Below, one piece after another: positions 1 to 64,000 of a DNA stretch of 64,000 bases. The stretch comes from Microlunatus flavus (GTDB taxonomy: Bacteria > Actinomycetota > Actinomycetes > Propionibacteriales > Propionibacteriaceae), in contig NZ_FOFA01000011.1 of NCBI RefSeq assembly GCF_900110855.1, forward strand, positions 6,172 to 70,171, read 5' to 3'. Position numbers and translations under genes: made by a program. The first letter of the stretch is position 1. Each line of letters begins with the position of its first letter. The notes beneath the pieces were generated by a model that worked only from the letters and a program-made list of their open reading frames with translations, was not told the DNA's origin and searched no databases.

Positions 1-169
1 GTCCGACGACGACGAGTCCGACGACGACGAGTCCGACGACGACGAGTCCGACGACGACGAGTCCGACGAGTCCGACGAGCAGGACGACGAGCAGGACGAC
101 GAGCAGGACGACGAGCAGGACGACGAGCAGGACGACGAGCAGGACGACGAGGGCGGCACGCGTGGCTGA
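1..169 (+). CDS. C-terminal tail of an unidentified protein, highly acidic and repetitive (partial)
   Basis: Only the last 55 codons are in the window, read from base 2 to the TGA at 167-169. The visible tail is four SDDDE units, then SDE units, then six or seven EQDD units, ending in GGTRG. Such a chain of Asp, Glu, Ser and Gln is certainly disordered and strongly negative. The stop overlaps the GTG start of the next gene by 8 bases, so the two are translated together. In other actinobacteria the gene just before this HAD-IIA/tlyA/nadK/recN cluster is often a tetratricopeptide or small unknown protein, but nothing here proves that identity. Confidence 0.75.
   Translation, partial: SDDDESDDDESDDDESDDDESDESDEQDDEQDDEQDDEQDDEQDDEQDDEGGTRG
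2..150 (+). repeat. In-frame tandem repeats coding for an acidic tail
   Basis: A 15-base unit (gacgacgacgagtcc) is repeated about four times in bases 2-61, followed by a 12-base unit (gagcaggacgac) repeated about six times to base 150. Both periods are multiples of three, so copy-number change would lengthen or shorten the encoded tail without a frameshift. Confidence 0.85.
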
Positions 170-1181
170 GGAGGCCGTGCTGGTCGACGCCTACGACGGA
201 GTCCTCTTCGACCTCGACGGGGTCATCTACCTCGGGCCGGTCGCGGTGCCGGGCGCTCCTCCCGCGCTGTCCGGCCTCCGCGGGCGCGGGGTCCCGGTCG
301 GCTTCGTGACGAACAACGCCGCCCGGCCGCCGGCCGTGGTGGCCGAGCACCTGACCGAGCTCGGGATCCCCGCGACGCGGGGTGACGTCGTCACCTCGGC
401 GCAGGCGGGCGCCCAGCTGCTGCGGCACGACCTTCCCGAGGGCGCCAAGGTGCTCCTCGTCGGCGGCGAGGGCGTCCGGGAGGCGCTCGCGGAGGCCGGC
501 CTGACGGCCGTCACCTCGGCCGACGACGAACCGGTCGCCGTGCTGCAGGGCTACGGGGTGGACCTGACCTGGCAGCAGCTCATCGAGGCCACAGTGGCCA
601 TCCACCACGGGGCCCGCTGGGTCGCCACCAACGACGACCCGACGCGTCCCACCGACCGCGGGCTGGTGCCCGGCAACGGAGCGGCCGTCGCGGCCGTGCG
701 CATGGCCGTGCCGGTGGACCCCGAGGTGGCGGGCAAGCCGTACCGACCGCTGCTCGACGAGACGGTGGCCCGGCTCGACCTCGGCCGGCCGCTCTTCGTC
801 GGCGACCGGCTCGACACCGACGTCGCCGGCGCGGTCAACGCCGGCCTCGACAGCATGCTGGTCCTCACCGGGTCGCACGGCCCCGCCGACCTGCTCGCCG
901 TCAGCCCCGACTCGCGGCCCACGCACCTCGGATACGACGTCGGTGCCCTCCTGCTCCCGCCGCTGACGGTCGAGCTGGACGGCGACGTCGCCCGGTGCGG
1001 CGGTGCCACCGCCCGGGTCGAGGACGGCCGGCTGCTGGTCGACGGGGGTCGGGCGACGACGACCGACGGCTGGGTCGCCGCGACCTGGGCTGCCGCGCAC
1101 CTGGCGTGGCGGGCGCTCGACGACGGCCACCCGCTCGACCTGTCGGGCGCCTTGGCGGCGCTCGCGGCTCGGTCGGCATAG
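162..1181 (+). CDS. HAD-IIA (NagD-like) sugar-phosphate phosphatase
   Basis: A 339-residue cytosolic HAD superfamily hydrolase of the NagD/IIA type, expected to remove phosphate from a small phosphorylated metabolite. Motif I is FDLDGVIYLG with nucleophile Asp17 and acid/base Asp19; the motif II region reads FVTNN; motif IV is VGDRLDTD near residue 215. The C-terminal 70 residues go beyond the catalytic core and resemble the sterol-carrier-like or unknown tails seen on actinobacterial homologues. The GTG at 162 overlaps the upstream stop by 8 bases and follows a purine-rich stretch. It leads the conserved tlyA-nadK-recN cluster. The substrate cannot be inferred. Confidence 0.85.
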   Translation: MAEEAVLVDAYDGVLFDLDGVIYLGPVAVPGAPPALSGLRGRGVPVGFVTNNAARPPAVVAEHLTELGIPATRGDVVTSAQAGAQLLRHDLPEGAKVLLVGGEGVREALAEAGLTAVTSADDEPVAVLQGYGVDLTWQQLIEATVAIHHGARWVATNDDPTRPTDRGLVPGNGAAVAAVRMAVPVDPEVAGKPYRPLLDETVARLDLGRPLFVGDRLDTDVAGAVNAGLDSMLVLTGSHGPADLLAVSPDSRPTHLGYDVGALLLPPLTVELDGDVARCGGATARVEDGRLLVDGGRATTTDGWVAATWAAAHLAWRALDDGHPLDLSGALAALAARSA

Positions 1182-1194
1182 CGGGCGCGCGCCG

Positions 1195-1200
1195 TAGGAT
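1195..1200 (+). promoter_or_regulatory. -10 box (TAGGAT) of a leaderless promoter
   Basis: TAGGAT ends 6 bases before the GTG at 1207, which puts the expected transcription start on the start codon. No clear -35 element is seen. Confidence 0.45.
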
Positions 1201-1206
1201 CTGCTC

Positions 1207-1542
1207 GTGCCCGCGTACCGCTCCCGGCTCTCCGGGTCCCTGTTCTCGGGGCCCTTGTTCTCGGGGCCATTGTTCTCGGGGCCCTTGCTCACGGGCCTGG
1301 GGCAGCTCGCCGAGGAGGTCGGCCAGGCCGGCCGTGCCAACCGCGAGCTGTTCGAGCAGCTCGTGGCCGCCGAGGTCGGCCGCGTCGCCGCCCGGCTCGG
1401 CCTGGTACCGGCCGCGGAGCTGAGCGAGGCGCGCCAGCACATCGACGACGCGCAGGGTCAGCTCGACGTGCTGCGGCTCGAGCTGGACGAGCTGCGGCTG
1501 AGGGTCGCGGCCCTGGAGACGGACGCCGGGTCCCGGCCGTGA
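1207..1542 (+). CDS. Small coiled-coil protein with UbiK/BMFP-like C-terminus
   Basis: A 111-residue protein. Its N-terminus holds a short internal repeat (LFSGP three times, then a degenerate unit). From about residue 38 it is helical with a heptad pattern (QLDVLRLELDELRLRVAALE). The stretch AARLGLVPAAELSEARQ followed by this coiled coil resembles the layout of proteobacterial UbiK/YqiC (BMFP family), where a short amphipathic segment precedes a trimeric coiled coil; that likeness is by eye only. The cluster usually carries a small unknown or phasin-like protein here. The GTG is 6 bases after a TAGGAT box. It overlaps the next gene by 4 bases (GTGA). Function unknown. Confidence 0.7.
   Translation: MPAYRSRLSGSLFSGPLFSGPLFSGPLLTGLGQLAEEVGQAGRANRELFEQLVAAEVGRVAARLGLVPAAELSEARQHIDDAQGQLDVLRLELDELRLRVAALETDAGSRP
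1240..1299 (+). repeat. Four 15-base tandem units inside a coding region
   Basis: Units of the form ttgttctcggggccc occur in a row; the last is degenerate. They code for the LFSGP repeats at the N-terminus of the small coiled-coil protein. Confidence 0.8.
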
Positions 1543-1748
1543 CCGAACACCACCAGCAGCCCGACCTCGAGCCCGACCAGGACGTGCCGCCCGGCGCGCC
1601 CGAGACCGGTGACGCCCGCGTCGACGCGGCACTGGGCGGGGTGGCGGGCCTGGACGACGTCGACGTGGACGAGCACGCCGAGCGGCTGGGCGCGGCGCAC
1701 GCCGCGCTGCAGGAGGTGCTGCGGCAGCCCGCCGACCCGCAGCCGTGA
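1539..1748 (+). CDS. Small acidic protein of unknown function
   Basis: A 69-residue acidic protein rich in Asp, Glu, Gln and Pro, with a C-terminal helix (DEHAERLGAAHAALQEVL). Its GTG overlaps the previous stop (GTGA) and its own TGA overlaps the tlyA GTG in the same way, so it is sandwiched in a translationally coupled series. Small proteins of this kind sit before tlyA in many actinobacteria. I recognise no domain. Confidence 0.75.
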   Translation: MTEHHQQPDLEPDQDVPPGAPETGDARVDAALGGVAGLDDVDVDEHAERLGAAHAALQEVLRQPADPQP

Positions 1749-2524
1749 CGACGGTCCGCCTCGACCGTGCGCTGGTCGAACGCGGTCTCGCCCGGTCCCG
1801 CAGCCAGGCCCAGGAGCTCATCCGGTCCGGCCGCGTCGTCCTCGAGGGCCGCGACGACCTGCGGCCCTCGGACCCGGTGCGGGACGGCGACCGCCTGGAG
1901 GCACGGACCGACCCGTACGTGTCCCGGGCCGCGCACAAGCTGCTCGGCGCCCTCGACGACCTGGGCCTCGACGACCTGACCGGGACCCGGCTCGCGCTCG
2001 ACGCAGGTTCGTCGACGGGCGGGTTCACGCAGGTCCTGCTGGAGCGGGGCGTCAGTGAGGTCCACGCGGTCGACGTCGGGACCGACCAGCTCGTGCCGCT
2101 GCTCCGCGACGACCCGCGCGTGCACGTCCACGAGCGGACGAACCTGCGCGACCTGACCCCCGACGTCCTCGGCGGGCGCCTCGTCGACCTCGTCGTCGCC
2201 GACGTCTCCTTCATCTCCCTGACCCTGCTGCTCGAGCGCTTCGCAGCGGTCAGCCGCGACGACGGCCGGTGGCTGCTCATGGTCAAGCCGCAGTTCGAGG
2301 TGGGCCGCGAGGCGCTCGGCAAGGACGGCGTGGTGCGTGACCCCGCCCTGCACCGCCGCGCCGTCGAGGGCGTCGCCGACGCGGCGGCGGCGCTGGGCTG
2401 GCGCGTGCGCGCCGTGGTCGCGAGCCGGCTGCCGGGGCCGGCCGGCAACCGCGAGTTCTTCGTCGACCTGGGCCGCGCGCCGGGCGTCGTCCCGGGGCGG
2501 GCGTGGGAGTCGTCCCTATGCTGA
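1745..2524 (+). CDS. tlyA: TlyA family 2'-O-methyltransferase of 16S and 23S rRNA
   Basis: A 259-residue cytosolic methyltransferase. TlyA modifies 16S and 23S rRNA with 2'-O-methyl groups and in mycobacteria makes ribosomes sensitive to capreomycin. Residues 1-60 form an S4 RNA-binding domain (VRLDRALVERGLARSRSQAQ). The SAM-binding motif LDAGSSTGGFT is at 85-95. Lys65 in RAAHKLLGAL and the Lys and Glu of VKPQFEVG near residue 180 fit the KDKE catalytic set. The GTG overlaps the previous stop (GTGA). The last codons contain the -10 box that appears to serve nadK. Confidence 0.95.
   Translation: MTTVRLDRALVERGLARSRSQAQELIRSGRVVLEGRDDLRPSDPVRDGDRLEARTDPYVSRAAHKLLGALDDLGLDDLTGTRLALDAGSSTGGFTQVLLERGVSEVHAVDVGTDQLVPLLRDDPRVHVHERTNLRDLTPDVLGGRLVDLVVADVSFISLTLLLERFAAVSRDDGRWLLMVKPQFEVGREALGKDGVVRDPALHRRAVEGVADAAAALGWRVRAVVASRLPGPAGNREFFVDLGRAPGVVPGRAWESSLC
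2517..2522 (+). promoter_or_regulatory. -10 box (TATGCT) for nadK, inside the end of tlyA
   Basis: TATGCT overlaps the last codons of tlyA and ends 6 bases before the nadK GTG at 2529, the same layout as the other leaderless starts in the window. Confidence 0.4.
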
Positions 2525-2528
2525 CGCG

Positions 2529-3623
2529 GTGACGACCGCTCCCGGGCCCACGCGCCGCGTCGCCGTGCTCACCCACATGGGCCGGCCCACCGCGATCGCC
2601 GCGGCGACCCGCCTCATCGAGGGCCTGCTGCGGGCGGGCGTCACCAGCGTCCTGCCCCCGGGCGACGAGGAGTGCCTCCCGCGCGCGCTCGCCCGGACCG
2701 TCGAACCGCTCGGCCCGCCGGACGAATCCCCGGAGGTCGAGCTGATGGTCGTCCTCGGCGGCGACGGCTCGATCCTGCGCGGCACCGAGTGGGTGCTGCG
2801 CGCCGACCTGCCCCTGCTCGGGGTCAACCTCGGCCACGTCGGCTTCCTCGCCGAGGCCGAGTCGTCGGAGGTCGACAGCATCGTCACGCGCATCGTCGAC
2901 CGCTCGTACGCCGTCGAGCAGCGCTCCACCATCGAGGTCACCCTGCGCGAGTGCGCGAGCGGCGAGGTCGTCTGGTCGTCCTACGCCGTCAACGAGGTCT
3001 CGGTCGAGAAGGCCTCCCGCGAGCGCATGCTCGAGGTCCTCGTCGAGGTCGACGGCCGCCCCCTCTCGCGATGGGCCTGCGACGGCGTGCTGATGGCCAC
3101 GCCGACGGGTTCGACCGCGTACGCCTTCTCCGCCGGCGGCCCCGTGATGTGGCCGAACGTCGACGCGCTGCTCGTCGTCCCGCTCAGCGCGCACGCGCTG
3201 TTCGCCCGCCCGCTGGTGCTCGGACCCACCTCGCGCGTCGTCATCCAGCTCATCGAACGTTCCCAGACCGACGGCGTCGTCTGGTGCGACGGGCGCCGCT
3301 CCGCGGAGCTGCGCGACGGCCTGCAGATCGAGGTGCAGCAGGGCGCGCACCGGCTGCTGCTCGCGCGGCTGTCGGAAGCGCCCTTCACCGACCGGCTGGT
3401 CAACAAGTTCGGGCTGCGGGTCGAGGGCTGGCGCGGCGAGGCCGAGGACCGCGTCTCCGAGGAGGACCGCGAGACCATCGCCGGGCAGGAGGCGGCCCTC
3501 GACGACGACGACGACGACGAGCCCGACGCGTCCGAGGAGTCCAAGCAGCCCGGGGAGGGCCGCGAGCAGCACCGGCGTCCCGGACCCGCTCCCGTCGGCG
3601 CCGACGACATGGGGATCCGGTGA
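2529..3623 (+). CDS. nadK: NAD kinase
   Basis: Phosphorylates NAD to NADP. The 364-residue product starts at the GTG (VTTAPGPTRRVAVLTHMGR), just after the tlyA stop; the longer open frame upstream lies inside tlyA and is not used. GGDGSILRG at 77-85 is the signature GGDG loop, and PTGSTAYAFSAGGP near 190 is the second conserved NAD-binding segment. Most bacterial NadK proteins are close to 300 residues; the excess is a C-terminal tail of about 55 residues with a run of six Asp (a GAC microsatellite) followed by Glu, Ser, Gln and Arg, probably disordered. It is followed within 5 bases by recN. Confidence 0.95.
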   Translation: MTTAPGPTRRVAVLTHMGRPTAIAAATRLIEGLLRAGVTSVLPPGDEECLPRALARTVEPLGPPDESPEVELMVVLGGDGSILRGTEWVLRADLPLLGVNLGHVGFLAEAESSEVDSIVTRIVDRSYAVEQRSTIEVTLRECASGEVVWSSYAVNEVSVEKASRERMLEVLVEVDGRPLSRWACDGVLMATPTGSTAYAFSAGGPVMWPNVDALLVVPLSAHALFARPLVLGPTSRVVIQLIERSQTDGVVWCDGRRSAELRDGLQIEVQQGAHRLLLARLSEAPFTDRLVNKFGLRVEGWRGEAEDRVSEEDRETIAGQEAALDDDDDDEPDASEESKQPGEGREQHRRPGPAPVGADDMGIR

Positions 3624-3627
3624 CGCC

Positions 3628-5352
3628 GTGATCGCCGAGCTCCACATCCGGGACCTCGGCGTCATCAGCGACGCCGTCGTCGAGCCGCACCCCGGCCTGA
3701 CCGTCGTCACCGGGGAGACCGGTGCGGGCAAGACGATGATCGTCACCGGCATCGGCCTGCTGCTCGGCGACCGCGCCGACCCGCGTGCGGTCCGCGTCGG
3801 CACGCCGCGCGCCGTGGTGGAGGGGCGCCTGGTCGTGCCCGAGGGGGCCCAGGGCGACGGCGAGGACGACGGCCTCGTCGGCCGGGTCCGGGAGGCGGGC
3901 GGCGACCTCGACGACGACGAGCTGGTCGTCGCGCGCCACGTGACCGCGGCGGGGCGCTCCCGGGCCTTCCTGGGCGGCGCCCAGGTGCCCGTCTCGGTGT
4001 GCGCCGAGGTGACGACGGAGCTGGTGGCGATCCACGGGCAGTCCGAGCAGGTGCGCCTGGCCGCGCCGGGGCGCCAGCGCGAGCTGCTCGACGCGTACGC
4101 CGGGTCGGGGTTGGCCACCGGCCTGGGGGAGTACCGGCGGCGCTGGACCGCCCACCGCGCGGCCCGGGTCGAGCTCGACGCCCTGGTGGCGGCCGGCGCG
4201 GAGCGGGCGCGCGAGGTCGAGCTGCTGCGCTTCGGGCTGGAGCAGGTCGCCGCCGTCGCGCCCGAGGCCGGGGAGGACGTCGCCCTGGCGGCCGAGGCCA
4301 CCCGTCTGCAGAACGCCGACGACCTGCGCCTGTCCGTGGGCGGTGCGCTCGCCGCCCTCGCGGGCGACCCGGACGACCCGGCCGACGCGGGCGGCGCATC
4401 GGCCGCCCTGGCGGCCGCCCGCCGCAGCCTCGAGCACGCGGCCTCGGACCCCGCGCTGGAGGCCCTCGCCGGTCGTGTCGCCGAGGCGTCGTACCTGCTC
4501 GACGACGTCGGTTCCGACCTCGCCCGCTACCTCGACGACCTGGTCGCCGACCCGGCCCGGCTCGAGTGGGTCGCGGCGCGCCGCTCGCAGCTGGCCGGGC
4601 TGACCCGCGCGTACGGGCCGAGCGTGGACGACGCGCTGATGTGGGCGGCGGAGGCCTCGGAACGGCTGGTCGAGCTCGAGGGCGGCGACGACCGGATCGA
4701 CGCGCTGCGCGTCCAGCTCGAGGAGTCCGAGGCCGACCTGCGCCGGCGCGCGGCCGACCTGACGGACCTGCGCACCCAGGCCGCCGAGGGCTTCGCCGCC
4801 GCGGTGGCCGCCGAGCTGGGGGCGCTCGCCATGCCCCACGCCCGGCTCACCTTCGTCGTGACGCCGGCGGCGCTGGGCCCGTACGGCGCCGACACGGTGG
4901 ACCTGCTGTTCACGGCCAACCCGGGCAGCGAGCCCCGCAGCCTCGGCAAGGTCGCCTCGGGCGGCGAGCTCTCCCGGGTCCGGCTGGCGCTGGAGGTCGT
5001 GCTCGCCGCGGACCGTCCCGGCGGCACGCTCGTGTTCGACGAGGTGGACGCCGGCGTCGGCGGGCGCGTCGCCGTGGAGATCGGGCGCCGGCTCGCCGAG
5101 CTCGCCCGGCACAGCCAGGTCGTCGTGGTCACGCACCTCGCGCAGGTGGCGGCCTTCGCCGACCGGCACTTCGTCGTCGTCAAGGCCGACGACGGTCAGG
5201 TCACGACCAGCGGCGTCGTGCAGCTGCCCGAGCAGGAGCGCACGGCCGAGCTCGCGCGGATGATGGCGGGCCTGGAGACGACGGACTCGGCGCTCGCGCA
5301 CGCGGGCGAGCTGGTCGAGCTGGCCGCCTCGGCACGTTCCGGGAGCCGCTGA
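3628..5352 (+). CDS. recN: DNA repair protein RecN
   Basis: A 574-residue SMC-like ATPase acting in double-strand break repair. Walker A is GETGAGKT at 29-36. The ABC signature is ASGGELSRVRLALE and Walker B is LVFDEVDAGVGG in the C-terminal lobe, with a coiled-coil and hinge region between (about 150-370) that is rich in Ala, Glu and Arg. Length is normal for the family. The GTG at 3628 is 5 bases after the nadK stop, so the two are co-transcribed. The order tlyA, nadK, recN is conserved across actinobacteria. Confidence 0.96.
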   Translation: MIAELHIRDLGVISDAVVEPHPGLTVVTGETGAGKTMIVTGIGLLLGDRADPRAVRVGTPRAVVEGRLVVPEGAQGDGEDDGLVGRVREAGGDLDDDELVVARHVTAAGRSRAFLGGAQVPVSVCAEVTTELVAIHGQSEQVRLAAPGRQRELLDAYAGSGLATGLGEYRRRWTAHRAARVELDALVAAGAERAREVELLRFGLEQVAAVAPEAGEDVALAAEATRLQNADDLRLSVGGALAALAGDPDDPADAGGASAALAAARRSLEHAASDPALEALAGRVAEASYLLDDVGSDLARYLDDLVADPARLEWVAARRSQLAGLTRAYGPSVDDALMWAAEASERLVELEGGDDRIDALRVQLEESEADLRRRAADLTDLRTQAAEGFAAAVAAELGALAMPHARLTFVVTPAALGPYGADTVDLLFTANPGSEPRSLGKVASGGELSRVRLALEVVLAADRPGGTLVFDEVDAGVGGRVAVEIGRRLAELARHSQVVVVTHLAQVAAFADRHFVVVKADDGQVTTSGVVQLPEQERTAELARMMAGLETTDSALAHAGELVELAASARSGSR

Positions 5353-5404
5353 CCCGAGCGGCGCGCGTCTTCGCCCGAGCCCTGGAGCCGTCACCCGTGG
5401 GAGG

Positions 5405-6598
5405 ATGGCCGGCGAGATGAGACTGCCCGCCCTCCTGCGCCGCCACGCCGAGCCGGCGGAGGTCGGTGGTGTGGCGCGCCTGGACCGGCGCACGAAGAAC
5501 CTCACCAAGCGGCTGCGCCCGGGCGAGGTGGCGGTCATCCACCACGTCGACCTGGACCGGGTGAGCGCCGAGGCGCTCGTGGCCACGGGGGTCAGCGTCG
5601 TCGTCAACGCGGTGCGCTCGGTGTCGGGCCGCTACCCGAACCTCGGCCCGAGCATCCTGCTCGAGGCCGGCATCCCGCTCATCGACGACGTCGGTGAGGA
5701 CGTGTTCACCCTCGTGACGGAGGGGGACCGCCTGGTCGTCGACGGCGGCCGGCTGCTCGACGTCACCGGGGCGGTCGTGGCGAGCGGCACGCTGATGACG
5801 ACCGAGGTGCTCGAGGAGCAGCTCGAGCAGGCGCGGGCCGGGCTGTCGGACCAGATCGACGCCTTCGCGCTCAACACCATGACCTACCTCCGCGAGGAGA
5901 AGGAGCTGCTGCTCGAGGGCGTCGGCGTCCCCGAGATCCGCACGCGCATCGAGGGGCGCCACGTCCTGATCGTCGTGCGCGGCTACGACTACCGCGGCGA
6001 CCTCGACACGCTGCGGCCCTACATCTCCGAGTACAAGCCGCTGCTCATCGGCGTCGACGGCGGCGCGGACGCGCTGATGGAGGCGGGCTACAAGCCCGAC
6101 ATGATCGTCGGGGACATGGACTCCTGCTCCGACGCCGCCCTGCAGTGCGGGGCGGAGCTGGTGCTGCACGCCTACCGCGACGGCCGGACGCCGGCGCTCG
6201 AGCGCGTCGAGAAGCTGGGCCTGGAGGCCGTCGTCTTCCCCGCGCTCGGCACGAGCGAGGACGCCGCGATGCTGCTCGCCGACTCGTACGGCGCCCGACT
6301 GATGGTCGCCGTGGGAACCCACCTGTCGCTGGTGGAGTTCCTGGACAAGGGACGCGCCGGCATGGCGTCGACCTTTCTCACCCGGCTGCGGGTGGGGTCC
6401 AAGCTCGTCGACGCCAAGGGCGTCTCGCGGATCTACCGCAGCCAGGTCAAGGGCTGGCACCTGGCGCTGCTCGTGCTGTCGGGGATCGTCGCGCTGGTCA
6501 CCGCGCTGGCGATGACCGACGTCGGCGGGGCGATGGGCAGCCTGCTGGTGGCCCGCCTGCGCGACCTCGCGTACTGGATCAAGGAACTCTTCACGTGA
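5405..6598 (+). CDS. steA: SteA, putative cytokinetic ring protein
   Basis: A 397-residue protein matching the SteA family (Rv1697 type), linked in corynebacteria to cell separation and peptidoglycan hydrolase control together with SteB. The N-terminal region carries RRTKNLTKRLRPGEVAVIHH and the central region IGVDGGADALMEAG with IVGDMDSCSDAAL, a thiamin-pyrophosphokinase-like fold. A single membrane helix lies near residues 350-372 (LALLVLSGIVALVTALA) before a short tail. The ATG at 5405 or the one at 5417 could be the start; purine-rich gggagg precedes the first. Its stop overlaps the next GTG by 4 bases. Confidence 0.88.
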   Translation: MAGEMRLPALLRRHAEPAEVGGVARLDRRTKNLTKRLRPGEVAVIHHVDLDRVSAEALVATGVSVVVNAVRSVSGRYPNLGPSILLEAGIPLIDDVGEDVFTLVTEGDRLVVDGGRLLDVTGAVVASGTLMTTEVLEEQLEQARAGLSDQIDAFALNTMTYLREEKELLLEGVGVPEIRTRIEGRHVLIVVRGYDYRGDLDTLRPYISEYKPLLIGVDGGADALMEAGYKPDMIVGDMDSCSDAALQCGAELVLHAYRDGRTPALERVEKLGLEAVVFPALGTSEDAAMLLADSYGARLMVAVGTHLSLVEFLDKGRAGMASTFLTRLRVGSKLVDAKGVSRIYRSQVKGWHLALLVLSGIVALVTALAMTDVGGAMGSLLVARLRDLAYWIKELFT

Positions 6599-7527
6599 TC
6601 AACTTCCGCTACCACATCGTGTCGCTGATGGCGGTGTTCCTCGCGCTCGCTGTCGGCATCGCCGTGGGCGTGACGCTCAGCCCCTCGGTCGACCAGGGCA
6701 TCATCACGCAGGCCCAGCAGGACCGGCAGCAGGTCACCCAGCTGCGCGCCGAGATCGACCGGCGCACGAACCTCGACAACTACCGCAACACCTACGACCA
6801 GCGCACCGCGACGCTCGTCCTCGCCGGCGAGCTGAACGACACCAGGGTCGCCGTCGTCGCGATGCCCGACGCGCCGAGCTCGACGGTCACCGCCGTGGCC
6901 GACGCGGTCGCCCAGGCCGGCGGGCGCGTGGTGAGCCAGGTCAAGGTCCGCTCCGAGGTGTTCGACCCGACGCAGGCCTCCACGGTCGAGGAGGCGGTCG
7001 CGCCCCTGGCCGAGGTCGGCCTCACGGACTCGATGAGCCCGGCCGCGAAGGTCGGCTGGTGCCTGGCGCGGGCGGTCGCGTCCAAGCAGACGACCGCGCG
7101 CGACGACTACGCCAAGAACGTCGGGCGCACCCTGTCCGACGCCGGCCTCGCCGACGTCCGCGACGACACCGACGACTACGCGCAGCTCGTCCTCGTCGTG
7201 ACCGCGCCGACCTCGCCGCAGCCGGTGGACACCGCGCTGACGACCGCCCACGTCGAGCTCGAGACGGCGCTGAAGGAGCAGGCCGGCGCCGCCGAGCGGG
7301 TCGGGGTCGTCGTCGCCGGGCCGAACAGCGCCGGGCTCACGGGCACCGACGTCGGGGCCGTGCGCACGACGTCGCCGGCCTCGTCCGAGCTCAGCACCGT
7401 CGACGTCGCCGACCTGCCGAGCGGCGTCGTGACCACCGTGCTGGCCGGCAAGGAGCAGCTGATGGGCCAGCAGGGCCACTACGGCGCCCTGGCCCGGGCG
7501 GACGACGCGCTGCCCACGGTGCGCTAG
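6595..7527 (+). CDS. steB: SteB / MctB-like secreted envelope protein (annotated elsewhere as copper transporter)
   Basis: A 310-residue protein beginning [25 protein letters not shown]: a short cytoplasmic end and one membrane anchor or signal (about 8-27). A coiled-coil segment follows ([17 protein letters not shown]) and then a long extracytoplasmic domain. This is the family of Rv1698, described both as MctB (copper efflux in mycobacteria) and as SteB (partner of SteA in division). I see no Cys/Met/His metal cluster: only one Cys. Position next to steA favours the division role. The GTG at 6595 overlaps the steA stop (GTGA); the longer upstream frame is inside steA. Confidence 0.85.
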
Positions 7528-7531
7528 GGCG

Positions 7532-7580
7532 CACGTGGAGAAGCACGTGGAGAAGCACGTCGAGGAGCACGGGAAGACGC
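7532..7580 (+). repeat. 12-base tandem repeat coding for HVEK units
   Basis: cacgtggagaag occurs twice, then cacgtcgaggag and cacgggaagacg. The encoded N-terminus reads [16 protein letters not shown]. Two of the units each contain a GTG that could initiate translation. Confidence 0.8.
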
Positions 7581-8431
7581 ACGGGGCGGCGTACGGGCGC
7601 GCGGTCCGCACCCTCGCGGCGGTGGCACCCGCGGCCGTCGCCGGGGTGCTCGGCGCGGTCGCGGTCGGACGGACCGACGAGGAGCGGGCCCGGCCCTGGC
7701 GCCGGACGAACCACGCCGGCGCCTCGGTGACCCTGCTCGAGGGGCCGGTCGCCGTCGGCGCCGCGCTGCTCGGGTGCGCGGTCGACGCCCTGACCGGCGC
7801 GCCCGCCGCCCGCACGGGCGCCGTCGCGGTGGCCGTGGCCGGCGCCGGGGTGGTCGGCGCGTACGACGACCTGGCCGGCAGCGCGCAGGCACGCGGGTTC
7901 CGCGGGCACCTGAGCGCGCTGCGCCACGGACGTCTGACCAGCGGCACCGTCAAGATCGTCGGCGTCGGCCTCAGCGGCCTGGGGGCGGCGGTGCTGCTGA
8001 CCCGGGGGAGGCCCACGAGGGGAGCGGGACGCGTCGCCGACGTGCTCGTGGACACCGCGCTCGTCGCCGGCACCGCGAACCTGGTCAACCTGCTCGACCT
8101 GAGGCCCGGCCGGGCCGCCAAGGTCGTCGTGCTGCTGAGCGCGCCCCTCGCCCGGCGGGGCGGGGGACCGGCGCTCGGCGCCGCGCTCGGCAGCCTGCCC
8201 ACCGACCTCGCCGCACGTTCCATGCTCGGCGACTGCGGCGCGAACGCCCTCGGCGCCGCGACGGCGACCGCCGCGGCCGCGTCCCTGCCGCGTCCGGCGC
8301 GGCTGCTCGCCCTCGCCGGCGTCGCCGCGCTGAACCTGGCCAGCGAGCGCGTCAGCTTCACCGCCGTCATCGCCCGGACGCCGGTGCTCGCCTGGCTCGA
8401 CGGGCTCGGGCGCCGCCCCACCGCCGTATGA
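7535..8431 (+). CDS. MraY/WecA-like membrane glycosyl-1-phosphate transferase
   Basis: A 298-residue polytopic membrane protein. It keeps three landmarks of the polyprenyl-phosphate sugar-1-phosphate transferase superfamily: the Asp pair in [22 protein letters not shown] (family form N-x-x-N-x-x-D-G), and [11 protein letters not shown] (family form GDxGS/A). About eight Ala/Val/Leu-rich helices are visible. The N-terminus is odd: repeated HVEK units give a His-rich, charged cytoplasmic end. It lies between steB and murJ, as in other actinobacteria, so a role in lipid-linked cell-wall precursor synthesis is likely; the substrate is unknown. Several in-frame GTG codons in the repeat leave the exact start uncertain. 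Confidence 0.8.
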
Positions 8432-8449
8432 GCCGGGGGTGAGGCGGGG

Positions 8450-10060
8450 GTGAGTCGGCGCGGATCGGTCCTGCTCGGTGTCGGCGGGCTGACCCTGGCG
8501 GCCCGGGTCGTCGGCTTCGGGCGTTCGCTCGTCTTCAGCAAGACGGTCGGCGACACCTGCCTCGGCGACGTCTACAACGCGGCCAACCAGCTGCCGAACG
8601 TCCTCTTCGAGGTCGCCGCGGGCGGTGTCCTGGCCGGGGTGGTGGTGCCCGTCGTGGCCCGCCACGTCGGGGCCGGCCGGCGGGCCGAGGCCGACCGGAC
8701 CACCTCGGCGCTGCTGACCTGGACGCTGCTCGTCCTGACGGTCGTCGGGGTGGCCGCCCTGCTGGGGGCGGGGCTCTTCGCGCGGGCGTACGCGAAGGCG
8801 GACTGCGTGGGCAGCGCGTCGGTGCTGGCGACGCTGGTCGTGCTGTTCGTCCCGCAGGTCTGGTTCTACGGCGTCGCCGTCGTCACCGCCGGCGTCCTGC
8901 AGGCGCACGGACGGTTCCTCGCCGCGGCCACCGCTCCGCTGCTGTCGAGCCTGGTCGTCGTCGCCGCGTACGTGCTGTTCGCGGCCGTCGCCCGGCCCGC
9001 GGCCACGAGCGACCTGGCCCTGCTCAGCCGCCAGGCGCTGCTCGTGCTCGGGCTCGGCACGACGGCCGGCGTCGTCGCGCTGGCGCTGAGCACCGCGGTG
9101 CCGCTGACCCGGCTGGGGCTGCGCGTCCGCCCGACGCTGCGCTTCGCCGACGGCGACGCCCGGGTGGTGGCCGCGATCGGCACGGCCGGGCTGGCCGGTC
9201 TGGTGCTCCAGCAGGTCAGCGTCCTCGTGATCACCTACGCCGCCCAGGGCACCCCGGACGCCGGCGCGCTCACGCGCTTCACCTGGGCCAACGCCCTCTA
9301 CCTGCTCCCGTACGCGGTCCTCGCCGCACCCGTCCTGCAGCTGACGTTCCCGCGCCTGGCCGCGGCGGCCGAGCGCGGCGGGGGAGCCGTCGGCGAGGTC
9401 CTGCGCCGGACGGCCCCACCGCTGGTCGTGCTGGGCTGGCTCGGGGCGGCGCTGCTCGTGGCGACGGCGCTGCCGGTCGCGCGGGTGTTCGTCCTCGGGC
9501 CGGGGTCGGGGCGGACGGCGGCGCTGGCCGGTCCGGTCGCGGCCCTGGGCCCGGCCGTCCTCGCCTTCGCGCTGATGGGCCTGGCGACCCGGACGCTGCT
9601 CGCCGAGCACCGGGCCCTGGCGGCCGGGACGGCCACGGGCGTCGCCTGGGGGGTCGTGACCCTCGGCGCGCTGGTCAGCGCGGCGCTGGCACCGGACGAC
9701 GGCCTGGTCGTGGGGCTCGCGGCCTCCGTGTCGGTCGGGCTCGCCGTCGGCGCGCTCGTCGGCTGGGTGGTGCTGGGGCGCGGTCCCAGCCGGCCGGGGG
9801 CACGCTCGACCGGCGTGGTCGCCGCGCTGCTGGCCGGGTTGGGCGCCGCGGTCCCGGCGGTGCTCGCGGGCGGTGCCGTCGGCCGGCTCGGGGCGGGCTC
9901 GTCGCTCGTCGTCGCCCTGGCGTTCGCCCTGGCCGCGGCGGCGGTGACGGGGGTCGTCTTCGTCTCGGTCCTCGCGCTGGTGCGGCCGTCGCTGCTGCGG
10001 GCGACCTGGGCGCTGCGCCACGCCGGCGCGCGCGACGAGGCGGTGTCCGCGCGTGCCTGA
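8450..10060 (+). CDS. murJ: MurJ/MviN-like lipid II flippase
   Basis: A 536-residue membrane protein of the MOP exporter superfamily. It opens with LTLAARVVGFGRSLVFSKTVGD and LPNVLFEVAAGGVLAGVVVPVVARH, the conserved first helices of MurJ, and has about 13-14 helices overall. It lacks the large kinase-like cytoplasmic extension of mycobacterial MviN. It presumably flips a lipid-linked cell-wall precursor made by neighbouring enzymes. Another murJ normally lies near trxB/parAB in actinobacteria, so this may be a second paralogue. The GTG at 8450 is 18 bases after the previous stop; the 3' end overlaps the next gene by 8 bases. Confidence 0.85.
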   Translation: MSRRGSVLLGVGGLTLAARVVGFGRSLVFSKTVGDTCLGDVYNAANQLPNVLFEVAAGGVLAGVVVPVVARHVGAGRRAEADRTTSALLTWTLLVLTVVGVAALLGAGLFARAYAKADCVGSASVLATLVVLFVPQVWFYGVAVVTAGVLQAHGRFLAAATAPLLSSLVVVAAYVLFAAVARPAATSDLALLSRQALLVLGLGTTAGVVALALSTAVPLTRLGLRVRPTLRFADGDARVVAAIGTAGLAGLVLQQVSVLVITYAAQGTPDAGALTRFTWANALYLLPYAVLAAPVLQLTFPRLAAAAERGGGAVGEVLRRTAPPLVVLGWLGAALLVATALPVARVFVLGPGSGRTAALAGPVAALGPAVLAFALMGLATRTLLAEHRALAAGTATGVAWGVVTLGALVSAALAPDDGLVVGLAASVSVGLAVGALVGWVVLGRGPSRPGARSTGVVAALLAGLGAAVPAVLAGGAVGRLGAGSSLVVALAFALAAAAVTGVVFVSVLALVRPSLLRATWALRHAGARDEAVSARA

Positions 10061-11138
10061 GCCGTCCCCCGAGCAGGTCGCCGGCACCCGCGTGCTGATG
10101 GTCCTCACCGCGAGCACCGGCGGCATCGGGCGCCACGTCGCCAGCGTCGCGCCGCGGCTGGTGGGCCGTGGCCTCGCCGTGCACGTCTGCGCCCCGCCCG
10201 TCACGCTCGCCACCCACGCCTTCGGGGTGCCCGCGACCGGGCTCGCCACCCGGACCCTCGCCCGGGCGGTCGCGGGCGCCGACGTCGTCCACGCGCACGG
10301 GCTGAAGGCCGCCGCGCTCGCGCTGCCGCACGCCCGGCTGCGGCGCGTGCCCCTCGTCGTCACGTGGCACAACGCCGTCCTCGGCACCGGCCGCTCGGCG
10401 CGGGCGGGCCGGGTCCTGCAGCGGCTCGTGGCCCGCGGGGCGGACCTCGTGCTGGCCGCGAGCAGCGACCTGCTCGCCACCGCCGTCGCCCTCGGCGCCC
10501 GGGAGGCGCGCCTCGCACCCGTGGCGGCCCCCGCCCTGGCCCTGCCCCGCATCCCGGGGCGGGAGCGCCGGGCCGAGCTCGGCCTCGGCGACGACGCCAC
10601 GCTGGTGCTCACCGTCACCCGACTGGCGCCGCAGAAGAACCTCGACCTGCTGCTCGACGTCGCCGCCCGGACGCGCGGGCGCGCCGACGTCGCGTACGCG
10701 CTCGTCGGCACCGGTCCGCTGCACGACGCGCTCGCGCGTCGCATCGCCGCCGAGGGCCTGCGGGTCACGCTGCTCGGGGGCAGCGACGACGTCGCCTCCT
10801 GGCTGCACGCGGCCGACGTCGCGCTCCTGCCATCGCGGTGGGAGGCGCGCGCGCTCGTCGCGCAGGAGGCCCTGCTGTCCGGCGTGCCGCTGGTCGCGAC
10901 CCGGGTCGGGGGTGTTCCGGAGCTCGTCGGCGAGGCGGCCGTCCTGGTCGACCCCGACGACCCGTCGGCCGCCGCCGAGGCGGTCCTGGCGCTGGCCGAC
11001 GACGCCGACGCCCGTCGCCGGCTCGCCGGGGCCGGCTTCCGGCAGGCCTCGACCTGGCCCGACGAGGACGACGTCGCCGACGACCTCGTCGGGGCGTACC
11101 GGCACGTCCTGACCGTCCGCGGGCGCCGGCCTTCCTAG
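10053..11138 (+). CDS. Family 4 (GT-B) glycosyltransferase
   Basis: A 361-residue cytosolic or membrane-associated retaining glycosyltransferase. The N-terminal Rossmann half contains TASTGGIGRHV (acceptor-side glycine loop) and DVVHAHGLKAA. The C-terminal half has TRLAPQKNLDLLLD and the donor-binding segment ALVAQEALLSGVPLVATRVGGVPEL, the E-x7-E-like region of the family. The start overlaps murJ by 8 bases, so it belongs to the same transcript and probably decorates the same lipid-linked product. Donor sugar unknown. Confidence 0.88.
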   Translation: MPEPSPEQVAGTRVLMVLTASTGGIGRHVASVAPRLVGRGLAVHVCAPPVTLATHAFGVPATGLATRTLARAVAGADVVHAHGLKAAALALPHARLRRVPLVVTWHNAVLGTGRSARAGRVLQRLVARGADLVLAASSDLLATAVALGAREARLAPVAAPALALPRIPGRERRAELGLGDDATLVLTVTRLAPQKNLDLLLDVAARTRGRADVAYALVGTGPLHDALARRIAAEGLRVTLLGGSDDVASWLHAADVALLPSRWEARALVAQEALLSGVPLVATRVGGVPELVGEAAVLVDPDDPSAAAEAVLALADDADARRRLAGAGFRQASTWPDEDDVADDLVGAYRHVLTVRGRRPS

Positions 11139-11141
11139 ACT
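11136..11141 (+). promoter_or_regulatory. Possible -10 box (TAGACT) for the TagF-like gene
   Basis: TAGACT overlaps the stop of the glycosyltransferase and would give a leader of about 50 bases before the ATG at 11197, unlike the leaderless layout elsewhere. The leader contains the hairpin at 11153-11169. Confidence 0.25.
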
Positions 11142-11152
11142 GTGGCGTCCTC

Positions 11153-11169
11153 CCCGGCGCCTCGCCGGG
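11153..11169 (+). terminator. GC hairpin between glycosyltransferase and TagF-like gene
   Basis: CCCGGCG and CGCCGGG form a perfect 7-base stem with a 3-base loop. There is no T run, so it may be a weak terminator or a leader structure. Confidence 0.4.
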
Positions 11170-11196
11170 CCTCCCGAACCTTCTGCGAGCCCTGAC

Positions 11197-12954
11197 ATGA
11201 GCGAGACCTCACCCGTGACGACGAACGAGTCCACGGAGGCGCCGTCGGAGGCGCCCGAGGCGACCGAGGCTCCCCGGGCCGCCTTCGCCATCGAGGGCGC
11301 GGTCGTGCAGACCCCCGCGCGCATCGCCTGGGGCCTCGGCGCGGGCGACCTCGCGCTCGGCGGGCTGGGCGTCGTCACCCTCCTCCTCGCCGCCCTCGGT
11401 GTGCCGGACCCGGTCGTCCTCGTGCTCGGCGCACTGGTCGGTGCGGCGGTCGCGCTCGCGGTCCGCGCGCAGGTCGCCACCCCGGTCGCCGGGCTGGGCG
11501 GCGCGGCCCGGCTCCTCGTGCTGGCGGCGGCCGTCGCCGCCGTGCTGCCCGCCGGCCCCGCGCGCTGGTGGCCGTTCGTCCTGCTCGCCGCGGCCGTGGT
11601 CGCCGAGGTCGGCTACTCACGCCTGGTGCGCGTCGCCGTGCCGTTCGGCAGCCACCTGCCCGGCGTCAGCGTGCGGCCGTCGTCGCGCTTCAAGCCGCTC
11701 TGGCTGGCGTACGCGGGCACCGGGGCGCTCGTCGTGGTCCTCCTGCTGACGCTGCTCCCGCTGCCGGCCTGGCCGGCGTGGGTCGTCGCGGTCCTGGCCC
11801 TCCTGCTCGCCGTCGCGGCCCTGGTCGACGCGGCCCTGTGGGTGCTGCAGCGCCGCCGCGCGGAGGCCCGGCTGAACCGCAGCCTCACCGCGTACGCGCC
11901 CCACTTCGCCCTGCACTGGGACGCGCAGCCGGGGACGGGCTACCAGATCGGGCGCTGGATCCCGTACCTCGACCGGCTCGGCGAGCGCTACGTCGTCTTC
12001 GTGCGCAACCCGAACAGCTTCCGCGAGGCCGAGGCGATGACCGACCAGCCGGTGCTCGTGCGCCGGGGCGCGCGCGAGATGGACGCGGTCATGGTGGCCT
12101 CGCTGCGCGCCGTCTTCTACGTCAACAACGCGCTGCGCAACGTGCACGTCGTCCGGTACGCCGGTGTGCGCCACGTCCAGCTCAACCACGGCGACAGCGA
12201 CAAGGCCACGAGCTACAACCCCGTCTTCCGGATGTTCGACCGCAACTTCGTGGCGGGGCAGGCCGCGGTCGACCGCTTCAGCGCGCACGGCATCTCGACC
12301 GCCCCGGACTTCTTCGAGATCGTCGGGCGGCCCCAGGTCGAGGACGTCGCGGTCGCGGTGCCCGGGACGCGCGTGACCCGCGTGCTCTACGCGCCCACCT
12401 GGGCCGGCATGCACGCCGACTCCGCCTACAGCTCGCTGCCGATCGGTCCCGCGATCGTGCGCGGCCTGGTCGAGCGCGGCTGCGTCGTGGTCTTCCGGCC
12501 GCACCCCTACACGGGGCGCAACGCGACGCTGCGGGCCGCCTCCGAGGAGGTCACGGCGATCCTGGCCGAGCACCGGGCGCGCACCGGGACCGAGCACGTC
12601 TACGGCGCCCAGGCCGAGTCGGTGTGGTCCATCACCGACTGCTTCAACGCGGTCGACGCGCTCGTCTCCGACGTCTCGAGCGTCGTGCCCGACTTCCTCT
12701 ACTCCGAGAAGCCCTTCGCGGTCGCGGCCATGGGCGCGAGCCTCGAGGAGTTCTACGCCGAGATGCCGGTCGTGCGCGGCGGGTACGTCATCGCCCGCGA
12801 CGCCGGCAACCTCGACGCGGTCCTCGACGACCTCCTCGGCGCGGACCCCCAGGCCGGCGAGCGCCACCGGCTCAAGACGTACTACCTCGGTGACTTCCCG
12901 GCCGAGACGTACGCCGACGCGTTCCTCGACGCGGCCCGGCGCGAGATCGCTTGA
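11197..12954 (+). CDS. CDP-glycerol glycerophosphotransferase family (TagF-like) protein with membrane N-terminus
   Basis: A 585-residue protein. Residues 1-35 are acidic and Thr-rich; residues 45-230 contain about six membrane helices; the rest is a GT-B type domain of the CDP-glycerol:poly(glycerophosphate) transferase family. Visible family motifs are VQLNHGDSDKATSYN, RVLYAPTWAGMHAD, VVFRPHPYTGRN and LVSDVSSVVPDFLYSEKPFAV. TagF/TagB enzymes polymerise teichoic-acid-like glycerol phosphate; here the product could be any phosphopolyol envelope polymer. It ends the envelope cluster and starts about 58 bases after the glycosyltransferase, with ctgacATG and no strong ribosome-binding site. Confidence 0.85.
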   Translation: MSETSPVTTNESTEAPSEAPEATEAPRAAFAIEGAVVQTPARIAWGLGAGDLALGGLGVVTLLLAALGVPDPVVLVLGALVGAAVALAVRAQVATPVAGLGGAARLLVLAAAVAAVLPAGPARWWPFVLLAAAVVAEVGYSRLVRVAVPFGSHLPGVSVRPSSRFKPLWLAYAGTGALVVVLLLTLLPLPAWPAWVVAVLALLLAVAALVDAALWVLQRRRAEARLNRSLTAYAPHFALHWDAQPGTGYQIGRWIPYLDRLGERYVVFVRNPNSFREAEAMTDQPVLVRRGAREMDAVMVASLRAVFYVNNALRNVHVVRYAGVRHVQLNHGDSDKATSYNPVFRMFDRNFVAGQAAVDRFSAHGISTAPDFFEIVGRPQVEDVAVAVPGTRVTRVLYAPTWAGMHADSAYSSLPIGPAIVRGLVERGCVVVFRPHPYTGRNATLRAASEEVTAILAEHRARTGTEHVYGAQAESVWSITDCFNAVDALVSDVSSVVPDFLYSEKPFAVAAMGASLEEFYAEMPVVRGGYVIARDAGNLDAVLDDLLGADPQAGERHRLKTYYLGDFPAETYADAFLDAARREIA

Positions 12955-12993
12955 GACGAGGTGAGGTCTCTCGGCCACGACCACGCGGCGCGC

Positions 12994-13126
12994 CGCCGTC
13001 TGGACGAGGGAGCCGCGGCGCCGTCACGTCGCTGCGGTAGCGCAGGATGACGCCGGCGTCGTGGTGAGGGAGGAAGACGGCGGACCGGAGCGCCGCGTGC
13101 GTCCGAGCGGAGCGAGGACAGAAGGC
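12994..13126 (+). repeat. Dispersed hairpin element, divergent copy D
   Basis: The left end (tctggacgagggag) and the right end (gagggaggaag, then cgtccgagcggagcgaggac) match those of the three better copies at 28297, 32651 and 34757. The middle differs: it holds a nested hairpin CTGCG-GTAG-CGCAG at about 13032-13045 inside CGTCA/TGACG. A second stem, CGGCG/CGCCG, follows. The right end abuts the ATG of the next gene. Confidence 0.55.
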
Positions 13127-16567
<3,441 letters not shown>

Positions 16568-16592
16568 GGCCCGGGCCCGGTCGGGGGCGCGG

Positions 16593-16619
16593 TGTCGATC
16601 GGGGGACGGCACGATCGTC
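16593..16619 (+). promoter_or_regulatory. Likely ECF42-type promoter for the DGPF protein and sigma factor
   Basis: TGTCGA at 16593-16598 and CGTC at 16616-16619 are 17 bases apart. To my knowledge, ECF42 sigma factors of Streptomyces recognise a TGTCGA -35 element with a CG(A/T)C -10 element. The site lies 50 bases before the DGPF gene that is coupled to the ECF42-type sigma gene, so autoregulation is implied. Confidence 0.6.
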
Positions 16620-16668
16620 ATCAGGGCGGCGGGGCTCGCAGGGAGCCCCCGAGGCCGAGGAGCCGACG

Positions 16669-17046
16669 ATGCGCTACACGCTGCTGCTGCACTACCCCGA
16701 GCAGACCCCCGAGTCGCTGGGGGCGGAGGTGGTCGCCGAGGCCCAGCAGGCGTTCGCCAGCTACGCCACGACCCTCGAGGCCGCCGGCGTGCTGCTGTCG
16801 GCGGAGGTGCTGCAGCCCTCGTCCAGCACGACGACCGTGCGGCGCCGCGACGGCGTGCTGCAGGTCCAGGACGGCCCCTTCGCCGACACCAAGGAACAGC
16901 TCGGCGGCTCGTTCGTCCTCGACGTGGCCGACCTCGACGCCGCCCTGGAGTGGGCCGGCCGGGCCCCGTCGGTCGAGTGGGGCGCGGTCGAGGTCCGGCC
17001 CGGCGCGGTCTGGTTCGGCGACGGGCAGTGGCGCCCGAACGCGTGA
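16669..17046 (+). CDS. YCII-related DGPF-domain protein
   Basis: A 125-residue protein of the YCII/DGPF family, a ferredoxin-like fold of unknown biochemical role. It starts MRYTLLLHYPE and contains the name-giving motif in VQDGPFADTKEQLGGSFVLD. These proteins are the standard partners of ECF42 sigma factors. Here the stop overlaps the GTG of the sigma gene by 4 bases, so the two are made together. The ATG at 16669 follows gccgaggagcc, a good ribosome-binding site; the longer frame runs back into the NUDIX gene. Confidence 0.92.
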   Translation: MRYTLLLHYPEQTPESLGAEVVAEAQQAFASYATTLEAAGVLLSAEVLQPSSSTTTVRRRDGVLQVQDGPFADTKEQLGGSFVLDVADLDAALEWAGRAPSVEWGAVEVRPGAVWFGDGQWRPNA

Positions 17047-18275
17047 GCGCTCCTGAGGCCGCCGCCGAGCGGGCGGCGCGGGAGTCGTACGGCCGCCTCG
17101 TCGCGCTCCTCGCGGCGTCGACGGGCGACCTCGCCCTGGCCGAGGACGCGCTGTCCGAGGCCTTCGTGGCGGCGCTCACCACCTGGCCGGCCGGCGGGGT
17201 GCCGCACAACCCCGAGGGCTGGCTGCTCACGGTGGCCCGCAACCGGCAGCGCGACGTCTGGCGCTCCGCGGCGGTGCGGCGTCGCGCGTGGCTCGACGAC
17301 GTGGCCGGGGAGGCCGGGGAGGCCGGGGTGGACGACCCGCTCAGGGCGCTGGCGCTCGACGCGCTGCCCGACCGACGCCTGGAGCTGCTCTTCGTCTGCG
17401 CGCACCCGGCGATCGAGGAGGCCGTGCGGACGCCGCTGATGCTCCAGGCCGTGCTCGGCTTCGACGCGGCCCACGTGGCCTCGGCGTTCGCCGTGGCCCC
17501 CGCGACCATGGCGCAGCGGCTGGTGCGGGCCAAGCGCAAGATCGCGGCGGCGCGCATCCCCTTCGTCGTGCCGCCGCCCGAGACGCTCCGCGACCGGCTG
17601 CTCCCGGTGCTCGAGGCGGTCTACGGCTGCGCGGTGCTCGAGCGCGGTGCGATGGCGGGGGAGGCCCGCCACCTGGCGGTGACGCTGGCCGAGCTGCTCG
17701 GCGACCAGCCGGAGGCATGGGGGCTGGCCGCCCTCGTCACCTTCACCGCGGCGCGCGGCGCGTCCGGGTCGGGGGACACCGCGTACCGACCGCTCGACGA
17801 GCAGGACCCGGCGACCTGGGACGCCCGGCTGGTCGCGCGGGGCCACGCCTACCTGCAACGGGCGGGCACGGGCGTCCCGGGGCGCTTCCAGCTGGAGGCG
17901 GCGATCGCTGCGGTCCACTGCGACCGGTCCCGGACGGGCCGCACGGACTGGGGCGCGCTGGAGGTCCTCTACCGTGCGCTGCTCGCGGTGGCCCCGACCC
18001 TGGGCGCGCGGGTGGCGGCCGCGAGCGTCACCGCCCGGCTGCACGGCCCCCGGGCCGGGCTGGACCTCCTCGACGCGCTGCTCGAGGAACCGGGACTGGA
18101 GCGGTTCCAGCCCTGGTGGGCCACGCGGGCCCACCTGCTCGCCGGCGCCGGGCGCCCGTCCGAGGCGGTCGCCGCGTACGAGCGGGCCGTCACGTTGAGC
18201 GGGGACGAGGCCGTGCGCGCGCACCTGCGCAGAAAGCTCCGCCGGATCGGTGGAGAGCAGGGCCTGCCGGGGTAG
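17043..18275 (+). CDS. ECF sigma factor, ECF42 type, with C-terminal TPR-like extension
   Basis: A 410-residue sigma factor. Region 2 spans about residues 10-75 (LALAEDALSEAFVAAL, NPEGWLLTVARNRQRDVWR) and region 4 about 100-170 (AFAVAPATMAQRLVRAKRKIAAARIPF). The remaining 230 residues form the helical, TPR-like domain (DUF6596) that marks ECF42 members (RFQLEAAIAAVHC, YRALLAVAPT, LLAGAGRPSEAVAAYERAV). No anti-sigma gene is adjacent; the extension is thought to replace it. The GTG overlaps the DGPF stop (GTGA). The site at 16593-16619 probably gives autoregulation. The signal is unknown. Confidence 0.92.
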   Translation: MSAPEAAAERAARESYGRLVALLAASTGDLALAEDALSEAFVAALTTWPAGGVPHNPEGWLLTVARNRQRDVWRSAAVRRRAWLDDVAGEAGEAGVDDPLRALALDALPDRRLELLFVCAHPAIEEAVRTPLMLQAVLGFDAAHVASAFAVAPATMAQRLVRAKRKIAAARIPFVVPPPETLRDRLLPVLEAVYGCAVLERGAMAGEARHLAVTLAELLGDQPEAWGLAALVTFTAARGASGSGDTAYRPLDEQDPATWDARLVARGHAYLQRAGTGVPGRFQLEAAIAAVHCDRSRTGRTDWGALEVLYRALLAVAPTLGARVAAASVTARLHGPRAGLDLLDALLEEPGLERFQPWWATRAHLLAGAGRPSEAVAAYERAVTLSGDEAVRAHLRRKLRRIGGEQGLPG

Positions 18276-18442
18276 GGGTGGGGTGCTGACGGCCCGGCGG
18301 GCGAGCGCATCGCATGGCCCCCGAGTGGTGAGGTGCCCTGCCGGCCGTCGCCCTCAGACGTCGCCCGCGGCCGCACCCTGACGGGCCGGGCGGTCCCACC
18401 TCGAGTCCCTCGTGGCGCGCCACCGTCGCCGAGGCGCACGTC

Positions 18443-18448
18443 TATGCT
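18443..18448 (+). promoter_or_regulatory. -10 box (TATGCT) for ald
   Basis: TATGCT ends 7 bases before the GTG at 18456. It contains the ATG of a longer possible frame, so that ATG would lie upstream of the transcript and cannot be the start. Confidence 0.5.
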
Positions 18449-18455
18449 GCGACGC

Positions 18456-19571
18456 GTGAAGGTCGGAGTGCCCAGCGAGGTCAAGAACAACGAGTTCCGG
18501 GTCGCCATCACGCCCTCGGGCGTGCACGAGCTGACCAGCCGCGGCCACGAGGTCCTCGTGCAGTCCGGGGCCGGGGTCGGTTCCTCGATCCCCGACGACG
18601 CCTACAGCGCGGCGGGGGCGAAGGTCGTCGAGGGCTGGGAACCGGTCTGGACCGAGGCGGACATGGTCCTCAAGGTCAAGGAACCGATCGAGGTCGAGTA
18701 CGACCGGATGCAGCCGGGCCAGGTCCTCTTCACCTACCTGCACCTCGCCGCCAACCGGGCCTGCACCAAGGCCCTGCTGGACCGCAAGGTCACGGGCATC
18801 GCCTACGAGACCGTCCAGCTGCCCAACCGGTCGCTGCCGCTGCTCGCGCCGATGAGCGAGGTCGCCGGCCGGCTCGCCCCGCAGGTCGGCGCCTACCACC
18901 TGATGGCGGCGCAGGGCGGTCGCGGGACGCTGATGGGCGGCGTGCCCGGCACCCACCCGGCGAAGGTCGTCGTCATCGGCGCCGGCGTCTCGGGCATGGA
19001 GGCCGCGACCATCGCGCTCGGCATGCAGGCCGACGTGACGCTGCTCGACCTCAACATCGACAAGCTGCGCGAGGCCGACCGGATCTACCGCGGCCACATC
19101 AAGACCGTCGCGTCGAACAGCCTCGAGGTCGAGCGCGCCGTGCTCGACGCCGACCTCGTCGTCGGTGCGGTCCTCGTGCCCGGGGCCAAGGCGCCCACCG
19201 TCGTCACCAACGACCTCGTCGCGCGGATGCGCCCGGGCAGCGTGCTCGTCGACATCGCCATCGACCAGGGCGGGTGCTTCGAGGACAGCCGCCCGACCAC
19301 GCACGCGGACCCGACGTTCCGGGTGCACGACTCGATCTTCTACTGCGTCGCGAACATGCCCGGCGCGGTGCCGCACACGTCGACGTACGCGCTGACGAAC
19401 GTGACGCTGCGCTACGCGGCCAGCCTGGCCGACCGCGGCTGGCGCGAGGCGCTGCGGCGCGACCCGGCGCTCGCCCTCGGCCTCAACACCCACGACGGGG
19501 AGCTGACGAACGGCCCCGTCGCGCAGGCGCACGGCCTGGAGCACCGCGAGGTGTCCGAGGTGCTCGCCTGA
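18456..19571 (+). CDS. ald: L-alanine dehydrogenase
   Basis: Interconverts L-alanine and pyruvate with NAD. The product is 371 residues, the same as the mycobacterial enzyme, and reads [19 protein letters not shown] at the start. [13 protein letters not shown] and [19 protein letters not shown] cover the catalytic His and substrate residues; [14 protein letters not shown] is the NAD Rossmann loop; [17 protein letters not shown] and [19 protein letters not shown] are family signatures. The GTG at 18456 is chosen over the ATG at 18444 because of family length and the TATGCT box. Its stop overlaps a CTG that appears to start xerD. Confidence 0.97.
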
Positions 19572-20548
19572 GCGTTCGGTCGGCGAGCACGTCGGCGCAG
19601 CCCGAGCGGCTCGTCGCCGCCTACCTCGACCACCTCGTGGTGGAGCGCGGCGTCTCCGAGCACACGCTCGGCGCCTACCGGCGCGACCTCGCGCGCTACA
19701 CCGCCTGGCTGGCCGACGCCGGCGTCACCGACGCCGCCACGATCACCCCGGAGGTCGTGGGGGCGTACGCGGCGTCCCTGGCCGAGGGCGTGCCCGGCGT
19801 CGACGGGGCGCCCGGCCGGCCCCCGCTCGCCGCGGCCAGCGTGGCCCGCGCGGTCGTCGCCGTGCGCAGCCTGCACCGCTTCGCCGTCGCCGACGGCCTG
19901 TCCGCGACCGACCCGGCGGCCGAGGTGCACCCGCCCCGCCCCGCCCAGCGGCTGCCGAAGGCGCTGTCGCTCGACCAGGTGCGGGCGATGCTCGAGCTGC
20001 CGTCGACGGAGACGGTGGACGGCCTGCGCGACGCCGCCCTGCTGGAGCTCCTCTACGGCACGGGCGGGCGGATCAGCGAGGTGGTCGACCTCGACGTCGA
20101 CGACCTGACCCGCGCGATGAGCGTCGCGCCCGACGAGCTCGCCGGGCTGCGCGTGGTGGGCAAGGGCGGCAAGGAGCGGGTGGTGCCGCTCGGCTCGTTC
20201 GCGCGGGCCGCCGTCGAGGCGTACCTCGTCCGCGGCCGTCCCGCCCTCGCCGGCCGCGGCCGCGGGACGCCGGCCCTGCTGCTGAACGCCCGCGGCGCCC
20301 GCCTGTCGCGCCAGAGCGCGTACGCCGTCCTGCGCCGGGTCGCCGAGCAGGCGGGCGTCCCGGGCGAGGTGAGCCCGCACACGCTGCGGCACTCCTTCGC
20401 GACGCACCTGCTCGACGGCGGGGCCGACGTCCGGGTGGTGCAGGAGCTCCTCGGGCACGCGTCGGTGACGACGACGCAGATCTACACCCTGGTGACCGTC
20501 GACCGCCTGCGCGAGGTGTACGCCGTCGCCCACCCGCGCGCCCGCTGA
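19568..20548 (+). CDS. xerD: Site-specific tyrosine recombinase XerD
   Basis: About 326 residues. Resolves chromosome dimers at dif with XerC and FtsK. The N-terminal SAM-like DNA-binding domain includes [22 protein letters not shown]. Catalytic residues are all visible: Arg in YGTGGRISE, Lys in [11 protein letters not shown], His-x-x-Arg in [13 protein letters not shown], His in [11 protein letters not shown] and the nucleophile Tyr in QIYTLV. No ATG, GTG or TTG exists in frame before the conserved domain. The only reasonable codon is CTG at 19568, which overlaps the ald stop as CTGA; otherwise GTG at 19637 would remove the first helix. The frame is otherwise intact. Confidence 0.88.
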
Positions 20549-20562
20549 GGCCCGGCCCTCAG
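20545..20562. terminator. Shared hairpin at the convergent ends of xerD and the ABC exporter
   Basis: CTGAGG (20545-20550) pairs with CCTCAG (20557-20562). The left arm holds the xerD TGA and the right arm the complement of the exporter TGA. No T run is present. Confidence 0.45.
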
Positions 20563-22430
20563 ACCAGGAGGGAGGACGGGTGCCGCTCGTCCGCTCGGTG
20601 GTCGAGGCCGGGCACCCGCCCGGGCGGCCCCGGCTCGACGCCCGGGGCTGCGGCAGCGCGGTGCAGCCGGGCGTAGGCGCCGTCGGCGCCCAGCAGCGAC
20701 TCGTGCGTGCCGAGCTCGACGACCCGGCCGCCCTCGAGGACCGCGATCTGGTCGGCGTCGCGCACGGTCGAGAGCCGGTGGGCGATCACGATCGAGGTCC
20801 GCCCGGCCTGCAGCCGGGCGAACGCCTTCTGGACCAGTGCCTCGGAGCGGCTGTCGAGGCTCGACGTCGCCTCGTCCAGGATGAGGATGCGCGGGTCGCG
20901 CAGCAGGGCGCGGGCGATCGCGACCCGCTGGCGCTCGCCGCCCGACAGCCGGTGGCCGCGCTCGCCGACCACCGTGCGGTAGCCGTCGGGCAGGGCCATG
21001 ACGACGTCGTGGACCTGCGCAGCCCGCGCCGCCTCCTGGACCTGGGCCGACCCCGCCGTCGGTCGCCCGTAGCGGATGTTGTCCTCGATCGTGCCGTGGA
21101 AGAGGTAGGTCTCCTGCTGGACCACGGCGATCTGGCTGCGCAGCGACGCCAGCGTCAGGGTCCGGACGTCGTGGCCGTCGACGAGGACCTGGCCGGCGGT
21201 CACGTCGTGCAGCCGGGGGACCAGCGCGGCCAGCGTGGACTTCCCAGCGCCGGACGGGCCCACCAGCGCGAGCGTCTGTCCCGGCTCCACGTGCAGGCAG
21301 ACGTCGCGCAGGGTCGCCCGCGCGCCGGGGTAGGCGAACGAGGCGGATCGGAAGGTGACCGCGCCGTCGGCGCGGGCCAGGACCCGGGCGCCGGGGGTGT
21401 CACGGACCTCCGGCTCGAGGTCCAGCACCGCGAAGACGCGCTCGAAGTAGGCGTACGAGGTCACCACGTCGACGTGCACCTCGGCCAGTGCCGACGCCGG
21501 CCCGTACAGCTTGGCGATCAGGGCCACGAAGGCGATGACGGTGCCCAGGCCGATCTCGCCGCGCATGACCAGCAGGCCACCGCCGGCGAGCACCAGGGCG
21601 GGTCCCACGCTCTCGACGACGGCGAGGGCCATCGTGAACCACCGGCCGACGAGCGCCTGCCGGACGTTGACCTCCATCAGCTCCCGACCCCGGTCCCGCA
21701 CCCGGTCGGTCTCGGTGCCCTCGGTCCCGAAGACCTTGATCAGCTGCGCCCCGGAGATCGAGAGCGTCTCGGCGAGGACGCCGGTGAGCTGTGCCAGAAG
21801 CTCCTGCGACCGGCGACGCAGCGCCTTGCGGCGGCGGCCGACCCGGCGGGTGGGGAGGACGTAGGCCGGAAGCAGGGTGAGGGCGAGCAGCGCCAGCCGC
21901 CAGTCGAGCCAGAGGACGAGGGTCAGCGCGAGCCCGGACGTGAGCAGGTTGCCCGCCACCGAGACGAGGGTGGTCCCGACCGCCGCGCCCGCCCCCTGCA
22001 CGTCGTTCAGCACCCGCGAGAGCGCCTCACCGGGACGCGCCCGGGTGAAGTAGGCCAGCGGCTGGGCCTGCAGGTGGGCGAAGAGCTGGACACGCAGGTC
22101 GAGCATGACCTGTTCCGCGGTCCGAGCCGTCAGCACCTTCTGAAGCACCTGGAGCAACCCGGCGACCAGCGGTCCGAGCACCATGCCGGCGCAGAGCACC
22201 AGCAGGAGCGCGACCCGACGGCCGGGGATCGCCTCGTCGACGACCCTCTTGACCAGCAGCGGCGGCAGCAGCTTCGTGCCGGCGACGGCGACCAGCAGCC
22301 CGAGCACGAGCGCCCCGCGCCCGGCGTGCGGCCGCAGGTAGCGCAGCACGCGGGCGAGCGTGGCCCGGTCGACCGCCGGCAGCTCCTGCGGATCGATGTA
22401 GCTCTTCTTCGTCGAGATCAGCTGGCTCAC
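20559..22430 (-). CDS. ABC exporter, fused membrane and ATPase domains (MsbA/MDR type)
   Basis: A 623-residue half-transporter that should act as a homodimer in the inner membrane. Six membrane helices lie in roughly residues 30-320. The ATPase domain carries Walker A GPSGAGKST, signature LSGGERQRVA, Walker B ILILDEATSSLD and the switch His in IVIAHRLSTV. A lipid, peptide or drug could be the cargo. The GTG at 22430 (VSQLISTKKSYIDPQEL) is preceded by a purine-rich ggggaggggcg; the 44-residue upstream extension is Arg/Gly-rich and improbable. It lies on the opposite strand from the pyrG-parA-scp series, so it is probably a local insertion in that series. Confidence 0.92.
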   Translation of the reverse strand: MSQLISTKKSYIDPQELPAVDRATLARVLRYLRPHAGRGALVLGLLVAVAGTKLLPPLLVKRVVDEAIPGRRVALLLVLCAGMVLGPLVAGLLQVLQKVLTARTAEQVMLDLRVQLFAHLQAQPLAYFTRARPGEALSRVLNDVQGAGAAVGTTLVSVAGNLLTSGLALTLVLWLDWRLALLALTLLPAYVLPTRRVGRRRKALRRRSQELLAQLTGVLAETLSISGAQLIKVFGTEGTETDRVRDRGRELMEVNVRQALVGRWFTMALAVVESVGPALVLAGGGLLVMRGEIGLGTVIAFVALIAKLYGPASALAEVHVDVVTSYAYFERVFAVLDLEPEVRDTPGARVLARADGAVTFRSASFAYPGARATLRDVCLHVEPGQTLALVGPSGAGKSTLAALVPRLHDVTAGQVLVDGHDVRTLTLASLRSQIAVVQQETYLFHGTIEDNIRYGRPTAGSAQVQEAARAAQVHDVVMALPDGYRTVVGERGHRLSGGERQRVAIARALLRDPRILILDEATSSLDSRSEALVQKAFARLQAGRTSIVIAHRLSTVRDADQIAVLEGGRVVELGTHESLLGADGAYARLHRAAAAPGVEPGPPGRVPGLDHRADERHPSSLLV

Positions 22431-22643
22431 GGGTCGCCCCTCCCCGAGATGGGCGGCGCGTCCCCGGCCGTCCGGCCGCCCCCGCGGACCGGACGTCGCT
22501 CCGCCCGCCGAGATCATCTCGTCGCGCGCCCGCCGGCGGAAGGGTCGTGCGGCCCTTGCCAACCGGGGTCGGAGGACTTAGCTGCCGTCCGGCGGGTCGC
22601 CCGGGCGTCCCGCGCCCGCCGAGGGGCAGCCGGGGGACCGGCG

Positions 22644-23414
22644 TCAGCGGCCGGGGTCCTGCGCGGCCGGGAGCCCCGGCAGCCTCCGCGTGGTCGCCAG
22701 CTCCTGCGCGACGTCGTGCAGCTTGCGGTGGCTGTTCTGGCTCACCCGGGTGAGCACCCGGAACGCCTGCTGCTCGTCGAGCCCGTAGCGCTCCATGAGG
22801 ATGCCCTTGGCCTGCCCGATGAGGTCGCGCGAGCCGGCGGCCCGGCTCAGCTGGTCGAGCTTGCGGGCGTCGGCGAAGGCGACGGCGGCGTGGCTCGCGA
22901 ACAGCAGCCCGACCTGCTCCGACTCGTCGTCGAAGGCGTTCGGCTCGCGGCTGTAGAGGTTGAGCGCGCCGAGGTCGTCGTGCTCGACGTAGAGCTGGAA
23001 GGACAGCATGCTGCCCGTGCCGGCCTCGGCGGCCCGCCGGGCGAAGCGCGGCCAGCGCTCCTCGCGGGTCATGTCGGGCACCCGCACCGTCTCGTGCTCG
23101 TACGCGGCGTCCAGGCAGGGGCCCTGCCGCTCCTCGGTCTGGATCTCGTCCATCCGCGCCGGGAAGTCGCTCGTCGGGTGCTCGGAGGTGACCTCGGTCC
23201 GCCCGGTCACGACGCTGATGGAGCCGTCCTGGGCGCCCGGGATCATCCGGACGGCCGAGGCGACCAGCTCGTCGAGCATCGTGTCGGTGTCGTCCTCGGC
23301 CTGGAGCAGGCGGGCGATCTCGCTGAACCGGGCGGCCAGCTGGTTCACGCCCGCCGTCCCCTCGTCGTGGGTGGACGGCTCGCCGCGGCCGCCGGTGCGC
23401 GACTCCTCGTCCAT
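22644..23414 (-). CDS. GAF-ANTAR RNA-binding regulator
   Basis: A 256-residue cytoplasmic regulator. A GAF sensory domain spans about residues 30-165 (LLQAEDDTDTMLDELVASAV, MLSFQLYVEHDDLGALNLYS). An ANTAR domain follows at about 175-235 (IGQAKGILMERYGLDEQQAFRVL), which binds paired hexaloop hairpins in RNA and prevents termination. The Gln-x-x-x-G-x-L-M core is intact. The ATG at 23414 has gaggacgg upstream. It is divergent from parA with a 142-base gap holding the parA promoter. Target RNAs are not evident nearby. Confidence 0.92.
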   Translation of the reverse strand: MDEESRTGGRGEPSTHDEGTAGVNQLAARFSEIARLLQAEDDTDTMLDELVASAVRMIPGAQDGSISVVTGRTEVTSEHPTSDFPARMDEIQTEERQGPCLDAAYEHETVRVPDMTREERWPRFARRAAEAGTGSMLSFQLYVEHDDLGALNLYSREPNAFDDESEQVGLLFASHAAVAFADARKLDQLSRAAGSRDLIGQAKGILMERYGLDEQQAFRVLTRVSQNSHRKLHDVAQELATTRRLPGLPAAQDPGR

Positions 23415-23507
23415 GCGGGCCCCGTCCTCGGGATGCTGCTGAAGTGAACCACCCACGGTAGCGAGGCGGTGACCACGGCGGCGAGCAGGGGCGGGTCCCG
23501 CAGGTAC

Positions 23508-23513
23508 TAGGGT
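23508..23513 (+). promoter_or_regulatory. -10 box (TAGGGT) for parA
   Basis: TAGGGT lies 43 bases before the ATG at 23557, leaving a short leader with a clear GAGGAG ribosome-binding site at 23541-23546. Confidence 0.4.
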
Positions 23514-23556
23514 TCGCCAGGTCCGACGACCTGAACCCCCGAGGAGCTTGCCCGAC

Positions 23557-24549
23557 ATGGTGGACCCGCAGGACGGGCTGCAGGCCCTGCCCGCCGACCC
23601 GCCGCCCGTCGACGCGGCCCTCGCGGGCGCGCCCGACGAGGACGGCGACGCGCTCTTCGCCGCCCCGCGCCCGGCGGCGCCCGACCTGTCGACGGCCGGG
23701 CTGCCGAAGGCCGAGCTGGGCCCCACGGGACGTCCGTGGCCGGAGCTCGGCGACCCGCCGGCCCTGCCCGACCCGCGCCCACCGGCCACCGTGATCGCGG
23801 TGTGCAACCAGAAGGGCGGGGTCGGCAAGACCACGACCACGATCACCCTCGGCGCCGCGCTCGCCGAGCTCGGCCGCCGCGTGCTGCTCGTCGACTTCGA
23901 CCCGCAGGGCTCGTTGTCCGTCGGGCTGGGGGTCAACCCGCACACGCTCGAGAACAGCATCTACAACCTGCTGCTGACCCGCGACCTCGACGTGCGCGAC
24001 GTCATCGACGCCACCGGCACCGAGGGCGTCGACCTGCTGCCGAGCAACATCGACCTCGCCGCCGCCGAGCTGCAGCTGGTCAGCGAGGTCGGCCGGGAGC
24101 AGACGCTGGCGCGGGTGCTGAAGAAGGTCCGGGGCGACTACGACGTCATCCTCATCGACTGCGCCCCCTCGCTCGGGCTGCTCACCATCAACGCCCTGAC
24201 CGCCGCGGAGTGGGTGCTGATGCCGCTGGAGTGCGAGTTCTTCGCCCTGCGCGGCATCGCGCTGCTGACCGACACCATCGACAAGGTCCAGGACCGGCTC
24301 AACCCCGACCTCAAGGTGCTCGGCATCCTCGGCACGATGTACGACCCGCGCACCCTGCACAGCCGCGAGGTGCTCGACCGGGTGGTGCAGGCCTTCGGCG
24401 ACCAGGTGTTCCACACCGTCATCCGGCGCACGGTGAAGTTCCCGGAGACCACGGTGGCGGGGGAGCCCATCACCAGCTACGCCAGCTCCTCGCCCGGCGC
24501 GGCCTCGTACCGGATGCTCGCGCGCGAGGTGCTCGCCCGGTGCGGGTGA
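23557..24549 (+). CDS. ParA/Soj family ATPase
   Basis: A 330-residue deviant Walker ATPase. The core starts after a 75-residue Pro/Ala-rich N-terminal extension. Motifs: CNQKGGVGKTTTTITLG (Walker A with signature Lys), VDFDPQGSLSVGLG (A'), and VILIDCAPSLGLLTINAL (Walker B). No parB follows; scpA, scpB and rluB do, as in the standard actinobacterial order, where this ParA is the segregation/condensation-linked paralogue rather than the oriC one. The ATG at 23557 is spaced 10 bases from GAGGAG; the TTG at 23548 is too close. Confidence 0.92.
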   Translation: MVDPQDGLQALPADPPPVDAALAGAPDEDGDALFAAPRPAAPDLSTAGLPKAELGPTGRPWPELGDPPALPDPRPPATVIAVCNQKGGVGKTTTTITLGAALAELGRRVLLVDFDPQGSLSVGLGVNPHTLENSIYNLLLTRDLDVRDVIDATGTEGVDLLPSNIDLAAAELQLVSEVGREQTLARVLKKVRGDYDVILIDCAPSLGLLTINALTAAEWVLMPLECEFFALRGIALLTDTIDKVQDRLNPDLKVLGILGTMYDPRTLHSREVLDRVVQAFGDQVFHTVIRRTVKFPETTVAGEPITSYASSSPGAASYRMLAREVLARCG

Positions 24550-24598
24550 CCGTCCTCGTAGGCGCGCCGGCGAGGCGACCTCACGGGGACCACCGCTG

Positions 24599-25453
24599 GT
24601 GACGTCCGAGGGACCCGCGGCGCGCGGGTCGTTCGACGTCCACCTCACGAACTTCGAGGGCCCGTTCGACCTGCTCCTGCAGCTCATCGGGCGCCGTCAG
24701 CTCGACATCACCGAGATCGCGCTGTCGCAGGTGACCGACGACTTCATCGCGCACGTGAAGGCCGCGGGCAGCTCGTGGGACCTGGACCAGACGACGCAGT
24801 TCGTGCTGGTGGCCGCGACGTTGCTCGACCTGAAGGCCGCCCGGCTCATCCCCTCCGGCGAGGTCGAGGACCCCGAGGACCTCGCGCTGCTCGAGGCCCG
24901 CGACCTGCTCTTCGCGCGGCTGCTGGCGTACCGGGCCTTCAAGCAGGTGGCGGCCTGGCTGGGCGACACGCTGGCGTCGGAGTCGCGGCGGGTGCCGCGC
25001 GCGACCGGGCTCGAACCGCACTTCGCCCGCCTCCTGCCCGAGGTGGAGCTCACGATCACGCCCGACCAGCTGGCCGCGCTCGCCGCCCGGGCGATGGCGC
25101 CGAAGGTCGCCGAGGTCGTCTCGCTCGCCCACATCCACGCCCCGGCGGTCAGCGTCACCGAGCAGGCCGGCGTGCTCGTCGACCGGCTGCGGCGGCAGCG
25201 GGTGGCGACGTTCCGGGCGCTGACCGGCGACGCCGACCGGCTGACCACGGTCGCCCGGTTCCTGGCGCTGCTCGAGCTCTTCCGCGAGGGGGCGGTGGCG
25301 TTCGAGCAGGTCAGCGCCCTCGGCGAGCTGACCGTACGCTGGACGGGCGCCGACTCGGGCGAGCTGGAGATCTCCGACGAGTTCGACGCCGACCCCGACG
25401 ACCAGACCGAGGGCCACCGGCCCGGCCCGACCCCCGAGGACAGCACCGCATGA
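24599..25453 (+). CDS. scpA: Segregation and condensation protein A (kleisin)
   Basis: A 284-residue kleisin that bridges SMC heads and binds ScpB. It begins FDVHLTNFEGPFDLLLQLI, then LDITEIALSQVTDDFIAHV, the classic ScpA N-terminal helices that touch the SMC neck. The C-terminal winged-helix region is about residues 195-255 (TFRALTGDADRLTTVARFLALLELF), followed by an acidic tail. The GTG is 49 bases after parA; the stop overlaps the scpB ATG (ATGA). Confidence 0.96.
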   Translation: MTSEGPAARGSFDVHLTNFEGPFDLLLQLIGRRQLDITEIALSQVTDDFIAHVKAAGSSWDLDQTTQFVLVAATLLDLKAARLIPSGEVEDPEDLALLEARDLLFARLLAYRAFKQVAAWLGDTLASESRRVPRATGLEPHFARLLPEVELTITPDQLAALAARAMAPKVAEVVSLAHIHAPAVSVTEQAGVLVDRLRRQRVATFRALTGDADRLTTVARFLALLELFREGAVAFEQVSALGELTVRWTGADSGELEISDEFDADPDDQTEGHRPGPTPEDSTA

Positions 25454-26106
25454 GCGAGCCCGAGACCGAGACCGAGGTCGCGCCCCCGAGCGCCGCCGAG
25501 GTCTCCGGCGCGCTCGAGGCCCTGCTGCTCCTGGCCGACGAACCGACGAGCGAGCTCACCCTGGCCGAGGCCGTGGGCGCTCCCGAGGCCGTCGTGCTCG
25601 AGGCGCTGGAGTCCCTGTCGGCCTTCTACGACGAGACCGGGCGCGGCTTCGAGCTGCGCCGCGTCGGGGGTGGCTGGCGCTACTGGACGCGGGTCGAGCA
25701 CGCCGACGTCATCGCCGCGCACGTCGTCGGCGGCCAGACCGGCCGGCTGTCGCAGGCCGCGCTGGAGACCCTGGCGGTCATCGCCTACCAGCAGCCCGTG
25801 TCGCGGGGGCGCGTGGCCGCGATCCGCGGCGTGAACGTCGACGGCGTGATCCGGACGCTCGTCGCCCGCGGCCTCGTCGAGGAGGCCGGTCACGACGCCG
25901 AGACCGGCGCGGCCGTGTTCGCCACGACGGCGGCCTTCCTGGAGAAGATGGGGCTCGGCGGCCTGGAGGACCTGCCGCCGCTCGCCCCGCACCTGCCCGA
26001 GGTGGCCGAGCTGGAGGCCGAGCTGTCCGCGCTCGCCTCCCCGGCACCGGGCCCGGCACCCTCAGGGGTGCCCGACGCAGACAGCGACGAGAGGACGACG
26101 GCGTGA
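25450..26106 (+). CDS. scpB: Segregation and condensation protein B
   Basis: A 218-residue partner of ScpA, built of two winged-helix domains. Seen are [25 protein letters not shown] at the start and [26 protein letters not shown] with [21 protein letters not shown] in the second domain. The tail after residue 175 is Pro/Ala/Asp-rich. Both ends are coupled: ATGA with scpA and GTGA with rluB. The longer frame upstream lies in scpA. Confidence 0.96.
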
Positions 26107-26894
26107 GCCGCAACGAGGACACGAACGACCGGAACGCCGACGAGCCCGAGGGCCAGCGGCTGCAGAAGGTGCTCGCCCAGGCGGGCCTGGCCTCGCGCCG
26201 GGCGGCGGAGCAGATGATCGACCAGGGCCGCGTCGAGGTGAACGGCCGCATCGTCACCGAGCAGGGCCGCCGCGTCGACCCGCACCGCGACACCATCCGC
26301 GTCGACGGCTCGCGCATCCCGCCGCCCCGCCGCCACCGCTACGTCGTGCTGAACAAGCCGCGCGGCGTGGTGTCGACGCTGCACGACCCCGAGGGGCGCC
26401 GCACGCTCGCCGACGCCGTGGTGGAGTCCGGCGCCAGCAAGGCGCTGCTCAAGGAGCGGCTGTTCCACGTCGGGCGTCTCGACACCGAGACCGAGGGCCT
26501 GATCATCCTCACCAACGACGGCGACTTCGGGCACAAGCTCGCGCACCCCAGCTTCGAGATCGACAAGACCTACCTCGCCGAGGTGGAGGGCATCGTCAAC
26601 TCGGTGACGCTCAAGCGGCTCAAGGACGGGATCGTGCTCGACGACGGGCCGGTGCACCCGCGCGGGGTCAAGCTCGTCTCGACCGTCGGCGGCAAGTCGC
26701 TCGTGCGCCTCACCCTGCACGAGGGCCGCAACCACATCGTGCGCCGTACGATGGAGCACGTCGGGCACCCCGTCCGGCGGCTGTCCCGGATCGGCATCGG
26801 ACCGGTGCGGCTCGGCACCCTCAAGGTGGGCGAGGTCCGCGACCTCACCCGCGAGGAGCTGGGCGCGCTGCTGGACCTGGTCGAGCGGGGCTGA
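26103..26894 (+). CDS. rluB: Large-subunit rRNA pseudouridine synthase B
   Basis: A 263-residue RsuA/RluB-family enzyme acting on 23S rRNA. An S4 domain ([22 protein letters not shown]) is followed by the catalytic domain with [14 protein letters not shown] and the active-site Asp in [39 protein letters not shown] is the C-terminal signature. The GTG overlaps scpB. In most actinobacteria rluB is followed by cmk and der; here pafA comes next, only 20 bases away. Confidence 0.95.
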
Positions 26895-26914
26895 GGGAAG
26901 GGCGAACCTGGTCG

Positions 26915-28288
26915 ATGGACCGCCGCATCTACGGCCTGGAGACCGAGTACGGGGTCGCCTGCACGTCCGGCGGCACCCGCCGCCTGACCCCCGACGAGGT
27001 CGCCCGCTACCTGTTCCGGCGCGTCGTCACCTGGGGGCGCAGCAGCAACGTCTTCCTGCGCAACGGGTCCCGGATCTACCTCGACGTCGGCTCGCACCCC
27101 GAGTACGCGACCGCCGAGTGCGACGACCTCGTCCAGCTGATCAACCACGACCGGGCCGGCGAGCGGATCCTCGAGGACCTGATCGTCGACGCCGAGCAGC
27201 GCCTCGCCAGCGAGAACATCGCCGGCGACATCTACCTGTTCAAGAACAACACCGACAGCCACGGCAACAGCTACGGCTGCCACGAGAACTACCTGATCAG
27301 CCGGATCGGCGACTTCTCCAAGATCACCGACGTGCTGGTGCCGTTCCTGGTGTCGCGCCAGCTCATCTGCGGCGCGGGCAAGGTGCTGACGACGGCGCGC
27401 GGCGCCGAGTACAGCGTGAGCCAGCGCGCCGAGCACATCTGGGAGAGCGTCTCGTCGGCCACCACCCGCAGCCGCCCGATCATCAACACCCGCGACGAGC
27501 CGCACGCCGACCCGGAGCGCTACCGCCGCCTGCACGTCATCGTCGGCGACTCGAACATGAGCGAGACGACCACGCTGCTCAAGGTCGGTTCCGCCGAGCT
27601 CGTGCTGCGCCTGGTCGAGGCCGGCGTGCCGATGCGCGACCTGGCCCTGGACAACCCGATCCGCGCGATCCGCGACATGAGCCGCGACCGTACGGGGCAG
27701 GTGAAGGTCTCCCTGTCGAACGGCCGGCGCATCTCCGCGCTCGAGCTGCAGACCGAGTACTACGAGAAGGTCGCCGAGTTCGTCAGCCGCGAGAGCCTGC
27801 GCACCCCGACGGTCGACCGGGTCCTCGACCTGTGGGAGCGCACGCTGCGCGCGGTGGCCGAGGACAAGCTCGAGCTCATCGACACCGAGATCGACTGGGC
27901 GATCAAGCTCAAGCTCCTCGAGCGCTACTCCGCCAAGCACCAGCTGAGCCTGGCCGACCCGCGGATCGCCCAGATCGACCTGGCGTACCACGACATCCGG
28001 CGCGGGCGCGGGCTGTTCTCCATCCTCGAGGCCCGCGGCGCCGCCGCCCGCGTGACGACCGAGCCGGCCGTGTTCCGGGCCAAGTCGGTGCCGCCGCAGA
28101 CCACCCGCGCCAAGCTGCGCGGCGACTTCATCCGCGCGGCCCAGGACTGCCGCAGCGACTACACCGTCGACTGGGTGCACCTCAAGCTCAACGACCAGGC
28201 GCAGCGCACGGTCCTCTGCAAGGACCCCTTCGTCGCCGCCGACGAGCGGGTGGACCGGTTGATCGCCTCCATGCGCAGGGCTTACTGA
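26915..28288 (+). CDS. pafA: Pup-protein ligase
   Basis: Attaches the small protein Pup to lysines of target proteins for proteasomal degradation. The 457-residue product has the glutamine-synthetase-like fold: [15 protein letters not shown] at the start (nucleotide/Mg-binding Glu), [15 protein letters not shown] with the catalytic Asp, [18 protein letters not shown], and the C-terminal domain ending [20 protein letters not shown]. Length is normal. The ATG follows gaggaag-like purines after the rluB stop. pup, dop, prcA and prcB, usually close by, are not in this window. Confidence 0.97.
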
Positions 28289-28296
28289 ATCTTCTG

Positions 28297-28395
28297 AGCT
28301 CGCTCCGCTCGCTCGCGGATCGTCCTCGGACCCGATGCCTTCCTCCCTCCCGCGCAGGACGAAGAGCGTGTCCTGCGCGTCCGGTCGTCCAGGCA
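28297..28395 (-). repeat. Dispersed hairpin element, copy C
   Basis: Read on the minus strand: tgcctggacgaccgga, then stem CGCGCAGGAC, loop ACGCTCTTC, stem GTCCTGCGCG (plus-strand 28351-28379, ten perfect pairs), then gggagggaggaagg, a second small stem (tcgg/ccga) and a gcgagcggagcgag tail that reaches toward the pafA stop. It occupies the gap after pafA in the opposite direction to the gene. Confidence 0.8.
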
Positions 28396-28515
28396 CCGGC
28401 GGACGATCCGGGTGCCTGGTCGCGCTGTGCACGCCCTGCTCGCGGACCGGGACCAGACGAGGTGCTGCGGATCTGGGGCCTCGCAGGGGAACACGCACTC
28501 CGTCTCGACGAACCC

Positions 28516-28542
28516 TTGCGCACAGACTGACCCCTGTAACCT
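28516..28542 (+). promoter_or_regulatory. Promoter of the FKBP lipoprotein gene (TTGCGC / TAACCT)
   Basis: TAACCT at 28537-28542 ends 6 bases before the GTG at 28549. TTGCGC at 28516-28521 could be a -35 element, though the 15-base spacing is short. Confidence 0.45.
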
Positions 28543-28548
28543 CTCCCG

Positions 28549-29592
28549 GTGCGACTTCGACGACCCGTCCCTGTGACCAAGGCCCTAGTAGGCCTCGGGC
28601 TGAGCGCGGTCCTGCTGACCCTCGGTGCCTGCGGCGACGACGGCGACCCGGCCGCCAGCGCCAGCCCCACCCCGGCCGCCACGGCGTCCGACGCCGCGAG
28701 CGCGTCGCCGTCGGCCAGCCCGAGCGCGAGCCCGTCGGCGAGCGTGACGCCGTCGAAGAACTTCTCGGCGGTCAAGGTCGAGGGCAAGTACGGCAAGTCG
28801 CCCACCGTCACGGTCAAGTCCCCGTGGGCGATCGACCAGACCCGGACCGAGGTGCTCCAGCCCAACCCGAAGGGCGCCGTCGTCCAGCCGGGCGCCACCG
28901 TCGAGGTGAACTACTACGGCGTCAACGGGCGCACGGGCAAGAAGTTCGACGACTCGTTCAGCCGCGGGCAGTCGATCGCCTTCCCGCTCGACCAGGTCGT
29001 GCCAGGCTTCAGCAAGGGCCTGCAGGGCCAGCACCAGGGCAGCCGCGTCGTCATCGCGATGCCCGGCTCCGACGGCTACGACGCCAGCGGCGGCAGCCCG
29101 CAGGCCGGCATCGACGTGGGCGACACCCTGGTCTTCGTCGTCGACATCGTCGCGGTGCCGCTGACCGGCCCGCAGGGTTCCGCCGTCACGCCGAAGGCGG
29201 GGCTCCCGACCGTCAAGGACACCGACGGCAAGCCGGTCGTCACGGTGCCGAAGACCGATCCGCCCAAGGACCTCGTCGTCCAGCCGCTGATCCAGGGCTC
29301 CGGCAAGAAGGTCGGCCAGGCCGACTCGGTGACGATCAACTACTCGTGGGTCGACTGGAGCACCGGCCAGGTCCTCGAGCAGACGTACGGCGCCAAGCCC
29401 GCGACCGCGCAGCTGGGCTCGCTCGTCCAGGGCCTGCAGAAGGCCCTCGTCGGGCAGAAGGTCGGCAGCCGCGTGCTGGTCGTCGTGCCGCCGTCGGAGG
29501 GCTACCCGCAGGGCAACGCCACGCCGAAGGTGAACCCGGGGGAGACCCTCGTGTTCGTCGTCGACGTGCTCTTCACCTCCTCGGGCGGCTAG
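28549..29592 (+). CDS. Lipoprotein with two FKBP-type peptidyl-prolyl isomerase domains
   Basis: A 347-residue secreted lipoprotein. The signal peptide ends in the lipobox LTLGAC (Cys near 27), followed by a Ser/Ala/Pro linker of about 40 residues. FKBP domain 1 is about 105-205 (VEVNYYGVNGRTGKKFDDSF, VVPGFSKGLQGQHQGSRVVIAMPG); domain 2 is about 240-345 (VTINYSWVDWSTGQVLEQTY, LQKALVGQKVGSRVLVVVPPSEGY). It should catalyse or assist folding outside the membrane. FKBP genes lie between pafA and pafB in many actinobacteria, so the position is conserved. Expressed probably from its own leaderless promoter. Confidence 0.93.
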   Translation: MRLRRPVPVTKALVGLGLSAVLLTLGACGDDGDPAASASPTPAATASDAASASPSASPSASPSASVTPSKNFSAVKVEGKYGKSPTVTVKSPWAIDQTRTEVLQPNPKGAVVQPGATVEVNYYGVNGRTGKKFDDSFSRGQSIAFPLDQVVPGFSKGLQGQHQGSRVVIAMPGSDGYDASGGSPQAGIDVGDTLVFVVDIVAVPLTGPQGSAVTPKAGLPTVKDTDGKPVVTVPKTDPPKDLVVQPLIQGSGKKVGQADSVTINYSWVDWSTGQVLEQTYGAKPATAQLGSLVQGLQKALVGQKVGSRVLVVVPPSEGYPQGNATPKVNPGETLVFVVDVLFTSSGG

Positions 29593-29601
29593 GCACCGCC
29601 T

Positions 29602-29616
29602 CCGGCGCTACGCCGG
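29602..29616. terminator. Bidirectional hairpin between FKBP and GNAT genes
   Basis: CCGGCG-CTA-CGCCGG is a perfect 6-base stem. The loop CTA is the complement of the TAG stop of the GNAT gene; the FKBP stop lies 10 bases upstream. Confidence 0.55.
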
Positions 29617-30102
29617 CCCGGCGGGCAGGAGCACCTTCTCCGCGAAGTACGTCGCGTGCGGGTTGGCGTTGAAGTTGGCGATCTCGACGTAGCCCGACGT
29701 CTCGTAGATGTGGCGCGCGTCGGGCTGGTGGTGGCCGGTGTCGAGCCGCGCCACCCGGTAGCCGCGCTCGCGGGCCTGGTCCTCGAGGAAGGCCAGGAGC
29801 CGGTGGGCGAGGCCGCGCCCGCGCAGCGCCGGGACCACGAACATCCGCTTGATCTCGCACGCGCCCTCGTCCGGCAGCCGCTTGATGCCGCCGCAGCAGG
29901 CAGGCTCGCCGTCGACGTAGCCGACCCAGAAGCCGCCGTGCGGGGGACCCAGCTCGGCCGGGCCGGCCTTGGGCATGTCGGGCCCGTTGTGGTCGAGCCC
30001 GTCGTAGAGCCGGGCGATCTCGGCCGCCATCGCCCAGAACAGCGTCTTGCCGTCGCCCTCGTCGACGCGGGCCGGTCGGAAGTCCACCACGGGTGCGCTC
30101 AC
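29608..30102 (-). CDS. GNAT-family N-acetyltransferase
   Basis: A 164-residue acetyl-CoA-dependent acyltransferase. The acetyl-CoA loop is VVPALRGRGLAHRLLAFLE, preceded by the strand CEIKRMFV. The C-terminal part (YVEIANFNANPHATYFAEKVL) resembles GNAT enzymes often annotated as acting on amino-acid or phosphinothricin-like amines, but the substrate is not known. Start GTG at 30102 is 7 bases after a minus-strand TAGCGT box. It converges with the FKBP gene and lies upstream-to-upstream of nothing: DUF3866 follows on the same strand with its own promoter. Confidence 0.88.
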   Translation of the reverse strand: MSAPVVDFRPARVDEGDGKTLFWAMAAEIARLYDGLDHNGPDMPKAGPAELGPPHGGFWVGYVDGEPACCGGIKRLPDEGACEIKRMFVVPALRGRGLAHRLLAFLEDQARERGYRVARLDTGHHQPDARHIYETSGYVEIANFNANPHATYFAEKVLLPAGPA

Positions 30103-30109
30103 GGGACCG

Positions 30110-30115
30110 ACGCTA
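30110..30115 (-). promoter_or_regulatory. -10 box (TAGCGT) for the GNAT gene
   Basis: Minus-strand TAGCGT ends 7 bases before the GTG at 30102. It lies only a few bases from the stop of the DUF3866 gene, so the GNAT gene can be transcribed on its own. Confidence 0.5.
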
Positions 30116-31264
30116 TCGGGGCCGTTCGTCCGGCGCAGCGGTGATCAAGGTGGCTGCGTGCCGCCCGGCGGCGGCCGCGGCGAGGAAGTAGGCCGGGTCG
30201 CCGTCGAGGTCGCGGCCCATCGTCGTCATGCGCAGCGGCGAGGCCAGGAGCGCGTCGTCGAGGCCGTCGAGCGGGACCCGGACGAGCCGGTGCCGGACGC
30301 CGAGGGCCTCGGCCGCCCGGTCGACGCCGGGGGCGAGCGCGGCGACGTCCGCGAGCCCGGCGATGCCGTGCAGCCGGCCGGCCCCCGCGAGGTCGGGGAC
30401 GGCGACGTCGGCCGGGCTCAGGGCGACCCGCCCGTACGCGGTCAGGCTGTGGTGGGACACCCCGCGGTGCCGCGGCCGGGCGTCGGCGCCGGAGACCCGC
30501 AGGCTCGCCACGGGCCGCCCGTCGAGGGTCGCCGCCGCGTTGACGGCCTCGCCGGCGCCGACGCCGGAGAAGCCCCAGCGCGTCCCGGTGCCGAGGTTGC
30601 CGGGCCCCTGCGTCACCACCGCGACCTCGGCGCCCAGCGCCAGCCGCGCGGCGAGGAGGCCGGAGTGGACGGTGACCGCCTCGAGGTCGCCGCCGAAGGA
30701 CTGCCCGACCGTGACCGTTCCGGCGAGCAGGCCGGCGTCGCGCAGCCGGGCCACGGTCCGGGAGAAGGCGATGGGCAGCGCGCCCTGGTCGCTCATCACG
30801 TAGACGACCCGCGTGCCCGGGCGGTCGTGCGCCAGAGCGAGCAGGGTGGGCGCGAGCGCGGAGTGCAGGTCGGCGACGACCACGGGCAGGCCGTGCAGGG
30901 AGTCGGCGTCGGCGAGCAGGTCGTGGTGCGGCGAACCCTGCTCGTCGGCCCCGGCCACCATCGCCTGCAGCGGGAGGTAGCGCGCCTTGACCAGGTGCCC
31001 GGCCGGCGGCGGGGGCTGCGCCCCGACCGTCCCGTCCGGCGCGAGGGCGGCGACGACCAACGCGTACCCGCCGGTGCCCAGCCCCCGGTCCAGCGCGGCG
31101 ACGTTGAGCAGCACCCGGTCGCCTGGTTCGGGGGCGGCCATCAGGTCGGTGTAGGCGAGGGAGCGGACGCCGGCCTGCGTGTCGTCGCGGCGCACGTCCA
31201 GCTCGACGGCGCCGCGCCACCCCCCGCGCAGGCCGGTCACCGTGCCCGAGGCCCAGACGATCAC
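30113..31264 (-). CDS. DUF3866 family protein
   Basis: A 383-residue protein of unknown function that is conserved near pafA/pafB in actinobacteria. It begins IVWASGTVTGLRGGWRGAVELDV, has a short OB-like N-terminal part with GDRVLLNVAALDRGLGTGGYALVV, and a larger domain containing VVYVMSDQGALPIAFSRTV, VTVGQSFGGDLEAVTVHSGL and VVTQGPGNLGTGTRWGFSG. No signal peptide or membrane helix is seen. No catalytic role is established. The GTG at 31264 is 7 bases after a minus-strand TAGGGT. A link to protein turnover is suggested only by its position. Confidence 0.9.
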   Translation of the reverse strand: MIVWASGTVTGLRGGWRGAVELDVRRDDTQAGVRSLAYTDLMAAPEPGDRVLLNVAALDRGLGTGGYALVVAALAPDGTVGAQPPPPAGHLVKARYLPLQAMVAGADEQGSPHHDLLADADSLHGLPVVVADLHSALAPTLLALAHDRPGTRVVYVMSDQGALPIAFSRTVARLRDAGLLAGTVTVGQSFGGDLEAVTVHSGLLAARLALGAEVAVVTQGPGNLGTGTRWGFSGVGAGEAVNAAATLDGRPVASLRVSGADARPRHRGVSHHSLTAYGRVALSPADVAVPDLAGAGRLHGIAGLADVAALAPGVDRAAEALGVRHRLVRVPLDGLDDALLASPLRMTTMGRDLDGDPAYFLAAAAAGRHAATLITAAPDERPR

Positions 31265-31271
31265 GGGCCCG

Positions 31272-31277
31272 ACCCTA
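31272..31277 (-). promoter_or_regulatory. -10 box (TAGGGT) for the DUF3866 gene
   Basis: Minus-strand TAGGGT ends 7 bases before the GTG at 31264. A CTGACA lies upstream but only 14 bases away, shorter than usual for a -35 element. Confidence 0.5.
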
Positions 31278-31307
31278 AGCCGTGCCCGGACTGTCAGTGG
31301 CCGGCGC

Positions 31308-31313
31308 TAGCGT
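31308..31313 (+). promoter_or_regulatory. -10 box (TAGCGT) for the first VOC gene
   Basis: TAGCGT ends 6 bases before the ATG at 31320, which would make this gene leaderless. It is divergent from the DUF3866 promoter, 30 bases away. Confidence 0.5.
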
Positions 31314-31319
31314 CCCGCC

Positions 31320-31769
31320 ATGACGCCCGTCGAGGTACGCGAGGTCCAGGTCACCGTCGACTGCGCCGGGCCGGCGGCGCTGTGCGCCTTCTGGTGCGCG
31401 GTGCTCGGCTACGAGCGCCAGGCGCCGCCGCCGGGCTTCGACAGCTGGGAGGCCGCGCTCGACGCGTGGCACGTGCCCGACGACCAGCGCGACGCGCGCG
31501 ACGCCGCGGTCCCGCCGGCCGGGGCGAGCGGCCCGCGGCTGTTCTTCCAGCGGGTGCCCGAGCCCAAGACGGTCAAGAACCGCCTCCACCTCGACGTCCG
31601 CGCCGCCCCCGGCCTGGCCGGCGACGCGCGCATGGCTGCGCTCGAGGCCGAGGCCGAGCGCCTCGTGGGCCTGGGTGCGCGGCGCCTGCAGCGCTACGAG
31701 CCCGGCGGGATGGACGCCGGGCACGTCGTCATGGCCGACCCCGAGGGCAACGAGTTCTGCCTCGACTGA
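31320..31769 (+). CDS. VOC-superfamily (glyoxalase-like) protein
   Basis: A 149-residue protein of the vicinal-oxygen-chelate fold, made of two beta-alpha-beta-beta-beta modules. Seen are EVQVTVDCAGPAALCAFWCAVLGYE at the start, RLFFQRVPEPKTVKNRLHLDVRA in the middle (a conserved stretch of the glyoxalase-like domain DUF6/VOC group), and MADPEGNEFCLD at the end, with a Glu in the usual metal-ligand position. Ligand and reaction are unknown. It stands alone between divergent DUF3866 and convergent channel genes. Confidence 0.88.
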   Translation: MTPVEVREVQVTVDCAGPAALCAFWCAVLGYERQAPPPGFDSWEAALDAWHVPDDQRDARDAAVPPAGASGPRLFFQRVPEPKTVKNRLHLDVRAAPGLAGDARMAALEAEAERLVGLGARRLQRYEPGGMDAGHVVMADPEGNEFCLD

Positions 31770-31783
31770 GCGAGCGGTCTCAG
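31766..31783. terminator. Hairpin formed by convergent stop codons (VOC / channel)
   Basis: CTGAG (31766-31770) pairs with CTCAG (31779-31783). The arms contain the stop codons of both genes, as at 20545-20562. Confidence 0.4.
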
Positions 31784-32481
31784 GGCCGGCGCTGCAGCAG
31801 CTCGTCGACCTTGGCGGTGAGGGCGGCCACGTCGCGACGCAGCAGGTCGGTCTCCGACTCCTCGGCGCGGACCCGCTGCACCAGCCAGGAGGCGAGGGTG
31901 GCGGTCACGGTGCCGAGCAGCGCGATCCCGCCGAGCATGAGCACCACCGCGGCGAAGCGGCCCTGCGTCGTCACCGGGTAGCGGTCGCCGTAGCCGACGG
32001 TCGTCATCGTCTCGACCGCCCACCACACGGCGTCGCCGAAGGTCTGGATGTTCGCGCCGGGGTGCCCACGCTCCGCGTCGAGGACGGCGAGCGCCCCGCA
32101 GAAGCCGAGGAGCACCGAGGCGCCCCCGGCGTACACGGCGATGCGGCCGCGCAACCCGCGGACGGCGTGACGGTTCAGCAGGCTGAGCAGCGTGACCAGG
32201 CGCAGCAGCCGCAGCGGGCGGAGGACGGGCAGCGCGAGCACCACGACGTCGAACCAGTGCTGCAGCAGCCAGCGGCCGCGCCGCCGCGCCAGCGCCAGGC
32301 GGACGAGCAGGTCGAGGACGAACAACGCCCAGGCCAGCACGACGACGCCGTGGCAGGCGGCAAGCAGCGCCCGCGGCGCCCCCGGCGCGATGATCGGCGT
32401 CGCGTACGCGGCGAGGAACAGCAGCGACGCCGCCGTGAGCGGCCAGCTGGTCGCCCGTTCCCAGCGCTCCAGGCGGTCCAT
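31780..32481 (-). CDS. Voltage-gated-type potassium channel subunit
   Basis: A 233-residue membrane protein with the layout of a small six-helix K+ channel. The selectivity filter is TMTTVGYGD before the last helix. An Arg-bearing helix, [15 protein letters not shown], is a short S4-like voltage sensor with about three positive charges. The C-terminal tail is a short coiled coil ([18 protein letters not shown]). The ATG at 32481 ([13 protein letters not shown]) follows an AGGG; a GTG at 32526 would add 15 residues. It should form a tetramer in the membrane. Not linked in function to its neighbours. Confidence 0.87.
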
Positions 32482-32650
32482 GCCGCCACCCTGCCGCCAC
32501 CCCCTCTGGAGCCCGTCGTTCGCCACGCGTGAATCGCACGCGCTTTCGAGCGAGGCCGTAGTACTTTCAGTCCTCGCCCGAACACGCGCTCACCGTGAAC
32601 AGGCGCCCGCCGAGCCGGCATCAACCTGAGCACCGCCGGCTCGGGCGCCG

Positions 32651-32756
32651 ATGCCTGGACGACCGAGGGAGCAGACACGCTTTTCGTCTGCGAGCGAGGG
32701 AGGAAGGGATCGGGTTTGAGCCCGAGACGCGTCCGAACGGAGTGAGGACAAACAAG
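32651..32756 (+). repeat. Dispersed hairpin element, copy A
   Basis: atgcctggacgaccgaggga, then stem GCAGAC (32671-32676), loop ACGCTTTTC, stem GTCTGC (32686-32691), then gagggaggaagg, a second hairpin (tcggg/cccga with loop ttt-ga) and the tail cgtccgaacggagtgaggac. The tail ends directly at the pafB start and contains the gtgaggac that could be its ribosome-binding site. Confidence 0.8.
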
Positions 32757-33734
32757 GTGGCACCCCGCAAGACCGAACGCATCGTGAACCTCACGATCGC
32801 GCTGCTGGTCGCGGGCCGCTACCTGCCCAAGTCGCGGATCCGCGAGCTGGTCGAGGGCTACCACGGGCTGACGGACGCCGCCTTCGAGCGGACGTTCGAG
32901 CGGGACAAGGACGAGCTGCGCGCCCTCGGTGTCCCGATCGAGGTCGGCGGCTTCGACCCGCTGTTCGAGGACGAGGCCGGCTACCGGATCCTGCCGAGCG
33001 AGTTCTCCTTGCCGCCGATCGAGCTCGACGCCGAGGAGGCGTCGGTGGTCGGCGTGGCGGCGCGGGTCTGGCAGCACGCCAGCATGGCCGAGTCGACGCA
33101 GAGCGCGATGGCCAAGCTGAGGGCGGCGGGCGTCGAGCCCGACCCCTCCGCGCTGGCGGCGCTGGAGCCGTCGGTGCAGGCGACGGAGGCGGCCTTCGGA
33201 CCGCTGTGGACGGCCGTCCTCGAGCGGGTGCGGGTCCGGTTCACCTACCGCGACCAGAGCGTGCGGACCCTGGAGCCGTGGGGGATGACGTCGCGGCGGG
33301 GCCGTTGGTACGTCGTGGGGCGCGACGTGGACCGGGACGCGACCCGGATGTTCAAGCTGTCGCGCATCAGCGACCTCCCGGCCGCGGTGTCGCGGCCCGG
33401 GGCCTTCGACGCCCCCGAGGGCCTGGACCTGCGGGCGCTGGCCGCCTCGCTCGACCCGCGGGAGCCGACCGCCGAGGCGCTGCTGGCCGTACGTCCCGGG
33501 AAGGCCCCGTCGCTGACCCGGCGCGGTCGCCGCGCCGAGGTGCTGCCGGACCTGGCCTGGCCCGCGGACGGCTACGAGGGCTGGTGGGTCGGCTACGGCA
33601 GCCTACCCGGCATGGCCGAGGAGGTCGCCGGGCACGGCGCCGACGTGCTCGTCGTCGAGCCGGCGGACCTCCGCGCCGGGGTGGTCGACCGGCTGCGGGC
33701 GGTCGCCGGTCGCGCCCCGGTGGAGGCCCGATGA
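32757..33734 (+). CDS. pafB: WYL-domain transcription factor PafB
   Basis: A 325-residue regulator that in mycobacteria works with PafC to activate the LexA/RecA-independent DNA damage response. The N-terminal winged helix (residues 5-75) includes RKTERIVNLTIALLVAGRYLPKS and AFERTFERDKDELRALGVPI. The central WYL domain reads RVRFTYRDQSVRTLEPWGMTSRRGRWYVVGRD. The GTG (VAPRKTERIV) is chosen because upstream codons come from repeat element A. The stop overlaps the pafC ATG (ATGA), so equal synthesis of the pair is likely. Confidence 0.94.
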   Translation: MAPRKTERIVNLTIALLVAGRYLPKSRIRELVEGYHGLTDAAFERTFERDKDELRALGVPIEVGGFDPLFEDEAGYRILPSEFSLPPIELDAEEASVVGVAARVWQHASMAESTQSAMAKLRAAGVEPDPSALAALEPSVQATEAAFGPLWTAVLERVRVRFTYRDQSVRTLEPWGMTSRRGRWYVVGRDVDRDATRMFKLSRISDLPAAVSRPGAFDAPEGLDLRALAASLDPREPTAEALLAVRPGKAPSLTRRGRRAEVLPDLAWPADGYEGWWVGYGSLPGMAEEVAGHGADVLVVEPADLRAGVVDRLRAVAGRAPVEAR

Positions 33735-34699
33735 CCAGCCAGGCGCAGGTGCGGCGGCTGCTGAGCCTCGTGCCGTACCTCCGCGAGCACGACGGCGCCG
33801 CCGTCGCCGACGTGGCGGCCGCGTTCGGGATCAGCCCGAAGACGCTCCGCGCCGACCTCGGGGTCCTGTGGATGTGCGGCATGCCCGGGCTGTCGCCGGG
33901 CGACCTCATCGACATCGACATGGACGCCGTCGACGGCGAGGGGGTCATCCACCTCAGCAACGCCGACTACCTGACCCGCCCGCTGCGGCTCACCGCCGAC
34001 GAGGCCCTGGCGCTGGTGCTCGCGCTGCGCACCCTGCGCGAGATCGCCGGGCCCGACCAGCGCGCGGCGACGGACCGGGCGCTGGCCAAGCTCGAGGCGG
34101 CCGCGGGGACGGCCCCCACGGGGTCGGCGTCGGTCAACGTCACCTCCGCCACCGAGGACGTCCGGGCCACGCTGGCCGACGCGCTGCAGCGGGGGCGCCG
34201 CCTCGACCTCACGTACGACACGGCCACGCGCGACGAGACGACGCAGCGCCTCGTCGACCCCCTGCGGCTGTTCGTGCTCGACGGCTACGGCTACCTGGAG
34301 GCGTGGTGCTACCGGGCGGAGGGGCTGCGCACGTTCCGCCTCGACCGGATCGCCGCGGCGAGCGTGACCGAGGCGCCGGTCGAGCCGCACGACGTCGAGC
34401 TCGCCGACCTCACCGCGGGGTGGGCCGGCTCGATGGCGCACGCGCCGCTGGTCAGCGTGGAGCTGTCGCGCGAGGCGGCCTGGGTCGCGGAGTACTACCC
34501 GACCGAGACGACGACCACCGTGGACGGCGGGAGCGTCGTCGCGACGTTCCGGGTCACCGACCCGGCCTGGCTGCGCCACCTCCTGCTGCGCCTCGGCGGC
34601 TCGGCCCGCGTGCTGTCCCCGGACGGCGCCGGCGACGCCGCGGCCGAGGCCGCGCAGGAAGCCCTCGCGGCGTACGCGGCGCTCGACGCGACCGCCTGA
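33731..34699 (+). CDS. pafC: WYL-domain transcription factor PafC
   Basis: A 322-residue partner of PafB. The N-terminal helix-turn-helix is TSQAQVRRLLSLVPYLREHDG with VADVAAAFGISPKTLRADL. The WYL domain contains RRLDLTYDTATRDETTQRLVDP and GYLEAWCYRAEGLRTFRLDRI. The C-terminal domain (about 240-320) is the conserved WCX extension. ATGA overlap with pafB. In mycobacteria the pair binds single-stranded DNA through WYL to switch on repair genes. Confidence 0.94.
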   Translation: MTSQAQVRRLLSLVPYLREHDGAAVADVAAAFGISPKTLRADLGVLWMCGMPGLSPGDLIDIDMDAVDGEGVIHLSNADYLTRPLRLTADEALALVLALRTLREIAGPDQRAATDRALAKLEAAAGTAPTGSASVNVTSATEDVRATLADALQRGRRLDLTYDTATRDETTQRLVDPLRLFVLDGYGYLEAWCYRAEGLRTFRLDRIAAASVTEAPVEPHDVELADLTAGWAGSMAHAPLVSVELSREAAWVAEYYPTETTTTVDGGSVVATFRVTDPAWLRHLLLRLGGSARVLSPDGAGDAAAEAAQEALAAYAALDATA

Positions 34700-34756
34700 G
34701 GAAGCTCCGCGGTACGGGCCGGGGGGCCACGAGCGTCGGGGACCGTGCGCCGGCCC

Positions 34757-34815
34757 GCCTGGACGACCGAGCAGGGACGACACGCTTTTCGTCGTCCCTG
34801 GGAAGGAGGAAGGCG
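34757..34815 (+). repeat. Dispersed hairpin element, copy B
   Basis: cgcctggacgaccgag, then stem CAGGGACGAC (34772-34781), loop ACGCTTTTC, stem GTCGTCCCTG (34791-34800, ten perfect pairs), then ggaaggaggaagg. The loop and flanks match copy A, the stem does not. It lies after pafC and before a small membrane protein gene. Confidence 0.85.
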
Positions 34816-34892
34816 GAGCGTGGGAGCGTGCGGTGCGCGAGCGGCCAGGACGAGGGCGTGGAGCGTGCGAGCGCGCGGTGCGCGAGCGGCCA
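34816..34892 (+). repeat. Two 32-base direct repeats, 45 bases apart
   Basis: 34816-34847 and 34861-34892 agree at 30 of 32 positions; both contain gcggtgcgcgagcggcca. The second copy ends 2 bases before the ATG of the following gene. They adjoin element B. Confidence 0.85.
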
Positions 34893-34894
34893 CA

Positions 34895-35200
34895 ATGAAC
34901 CCCGTGTGGTGGGTCCTGCTCTTCCTGGCGATCGCGGTCGGCGGCGCCCTCGTGCTCGGCCGCCTGCTGCTGGGGCTGTGGCGCAAGGCCGGGGGCCTGC
35001 TGGAGGAGGCGGACGTCCTCGCGGTCCGTGCCGGCGAGCTGGCCGACCTGCTCGCGCAGGTCGAGGTGCCGGCCCTCCCTGTGACGGCGGCAACCCACGA
35101 CGGACACGGCTCCGAACCCTCCGACGACTCAGGTCGGCCGGGTACGGTCGAGTCGTACGATGACCGCGGCGCGACAGCGCCGGGAAAGAAGGAACCATGA
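34895..35200 (+). CDS. Small single-span membrane protein ahead of tatA
   Basis: A 101-residue protein: a membrane helix (WWVLLFLAIAVGGALVLGRLLLGLW) at residues 4-28, an amphipathic helix with LLEEADVLAVRAGELADLLAQVEV, and a polar, Ser/Asp/Gly-rich tail. Its stop overlaps the tatA ATG (ATGA). A small helix-plus-amphipathic-helix protein directly upstream of tatA resembles the TatA/TatB plan in outline, but the TatA/B hinge motif (Phe-Gly) is lacking, so I do not call it TatB. Small unknown proteins in this position occur in other actinobacteria. There is no obvious ribosome-binding site except within the direct repeat. Confidence 0.75.
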   Translation: MNPVWWVLLFLAIAVGGALVLGRLLLGLWRKAGGLLEEADVLAVRAGELADLLAQVEVPALPVTAATHDGHGSEPSDDSGRPGTVESYDDRGATAPGKKEP

Positions 35201-35508
35201 CCCCGCTCGCGTTCGGCGGCCTCGGCGTCCCCGAGCTGCTCATCATCCTGGCCGTCGTGCTGCTGCTCTTCGGCGGTGCTCGTCTGGCCGGGCTCGGCAA
35301 GAGCACCGGGCGCGCGCTGCGGGAGTTCAAGGAGGAGACCAAGGGTCTCCGCGACAAGGACGGCGCCGCGGTCGACGAGGCGTCGGCCCAGCGCACCTCG
35401 GAGCCGTACACCGCGGAGCCGCTCGCGCCGACCGACCCCGGCTACACGCAGCCGCCGCGCAGCCAGGCGCCCGTCGACCCGACCGGCGACGTCCGCCGCG
35501 ACGTCTGA
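35197..35508 (+). CDS. tatA: Sec-independent translocase subunit TatA
   Basis: A 103-residue pore-forming subunit of the twin-arginine system for exporting folded proteins. The single helix LGVPELLIILAVVLLLFGGARLAGLGKSTGRAL contains the hinge (FGG) and leads into the amphipathic helix REFKEETKGLRDKD. The tail is Pro/Asp-rich. The ATG has aagaagg upstream. It pairs with tatC downstream; no tatB is in the operon, as is normal for actinobacteria, where tatB sits elsewhere. Confidence 0.96.
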   Translation: MTPLAFGGLGVPELLIILAVVLLLFGGARLAGLGKSTGRALREFKEETKGLRDKDGAAVDEASAQRTSEPYTAEPLAPTDPGYTQPPRSQAPVDPTGDVRRDV

Positions 35509-35544
35509 CGTCGTCCCGCACGACGCCGAGCACCAGGACGCCCT

Positions 35545-36426
35545 GTGTCGCTGACCATCAAGGGGCGCCCCATCCGGCTGAGCCTGGCCTGGCTCAGACC
35601 GCCGAAGGGCAGCCCCGACGGCTCGATGAGCCTGTTCGAGCACATCGCCGAGCTGCGCTACCGCCTCGTCGTCATCGCGCTGACGATCCTCGTCGGCACG
35701 ATCGTGTGCTGGTTCTTCCGCCACCAGCTCACCGACGTCCTCTTCTACCCCTATGAGCAGGCCAAGGCCGCGTTGCTGGCGAAGAACCCGAACGCCGACA
35801 TCACGCTGGTCAACAACGGCGTCGCCTCTCCCTTCACCCTCGCGCTGAAGGTCTCCGCGCTCGCGGGGCTGCTGCTGACCGCCCCCATCTGGCTCTACCA
35901 GCTGTGGGCGTTCATCGTGCCGGGGCTGCTGGCCAAGGAGAAGAAGTGGACCCTGATCTTCCTGGGCTCCGCGACGCCGCTGTTCCTCGCCGGGGTGGCG
36001 GTGGGCTACTACGTGATGCCCAAGGGCCTGGTCGTGCTCCTCGGCTTCACCGAGAACGGCATCACCAACCTGCAGGACGTCAACCAGTTCCTGTCGTTCC
36101 TGATGCGGTTCATGCTCGTCTTCGGGATCGCCTTCCTCATCCCCGAGGTCGTGCTGATCCTCAACATCGTCGGGGTGCTCAAGGCGAAGTACCTGTCGAA
36201 GTACCGCTCGTTCATCATCTTCGGGACGTTCGTCTTCGGAGCCGTCGCGACGCCGTCGACCGACCCCTTCTCGATGCTGGCGCTCGCGCTGCCGATGACG
36301 GTCCTCTTCGTCCTCGCCGAGGTCATCGCGCACGTGCTCGACCGGCGCAAGGCCCGGCGCGGGACGCTCGACCCGGTGAGCCGGGACAAGGCGCTGCGGG
36401 AGCTGTCCGACGGCGAGAGTGCCTGA
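35545..36426 (+). CDS. tatC: Sec-independent translocase subunit TatC
   Basis: A 293-residue, six-helix membrane protein that recognises twin-arginine signal peptides. MSLFEHIAELRYRLVVIAL is the conserved first cytoplasmic segment with the key Glu; SPFTLALKVSALAGLLLTAPIWLYQLW and FGIAFLIPEVVLILNIVGV are further signatures. The ATG at 35626 starts exactly at this segment; the GTG at 35545 adds 27 residues with basic character. The 3' end overlaps the DAG-kinase-like gene by 8 bases. Confidence 0.95.
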   Translation: MSLTIKGRPIRLSLAWLRPPKGSPDGSMSLFEHIAELRYRLVVIALTILVGTIVCWFFRHQLTDVLFYPYEQAKAALLAKNPNADITLVNNGVASPFTLALKVSALAGLLLTAPIWLYQLWAFIVPGLLAKEKKWTLIFLGSATPLFLAGVAVGYYVMPKGLVVLLGFTENGITNLQDVNQFLSFLMRFMLVFGIAFLIPEVVLILNIVGVLKAKYLSKYRSFIIFGTFVFGAVATPSTDPFSMLALALPMTVLFVLAEVIAHVLDRRKARRGTLDPVSRDKALRELSDGESA

Positions 36427-37357
36427 CGCGGACGGCCCTGCGCCCGGGAGCCACGGAGGTCCACCGGCCTCGGTCGCCCTGGTCGTCAACCCCAGCGCCG
36501 CCAAGGGCGGTGCGCTGACCGTCCTGCCGCGGGTCACCGGCCGGCTGCGGGACGCCGGCCACGCGGTCGAAGTGCTGCTCAGCCGCAGCCCGGCCGAGGC
36601 GGGTGAGCTGGTCACGGCAGCGGCGGCGAGCGGAGCGGACGTGCTCGCGGTCCTCGGTGGGGACGGCATGGCCCACCTCGGCCTGAACGCCGTCGCGCGC
36701 CGGGCGGCCGACGACCCCACCACCGCGCCCGCCCTCGGGCTCGTCCCGGCGGGGACCGGGAACGACCTCGCCCGCGGGCTCGGGCTCGCCCTCGACGACC
36801 TCGACGCCGCCGTCGGTGCGGTCGTCGCCGGGCGGACCCGGCCGGTGGACCTGCTGCGGGTCGCCGACCGGTGGGTGGGCACGGTCGTCGCGACGGGCTT
36901 CGACGCCCTGGTGAACGCCCGGGCGAACCGCATGGCCTGGCCGCGGGGGTCGGCGCGCTACCTGCTGGCGGTGCTGGCCGAGGTGCGGACGTTCCGTCCG
37001 CTGCGGTACTCGCTCGTGGTCGACGGCGCCGAGCGCGAGCTGGACGCGATGTTCGTCTCCGTCGGGAACACGACGAGCTTCGGCGGGGGCCTGAAGATCT
37101 GCCCGCGCGCCGACCCGTACGACGGCGAGCTCGACGTCACGATCATCCACCCGGTGAGCCGCGCCGGCCTCCTGAGGCTGCTGCCGCAGATGAAGAGCGG
37201 CCGGTTCGCCGCCGACCCGTGCGTGGAGCAGCTGCGGGCGCGTTCCGTGCACGTCGCCCACGGCGCGGGGACGGCGTACGGCGACGGCGAGGAGCTCGGC
37301 CCCACGCCCGTCGCGGTCGAGCTCGTCCCCGCCGCGATCAGGGTCTGCCTGCCCTGA
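36419..37357 (+). CDS. Diacylglycerol/lipid kinase family protein
   Basis: A 312-residue DagK/YegS-type kinase. VALVVNPSAAKGGA at the start, LAVLGGDGMAHLGLNAV (GGDG nucleotide loop; the family usually has GGDGTxNE) and GLVPAGTGNDLARGLGL are the conserved parts. FGGGLKICPRADPYDGELDV lies in the beta-sandwich domain that holds the lipid. Phosphorylates diacylglycerol or a related lipid at the membrane face. Overlap with tatC shows co-transcription; tatC, dagK, helY order is common in actinobacteria, here interrupted by the hydrolase and LuxR genes. Confidence 0.92.
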   Translation: MPDADGPAPGSHGGPPASVALVVNPSAAKGGALTVLPRVTGRLRDAGHAVEVLLSRSPAEAGELVTAAAASGADVLAVLGGDGMAHLGLNAVARRAADDPTTAPALGLVPAGTGNDLARGLGLALDDLDAAVGAVVAGRTRPVDLLRVADRWVGTVVATGFDALVNARANRMAWPRGSARYLLAVLAEVRTFRPLRYSLVVDGAERELDAMFVSVGNTTSFGGGLKICPRADPYDGELDVTIIHPVSRAGLLRLLPQMKSGRFAADPCVEQLRARSVHVAHGAGTAYGDGEELGPTPVAVELVPAAIRVCLP

Positions 37358-37546
37358 GTCCGGCGCGTCCCCCTTGCCACGGTCCCGGGGCACCTGATTC
37401 AGTCGTCCTGCGGTCCGCGCGCGCCGGTCGCCCCCCGTCCGGCGCGCGTGGACCCCTGCGCACCGCCCACGCCCGAGCGGCTGGTGGCTCGCGCACGAAG
37501 CCGACGACCTGAGCAGGCCCGGTCGGCTGAGCCCGGTCGAGCTCTG

Positions 37547-38263
37547 TCAGGCGTCGACGGCGGCGAGCGCCTCGGTGACGAGGTCGACGACCGCCTGCGG
37601 GTTCTGGTGCATGACCAGGTGCGGGGCGCCCTCGACCTCGACGACCCGGCGCATCTGCGCCCGGGTGTAGCCGAACCGCTCGACGTCGGGGTTGATCGTG
37701 TGGTCGGCGGCGGAGACGAGGCCCCAGGAGGGCTTGGTGCGCCACGCCTCCTCGCTGGCCACCTCGCCGAACGCGAGCGCGGACAGCGGCCGCTGCGAGA
37801 CGGCGAGCACCTGGGCGGTCGCCGGGTCGACGCCGCCGGCGAAGACGGCGGGGAAGGCGGCGATCTCGACCGACACGTCGGTGCCGTCGGTGCCGTCGGG
37901 CAGCGTGTACGGCTCGTAGACCAGGTGGGCGGCGAGGTCGGAGTCCGGGAAGCCGCCCTGCAGCTGGCCGAGGCTCTCCTCCTTGGCCAGGGCGTACCCG
38001 GCGACGTAGACCAGGCCCACGACGTTCTCGGCCACGCCGGCGACGGTGATGACCGCACCGCCGTAGGAGTGGCCGACGAGCAGCACGGGGCCGCCGAGCT
38101 GCTCGACGAACCGGCGGATGTACGCCGCGTCGCCGACGAGGCTGCGGTTGGGCACGGGCGGGACGCGGACGTCGTGGCCGGCGTCGAGCAGCAGCCGGGT
38201 GACGGGCGCCCAGCTGGCCGAGTCGGCGAAGGCGCCGTGGACGAGGACGACGGTGGTGGGCAT
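37547..38263 (-). CDS. Alpha/beta hydrolase
   Basis: A 238-residue esterase-like protein. TTVVLVHGAFADSASW gives the oxyanion-hole HG motif; VLLVGHSYGGAVITVAG is the nucleophile elbow with Ser in GHSYG; the catalytic His is in EGAPHLVMHQNPQAV. It resembles the EstC/plant-nitrilase-like (salicylate esterase type) group. Reaction unknown. The ATG at 38263 has GGAGGAAG upstream and a minus-strand TAGCGT at 38311-38316. It is divergent from the LuxR regulator, which probably controls it. Confidence 0.9.
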   Translation of the reverse strand: MPTTVVLVHGAFADSASWAPVTRLLLDAGHDVRVPPVPNRSLVGDAAYIRRFVEQLGGPVLLVGHSYGGAVITVAGVAENVVGLVYVAGYALAKEESLGQLQGGFPDSDLAAHLVYEPYTLPDGTDGTDVSVEIAAFPAVFAGGVDPATAQVLAVSQRPLSALAFGEVASEEAWRTKPSWGLVSAADHTINPDVERFGYTRAQMRRVVEVEGAPHLVMHQNPQAVVDLVTEALAAVDA

Positions 38264-38310
38264 GAGCACTTCCTCCAGCAGTGGGAACAGGTCGACCAGG
38301 ACGCTAGGCA

Positions 38311-38404
38311 GTCGCCGCGCGGTCGCGTTAGGTCGAGCGACGTAGGTCGATGACGTAGTCGGCGGCCGGTCCGGTGGAACGTTCCCGTGGATCGGCGATA
38401 GCGT
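38311..38404. promoter_or_regulatory. Divergent control region between hydrolase and LuxR genes
   Basis: Holds a minus-strand TAGCGT (38311-38316) for the hydrolase and a plus-strand TAGCGT (38399-38404) ending 7 bases before the LuxR GTG at 38412. Between them are two direct copies of taggtcga (38329-38336 and 38343-38350, 14 bases apart, each followed by gacg) and a perfect palindrome GGAACGTTCC (38376-38385). These are candidate binding sites. Confidence 0.5.
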
Positions 38405-38411
38405 GACCGCC

Positions 38412-41162
38412 GTGACCTCGGGGCCGCTGCTGCAGCCCTCGGCGGAGGTCGAGCGCCTGCACGGGCGCGAGGCCGAGCTCGCCGCGCTGGTCGGTCTCGT
38501 CACCGGCCCCGCCCGGTCCGCGGTCCTCCTCGGCAGCCCGGGCGAGGGCAAGACCGCGCTGCTGTCGGCGCTCGCGCGGCGGCTGCGGGGCGAGGGCTGG
38601 TCGGTGCTGGTCGTCTCGGGCCGGGTCGCGGACCGCGCCGTGCCCCTGGCCGGGCTCACCGAGCTGCTCCTCCTCGCCCGGTCGCCCACCTCGAGCCTGG
38701 CCAGCGAGCTGCGGATGCGCCTGCTCGACCACGCCCGCGGCGAGCGCGGGGTGGCCAGCGTGCTCGGCCTGCGGCTCGACGTCCTCACCTGGCTGGAGGA
38801 GCTGGCCGGCGACGGACGGCTGCTGGTGTGCGTGGACGACGCCCAGTGGCTGGACCCGACGACCCTCCAGGTCCTCACCTTCCTGGCCCACCGCGTCGCC
38901 GGCGGCCCGGTGTCGGTGGTCCTGGCCGCCCGGACGGAGCGGCCACGCGCCGAGCTCCAGGGGCTGCCGGTGCTCGCCCTGCGCCCGATCGACGACCAGG
39001 ACGCGCGACGGGTCGTCGCCGACGTCCGCGTCGACCTCCCGGAGCAGGCCGTCCGCGCGCTCGTCGCCCGTGCCGCCGGCAACCCGCTCGCCCTCGTCGA
39101 GCTGGCCCGGTCCGGGCCCGAGGCGCTGCTCGCCGAGGACGCCGAGACCGGCGTCCCCGAACGGCTCGAGCAGGCCTTCGCGGCCGACCTCGCCACCCTG
39201 CCGGCGGCGACGAGGCAGGTCGTGGTGCTCGCCTCGGCGGGAGCCGAGGACATGGCCGTCCTCGCACGGTCCTCGCCGGGCGCCGACGTGGTGGACGCGC
39301 TGGAGCCGGCCGAGCGGGTCGGCCTGGTGCGGGTCCGCGGGCAGGAGGTGCGCTTCCGGCACCCGCTCGCGCGCCAGGCCGTGTACGCCGGCGCGACCGC
39401 GGCGGAACGGGCGCGGGCCCACCGCGCGCTCGCCGCGGCCTACCACGACGACGCCGACCGACGGGCCTGGCACCGTGCGGCGTCCGCGGTCGGCCCGGAC
39501 GAGGCGGTCGCGGCCGAGCTGGCGGCCGCCGCCGCGCGGGCCACGGACCGGGTCGCGTACGCGGAGGCGGCGCGGGCGCTGCGGCGCGCGGTCGAGCTGA
39601 CCCCCGACCCGGCCGTCCGGGAACGGCGGGTGGTGGAGCTCCTGCAGGTCGGCACGCCGACCGGGCAGCTCACGGAGCAGGTCGGGCTCGCCCGGCGGGT
39701 CCGCGACGAGACGGCCGACCCCGCCGTCCGGGCCGCGGCGCAGCAGTTCATCGCCTCCACGCTGAGCCGGACGATGGACCAGCAGGCGGCGCGGCTGGCC
39801 CTCGAGGACGCGGTGGCCCAGGCGGCCGTGCTCGACCCGGTCGCGGCCTGGGCCTCGCTGACCAGCCTCGCCTCGCTCGTCTACCAGACGGCGGCCGACC
39901 CGACCGTCACCCTCGGCTGGGTGGAGAAGCTGGGACGCGCGGAGGACGAGCACCCGCTCGTGACCGCCTCGCGGGTGTGGGTCCGGGCCGCCGCCGAACC
40001 GGCGCGCCGGCCGCCCGACCTCCTGGAGGAGGTCGCCCGGGCCGCCCCGCTGCCACCGCCGGTGCCGCCCGTCGTCGTCGGGCTCCGCGCGATGCTGCTG
40101 GGCGCGGCGGCCTGGCTGCTGGACCTGCCCGACCTGGCGGCCGCGCACCTGCGGGAGGCCCGCCGAGTGCTGGAGCGCGAGAACTCCCAGGAGCTCGTCC
40201 CGATCCTCGTCGCCCTGGCCCAGGTGGGTCTGGACGCGACCGCGCTCGACGACGCGGAGGAGGCCGCACGGCTCCTGCTCGAGCTCAGCGAGGTGGGCGC
40301 GCTCGACTACCAGCGGGCGGTGGCCCAGCACGCCCTGGCGGCGGTGGCCGCCCTGCGGGGCGAGCGCGAGGAGGCGCGCGACCTCGCCGCGCAGGTCTGG
40401 AGCAGGCTCGACCTCGCCTCCTGCACCGCCCTCGAGATCGGCGTCCGCGCCGCCGTGGCCGACAGCTGGTACGGCCAGGACGACGAGGCCCGCTGGGACC
40501 AGCTGCGTGCGTGCTTCGACCTCGACGGTGCTCCCCGGCACGGCCGGCTCTCGGTGCGCGCCCTCGTCCCGGCCGTCTCGGCGGCGCTCGGCACCGACCG
40601 GGCGGCCGACGCGCGGCGGCTCGTCGACGGCGTGCGCCGGGCGCTCGCAGAACCGCCGGAGGGCGCGTACCAGACGATGGTCCTGGCCGCGGCCGAGGCG
40701 CTGCTCGCCGACGACCCCGAGGTCGACACGCGCGCGCGCCGCGTCGTCGACGACCCCCGCCACGCGCGCTGGCCGCTCGAGCTGGCGGACGCCCGGCTCG
40801 CGTACGGGCGCTGGCTGCGACGACGGCGGCGCTTCCCGGAGGCCCGGGTCCAGCTGCTCGGCGCGCTGCAGGCCTTCGAGCGGATCGGGGCGCGGCTGCG
40901 GGTCGAGGCCGCCCGCGAGGAGCTGGGCCGGGTCGGCGGGACCTCCTCGTCCTCGGCCGACGCCGCGACCTGGTCCTCGCTGACCGGCCGCGAGCGGCAG
41001 GTCGTCCGCCTCGCCGCGACCGGCCTGACGAACCGGGAGATCGGGGAGGCGGTGTTCCTGTCGCCGCGCACGGTCGGCGTCCACCTCTACAACGCCTTCC
41101 CCAAGCTGGGCGTCACGGCCCGGCACCAGCTCGCGGCGGTGGTGGCCCGGCTCGACCGCTAG
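38412..41162 (+). CDS. Large LuxR-family (LAL) ATPase regulator
   Basis: A 916-residue transcription factor. An AAA/NACHT-like ATPase starts with LHGREAELAALVGLV and Walker A GSPGEGKTALL (near 40-50), with Walker B LLVCVDDAQWLD. A long helical, TPR-like middle part follows (about 350-830). The last 65 residues are a LuxR helix-turn-helix (SLTGRERQVVRLAATGLTNREIGEAVFLSPRTVGVHLYNAF). LAL proteins bind a ligand, hydrolyse ATP and activate nearby genes. The GTG at 38412 is preferred to 38403 because it lies 7 bases after the -10 box. Divergent from the hydrolase. Confidence 0.93.
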   Translation: MTSGPLLQPSAEVERLHGREAELAALVGLVTGPARSAVLLGSPGEGKTALLSALARRLRGEGWSVLVVSGRVADRAVPLAGLTELLLLARSPTSSLASELRMRLLDHARGERGVASVLGLRLDVLTWLEELAGDGRLLVCVDDAQWLDPTTLQVLTFLAHRVAGGPVSVVLAARTERPRAELQGLPVLALRPIDDQDARRVVADVRVDLPEQAVRALVARAAGNPLALVELARSGPEALLAEDAETGVPERLEQAFAADLATLPAATRQVVVLASAGAEDMAVLARSSPGADVVDALEPAERVGLVRVRGQEVRFRHPLARQAVYAGATAAERARAHRALAAAYHDDADRRAWHRAASAVGPDEAVAAELAAAAARATDRVAYAEAARALRRAVELTPDPAVRERRVVELLQVGTPTGQLTEQVGLARRVRDETADPAVRAAAQQFIASTLSRTMDQQAARLALEDAVAQAAVLDPVAAWASLTSLASLVYQTAADPTVTLGWVEKLGRAEDEHPLVTASRVWVRAAAEPARRPPDLLEEVARAAPLPPPVPPVVVGLRAMLLGAAAWLLDLPDLAAAHLREARRVLERENSQELVPILVALAQVGLDATALDDAEEAARLLLELSEVGALDYQRAVAQHALAAVAALRGEREEARDLAAQVWSRLDLASCTALEIGVRAAVADSWYGQDDEARWDQLRACFDLDGAPRHGRLSVRALVPAVSAALGTDRAADARRLVDGVRRALAEPPEGAYQTMVLAAAEALLADDPEVDTRARRVVDDPRHARWPLELADARLAYGRWLRRRRRFPEARVQLLGALQAFERIGARLRVEAAREELGRVGGTSSSSADAATWSSLTGRERQVVRLAATGLTNREIGEAVFLSPRTVGVHLYNAFPKLGVTARHQLAAVVARLDR

Positions 41163-41206
41163 GCGCGGGGCCTGGTGCACGGTGGCCGGCGGGCGACGCG
41201 GCGTCC

Positions 41207-41235
41207 TTACCCGGTGCGGGCCCACCGGGTAGGTT
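41207..41235 (+). promoter_or_regulatory. Promoter of helY (TTACCC / TAGGTT)
   Basis: TAGGTT at 41230-41235 ends 8 bases before the GTG at 41244; TTACCC at 41207-41212 stands 17 bases upstream. Confidence 0.45.
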
Positions 41236-41243
41236 CGGTCGTC

Positions 41244-44120
41244 GTGAGCGCGGAACAGGTCAGTCCCGCCGAGGCGTACTCGCGGTTCCGGGAACGGCGC
41301 AGCTCGCCGCAGCTCGCGGCCTTCGCCGACGGGTACGGCTTCGCCTTCGACGACTACCAGAGCGAGGCGTGCGCCCACGTCGAGGCCGGGGCGGGCGTGC
41401 TCGTTGCGGCACCGACCGGCGCGGGCAAGACGATCGTCGGCGAGTTCGCGGTCTACCTCGCCCTGCAGCAGGGGCGCAAGGCCTTCTACACGACGCCGAT
41501 CAAGGCCCTGTCGAACCAGAAGTACGCCGACCTCGCCCGACGGCACGGCGCCGCGAACGTCGGCCTGCTGACCGGCGACAGCTCGGTCAACTCCGAGGCG
41601 CCCGTCGTCGTCATGACGACCGAGGTGCTGCGGAACATGATCTACGCGGGCTCGCGCACCCTCGACAACCTCGGCTACGTCGTCATGGACGAGGTGCACT
41701 ACCTGGCCGACCGCTTCCGGGGCGGCGTCTGGGAGGAGGTGATCATCGGGCTGGCGGAGTCGGTCCAGGTGGTCGCCCTCTCGGCGACGGTGAGCAACGC
41801 CGAGGAGTTCGGGGAGTGGCTGGCCGCCGTGCGCGGCGAGATGGAGGTCGTCGTCTCCGAGCGCCGGCCCGTGCCGCTCTACCAGCACGTGCTCGTCGGC
41901 CGGAACCTCTACGACCTCTTCGCCGACGTGGCGCCGACCGCGCGGCCCGACGCGCCGCCCGGGCACGGCGAGGTCAACCCCGCGCTGCTCAAGGTCGCCC
42001 GCGAGGAGTCGCGCTTCGTCCGCGACGACTCCCGCCGTCCGCGCGGCCGGGGCGGGCGCGGCAAGCGCAACGTCTCGTACGGCAGCGGGGCCTACGGTGG
42101 CGCCTCGCAGGGCCGCGACGGTTCCGACCGGCCGCGCTCGCTCGCCGCGCCGAGCCGCCGCGAGATGGTCGAGCAGCTCGACCGGGCCGCGCTGCTGCCG
42201 GCCATCGTCTTCATCTTCTCCCGCAACGGCTGCGACGCGGCCGTCCGCCAGCTGCTGGGGTCGGGGATCACGCTCACCCGCCCCGAGGAGCAGAGCGAGA
42301 TCGCCGGCGTGCTGTCGCACCACCTCGGCGGGCTCGACGAGGCCGACCTGCGGGCCCTGGACTACCCGCGCTTCGCGGAGGCGCTGACGCGGGGCGTCGC
42401 GGCCCACCACGCCGGGATGCTGCCGGCCTTCAAGGGCTGCGTCGAGGAGTGCTTCGTCCGCGGGCTGACCAAGGTCGTCTTCGCCACGGAGACGCTCGCG
42501 CTCGGCATCAACATGCCCGCGCGCAGCGTGGTGCTGGAAAAGCTCGTCAAGTACAACGGCGAGACCCACGCCGACATCACGCCGGGGGAGTACACCCAGC
42601 TCACCGGCCGCGCCGGACGCCGGGGCATCGACGTCGAGGGTCACGCGGTGGTGCTGTGGCAGCCCGGCCTCGACCCGCGCGCCGTGGCAGGCCTGGCGTC
42701 GCGCCGCACCTACCCGCTGCGCTCGTCGTTCGCGCCGACCTACAACATGGCGGTCAACCTCGTCGGGAGCGTCGGACGGGCGCGTGCACGCGCGCTGCTG
42801 GAGCAGTCCTTCGCCCAGTTCCAGTCCGACCGCAGCGTCGTCGGCGTCGCCCGGACCGTGGCCCGCAACACCGAGGCCATCACCGAGACCTGGGCCGACG
42901 CCGCCTGCGACCGCGGCGACTTCGAGGCGTACGCGCGGCGGCGGGCGGCGATCGCCGACCTCGAGGCCGACGCCGCCCGGGAGCGCAAGGCCGACCGGCG
43001 CGCCGAGAGCGTGCAGGTCCTGGTGACGTTCAAGCCGGGCGACATCGTCAAGGTGCCGGCCGGACGCAGCCAGGGGTGGGTCGTCGTGCTCGACCCCGGC
43101 GTCCACGAGGGCGGCAGCGACGAGTCGCCGCGACCGCTGGTCATGACCGAGGACCGCCAGGTCCGCCGGCTCGCGCTCGTCGACTTCCCGGCACCGCCGG
43201 TCGTCGCCGGCCGGATGCGCGTACCGAAGCACTTCTCGCCCAAGGAGCCGGCGTCGCGGCGCAACCTGGCCGCCGCGTTCCGCTCCCGGCTCGCCGAGAT
43301 CGACCTCGGCGCGCCCGCGCTGCGCCGTCCGCCCGCCGACGCCGAGGTCGCCGCCCGCGTCGAGCAGCTGCGCGACGAGCAGCGCCGCGACCCGGTCCAC
43401 TCCTGCCCCGACCGCGAGCAGCACGCGCGCACCGCCGAGCGGGCCCTGCGTCTGGAGCGGGAGAACGTCAGGCTCGAGTCCCGCGCCAGCACGCGGACGC
43501 ACACCATCGCCACGTCCTTCGACCGCATCTGCCTGGTGCTGCAGTCGCTCGGCTACCTGACCGGCGACACCGCGCACGGGCCGCGGGGCGAGGTCAGCGA
43601 CGCCGGGCGGATGCTCGCCCGGATCTACGGCGAGCTCGACCTCGTCGCCGCGGAGTGCATCCGCGCCGGCGTGTTCGACGGGTTGACGGTTCCGCAGCTC
43701 GCGGCCGTGCTCAGCTCCCTGGTCTTCGAGGCCCGGCGCAGCGACGACCAGGCCCGGCGGCCGCGGATGCCGGACGCCGCGTCGAGCGCGGCCGTCGACG
43801 AGGTGCGCCGCGTCTGGCGCCAGGTCTCCTTCGTCGAGCGCGACGCCCGCCTGCCGCGCAGCGGCGAGCCGGAGATCGGCTTCGCCGAGGTCGCGTACGG
43901 CTGGGCCGCCGGCCGCTCGCTGGCCGCCGTGGTCGAGCAGACGGACCTGACGGCCGGGGACTTCGTGCGCTGGGTCCGCCAGGTCATCGACTTCGCCGGG
44001 CAGGTGGCCGACGCCGCCGGGGCCGGGCCGCTGCGCGAGACCGCGCACGCGCTGGTCCGCTCGATGCGCCGCGGCGTGGTGACCTTCGAGGCCGAAGAGG
44101 TGGAGACGGACGAGACGTAG
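41244..44120 (+). CDS. helY: Ski2-like DEAD/DEAH-box RNA helicase
   Basis: A 958-residue superfamily II helicase. Motifs: Q-like FDDYQSEAC, Walker A APTGAGKT, Ia TTPIKALSNQKY, II VVMDEVHYLADR (DEVH), III ALSATVSNAEEF, V FATETLALGINMPA, VI YTQLTGRAGRRGIDVEG. The C-terminal part after residue 500 matches the rRNA-processing arch and DSHCT domain of Ski2/Mtr4 proteins. A basic Gly/Arg stretch (RRPRGRGGRGKRN) lies near residue 270. Probably acts in RNA turnover. The GTG at 41244 (VSAEQVSPAEAYSRF) fits the promoter; the longer frame is not needed. Confidence 0.93.
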   Translation: MSAEQVSPAEAYSRFRERRSSPQLAAFADGYGFAFDDYQSEACAHVEAGAGVLVAAPTGAGKTIVGEFAVYLALQQGRKAFYTTPIKALSNQKYADLARRHGAANVGLLTGDSSVNSEAPVVVMTTEVLRNMIYAGSRTLDNLGYVVMDEVHYLADRFRGGVWEEVIIGLAESVQVVALSATVSNAEEFGEWLAAVRGEMEVVVSERRPVPLYQHVLVGRNLYDLFADVAPTARPDAPPGHGEVNPALLKVAREESRFVRDDSRRPRGRGGRGKRNVSYGSGAYGGASQGRDGSDRPRSLAAPSRREMVEQLDRAALLPAIVFIFSRNGCDAAVRQLLGSGITLTRPEEQSEIAGVLSHHLGGLDEADLRALDYPRFAEALTRGVAAHHAGMLPAFKGCVEECFVRGLTKVVFATETLALGINMPARSVVLEKLVKYNGETHADITPGEYTQLTGRAGRRGIDVEGHAVVLWQPGLDPRAVAGLASRRTYPLRSSFAPTYNMAVNLVGSVGRARARALLEQSFAQFQSDRSVVGVARTVARNTEAITETWADAACDRGDFEAYARRRAAIADLEADAARERKADRRAESVQVLVTFKPGDIVKVPAGRSQGWVVVLDPGVHEGGSDESPRPLVMTEDRQVRRLALVDFPAPPVVAGRMRVPKHFSPKEPASRRNLAAAFRSRLAEIDLGAPALRRPPADAEVAARVEQLRDEQRRDPVHSCPDREQHARTAERALRLERENVRLESRASTRTHTIATSFDRICLVLQSLGYLTGDTAHGPRGEVSDAGRMLARIYGELDLVAAECIRAGVFDGLTVPQLAAVLSSLVFEARRSDDQARRPRMPDAASSAAVDEVRRVWRQVSFVERDARLPRSGEPEIGFAEVAYGWAAGRSLAAVVEQTDLTAGDFVRWVRQVIDFAGQVADAAGAGPLRETAHALVRSMRRGVVTFEAEEVETDET

Positions 44121-44165
44121 TCCGTCCTCCGCTCGCGTCGACCCCGTCTCTGCGGCGCCGGGGCC

Positions 44166-44171
44166 TAGCAT
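44166..44171 (+). promoter_or_regulatory. -10 box (TAGCAT) for the mannosyltransferase gene
   Basis: TAGCAT ends 8 bases before the GTG at 44180. Confidence 0.45.
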
Positions 44172-44179
44172 CTCCGGTC

Positions 44180-45694
44180 GTGCCCTCCTCCGCCCCGACC
44201 CGTACGGCCTCGGTCGTCGTCCGGGCCGTCGCGGTCTTCGTCATGACCACCGGGCTGGTCGGCGCGGGTTCGTGGGTTCCGACCCAGTCGCGTGACGAGG
44301 CGGCCACCGTCTCGGCCGTCACGCGCACCTGGGCGCAGCTGGGGCAGATGCTGCAGAACGTCGACGTCGTCCACGCGCTCTTCTACGCGACCATGAAGGT
44401 CTGGCTGGACGTCGTCGGCATCTCGACCCTCACGCTGCGCGCGCCGTCGGCCGTCGCCTGCGGCCTGGCGGCGGGGCTCGTCGTCGTTCTGGGCTCGCTC
44501 CTCTTCACGCCGCGGGCCGGGCTGCTCGCCGGGCTGGTCATGGCCGTGTGCCCCCGGGTGACCCTGGTGGGCACGGAGGGACGGTCGGGGGCGTGGTTCA
44601 CCGCGGCCGCCGTCCTCCTCGTCGTGCTCGTGGTGCTGTCGGCGCGCCGGCCCTCGGCGCTCTGGGTGCTGCCCGTGGCCCTGGCGACCGCGCTGGTCGG
44701 CGGTCTGCACGTCTACTCCGCCCTGATGCTGCCGGTGCTCGTGGTCTGGCTCTGGGCGCCCCCCGACCCCGAGGGGCGACCCCGCCGGATTCTCCGCCTG
44801 GGGCTGCCACCCGGCCGCTGGCCCGCGCTCGTCGGCCTCCTGCTCGGGGCCGTGCCGGTCGTGGTGCTGGCCTGGCGGGCCCGGGGCCAGCAGGCCCAGG
44901 TCGACTGGATCGACCCGCCGACGCCGGAGTCGCTCGCCAAGATCGCCACCGAGCCGCTCGCCCCGCTCAACGGGCTCTGGGCGGTGCTGTGCTGGGCCAT
45001 GGCGGCCGCGGGGCTGGTCTGGCTCTCGCGGCACCGGAAGGGGCGCCGCGGCACGACCTTCCTGCTCGTCGGCTGGGCCGTCGTCCCCGGGCTGGCCCTC
45101 ATCACCGTCTCCGCGGTCTGGACGCCGCTCTACTCGCAGCGCTACCTCGCCTTCTGCGTCGGCGCGCTCGCCGTGCTGGCCGGGGGAGGGATCGCCTCGG
45201 TGCGGCGGCGCTGGCTGGCCTTCTGCCTCGCGGCGGCCCTCCCGCTCGCCGGCACCACCACCTACCGAGACCAGCGGACGGTGGACGCGTGGGACAGCTG
45301 GGGCCAGATCGCTGCCGTCGTCGCGTACCGGGGCAACCCCGGCGACGCCGTCATCGACTACCCGCTCGTCTCCGCCATCACGGTCTCCTACCCGGGTGCC
45401 CTCGGCACCGGCCCCGTCCTCAACGCCGGCGCCGACCGGCTCTCGCGCCACTACCTGTGGGACGACCGCCTCCCGCTCTCCGCCGTCGAGCCGCGCCTCC
45501 GCGGCGTCCAGCGCCTCTGGTACCTCTCGCCCGTCGCCGACGAGGCCCAGCGCACGCTCGAGATCCGCCGGCTGCGCGAGCTCGGCTTCAGCGGCGACCT
45601 GCTCGAGCGCAGCGACGCTGAGCAGACATGGCTCTTCACCCGCACCGCCGCCCAGGCCGAACGCGGCGACCTGCTCCTCCGCACCCCGCGCTGA
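44180..45694 (+). CDS. GT39-like polyprenyl-linked mannosyl/arabinosyl-type membrane glycosyltransferase
   Basis: A 504-residue GT-C membrane enzyme with about 10-11 helices. The first extracellular loop carries the Asp-Glu pair in TQSRDEAATVSAV, the catalytic site of the family, and the second has NVDVVHALFYATMKVWLDV. The last 130 residues are a soluble extracellular domain (GDAVIDYPLVSAITVSYPG onward). It should use a polyprenyl-phosphate sugar to modify a lipid or protein outside the cell. Acceptor unknown. The GTG at 44180 fits the TAGCAT box; a very long frame running through helY in another phase is not real. Confidence 0.85.
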   Translation: MPSSAPTRTASVVVRAVAVFVMTTGLVGAGSWVPTQSRDEAATVSAVTRTWAQLGQMLQNVDVVHALFYATMKVWLDVVGISTLTLRAPSAVACGLAAGLVVVLGSLLFTPRAGLLAGLVMAVCPRVTLVGTEGRSGAWFTAAAVLLVVLVVLSARRPSALWVLPVALATALVGGLHVYSALMLPVLVVWLWAPPDPEGRPRRILRLGLPPGRWPALVGLLLGAVPVVVLAWRARGQQAQVDWIDPPTPESLAKIATEPLAPLNGLWAVLCWAMAAAGLVWLSRHRKGRRGTTFLLVGWAVVPGLALITVSAVWTPLYSQRYLAFCVGALAVLAGGGIASVRRRWLAFCLAAALPLAGTTTYRDQRTVDAWDSWGQIAAVVAYRGNPGDAVIDYPLVSAITVSYPGALGTGPVLNAGADRLSRHYLWDDRLPLSAVEPRLRGVQRLWYLSPVADEAQRTLEIRRLRELGFSGDLLERSDAEQTWLFTRTAAQAERGDLLLRTPR

Positions 45695-45757
45695 CCGACG
45701 CCCGCAGCGATGCGCCGGAGGGACCGCCACGGCGTCGCTCCCACCTCACCCTCCGGC

Positions 45758-45881
45758 CACCGCCTGGCCCTCACCGCCTGGCCCTCACCGCCTGGCCCTC
45801 ACCGCCTGGCCCTCACCGCCTCGCCCTCACGCCTCGCCCTCAAAGCCTGGCTCTCACCGCCTCGCCCTCACCGCCTCAGCA
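45758..45881. repeat. 14-base tandem repeat at the end of the DUF222 gene
   Basis: About eight or nine copies of caccgcctggccct, the later ones degenerate (cgcctcgccctca). It begins 64 bases after the mannosyltransferase stop and runs over the last four or five codons of the DUF222/HNH gene on the other strand, supplying its stop codon. Confidence 0.9.
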
Positions 45882-47301
45882 CCGGCGGCCCGGTTCCGAC
45901 GACCCGGGTGCTCCGGGTCCTCGACCTGATCGTCAGCTTGCCGCCAGCGGAAGCGGCGGCCGCGCTGATGCGGACGTTGCGCAGCGGCCGCTGCTGCGGG
46001 TCGATCCATCTCGGCGGCGTCCAGGTGGGAAGGCCGTCGGTCACCCGGCAGGTCCAGCCGCGGGCCTCGAAGTGGTGGTGGTGGTACGCGCAGAGCAGCG
46101 TCAGGTTGTCGAGGTCCGTACGGCCACCGTCGGCCCAGGCGCGGATGTGGTGACGCTCGCACCACTCGGGCGGTCGTTGGCAGCCGGGGAAGCTGCAACC
46201 GCGGTCGCGCGCGACGAGGGCGAGCGTCTGGGCGGCGCTCGCCAGGCGACGGGTCCGGCCGAGGTGCAGCACGACCCCGGTGCAGGAGACGACCGCGGGT
46301 ACGACCTCGGCCTCGTCCGCCAGCCGACGGAGCGTCCGCGACGACAGCATGGTCCCGTCGCTGGTGACTCCCCAGCGGCGCCGCGCCGCGAGGTCGCCCT
46401 CGGCGATCGTGACGATCACGGTCGCCGGCGTGCCGCCGGAGTCCGGGAGGGTGCCCGAGCGGAGGAGCCGGTCGCACACCTCCTCGAGCGCGTCGTGCCG
46501 GCGCTGACCGTGATGACGCTCGTCGAGGTCCTCGACCGGCCTGCCGTCCGCGGTGACGTCGCGGTTGACCCGCGGCGCTGCGAGCGGGCCCAGCACCGCC
46601 GTGAGCTTGGCGCCGACCTCCGGGGTGAGACGGCCTTCGAGCCGCCACGAGTGGTCGCGGCAGCGACGCAGCTCGAGGTGCCGTCGGTCGGCGTGCAGCT
46701 CGTCGTCCGGAACCGTGCCGTCGGGGTCGACGCGGTCCACGACCTGCTGGGCCAGCCCGCGGAGCTCGGCCGGCGGGAACGTCGCGGCGAACCCCGCCAC
46801 GACCTGCTCGGCGGTCTCGAGGTCGTGCGGGTCGAAGCCGCGGTGGTCGAGGCCGTCGAGGGCGCGGAGGCAGATGTCGATCTGCTCGGGGGTCGCCCGA
46901 CCCTCGGCCTGCGCGGCGGCGAGGCTCGGTCGAAGTGCCGGGAGCAGCTCGCCCGTCATGGACCGGCGCTCGCCGAGCTGCGCCGCCGCCCGGACCCGGC
47001 GCGACGCCTCGCCGCGCGAGAGCCGCAGGGCCCAGACGAGGACGGCGGCCATGCTCGGCTGCGTCAGGCTGTCGGCCAGCCGCCGGGCCTCCCCGGTCTG
47101 GACGACGTGGTGGTCGAGCAGGGCCGACCGGTTCCGCGTGGCCTCGATCCGCCGCAGGACCTCGACGAGCCCGAGGTCGTCCACGGCGTCGAGCGCGCCC
47201 TCGGCGAGGAGGCGGACGACGTCGTCCTGCGCGTCCGACCACGCCTGCAGCGCAGCGCCGAGCGGCGCCTGCCCCAGCCCGCTGGCCGCCCCCTCGTCCA
47301 T
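45868..47301 (-). CDS. DUF222 / HNH endonuclease-domain protein (13E12 family)
   Basis: A 477-residue protein of the 13E12 repeat family first noted in mycobacteria and spread in many copies in actinobacteria. DUF222 spans about residues 25-330 (AAVLVWALRLSRGEASRRVRAA). The C-terminal HNH nuclease domain has CSFPGCQRPPEWCERHHI with zinc-site Cys, then LDNLTLLCAYHHHHFEARG with the His cluster. The ATG at 47301 is 7 bases after a minus-strand TAGCGT; the extended upstream frame is not needed. The C-terminus (RTRSTRVVGTGPPVLRR) ends inside a tandem repeat. Likely mobile or recombining; no target is known. Confidence 0.92.
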   Translation of the reverse strand: MDEGAASGLGQAPLGAALQAWSDAQDDVVRLLAEGALDAVDDLGLVEVLRRIEATRNRSALLDHHVVQTGEARRLADSLTQPSMAAVLVWALRLSRGEASRRVRAAAQLGERRSMTGELLPALRPSLAAAQAEGRATPEQIDICLRALDGLDHRGFDPHDLETAEQVVAGFAATFPPAELRGLAQQVVDRVDPDGTVPDDELHADRRHLELRRCRDHSWRLEGRLTPEVGAKLTAVLGPLAAPRVNRDVTADGRPVEDLDERHHGQRRHDALEEVCDRLLRSGTLPDSGGTPATVIVTIAEGDLAARRRWGVTSDGTMLSSRTLRRLADEAEVVPAVVSCTGVVLHLGRTRRLASAAQTLALVARDRGCSFPGCQRPPEWCERHHIRAWADGGRTDLDNLTLLCAYHHHHFEARGWTCRVTDGLPTWTPPRWIDPQQRPLRNVRISAAAASAGGKLTIRSRTRSTRVVGTGPPVLRR

Positions 47302-47732
47302 GGATCTGACGCTACGGCCTGGCTCTGACAGTCTTCGAACACGCGAGCGAATCTGTGGACAAGTTCGCGAGGGGTGGCCGCGCACGCAGGCCACTGCTCA
47401 CCGGTGCTGCTGCCACTCCCCCTGCCCGCAGCCCACCCTGACGGGACTTCTGGCAGCAGAAGTCACGCGAAACCGCTCGTCCGGGCACCTCTGCTGCCAG
47501 AAGTACGCCAGCCGGAGCCGCCAGACCAGAAGCCGGGTCCTGCCTCGCGGAGAGAACGTCGGCGGAGGGGGGAGGGTGAGGAGGTCCGAGTCGCGCTGAC
47601 CCACGGATCCGACGCGCGCGACCTGCGGACCCGACCCGCGCGCGCGACCCGCGAGCCCGACCCGCAAGCCCGACCCGCGCCAACCCGCGAACCCAACCCC
47701 ACGAACCCGACCCGGGCGCCGGCCGGCGCCGA
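47302..47732. other. 431-base gap with inverted repeat and Pro/Arg-coding-like low-complexity DNA
   Basis: No gene is supported. From 47446 to 47463 is the palindrome ACTTCTGGCAGCAGAAGT (7-base arms). CTTCTGGCAGCAG (47447-47459) is repeated inverted and perfect as CTGCTGCCAGAAG (47491-47503). From about 47610 to 47715 are degenerate repeats of cgacccgcgagcc, seen as gacccg, gagcccgac and gaacccaac. The DUF222 promoter is at the left edge. Confidence 0.7.
47309..47314 (-). promoter_or_regulatory. -10 box (TAGCGT) for the DUF222 gene
   Basis: Minus-strand TAGCGT ends 7 bases before the ATG at 47301. Confidence 0.5.
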
Positions 47733-49118
47733 CTACGAGGCCTGGCTCACCGTCGAGTAGTTGAAGTCCGGGATGCGCAGGGGCGGCATGACGGTCCTGG
47801 TGACGTAGTCGTTCCACTCCCGGCACAGCACGGGCACGCTGGCCCCGATCTCGGTGGCGCGGCCGAGGAGCTCGATCGGGGACTCGTTCCAGCGGAAGTT
47901 GTTCACCGCCGCCACGACCTCGCCGTCCTCGACCAGGTACACCCCGTCACGGGTGAGGCCGGTGAGCAGCAGGCGTTCCGGGTCGACCTCGCGGATGTAC
48001 CAGAAGCACGTCACCAGCAGGCCGCGCTTGGTCCGGGCGATCATCTCGTCGAGGGTCGCCGTGCCGCCCGCGTCCATGACGAAGTTGTCGGCCGGCGGCG
48101 TCGGTCGCTGACCGGTGGCGGCGGCGTGCGCGCGGTTGCGGACCAGCTGGGTGAGGACACCACCCTCGACCCAGCGCACCGGCTCGACCGGGAGCCCGAG
48201 GTCGAAGGCGAACGACGTGCCGTCCGGCGAGGACGTGGAGGCGACGAAGGGCAGCGTCTCCTCCCCGGGCCAGGCGGGGTCCCACAGCAGGTCGACCGGC
48301 AGCTCGGCCAGCCGCTCGCCGACCCGCGTACGCCCCTCGCCGCCCGCGAAGACGTTGCTGCCGTCCTCGGCGTCGCGGGCGTTCGCCGTCCAGGCGGCGT
48401 AGATCACCAGGTCGGCCACCGGCCCGGGCGGCAGCAGCGTCTCGTACCGGCCGGGCGGGAGCTCGACCGTGCGGCGGGCCCACCCGAGCCGGCGCGACAC
48501 CTCGGCGTAGAGGGCGTCCACGTCCACGTCGGCGAACGTCCGCGTCTGCTGACCGACCCACGCCGAGCGCGCGAGGTCGTCGCTCTTGCCGTTGAGCTCG
48601 AGGCGGCCCTGCGGGTCGACCCCGCGCCGGCGCAGGCCGGTGCTGCTGGCGAGGTAGACCGTGGAGACGATGTGCTCGGCGAAGCCGTAGAGGAGGTGGC
48701 CCTCCGCGGCCGCGCGCTCGAAGGCCCGCCCGAGACCGGCCGCCACGTCGGCCAGCGTCTCGACCGTGGTCGTCGCCGGTCCGGCGCGCACGTCGCCGTC
48801 CTCGGGGTGCGCCTCGGCGGCGACGAGGGGCGAGGGTTCCTCGGCGGGCGAGGCCGCGCGGGCGGCCGCCTCGGCCGCCGCGACGACGGCGGCCACCTCC
48901 GACACCTCGACGAGGTCGGCGGCGACGGTCGCGATCGCGGTGCCGCCCTCGACCTCGGCGGTCGCCGTGACCGCCAGGCTCACGCTGCGCATCTCGCCGT
49001 TGGTCGTCAACGCGTTCGCCGCCCAGCGCAGGTTGACCTCGTGGCGCTCGGTCAGCACCGCCACCACGGGTCCGGTGGCGACGCGCAGCGCCTCGTCCAG
49101 CAGGTCGACGACGCTCAT
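47733..49118 (-). CDS. TldE/PmbA-like protein, partner of TldD
   Basis: A 461-residue member of the TldD/PmbA family. It lacks the HExxxH metal site and so corresponds to the non-catalytic subunit (TldE/PmbA) of the heterodimeric metalloprotease that matures some modified peptides. Conserved stretches include LELNGKSDDLARSAWVGQQTRTF, DLVIYAAWTANARDAEDGSNVF, VMDAGGTATLDEMIARTKRGLL and LLTGLTRDGVYLVEDGEVV. The ATG overlaps the tldD stop (ATGA), so both subunits are made together. Natural substrates here are unknown. Confidence 0.93.
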   Translation of the reverse strand: MSVVDLLDEALRVATGPVVAVLTERHEVNLRWAANALTTNGEMRSVSLAVTATAEVEGGTAIATVAADLVEVSEVAAVVAAAEAAARAASPAEEPSPLVAAEAHPEDGDVRAGPATTTVETLADVAAGLGRAFERAAAEGHLLYGFAEHIVSTVYLASSTGLRRRGVDPQGRLELNGKSDDLARSAWVGQQTRTFADVDVDALYAEVSRRLGWARRTVELPPGRYETLLPPGPVADLVIYAAWTANARDAEDGSNVFAGGEGRTRVGERLAELPVDLLWDPAWPGEETLPFVASTSSPDGTSFAFDLGLPVEPVRWVEGGVLTQLVRNRAHAAATGQRPTPPADNFVMDAGGTATLDEMIARTKRGLLVTCFWYIREVDPERLLLTGLTRDGVYLVEDGEVVAAVNNFRWNESPIELLGRATEIGASVPVLCREWNDYVTRTVMPPLRIPDFNYSTVSQAS

Positions 49119-50647
49119 GCTGCTCCCTCCGCCGCGGTGTTGAGCACGTTCACGCCCCGGAACAGCGCGGCCGGGGAACCGTGCGACACCGGCGCGGACT
49201 GGCCCGGCTGGCCCTTGCCGCAGTTGAAGGCGCCGCCGAGCAGGTAGGTCTGCTCACCCCCGACGGCCTCCATCGAGCGCCAGAAGTCGGTCGTCGTCGC
49301 CTGGTACGCCACGTCCTTGACCTGCCCGGCCAGCCGGCCGCCCTCGATGCGGTAGAACCGCTGCCCCGTGAACTGGAAGTTGTAGCGCTGCATGTCGATC
49401 GACCAGGACTTGTCGCCGACGACGTACAGGCCGCGGTCCACCCGGGAGATGAGCTCCTCGCTGCTCGGGCCGCCGGGGTCGGCGGCGAGCGAGACGTTCG
49501 GCATCCGCTGCATCGGGATGTGGCCGGGGGAGTCGGCGTACGCGCACCCGTTCGACGGGCCCAGGCCCTTCTCCGCGGCCATCTGCCGGTTGAGCTGGTA
49601 GCCGACGAGCGTGCCGTCGCGCACGATGTCGAAGGTCGTCGCCGCCACGCCCTCGTCGTCGAAGCCGATCGTGGCGAGCCCGTGGTCGACGACCCGGTCG
49701 CCCGTGACGTGCATGGCGGGGCTGCCGTAGCGCAGCGTGCCCAGCTGGTCGAACGTGGCGAACGAGGTGCCGGCGTACGCGGCCTCGTAGCCCAGGGCCC
49801 GGTCGAGCTCGGTGGCGTGACCGACGGACTCGTGGATGGTGAGGAACAGGTTGCTCGGCTCGATGACGAGGTCGTAGCGCCCGGCCTCGACGGTGGGCGC
49901 CGCGGCGTGCTCGGCCAGCAGCGCGGGGATCTCGGCCACCTCGGCGTCGAAGTCCCAGCCGGTGCCCGTCAGGTACTCCCACCCGCGGCCGGCGGGCGGG
50001 GCGAGCGTGCGCATCGTCGCGAACCCGTGGTCGCCCACGCTCACCGCGGTCAGCTGCGGCTGGACGCGGACGCGCTGCTGGGTGGTCGTGGTGCCGGCGA
50101 GGCTGGCGAAGAACTTGTCCTCGCGCACGACGTGCAGGCTCGCCGAGGTGTGGCTGACGCCGGCGCCGGCGAGCAGCGCGGCGGAGAGGTCGAGCATCCG
50201 GGCCTGCTGCTCGGCCTCGGGCACGTCGAAGGGGTCCGTCTCGTACGCCGACACCCAGGTCCGGTCGGCGTGCACGGGCTCGTCGGCCAGCTCGACGCGG
50301 TGCGGCGTGAGCGGCTTGGAGATCCGGGCCGTCGCGACGGCGCGCTCGGCCAGCCGGGCGGCCACGTCGGTGGTCAGCCCGACGCCGGCGGCGAAGCCCC
50401 AGACCCCGTCGTGCACGACGCGGACGGCCAGCCCGACGGTGGAGTGGTCGGTGCTCGACTCCAGCGCGGTGTCGCGGAACGACCGCAGCCCCTCGCGGAC
50501 CTGCTCCACCCGGAGGTCGGCGTAGCTGCAGCCCAGCTCGCGGGCACGGGCGAGCGCCGCGTCGGCCAGCGCGTGGAGGGGGAGCGCGGTGAACGAGGGG
50601 TCGATCCCGTGGCGCCGCGCAGGCGCGGGAGGCGGAGCAGGAGGCAC
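49115..50647 (-). CDS. tldD: TldD family zinc metalloprotease
   Basis: A 510-residue catalytic subunit. The zinc site is in LTIHESVGHATELDRALG (HExxxH); the third ligand Cys lies in LLGGAFNCGKGQPGQSAP near the end. The N-terminal part (DRALAELGCSYADLRVEQ-like: ALARARELGCSYADLRVEQ) is the usual sandwich domain. TldD-TldE cleaves unfolded leader peptides. A GTG at 50656 overlaps a minus-strand TAGGGT (50655-50660), so I take the GTG at 50647 ([14 protein letters not shown]), 7 bases after the box; this costs three residues only. Operon with the TldE-like gene. Confidence 0.93.
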   Translation of the reverse strand: MPPAPPPAPARRHGIDPSFTALPLHALADAALARARELGCSYADLRVEQVREGLRSFRDTALESSTDHSTVGLAVRVVHDGVWGFAAGVGLTTDVAARLAERAVATARISKPLTPHRVELADEPVHADRTWVSAYETDPFDVPEAEQQARMLDLSAALLAGAGVSHTSASLHVVREDKFFASLAGTTTTQQRVRVQPQLTAVSVGDHGFATMRTLAPPAGRGWEYLTGTGWDFDAEVAEIPALLAEHAAAPTVEAGRYDLVIEPSNLFLTIHESVGHATELDRALGYEAAYAGTSFATFDQLGTLRYGSPAMHVTGDRVVDHGLATIGFDDEGVAATTFDIVRDGTLVGYQLNRQMAAEKGLGPSNGCAYADSPGHIPMQRMPNVSLAADPGGPSSEELISRVDRGLYVVGDKSWSIDMQRYNFQFTGQRFYRIEGGRLAGQVKDVAYQATTTDFWRSMEAVGGEQTYLLGGAFNCGKGQPGQSAPVSHGSPAALFRGVNVLNTAAEGAA

Positions 50648-50654
50648 GTCGCTC

Positions 50655-50660
50655 ACCCTA
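50655..50660 (-). promoter_or_regulatory. -10 box (TAGGGT) for tldD
   Basis: Minus-strand TAGGGT ends 7 bases before the GTG at 50647 and overlaps an upstream GTG, excluding the latter as start of this transcript. Confidence 0.5.
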
Positions 50661-50747
50661 ACGAGGGGGTCGGACGGTTCCGAGGGGTCTGCGCGGGAGC
50701 CGACCCGGCCGCGTCCGAACGGGGCGAGGACCACCAGCCCCAAGAAC

Positions 50748-50753
50748 TAGGCT
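50748..50753 (+). promoter_or_regulatory. -10 box (TAGGCT) for hisF
   Basis: TAGGCT ends 7 bases before the GTG at 50761. The fragment cgtccgaacggggcgagga just upstream (50712-50730) matches the right end of the dispersed hairpin elements. Confidence 0.5.
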
Positions 50754-50760
50754 TCGCCCC

Positions 50761-51570
50761 GTGCCAGTCGCCGTCCGGGTCATCCCCTGCCTCGACGTGC
50801 ACGCCGGCCGGGTGGTCAAGGGCGTGAACTTCGTCGACCTGCGCGACGCGGGCGACCCCGTCGAGCTGGGGGCCGCGTACGACGCGGAGGGGGCCGACGA
50901 GCTGACGTTCCTCGACATCTCCGCGAGCTCGGAGGGTCGCGAGACCACGCTCGAGGTCGTCCGCCGGACCGCCGAGACCGTCTTCATCCCGCTCACCGTC
51001 GGCGGCGGCGTGGGCAGCGTCGCCGACGTGGACGTGCTGCTGCGGGCCGGGGCCGACAAGGTCGCCATCAACACCGGCGCCATCCGCCGGCCCGAGGTGA
51101 TCGGGGAGATCACCCGGCGCTTCGGCAACCAGGTGCTCGTGCTGTCCGTCGACGCGCGACGCGCGCCCGACCAGCCGTCGGGCTTCGAGGTCACGACGCA
51201 CGGTGGACGCCGGGCAGCCGGGCTCGACGCGGTGGAGTGGGCGCGCCGCGGCGTCGAGGAGGGCGTGGGGGAGATCCTGCTGAACTCGATGGACGCCGAC
51301 GGCACGACCGCGGGCTTCGACCTCGAGATGATCGCCGCCGTCCGGGCGGCCGTGGACGTGCCCCTCATCGCCTCCGGCGGCGCGGGCCGGGTCGAGGACT
51401 TCCCGCCGGCCGTGGCCGCCGGGGCCGACGCCGTGCTGGCGGCCACCGTGTTCCACTTCGGCACGCTCCGCGTCGGCGAGGTGAAGGACGCGATCGCCGC
51501 CGCGGGCTTCCCCGTACGGCGCGCGTCCTTAGCGATGCAGCGCCCGACCAGGGAGACTGTCGCGACGTGA
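50761..51570 (+). CDS. hisF: Imidazole glycerol phosphate synthase cyclase subunit
   Basis: A 269-residue TIM barrel that with HisH turns PRFAR and ammonia into IGP and AICAR in histidine synthesis. Catalytic Asp residues are in [15 protein letters not shown] (Asp11) and [15 protein letters not shown]. Phosphate loops are [17 protein letters not shown] and [14 protein letters not shown]. Length is slightly above the common 255. Other his genes are not adjacent; hisI, the usual neighbour, is replaced by a HIT gene overlapping by 4 bases (GTGA). Confidence 0.96.
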
Positions 51571-52025
51571 GCCCCTCGGAGACCGACGCCGGCACCGGCC
51601 CGGACGCCAGCAGCGCCGACTGCATCTTCTGCGCCATCGTCGCCGGCACGATCCCGTCGCGCCAGGTCTACGCCGACGAGGCGGCGGTCGCGTTCCTCGA
51701 CATCAACGGCTGGCACCGCGGCCACACGCTGGTGATCCCGCGCCGCCACGTCGCCGACCTGGTCTCCGGCGAGCCGACGCTGCCGGCGATCGCCCCGGCG
51801 ATCGACGCGGTGGCGCGGCTGCTGAAGGACCGGCTGGCGCCCGACGGGTTCAACGTGCTCTCCTCGGCCGGCCCAGTGGCCGGGCAGACCGTGTTCCACG
51901 CGCACGTCCACGTCATCCCGCGCTACGCCGACCAGCCGGGCTTCACCCACCTCGTCGACCCCAGCGAGGTGCCCGCCGCCGAGCTCGACGCGGTGTGGGC
52001 GGAGATCACGGGCGGCACCGCGTGA
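51567..52025 (+). CDS. HIT-family nucleotide hydrolase/transferase
   Basis: A 152-residue histidine-triad protein. [17 protein letters not shown] with the paired Cys is the usual N-terminal zinc site, [14 protein letters not shown] is the nucleotide-binding stretch and [10 protein letters not shown] is the HxHxHxx triad. Probably hydrolyses nucleoside phosphoramidates or dinucleotides. GTG overlaps the hisF stop, and its own stop overlaps the next gene, so all three are one operon. Confidence 0.92.
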
Positions 52026-53329
52026 CGTCCTCGCCGGCCGTCGCGGCGCCCGAGTCCGGCGCGCCGGCCCCGCAGCACCCGCTCACCCCGGGCCGGCGGG
52101 CGCTCCTGCTGCTGGCCGAGGTCGGCCCGCCCGCCGTCGTCGCGCTGCTGGTGCTGCCCTTCGTCATCGCCTACAGCCACTGGTGGCCGCGCACCCCGAA
52201 CACGATCGACCTGCAGGTCTACGTCTACGCGGTGAAGGACATGCTGGCCGGGCGCGACATCTTCGCGACGACGACGCCGGGCTGGCACCTCTACTTCATC
52301 TACCCGCCGATCTCGGCGGTGCTGATGACCCCGCTCGCCTTCGGGCCGTACCTGTTCTGGCAGCTGGCCTGGACCGTCGCCGGCGTCGGCGCCCAGCAGT
52401 CGGTGCTGCGGCGCTGCGGGGTGCAGCGCGGCTGGCGGCTGGCGCTCGTCGGCAGCGTGGCCGTGGTCGCGGTCGAGCCGATCCGCACGACCCTCGGCTA
52501 CGGGCAGGTGAACACGTTCCTCATGGCGCTCGTGGTCGCCGACCTGCTGCCGCGCTGGCCGGGGGCGCCGCAGCACGAGCGCCCGTGGCGGGGCGTCCTC
52601 GTCGGGCTGGCGGCGTCGGTCAAGCTCACCCCGGCGCTGTTCGGGGTCTTCGCCTTCCTGGCCGGCCGGCGCAGGCTCGCGATCGTCTCGGGACTGTCGT
52701 TCCTGGCGTTCACCGCCGTGGGATACGCGTTCCTGCCCCGCAACACCGTCGAGTACTACACCGGGCTGTCCGGCGGCGACACCCGCTCGCCGGCCTCACC
52801 CTTCTACGTCGGCAACCAGAACCTGCTGAGCGTCTTCTACCGGCTGATCGACACGAGCCGCACGACGAGCCTGCTCGGGTTCGGCGTCGCCGCCACCGTG
52901 GCCGTCGTCGGGACGCTGGTCGCGGTGCACTGGTGGCGCGTCGGGCAGAAGGTGTTCGCGATCGCGCTGGTCGGGCTCTGCACCAACCTCGCCTCCCCGG
53001 TGTCCTGGACCCACCACTACGTGTGGATCCTGCCGATGGGGGTCGCCGTGCTCACCCAGGCCCTGCCGCGCTGGGTGCGCGTCGTCGCCGGGTTCTGGGT
53101 CGTGTGGGTCTGCCTGTGTCCGCCGCTCGCGCTGCTGCCGTACGGCAACCGGGTCGAGGCCACCTACTCCCCGCTGCAGGAGCTCGTCGCCAACCTCGGC
53201 CCGGTCACCGGCGCGGTCCTCGTGCTCGGGCTCGCCGTGCACGTGCTGGCGACCCGGAACCGTGAGGTCCCGCGCCACGCCCTGGTCGCCGGCGGTGCGC
53301 CGGTCACGGCCCCCGCGCTCCCGCGCTGA
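52022..53329 (+). CDS. GT87 (PimE-like) polyprenyl-phosphate mannosyltransferase
   Basis: A 435-residue membrane enzyme of the GT-C fold with about 10-11 helices. The first extracellular loop, [23 protein letters not shown], carries the catalytic Asp of family 87; [35 protein letters not shown] and [16 protein letters not shown] are family signatures. In mycobacteria PimE adds mannose from polyprenyl-phosphate mannose to phosphatidylinositol mannosides. The acceptor here is not known. GTG overlaps the HIT stop (GTGA). Confidence 0.9.
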
Positions 53330-53414
53330 GCCCCGCACCGACGCGGCACTGCAGCCGAGCAGCCTCGGGGCGTACGGCGGGCGGAAGGCTCGGAGAACCG
53401 TCGGCGCCGCGCAC

Positions 53415-53420
53415 TACATT
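53415..53420 (+). promoter_or_regulatory. -10 box (TACATT) for ilvD
   Basis: TACATT ends 7 bases before the GTG at 53428, so a TTG nine bases further upstream cannot be the start. Confidence 0.5.
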
Positions 53421-53427
53421 GACGGCT

Positions 53428-55152
53428 GTGACCGACACCCTCCCGCAGACCTCGACGGACACCCCTGACGCCAACGCCGGCGTGGACATCAAGCCGCGCT
53501 CCCGCGTCGTCACCGACGGCCTCGAGGCGACCGCCTCGCGCGGCATGCTGCGCGCCGTCGGCATGGGCGACGACGACTGGGTCAAGCCGCAGGTGGGCGT
53601 CGCCTCGAGCTGGAACGAGATCACCCCCTGCAACCTGTCGCTCGACCGGCTGGCCAAGGCGGTCAAGGACGGCGTGCACGCGGCGGGCGGCTACCCGCTG
53701 GAGTTCGGCACGATCTCGGTGTCCGACGGCATCTCGATGGGCCACGAGGGCATGCACTTCTCCCTGGTCAGCCGCGAGGTCATCGCCGACTCGGTCGAGA
53801 CCGTGATGTCGGCCGAGCGGATGGACGGCTCGGTGCTGCTCGCCGGCTGCGACAAGTCGCTCCCCGGCATGCTGATGGCCGCCGCGCGCCTCGACCTGGC
53901 GTCGGTCTTCCTCTACGCGGGCTCGATCATGCCGGGCCGCGTCGGGGACAAGGACGTGACGATCATCGACGCGTTCGAGGCCGTCGGCGCCTGCCTCGCG
54001 GGCCGGATGACGCGCGACCAGGTCACCGAGGTCGAGAAGGCGATCTGCCCGGGCGAGGGCGCCTGCGGCGGCATGTACACCGCGAACACGATGGCCAGCG
54101 CCGCCGAGGCCCTGGGCATGTCGCTCCCCGGCTCCGCGGCGCCGCCCGCCGTCGACCGCCGTCGCGACGGCTTCGCCCGCAAGAGCGGCATGGCCGTCGT
54201 CGAGCTGCTGCGCCGCGGCATCACCTCACGCGACATCCTCACCAAGGAGGCGTTCGAGAACGCCATCGCCGTCGTCATGGCCTTCGGCGGCTCGACGAAC
54301 GCGGTGCTGCACCTGCTGGCCATCGCCAACGAGGCCGAGGTGGACCTGACCCTCGACGACTTCGTGCGCGTCGGCAAGAAGGTTCCGCACCTGGGCGACC
54401 TCAAGCCCTTCGGCCGCTACGTGATGACCGACGTCGACCGCGTCGGCGGCGTGCCCGTGGTCATGAAGGCCCTCCTCGAGGCGGGCCTGCTGCACGGGGA
54501 CTGCCTGACCGTGACGGGCAGGACCATGGCCGAGAACCTGGCCGACATCAACCCGCCGGACGTCGACGGGACGATCCTGCGGGCGCTGGCCAACCCGATC
54601 CACCCGACCGGCGGCATCACGATCCTGCACGGCTCGCTCGCGCCCGAGGGCGCGGTCGTCAAGAGCGCGGGCTTCGACACCTCCGTGTGGGAGGGGACCG
54701 CGCGCGTGTTCGACGGCGAGCGCGCCGCCATGGACGGGCTCGAGGACGGCACCATCACCGCCGGCGACGTCGTGGTCATCCGCTACGAGGGCCCCAAGGG
54801 CGGTCCCGGCATGCGCGAGATGCTCGCGGTCACCGGCGCGATCAAGGGCGCCGGCCTCGGCAAGGACGTCATGCTCATCACCGACGGCCGCTTCTCGGGC
54901 GGGACGACCGGCCTCTGCGTCGGCCACATCGCCCCCGAGGCGACCGAGGGCGGCCCGATCGCCCTCGTGCAGGACGGCGACAAGATCACGCTCGACGTCG
55001 CCAACGGCACCCTCGAGCTCGGCGTCGAGGCCGACGAGCTGGAGCGTCGCCGGGCGGCCTGGACCGCGCCCGAACGACCGGCCCGCCGGGGCGTGCTGGC
55101 GAAGTACACCAAGCTGGTGCGCTCCGCCAACGTCGGCGCGGTCTGCGGCTGA
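53428..55152 (+). CDS. ilvD: Dihydroxy-acid dehydratase
   Basis: A 574-residue iron-sulfur enzyme that makes the 2-keto acids of valine and isoleucine synthesis. The cluster ligands are Cys in [17 protein letters not shown] and in [16 protein letters not shown], with an earlier Cys in [37 protein letters not shown] is the C-terminal signature. Length is normal. It is 8 kb from ilvBNC and transcribed separately, apparently leaderless from the GTG at 53428. Confidence 0.97.
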
Positions 55153-55168
55153 GCGGAGGCCTGGGATC

Positions 55169-55588
55169 GTGAGCGTCCCGCGCCTGCGCCAGACCGTCCT
55201 CGACACCCAGGACCCGCGCGCCCTCGCCGAGTTCTACCGGGTGCTGCTCGGGCTGACGTACCGGCCGGGTGACGAACCGCCGGCGCCCGGCGAGCCCGAC
55301 CCGCACGGGGAGGACTGGCTGGTCCTGCACGGCGACGGCGGCGTCCCGGCGCTGGCCTTCCAGCGCGTCGAGTCGCTGCCGCACCCGACCTGGCCGACCG
55401 GCGAGGTCCCGCAGCAGCTCCACCTCGACACGACCGTGCCGACCGCGGCGGACCTCAAGGAGCAGCACCTGCGCGCCCTCGGGCTGGGCGCGACGCTGCT
55501 CTACGACCGGTTCGACGACCCGGAGGAGCCGCTGTACGTGTACGCGGACCCCTCGGGCCACCCGTTCTGCATCTTCGTCGCCGACTGA
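55169..55588 (+). CDS. VOC-superfamily (glyoxalase-like) protein
   Basis: A 139-residue protein of the vicinal-oxygen-chelate fold. RLRQTVLDTQDPRALAEFYRVLLGL opens module one; PQQLHLDTTVPTAADLKEQHLRALG and VYADPSGHPFCIFV belong to module two. It differs from the VOC protein at 31320 by more than alignment noise, so the two are not recent duplicates. The GTG is 16 bases after ilvD, so it may be co-transcribed. Substrate unknown. Confidence 0.88.
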   Translation: MSVPRLRQTVLDTQDPRALAEFYRVLLGLTYRPGDEPPAPGEPDPHGEDWLVLHGDGGVPALAFQRVESLPHPTWPTGEVPQQLHLDTTVPTAADLKEQHLRALGLGATLLYDRFDDPEEPLYVYADPSGHPFCIFVAD

Positions 55589-55665
55589 GCCGAGGTCTCG
55601 CGCGTCGTGCCCCGCCGAGGGACACCACGGGCGGGAAGCTCGGGCACCCTGTCAGCGCCATCCTC

Positions 55666-55671
55666 TAGCGT
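55666..55671 (+). promoter_or_regulatory. -10 box (TAGCGT) for the winged-helix gene
   Basis: TAGCGT ends 7 bases before the GTG at 55679. Confidence 0.5.
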
Positions 55672-55678
55672 TCCGACC

Positions 55679-56878
55679 GTGCGGGCGATCGGGGTCGAGC
55701 AACGTCGCGCGCGCCTCGCGCGGCGCCACCTGCTGCTGCCCGGGACGCGGACCGACGACGTCGCGGCGCTCGCCGACGCCCTGGTCGCGCTGCACTCGTC
55801 CGACCCGGTGACCGTCTACCTCTCGGCCCTGGCCCGGATGGCCCACCCCTGTCTGGCCGCCGTCGACGCCGCGCTCTACGAGCAACGTTCCGTGGTGCGC
55901 CACCACGCCGTACGCCGCACGCTCTGGGTCGCCACGCCGGAGGTCGTCCGCGAGCTGCACGGGGCCGCGACCCTGGCCCTCGTCACGCCGGAGCGGCGCC
56001 GCACCGCCGGCTACCTCGCCGTGAGCGGGGTGGAGAGACCGGAGGCGTGGCTCGGCGCGGCGGCGGAGCAGGTGGTCGCCGACCTGCGGGCGCACGGGCC
56101 GAGCACCGCGCGCGAGCTGGGCGAACGCATCCCGGCGCTGCGCCAGCCGATCGTCGTCGGCGGCCCGCGGTGGGGGGCCACCCAGTCCGCGCACACGCGG
56201 GTGCTGCTGGGCCTCGGCTTCGCCGGCGTGCTGCTGCGCACCCGGCCCGTGGGCAGCTGGGTGAGCGGCGCGTACCGCTACGCCCTCGCGGAGGACTGGC
56301 TGCCGGGCGGGCTCGGCGACCTCGACCCGCGGACGGCGCGGGCGGCTCTGGCCCGTCGCCACCTGGAACGCTTCGGCCCCGTCAGCACCGACGACCTGCG
56401 CTGGTGGACGGGCTGGACGGCGGCGGCGACGAGGGCGGCCCTCGCGGACGTCGGGGCGCAGGAGGTCGCGCTCGCCACCGGTCCGGCCTGGATGGCCGCC
56501 GGCGACGTGGCGGAGGTCGAGGACCCCGGTCCCTGGGTCGCGGCGCTGCCGAGCCTGGACCCCACGACCATGGGGTGGAAGGAGCGCGCCTGGTACCTCC
56601 CGCAGAGCGCGGAGCAGGCGTTCGACACGAACGGCAACGCCGGGCCGACCCTCTGGGTGGACGGACGGGTGGTCGGCGCCTGGGCGCAGGCGCCGGACGG
56701 CCGGATGCTCACCCACTGGTTCGAGGCGGTCCCCGCGGCGCGGCGGGCCGAGCTCGACGACCGGCTCGCCGTGCTCGCGGCGGCCGTCGGGGAGACGCGC
56801 TACAGCGTCCGGTTCCCCGGCCGCGAGCACCCGCGGATCCTCGCCGGCCGGGCGGAGGGTGCGGACCAGGACGGCTAG
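55679..56878 (+). CDS. Winged-helix DNA-binding (YcaQ/AlkZ-like) family protein
   Basis: A 399-residue protein of the winged-helix DNA-binding domain family (HTH_42), which includes AlkX/AlkZ DNA glycosylases. Typical are ARRHLLLPGTRTDDVAALADALVALHSSDP, RRTLWVATPEV, LARRHLERFGPVSTDDLRWWTGW and the C-terminal DRLAVLAAAVGETRYSVRFPG. The QxQ motif of AlkZ glycosylases is not evident, so glycosylase activity is uncertain. The GTG at 55679 (VRAIGVEQRRARLARR) fits the TAGCGT box. Confidence 0.85.
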   Translation: MRAIGVEQRRARLARRHLLLPGTRTDDVAALADALVALHSSDPVTVYLSALARMAHPCLAAVDAALYEQRSVVRHHAVRRTLWVATPEVVRELHGAATLALVTPERRRTAGYLAVSGVERPEAWLGAAAEQVVADLRAHGPSTARELGERIPALRQPIVVGGPRWGATQSAHTRVLLGLGFAGVLLRTRPVGSWVSGAYRYALAEDWLPGGLGDLDPRTARAALARRHLERFGPVSTDDLRWWTGWTAAATRAALADVGAQEVALATGPAWMAAGDVAEVEDPGPWVAALPSLDPTTMGWKERAWYLPQSAEQAFDTNGNAGPTLWVDGRVVGAWAQAPDGRMLTHWFEAVPAARRAELDDRLAVLAAAVGETRYSVRFPGREHPRILAGRAEGADQDG

Positions 56879-57321
56879 CGGCGCGCGCCGTGCCCGACGC
56901 GGCGCAGCAGGGCGCGCAGCTGGGCCGCCTCGGCGTCGTCGAGGTCGGCGAGGAGCGCGCGCTCGGCGTCGTCGCTGGCGCGCGTCGCCTCCCGCAGCGC
57001 CACCTGACCGGCGGGGGTGAGCTCCACGACGTTGCGCCGCCGGTCGACGGGGTCGGGGCGCCGCGCGACGAAGCCCTTGGCCTCGAGGCCGTCCAGCAGC
57101 CCGACCATCGAGGTGCGGTCCACCCCCAGCCGTGCGGCGGCCTGCTGCTGGGACTCCGGCTCGTGGCCGCCGAGGAGCAGCAGGACGGCGAGCTCGCGCG
57201 CTCCGAGACCCGCCGGCGCCAGGTGCTCGGCGTGCAGGTCCTCCAGCTCGAGCAGGGCCCGCTTGAGGAGGTAGGTCAGCCGGCCGACCAGCTCCGGTCC
57301 CAGGTCCGCCTCGTTCACCAC
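56875..57321 (-). CDS. MarR-family transcriptional repressor
   Basis: A 148-residue dimeric winged-helix regulator. The recognition part is QQAAARLGVDRTSMVGLLDGLEAKGFVARRPDPVDRRRNVVELT, with the DxRxR wing (VDRRRNV). It is divergent from an epimerase gene, and the 61-base gap holds two dyads that are good operators. GTG at 57321 is 6 bases after a minus-strand TAACCT. It should repress itself and the epimerase. The 3' end overlaps the winged-helix gene's stop by 4 bases on the other strand. Confidence 0.92.
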   Translation of the reverse strand: MVNEADLGPELVGRLTYLLKRALLELEDLHAEHLAPAGLGARELAVLLLLGGHEPESQQQAAARLGVDRTSMVGLLDGLEAKGFVARRPDPVDRRRNVVELTPAGQVALREATRASDDAERALLADLDDAEAAQLRALLRRVGHGARR

Positions 57322-57327
57322 ATCGCC

Positions 57328-57333
57328 AGGTTA
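57328..57333 (-). promoter_or_regulatory. -10 box (TAACCT) for the MarR gene
   Basis: Minus-strand TAACCT ends 6 bases before the GTG at 57321; the operator dyads lie directly upstream, where the -35 region would be. Confidence 0.45.
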
Positions 57334-57341
57334 CTGCTACT

Positions 57342-57370
57342 CTGATGATCAGTCCTACTGACGATCAGTA
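57342..57370. promoter_or_regulatory. Tandem MarR operator dyads
   Basis: CTGATGATCAG (57342-57352) and TACTGACGATCAGTA (57356-57370, perfect 6-base arms) share the CTGA-n-n-n-TCAG plan, 16 bases apart. The region is notably AT-richer than its surroundings. Both flanking genes start within 25 bases. Confidence 0.65.
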
Positions 57371-57382
57371 AAGGGGAACATC

Positions 57383-58201
57383 ATGTCCACACTTCTGCTC
57401 ACGGGCGCCTCGGGCCTCGTCGGCGCCCGGCTGCTCCCGCGTCTCGTGGCGGCGGGCTTCGAGTGCCGCGCCCTCGTGCGGGGCGAGCACCCGCTGCCGC
57501 CCGAGGTGGTCGCCGTCCGCGGCGACCTCGCCGACCCCGACTCGCTGCGGGCGGCCGTCGAGGGCGTCGACCTGGTCGTGCACCTCGCGGCGCTCTTCCG
57601 CACCCAGGACGAGGCGGCCATCTGGCGGGCGAACCTCGACGGCACCCGGAACCTCCTGTCCGCGGTCGAGGCGTACGCGCCCCGGGCCCGCGTCGTGATG
57701 GCCAGCACCGGCAACGTGTACGACGCCGACGCCGCCCGGCCCGCCCTCGAGACGGACGCGTGCGCGCCGACCGCCGCGTACCCCGCGAGCAAGGTGGCGG
57801 CCGAGCGGCTGCTGCGCGAGAGCGGACTCACCTGGGCCGTCCTGCGGCTGCCGTTCGTCTACGGTGAGGGCGACGGGCACCTGGCGTCGCTGGCCGCCCT
57901 GGCGCCGCGCTTCGGGCTGCACCCGGCGCACACCTACTCCGTCGCGCACCACCGTGACGTCGCGGCGGCCGTGCTGCTGGCGGCCGAGGGCCGGATGGAC
58001 GGGCGCGTCGTGAACCTGACCGACGACGCGGCCGTGACCGTGTTCGAGCTGGCCCGCTACGGCGGCGTGCTGATCGAGGGTTCGGCGGAGCCCCTGGTGG
58101 ACCCCTGGTCGGGTCGGATGGACGGTTCGCTCATCCGCGAGCTCGGCTTCGTGCCGGTCGTGCCGACCGTCGCGGTCGCGGCCCGGGAGGGCAGCCTCTG
58201 A
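57383..58201 (+). CDS. NAD(P)-dependent epimerase/dehydratase (extended SDR)
   Basis: A 272-residue Rossmann protein. TLLLTGASGLVGARLLPRLV has the G-x-x-G-x-x-G loop; VVHLAALFRTQDEAAIWRANLDGTRNLL and MASTGNVYDAD give the catalytic Ser/Thr region; YPASKVAAERLLRE is the Tyr-x-x-x-Lys motif (Y-P-A-S-K). Substrate unknown. The ATG has AAAGGGGA upstream. Divergent from a MarR gene that probably represses it, a typical arrangement for stress or small-aromatic response. Confidence 0.91.
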   Translation: MSTLLLTGASGLVGARLLPRLVAAGFECRALVRGEHPLPPEVVAVRGDLADPDSLRAAVEGVDLVVHLAALFRTQDEAAIWRANLDGTRNLLSAVEAYAPRARVVMASTGNVYDADAARPALETDACAPTAAYPASKVAAERLLRESGLTWAVLRLPFVYGEGDGHLASLAALAPRFGLHPAHTYSVAHHRDVAAAVLLAAEGRMDGRVVNLTDDAAVTVFELARYGGVLIEGSAEPLVDPWSGRMDGSLIRELGFVPVVPTVAVAAREGSL

Positions 58202-58257
58202 CGGCGGGCAGGGCAGGAGTCGGGCGGGGGAGGACGAGCTCGCCCGCGAGGCCGGGC

Positions 58258-60018
58258 TCAGCCGTTAGGGTGCTTGTCCAGGTACGCGGCCATCCGGTCG
58301 GTCCGCAGGCCATCGCTCAGCTCGGCCATCTGCGCCGCGTCGACCGGCTCGACGGTCTCCCCGTCCTGCCGGACCGCCTTCTCGACGGGCACGGCGAGCA
58401 GCCGGATGTCGCTCGGGCCGAGCCGGAGCGACAGCGCGGTCGAGCGCAGCTCGGAGTCCGACAGCGAGCTGTCGACCTGGATCCGCTTGGCGGCGTTGCC
58501 GACGAACTGGGTGAACTGGCGCGGCCGGGCCAGCACCTCGGGGGACAGGCCCTTGGTGAGGATCGCCTTGAGCATGTCGCGCTGGTGCTCGGCCCGGTCC
58601 CGCTCGCTGGTGCTGCCCTGGCGGACGTAGGCCAGCGCCGACTCCCCGGACAGCGTGATCCGCCCGACCGGGTAGGTGAAGCCGTGGCTCTCGAACTTGC
58701 GCCGGTTGTCGACGGTGACCCCGCCGAGCTCCTCGGTCAGCCCCACGAACCCGGTGAAGTCGATCATCGCCACGTGGTCCACCGGCGTCGACGTCACGGC
58801 CTCGACCGCGCGGACGACCGGCGACACGTCGTCCTCGCCGTCGTACGTGCGCCCCAGGGTCGTCGTCCCGTCGCCGTCGGGCACCACCAGGTCGCGCGGG
58901 AACGAGATGACGTACGCCTGGTCGCGCGCCTGGGTGAGGTGCACGAGCATGATCGCGTCGTTGCGCTCCGGGTCGGACTTGTCGCCCGCGTCCTTGCCGA
59001 TGAGGAGGTAGTTGAGCGTGTCGACGGCCGCGGGGTCCTTGGGCGGCCGCTTCGTGTCGGGCGTCAGCTGGAGCCCACGGCTGATGTTCGCGGTCACGCT
59101 CCGGTCCACCTCGTAGAGGTAGACGCCGCTCGCCCCGAGGACGAGGGCGAGCACGGCGACGACCACCCCGACGGCGACGAGCAGGGTGGTACGACGGCGG
59201 CGGGTCGACGCGGGCAGCGGGGCGGTCGCCGCGAGCCGGTCGCGCAGCTCGGCCGCGGTCGGGCGCTCGGCGGGGTCCGTCGCCAGCGCGCCGAGCACGA
59301 CCCGCATCAGCGCGGGGCTCACGCCGGGCAGGGCGGCGACCGGCTCGTCGAACCGGGCCAGCAGCTCGGGCAGCGACAGGTCGTCGTCGACGGTGCCGTG
59401 CGGCGGGCTGCCGCCCAGCACCGCGTAGAGGGTCGCCCCCAGCTGGTAGACGTCGCCAGCCTCGCTGGCCCGCTCGCCGCGCAGCACCTCCGGCGGTGCG
59501 TAGGCCGGGGTGATGCCCTCGCCGCTGCTCGACTCGACGTGGCCGGCCAGGCCGAAGTCGGCGAGCCCGGCGTGGCCGTAGCGGTCGATGAGGATGTTCG
59601 CCGGCTTGACGTCGCGGTGCAGCATCCCCTGCGCGTGCGCCGCGGACAGCGCGTCGGCGATGCGGACGCCGACGGCACGGACCCGGTCCTCGTCCTGGCG
59701 GCCCTCCGGGCTCTGCCAACGCGTCAGCGAACCACCCGGGCAGAGGTCCATGACCAGGTAGGGGCGGCCGTCCTCGAGGATCCCGGCGTCGTGCACGGTG
59801 ACGATGCCGGCGTGCCCCGACAGGCCGCCCGCGGTCCGGGCCTCGGAGAGGAAGCGGTCGCGCTCGGTCTCGGTGTCGAGGGTGCGGGCGTCGACCTTGA
59901 CCGCGACGAGGCGGTCCAGCGACTCCTGGCGGGCCTGCCAGACCGTGGCGAAGCCGCCCCGGGCCAGCGGCCGCCAGCCGCTCATGCCGGGGATGTCCGG
60001 AGCGGTGAGGACGGCCAT
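58258..60018 (-). CDS. Fusion protein: Ser/Thr protein kinase - membrane helix - LytR-CpsA-Psr (LCP) domain
   Basis: A 586-residue protein. Residues 12-262 are a complete Hanks-type kinase: glycine loop LARGGFATVW, Lys41 in VAVKV, HRDVKPAN at 134-141, DFG at 154-156, APPE near 174-177. RRRR (273-276) precedes one membrane helix at about 279-301. Residues 334-490 are an LCP domain: LNYLLIGKDAGDKSDPERND, ISFPRDLVVP (PRD at 374-376), VDHVAMIDFTGFVGLTEELGGV and ALAYVRQGSTSERDRAEHQRD. LCP enzymes attach glycopolymers to peptidoglycan; here a cytoplasmic kinase is joined to that extracellular domain. The usual R-R-Q ends of the last LCP motif are partly changed (RAEHQR). ATG 60018; no other start fits. 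Confidence 0.9.
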   Translation of the reverse strand: MAVLTAPDIPGMSGWRPLARGGFATVWQARQESLDRLVAVKVDARTLDTETERDRFLSEARTAGGLSGHAGIVTVHDAGILEDGRPYLVMDLCPGGSLTRWQSPEGRQDEDRVRAVGVRIADALSAAHAQGMLHRDVKPANILIDRYGHAGLADFGLAGHVESSSGEGITPAYAPPEVLRGERASEAGDVYQLGATLYAVLGGSPPHGTVDDDLSLPELLARFDEPVAALPGVSPALMRVVLGALATDPAERPTAAELRDRLAATAPLPASTRRRRTTLLVAVGVVVAVLALVLGASGVYLYEVDRSVTANISRGLQLTPDTKRPPKDPAAVDTLNYLLIGKDAGDKSDPERNDAIMLVHLTQARDQAYVISFPRDLVVPDGDGTTTLGRTYDGEDDVSPVVRAVEAVTSTPVDHVAMIDFTGFVGLTEELGGVTVDNRRKFESHGFTYPVGRITLSGESALAYVRQGSTSERDRAEHQRDMLKAILTKGLSPEVLARPRQFTQFVGNAAKRIQVDSSLSDSELRSTALSLRLGPSDIRLLAVPVEKAVRQDGETVEPVDAAQMAELSDGLRTDRMAAYLDKHPNG

Positions 60019-60093
60019 CGCGTGACGATTGTGCCACCGCCGGGTGTCGGCGGGGCCCGTCCGCGGGAACCGGGACGACGGAAGGGGGTGGGC

Positions 60094-61038
60094 GTGGCCC
60101 AGGAGAGCGACCTGTTCCGCGTCCGGCTGCAGCCGCTCGTCCGGGCGCGGGTCGCGGCGCTCGGCCCGGCCGGCCAGGCGTGGGTGGACGCGCTGCCCGG
60201 GCTGCTCGCCGACCTGGCCGCGCGCTGGTCGCTCCGCCTCGGCCGTGGGCTCCCCGGCGGGTCCGCGTCCTACCTCGTCGCGGCCACGCGTGCCGGCGGC
60301 GGCGACGCGGTGCTCAAGGTCGCGCTGCCCGGGCCCGGCTTCGCCCGGGTCGCCGAGGCGCTGAGGGAGTCGGCCGGCCGGGGCCACGCGGCGGTCCTCG
60401 AGGTCGACGAGCCGGCAGGCGCGCTCCTGCTCGAGCGGCTCGGTCCCTCCCTGGACCGCTCCGGCCTCGGACCCGAGGAGCAGGTCGAGGTGCTCGCCCG
60501 CACGCTCGCCGTCGCCTGGCGACCGCCGGACCGTGCCCCGGCGGACAAGGCCGGGTCGCTGGCCGAGGGCGTCCGCGCCCGGCACGTGCAGCATCCGGGC
60601 GCCGCCGACGACGCCGTGGTCGACCGCGCCCTCGCCCACGCCGCGCAGCTCGCCGACCACGCGGGCACGGACCTGGTGCGCGTGCACGGCGACCCGCACC
60701 CGGGCAACCTCCTGCGGGTGCCCCGGACCCGGCCCGGGGCCGAGAGCGGCTGGTGCTTCGTCGACCCCGAACCCCTGGTGACCGACCGCGCGTACGACCT
60801 CGGCGTCGCCGTGCGCGACTTCTCGGGCGCGTTGCTCGCCGACCCGGGAACCGCCGCCGCCCGGCTCCGGTCCTGGTGCCGCGCGGTGGCCGCGCCGAGC
60901 GGCACCGACCCCGAGCGGGTCTGGGCCTGGGCCTACCTGGAGCGGGTGTCGACCGGGCTCTACGTCACCTCGTTCGGCGCGCCGCGCGTAGCCGGGCCGT
61001 TCCTGGCGTCGGCCGCGCTCCTGCTGCGAAACTCCTAG
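60094..61038 (+). CDS. APH / streptomycin 6-kinase-like phosphotransferase
   Basis: A 314-residue kinase of the aminoglycoside/hydroxyurea phosphotransferase group (streptomycin 6-kinase fold). The lysine strand is GDAVLKVALPGPG; EPAGALLLERLGPSL is typical of the group; the catalytic loop is RVHGDPHPGNLLRV and the metal Asp is in CFVDPEPLVTDRAYDLGV. The GTG at 60094 is 6 bases after GAAGGGGG; the GTG at 60088 overlaps that site. Real substrate unknown; resistance to streptomycin is not implied. Divergent from the kinase-LCP gene. Confidence 0.86.
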   Translation: MAQESDLFRVRLQPLVRARVAALGPAGQAWVDALPGLLADLAARWSLRLGRGLPGGSASYLVAATRAGGGDAVLKVALPGPGFARVAEALRESAGRGHAAVLEVDEPAGALLLERLGPSLDRSGLGPEEQVEVLARTLAVAWRPPDRAPADKAGSLAEGVRARHVQHPGAADDAVVDRALAHAAQLADHAGTDLVRVHGDPHPGNLLRVPRTRPGAESGWCFVDPEPLVTDRAYDLGVAVRDFSGALLADPGTAAARLRSWCRAVAAPSGTDPERVWAWAYLERVSTGLYVTSFGAPRVAGPFLASAALLLRNS

Positions 61039-61084
61039 GGCCTCCGAGCGTCCTTCCGGAATCCGGGACGACGAGTCTCACGAG

Positions 61085-61113
61085 TTGACGCGGACTTGCG
61101 CGGCACGGACTCT
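61085..61113 (+). promoter_or_regulatory. Promoter of the ilvBNC leader (TTGACG / GACTCT)
   Basis: TTGACG at 61085-61090 and GACTCT at 61108-61113 are 17 bases apart. The box ends 6 bases before the leader-peptide ATG at 61120, so the transcript likely starts on that codon. Confidence 0.6.
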
Positions 61114-61119
61114 TGAGGC

Positions 61120-61155
61120 ATGCAGCACCTCCTCGTACGCACCCGCGTCGGCTGA
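61120..61155 (+). CDS. ilvB leader peptide (branched-chain attenuator)
   Basis: An 11-codon frame reads [11 protein letters not shown] and stops. Leu-Leu-Val in a row, then Val, are the codons one expects in a leader whose translation senses leucine and valine supply. It lies between the promoter and a strong terminator, 230 bases before ilvB. Leaderless attenuator peptides ahead of ilvB and leuA are known in corynebacteria and streptomycetes. This is the smallest gene in the window. Confidence 0.75.
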
Positions 61156-61160
61156 GCCCA

Positions 61161-61210
61161 CCCCGCTCGTCGACGCTCCCTCGTCTGCCTCCGGGCAGCG
61201 GGGGTTTTTT
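61161..61210 (+). terminator. Attenuator terminator before ilvB
   Basis: CCCCGCT (61161-61167) can pair with AGCGGGG (61197-61203), ending next to TTTTTT at 61205-61210, the longest T run noticed in the window. An overlapping hairpin CTGCC-TCCG-GGCAG (61185-61198) shares bases with the right arm, so the two cannot form fully together. This fits a terminator/alternative-structure switch set by ribosome position on the leader peptide. Confidence 0.75.
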
Positions 61211-61352
61211 GTTGCCCACGCGTTCACCGACGCTCGGGCGACGGGGAGAGAAGTTGCACCGGCGTAACATCCAGCAGGGCCTCCTGACCAGCGCACCGCC
61301 AGCGCTGGGTCCAGGCACAGGGGGCCCGCACCGCACGAGGGAGAGACCCGCG

Positions 61353-63107
61353 ATGTCCACGACAGACCCCGCCGCACCCGAGCAGACCGGAGCCCAGTCT
61401 CTCGTCTCGTCGCTCGAGCACGCAGGGGTGGACGTCGTCTTCGGCATCCCCGGCGGCGCGATCCTGCCTGCGTACGACCCGCTCTTCGACTCCAGCGTGC
61501 GCCACATCCTCGTGCGCCACGAGCAGGGCGCCGGTCACGCGGCCGAGGGGTACGCCGTCGCCACCGGTCGGGTCGGCGTCTGCATGGCCACCTCCGGCCC
61601 CGGCGCGACGAACCTCGTGACCCCGATCGCCGACGCCTACATGGACTCGGTGCCGATGGTCGCCATCACGGGCCAGGTCGCGGCCCCGGCGATCGGGACC
61701 GACGCCTTCCAGGAGGCGGACATCCGTGGCATCACGATGCCGATCACCAAGCACAGCTTCCTGGTGACCAAGGCCGAGGACATCCCGGCCGCGGTCGCGT
61801 CGGCCTTCCACATCGCCTCGACCGGGCGCCCCGGCCCCGTGCTCGTCGACGTCACCAAGGACGCCCTGCAGTCGACCAGCCAGTTCCGCTGGCCGACGCA
61901 CCTCGACCTGCCGGGCTACCACCCGGTCACCCGCCCCCACGCCAAGCAGGTCCGTGAGGCGGCCCGCCTGATCGGCGAGGCCCGCCGTCCCGTGCTGTAC
62001 GTCGGCGGCGGCGTGCTCAAGGCTCGCGCCTGGGACGAGCTGCGCGAGCTCGCCGAGCTGACCGCCATCCCGGTCGTGACGACGCTGATGGCCCGCGGCG
62101 TCTTCCCCGACAGCCACCCGCAGAACATGGGCATGCCGGGCATGCACGGCACGGTCGCCGCCGTGGGCGCCCTGCAGCGCGCCGACCTGCTGATCGCGCT
62201 GGGGACCCGCTTCGACGACCGGGTGACCGGCCAGCTCTCGTCGTTCGCCCCCGGCGCCAAGGTCATCCACGCCGACATCGACCCGGCCGAGATCTCCAAG
62301 AACCGAAGCGCCGACGTCCCGATCGTGGGCGACGCCAAGGAGGTCATCGCCGAGCTGACCTCGCTGCTGCGCGGCAACGACGCGCGCCTGCCGGACGTGG
62401 GGGAGTGGTCGCGCCAGCTGGCCGACCTCAAGCACCGCTACCCGACCTCGTTCGACCTGCCCGACGACGGCACGCTGTCGCCGCAGCACGTGATCAAGCG
62501 GATCGGCGAGCTGACCGGCCCGGACGCCTACTACGCCTCGGGCGTGGGGCAGCACCAGATGTGGGCCGCGCACTTCCTGCCCTGGGAGCTGCCGGGCCGC
62601 TGGCTCAACTCGGGCGGTCTCGGGACCATGGGCTACTGCGTGCCCGCGGCCATGGGCGCCAAGGTCGGGCGCCCCGACGCCACCGTGTGGGGCATCGACG
62701 GCGACGGCTGCTTCCAGATGACCAACCAGGAGCTCGTCACCTGCGCGCTCGAGGGCATCCCGGTCAAGATCGCGGTGATCAACAACCAGAGCCTCGGCAT
62801 GGTGCGGCAGTGGCAGACACTGTTCTACGAGGGCCGCTACTCCAACACCGACCTCAAGACCAACCGCGTCCCCGACTTCCCCAAGCTGGCCGAGGCGATG
62901 GGCTGCGTCGGGCTGCGCGCCGAGACCGCGGAGGACGTCGACGCGGTGATCGACAAGGCGCTGTCCATCGACGACGCCCCGGTCGTGGTCGAGTTCGTCG
63001 TGCACAAGGACGCCATGATCTGGCCGATGGTCGCCGCCGGCGCCAGCAACGACGACATCAAGATCGCCCGCGACATGGCGCCGAACTGGGCGCAGGAGGA
63101 CCTGTGA
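61353..63107 (+). CDS. ilvB: Acetolactate synthase large (catalytic) subunit
   Basis: A 584-residue ThDP- and FAD-dependent enzyme, first step of valine, leucine and isoleucine synthesis. [18 protein letters not shown] with [14 protein letters not shown] gives the catalytic Glu; [10 protein letters not shown] is a FAD-domain signature; the ThDP/Mg motif is [15 protein letters not shown], ending [22 protein letters not shown]. The ATG ([11 protein letters not shown]) follows gagggagag; the longer frame extends back through the attenuator and is not translated as such. Expression should fall when branched-chain amino acids are plentiful. Confidence 0.97.
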
Positions 63108-63153
63108 TCGACGCGAAGGGGACGACCCCCTCGAACCCCCGAAAGGCGGCGGG

Positions 63154-64000
<847 letters not shown>

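What the first reader, a model, noticed from the sequence alone, without database searches (positions are those of the whole stretch)
58258..60018. Protein kinase fused to an extracellular LCP (cell-wall polymer ligase) domain
One intact frame encodes a complete Hanks-type kinase (Lys41, HRD 134-136, DFG 154-156), a single basic-flanked membrane helix and a LytR-CpsA-Psr domain with its PRD motif. In characterised systems kinases such as PknB sense through PASTA or other outer domains, and LCP proteins have only a short cytoplasmic end. Joining both would let phosphorylation on the inside be tied to glycopolymer attachment on the outside, or let lipid-linked polymer outside switch the kinase. 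Similar fusions may be in databases, but I know of no functional study. The altered last LCP motif hints that the outer domain could be a sensor rather than an enzyme.
Basis: partly seen in the sequence, partly recalled or inferred. Interest (0 to 1): 0.82.

Follow-up and report, generated by a model that had tools for sequence, protein, structure and literature searches.

The report
Kinase with ligase-like outer domain
In one actinobacterium a signalling kinase inside the cell is joined through the membrane to an outer domain related to cell-wall polymer ligases that has lost some ligase residues but kept most of those that hold the lipid-linked precursor, so it may be a sensor for wall building.

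Summary
Confirmed: one intact frame, minus strand 60018→58258 (586 aa), encodes a complete Hanks-type Ser/Thr kinase, one membrane helix and a LytR-CpsA-Psr (LCP) domain. The join is just before the helix, as if a kinase domain had replaced the cytoplasmic tail of an LCP protein.

Both halves belong to families of the window's own genus, where they are separate genes (kinase about 60% identical, LCP about 45%). A full-length match was found only in this genome: 20 genomes of the genus, 198 of the family, samples of order and phylum. None of 37 long-frame LCP loci from class and phylum samples held a kinase.

The halves evolved unequally. The kinase keeps 28 of 29 near-invariant columns. The LCP breaks 7 of 23; no other of 122 relatives breaks more than 2. 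Lost: the Arg equivalent to TagT R219 (needed for transfer) and the K-x-N loop. Kept: both Mg²⁺ Asp and most pyrophosphate-site Arg.

Best reading: a receptor kinase whose pseudo-ligase outer domain binds lipid-linked glycopolymer (about 0.5). Function is untested and no structure model could be made. It is a new architecture of known parts; the searches made found no paper on it.

The parts
58258..60018 (-). Whole gene: 586-aa kinase-membrane helix-LCP fusion
59245..59967 (-). Hanks-type Ser/Thr kinase domain (residues 18-258), with K41, HRD 134-136, DFG 154-156
   Evidence: Pfam PF00069 1.3e-39; 28 of 29 near-invariant columns kept
59119..59190 (-). Single membrane helix (residues 277-300) preceded by RRRR; aligns with the helix of separate LCP proteins, so the join lies just before it
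   Evidence: hydropathy; alignment
58552..58965 (-). LCP domain (Pfam match, residues 352-489)
   Evidence: PF03816 1.5e-25; solved LCP structures matched by sequence, best 1.3e-15
58990..58992 (-). D343, equivalent of the Mg-coordinating Asp (Cps2A D234 / TagT D82), kept; D354 (Cps2A D246) also kept
   Evidence: PMC7831098
58891..58899 (-). PRD motif, residues 374-376, kept (Arg equivalent to TagT R118, Cps2A R267)
   Evidence: numbering and the TagT sequence printed
58807..58890 (-). Degenerate loop after PRD (residues 377-404): IPG and K-I-N motifs lost; no Lys or Asn in residues 366-425
58582..58629 (-). Altered last motif YVRQGSTSERDRAEHQ (residues 464-479): second Arg of R-x-R is Gly468, conserved Asp is Glu472; R466, R475 and Q479 kept

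Best explanation
A membrane receptor kinase. Inside is a Hanks-type Ser/Thr kinase with its catalytic motifs intact; outside is an LCP domain that has become a pseudo-ligase. SHOWN by sequence: the fusion, the kinase motifs, the LCP homology, loss of the second Arg of R-x-R (G468, equivalent to TagT R219) and of the K-x-N loop, and retention of the Mg-binding Asp pair (D343, D354), of R352, R375, R466, R475 and Q479 and of nearly all conserved hydrophobic positions. INFERRED: the outer domain still binds a polyprenyl-pyrophosphate-linked glycopolymer (or a related lipid such as lipid II or free undecaprenyl-pyrophosphate) but does not pass it to peptidoglycan; occupancy changes dimerisation or placing of the kinase and so its activation-loop phosphorylation, telling the cell how much lipid-linked polymer is waiting outside. 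It would work like PknB sensing lipid II through PASTA domains, with a retired ligase as the ligand-binding part.
For: LCP half breaks 7 of 23 columns that are at least 98% conserved among the others, against at most 2 for any of 122 relatives; without the two columns whose register is unsure (396, 397) it is still 5. Kept: D343, D354, R375, R466, R475 (each the residue of 122 of 122 relatives), R352 and Q479 (119 of 122). Lost: R468 (R in 122 of 122), D472 to E (D in 122 of 122), K at 387 (111 of 122), N at 389 (121 of 122). TagT R118A, R219A and R227A each abolish transfer, while Cps2A/Wzg R267A still binds ligand (PMC11337229, passages). In S. aureus LcpA, R99, K135, N137 and D224 lie by proposed peptidoglycan sites (PMC7831098, passages); spacing from its PRD places K135 and N137 on the K-x-N motif lost here. 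Kinase half keeps 28 of 29 columns. Unequal rates: LCP end branch 1.33 against 0.04-0.59 in the 29 genus, family and own-paralogue rows of its neighbourhood; kinase 0.39 against 0.02-0.31 in nine genus rows. Eight of nine genus kinases carry a different outer domain at the same place. Governing of a kinase by lipid II is known (PMC6428115, passages; PMC6441080, passages).
Against: One gene in one genome; no orthologue, so no selection test was possible. The closest genome searched (ilvB 96% identical) lacks it. The split 'donor side kept, acceptor side lost' is not clean: the lost second Arg is also counted among pyrophosphate-binding Arg in S. dysgalactiae LytR (PMC11337229); Cps2A D371, equivalent to E472 here, stabilises phosphate-binding Arg; and S. 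aureus R99, by a proposed acceptor site, has by spacing its equivalent (R352) kept (PMC7831098). D to E is mild. TagT and Cps2A have T, not N, in the K-x-N place. At a 90% threshold the contrast is weaker: 8 of 35 columns, another LCP protein 7 of 36. Hydrophobic columns kept at 45 of 48 put it among the seven lowest of 123 rows. A long end branch also fits decay or a sparsely sampled lineage, and a few other rows have one (2.41, 1.19, 1.0). No structure model could be made. Nothing here shows ligand binding, kinase activity or expression.
Confidence: 0.5

Rival explanations
1. Bifunctional enzyme: the LCP half is still a working ligase or pyrophosphatase with unusual acceptor or chemistry, and the attached kinase regulates it or is placed by it.
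For: Both Mg-binding Asp and most phosphate-site residues are kept; in A. oris LcpA one of three conserved Arg (R128, by its order probably the equivalent of R352) is dispensable, so not every Arg matters (PMC6381275, passages).
Against: G468 stands where TagT R219 is, and R219A abolishes transfer (PMC11337229, passages); the K-x-N loop is gone. The genome holds four other LCP domains, at least one (C16:879826) with the usual motifs, so the job is covered.
Confidence: 0.2
2. Placement module: the LCP half binds lipid-linked polymer or nascent wall only to hold the kinase at growth sites, without switching it.
For: For PknB of M. tuberculosis, ligand binding was proposed to direct placement together with tightly controlled activation (PMC6428115, abstract and passages).
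Against: None from sequence: it cannot be told from the best explanation that way.
Confidence: 0.13
3. Chance chimera whose LCP half is decaying and which has no selected function as a whole.
For: Found in a single genome; absent from the closest genome searched and from the same gene neighbourhood in four relatives; long LCP branch.
Against: The halves are old (kinase 57-65% to genus kinases, which are at lowest 62% to each other; LCP 41-47%), yet the frame is open over 586 codons, kinase motifs stand, 16 of 23 near-invariant LCP columns and 45 of 48 hydrophobic ones remain, and the seven broken columns lie in two stretches, 381-404 and 468-472. The fusion event itself could be younger than the halves.
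Confidence: 0.14
4. Assembly or sequencing error that joined two genes.
For: The assembly is in 26 contigs.
Against: Neither half has a near-identical separate copy in the genome (best 60% and 45%); coding signature is similar in both halves; the gene lies well inside its contig (64432-66189 of 122757 bases).
Confidence: 0.02

Closest known systems
PASTA-domain Ser/Thr kinases (PknB, StkP, PrkC)
   Same: Kinase inside, one helix, ligand-binding outer part; the best solved-structure match of the whole protein is the PknB kinase domain (5u94, 5.1e-28); PknB is governed by lipid II (PMC6428115)
   Different: No PASTA match in Pfam; the outer part is an LCP domain; NCBIfam PASTA-kinase model far under its cut-off (160.8 against 450 bits)
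LCP glycopolymer transferases (TagT/TagU/TagV, Cps2A, LcpA)
   Same: LCP domain by sequence, N-terminal helix, Mg-binding Asp pair, PRD and most Arg residues
   Different: Cytoplasmic tail replaced by a kinase; second Arg of R-x-R and the K-x-N loop lost
The genus's own kinase family (own-genome paralogue at C16:622540, L002)
   Same: Kinase domain about 60% identical and in one supported clade (100/99)
   Different: 8 of 9 genus members run on into a helix and a Cys-containing outer domain (the ninth is cut by its contig end); the fusion has an LCP domain there
Eubacterium siraeum LCP protein, PDB 4OBM
   Same: A described LCP protein with missing active-site residues (PMC11337229, passages)
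   Different: There all four conserved Arg and one Asp are replaced; here one invariant Arg is replaced and both Asp stand. The passage names no kinase

Membership tests
Hanks-type Ser/Thr protein kinase | Profile match over curated cut-off | tested here: met
   PF00069, 136.6 bits against 31.7
Hanks-type Ser/Thr protein kinase | Catalytic Lys, alpha-C Glu, HRD, DFG, APE-like motif | tested here: met
   K41, E59, HRD 134-136, DFG 154-156, APPE from 174 (motif names recalled)
Hanks-type Ser/Thr protein kinase | Autophosphorylation | not testable with these tools
   needs protein
LCP domain (homology) | Profile match over curated cut-off | tested here: met
   PF03816, 90.5 bits against 24.6; solved LCP chains matched directly
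LCP domain (homology) | Alpha-beta-alpha LCP fold | tested here: inconclusive
   Only by sequence match and 45 of 48 conserved hydrophobic columns; structure prediction failed and was then switched off
LCP glycopolymer transferase (active enzyme) | Two Mg-coordinating Asp | tested here: met
   D343, D354
LCP glycopolymer transferase (active enzyme) | Arg of PRD, first Arg of R-x-R, later Arg and Gln | tested here: met
   R375, R466, R475, Q479
LCP glycopolymer transferase (active enzyme) | Second Arg of R-x-R (TagT R219, essential for transfer) | tested here: not met
   G468; R in 122 of 122 relatives
LCP glycopolymer transferase (active enzyme) | K-x-N (or K-x-T) loop by the proposed peptidoglycan site | tested here: not met
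   No Lys or Asn in residues 366-425
LCP glycopolymer transferase (active enzyme) | Transferase or pyrophosphatase activity | not testable with these tools
   needs protein
PASTA kinase | PASTA repeats outside | tested here: not met
   No PASTA match in Pfam at E up to 0.001
Genus kinase family with Cys-containing outer domain | Kinase domain in that clade | tested here: met
   100/99 support
Genus kinase family with Cys-containing outer domain | The Cys-containing outer domain | tested here: not met
   An LCP domain is there instead

The most novel reading that the evidence does not exclude
A wall-polymer ligase domain was turned into the ligand-binding part of a receptor kinase: a pseudo-LCP that reads the pool of lipid-pyrophosphate-linked glycopolymer outside the membrane and reports it by Ser/Thr phosphorylation inside, a second chemical class of wall precursor sensed by a bacterial kinase besides lipid II and muropeptides.
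Probability: 0.35. Interest if true: 0.78.

Novelty: new variant of a known kind. Interest (0 to 1): 0.6.

Why it matters
How bacteria match wall-polymer attachment to growth is an open question. If the outer domain binds lipid-linked polymer, this is a single-protein link between that pool and kinase signalling, and a natural experiment in turning an enzyme into a receptor. It also suggests a general test: LCP domains without the second Arg of R-x-R may be sensors elsewhere.

Tried and rejected
A mixed alignment of kinase-only and LCP-only rows (A1) put LCP rows on the kinase and was discarded; A3 and A4 were better, but no model was made from them.

A frameshift as cause of the altered motifs was rejected: the other two frames do not hold them. 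A hidden second fusion was sought by fetching LCP loci with open frames of 550 codons or more: all 26 such rows of the listing apart from the window's own (25, one), 5 shorter ones and all 11 of the listing. None held a kinase by a profile built from 30 sequences of this kinase family and its relatives; a very different kinase could be missed. In one of them (L145) the first 204 or so codons of the frame lie outside the fetched stretch. The searches scored only the best few candidates per genome (3, 6, all), and frames cut by contig ends would look short.

One search repeats it in the right frame (60094-61038).

Paper searches for the fusion: searches gave no paper; three unrelated ones; one search gave 33 papers, of which the 25 listed show no such fusion in title or abstract start (8 not seen); (Lcp1 with PknB) gave 4, not opened. 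The LCP review PMC7831098 has no occurrence of 'kinase' or 'fusion' in its main text. Most subscription papers and all preprints were out of reach.

Full report
What is there. Window 60018→58258 on the minus strand is one open frame of 586 codons from an ATG. The frame is open a further 353 codons upstream, but similarity to the paralogous kinase begins at residue 3 of both proteins as given, so the ATG at 60018 is the likely start. Pfam gives a protein kinase at 18-258 and LytR_cpsA_psr at 352-489, both over cut-off. A hydrophobic helix at about 277-300 follows RRRR. With the kinase inside, the LCP domain is outside, the topology of both parent families (inference from family knowledge). The LCP half alone matches solved LCP structures by sequence (TagU, Cps2A, TagT; best 1.3e-15).

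Where the parts come from. In the window's own genome the nearest kinase is C16:622540 (60% identity over residues 3-273) and the nearest LCP is C16:879388 (45% over 225-585). The alignment with LCP proteins includes the membrane helix, so the join lies just before it. The kinase half falls in a supported clade (100/99) of ten rows: itself, the own-genome paralogue and eight others of the genus. The LCP half falls among LCP proteins of the genus and family (93/93), though its long branch makes its place unsure. Of the nine other genus kinases, eight continue into a helix and a Cys-containing outer domain; the ninth is cut by its contig end. So the gene is an outer-domain swap built from two families that the genus keeps as separate genes. 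The genus is probably Microlunatus: the exact size of one genus member, 5,683,123 bases (locus listing), fits my recollection of M. phosphovorus NM-1, and a paper gives 5.7 Mb (PMC3534718, passage). This naming is recall, not a tool result.

How rare it is. A full-length match was found only in the window's genome: 1 of 20 genomes of the genus, 1 of 198 of the family (400 were asked for), 1 of 391 of the order sample at E up to 1e-58 and 1 of 396 of the phylum sample at 1e-45. These sets overlap. With the LCP half, 394 genomes of the class and 336 of the phylum were searched. The 37 listed LCP loci with open frames of 550 codons or more, other than the window's, were fetched, and none showed a kinase. 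The scan of 84,980 species found 45 relatives, none covering both halves; it needs exact 8-residue seeds and may leave out very near genomes. Plasmids: 468 records with a match, none covering 80% of the query. Viral contigs: no relative. The own genome has five LCP domains, and in the fetched stretches only this one shares its frame with a kinase.

Gene neighbourhood. ilvD, then the phosphotransferase gene and ilvB-ilvN, are in the same order in G074, G114, G088 and G018, but the block MarR-epimerase-fusion (about 56875-60018) is missing from those stretches. MarR plus epimerase lie elsewhere in G074 and G114, without the fusion. G074 is the closest genome by ilvB (96%), and its only matches at E up to 1e-60 are the separate kinase and the separate LCP. 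The fusion was therefore gained by this lineage (perhaps from an unsampled relative) or lost by its sisters; the data do not decide.

The two halves evolved differently. Against nine genus kinases (the own paralogue included) the kinase half is 57-65% identical, while these are at lowest 62% to each other; against 18 genus LCP proteins (the own paralogue included) the LCP half is 41-47%, while these are at lowest 49% and at median 59%. The kinase half breaks 1 of 29 columns conserved in at least 95% of the other 29 rows; the worst other row breaks 4 of 31. The LCP half breaks 7 of 23 columns conserved in at least 98% of the other 122 rows; among those rows 107 break none, 12 break one and 3 break two. 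At 90% conservation the contrast is weaker: 8 of 35, with another protein at 7 of 36. The 122 rows are 30 of the genus and family, 61 from named genomes (by title mostly Micrococcaceae) and 31 of the class. Two of the seven columns (396, 397) depend on the register of a loop with gaps. In the tree the LCP half has an end branch of 1.33; the 29 genus, family and own-paralogue rows around it have 0.04-0.59, but three more distant rows have 2.41, 1.19 and 1.0.

What was lost and kept. Passages of PMC7831098 and PMC11337229, and section 24 of the former, were read. TagT D82 equals Cps2A D234; counting along the TagT sequence printed puts R118 on PRD, R217 and R219 on R-x-R, and R227 ten residues after R217. 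In the window protein these are D343, R375, R466, G468 and R475. R219A, like R118A and R227A, abolishes TagT transfer (PMC11337229). S. aureus LcpA R99, K135, N137 and D224 lie by proposed peptidoglycan sites (PMC7831098); by spacing from its D123, K135 and N137 are the K-x-N motif, and R99 is the equivalent of R352, which is kept here. In the window protein there is no Lys or Asn in residues 366-425, so K-x-N is absent in any register; TagT and Cps2A have T in place of N. Kept are D343, D354, R352, R375, R466, R475 and Q479, and 45 of 48 conserved hydrophobic columns, which is among the seven lowest of 123 rows. The pattern leans to 'donor-lipid side kept, transfer and acceptor side lost', but not cleanly: the second Arg is also counted among the pyrophosphate-binding Arg in LytR (PMC11337229), and Cps2A D371, E472 here, stabilises phosphate-binding Arg (PMC7831098).

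Mechanism. The most likely reading is a receptor kinase with a pseudo-ligase outer domain that still holds a lipid-pyrophosphate-linked glycan. The precedent for wall precursors governing a kinase is PknB. In M. tuberculosis lipid II binds its outer part, and loss of binding led to activation-loop hyperphosphorylation and misplacement rather than to an inactive kinase (PMC6428115, abstract and passages). In S. aureus PknB, reported to sense lipid II, lowers capsule synthesis, and LcpC joins capsule precursor to lipid II (PMC6441080, passages). Ligand binding, kinase activity and coupling in the window protein are inference, and the sign of the effect cannot be told.

Limits. No orthologue was found, so selection on the fusion cannot be measured. 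No structure model was obtained. The search for other fusions depends on similarity to this kinase and this LCP. Decay of the LCP half is not excluded, though the broken columns are grouped in two stretches while both Mg-binding Asp and most phosphate-site residues stand.

Noticed in passing
window 60094-61038 (+): Phosphotransferase of the APH(6)/hydroxyurea-kinase type (PF04655 3.7e-19; far under the NCBIfam cut-offs), starting 75 bases from the fusion's ATG on the opposite strand and kept near ilvB in G074, G114, G088 and G018 at 57-68% identity.
   Followed up: partly
window 56875-58201: A MarR regulator and a divergent sugar-epimerase-like gene form a pair that lies elsewhere in G074 and G114 (L134, L135), so this pair and the fusion sit at a rearranged site in the window genome.
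   Followed up: partly
L002, L010-L016: The genus kinases share a Cys-containing outer domain with motifs such as HVYQTF; no Pfam match to it in L002 or L015, and a weak under-cut-off Septum_form match in the related L090.
   Followed up: partly
window 55607-56878 (+): AlkZ-like DNA glycosylase gene (PF06224 2.5e-51); matched in the same stretch of G114, G088 and G018, with no match in the fetched stretch of G074.
   Followed up: no
window 58270-61038 (+): An open frame of 922 codons runs antisense to the whole fusion gene and on into the phosphotransferase gene; in DNA of 75% GC the part antisense to the fusion is most likely a shadow, and only the last third (60094-61038) looks like a gene.
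   Followed up: partly
L003 (G000:C16:877888-882036): The canonical LCP paralogue lies between an ABC-transporter ATPase-like frame and a permease-like frame (my reading of the translations), as one would expect of a polymer-export and attachment locus.
   Followed up: no
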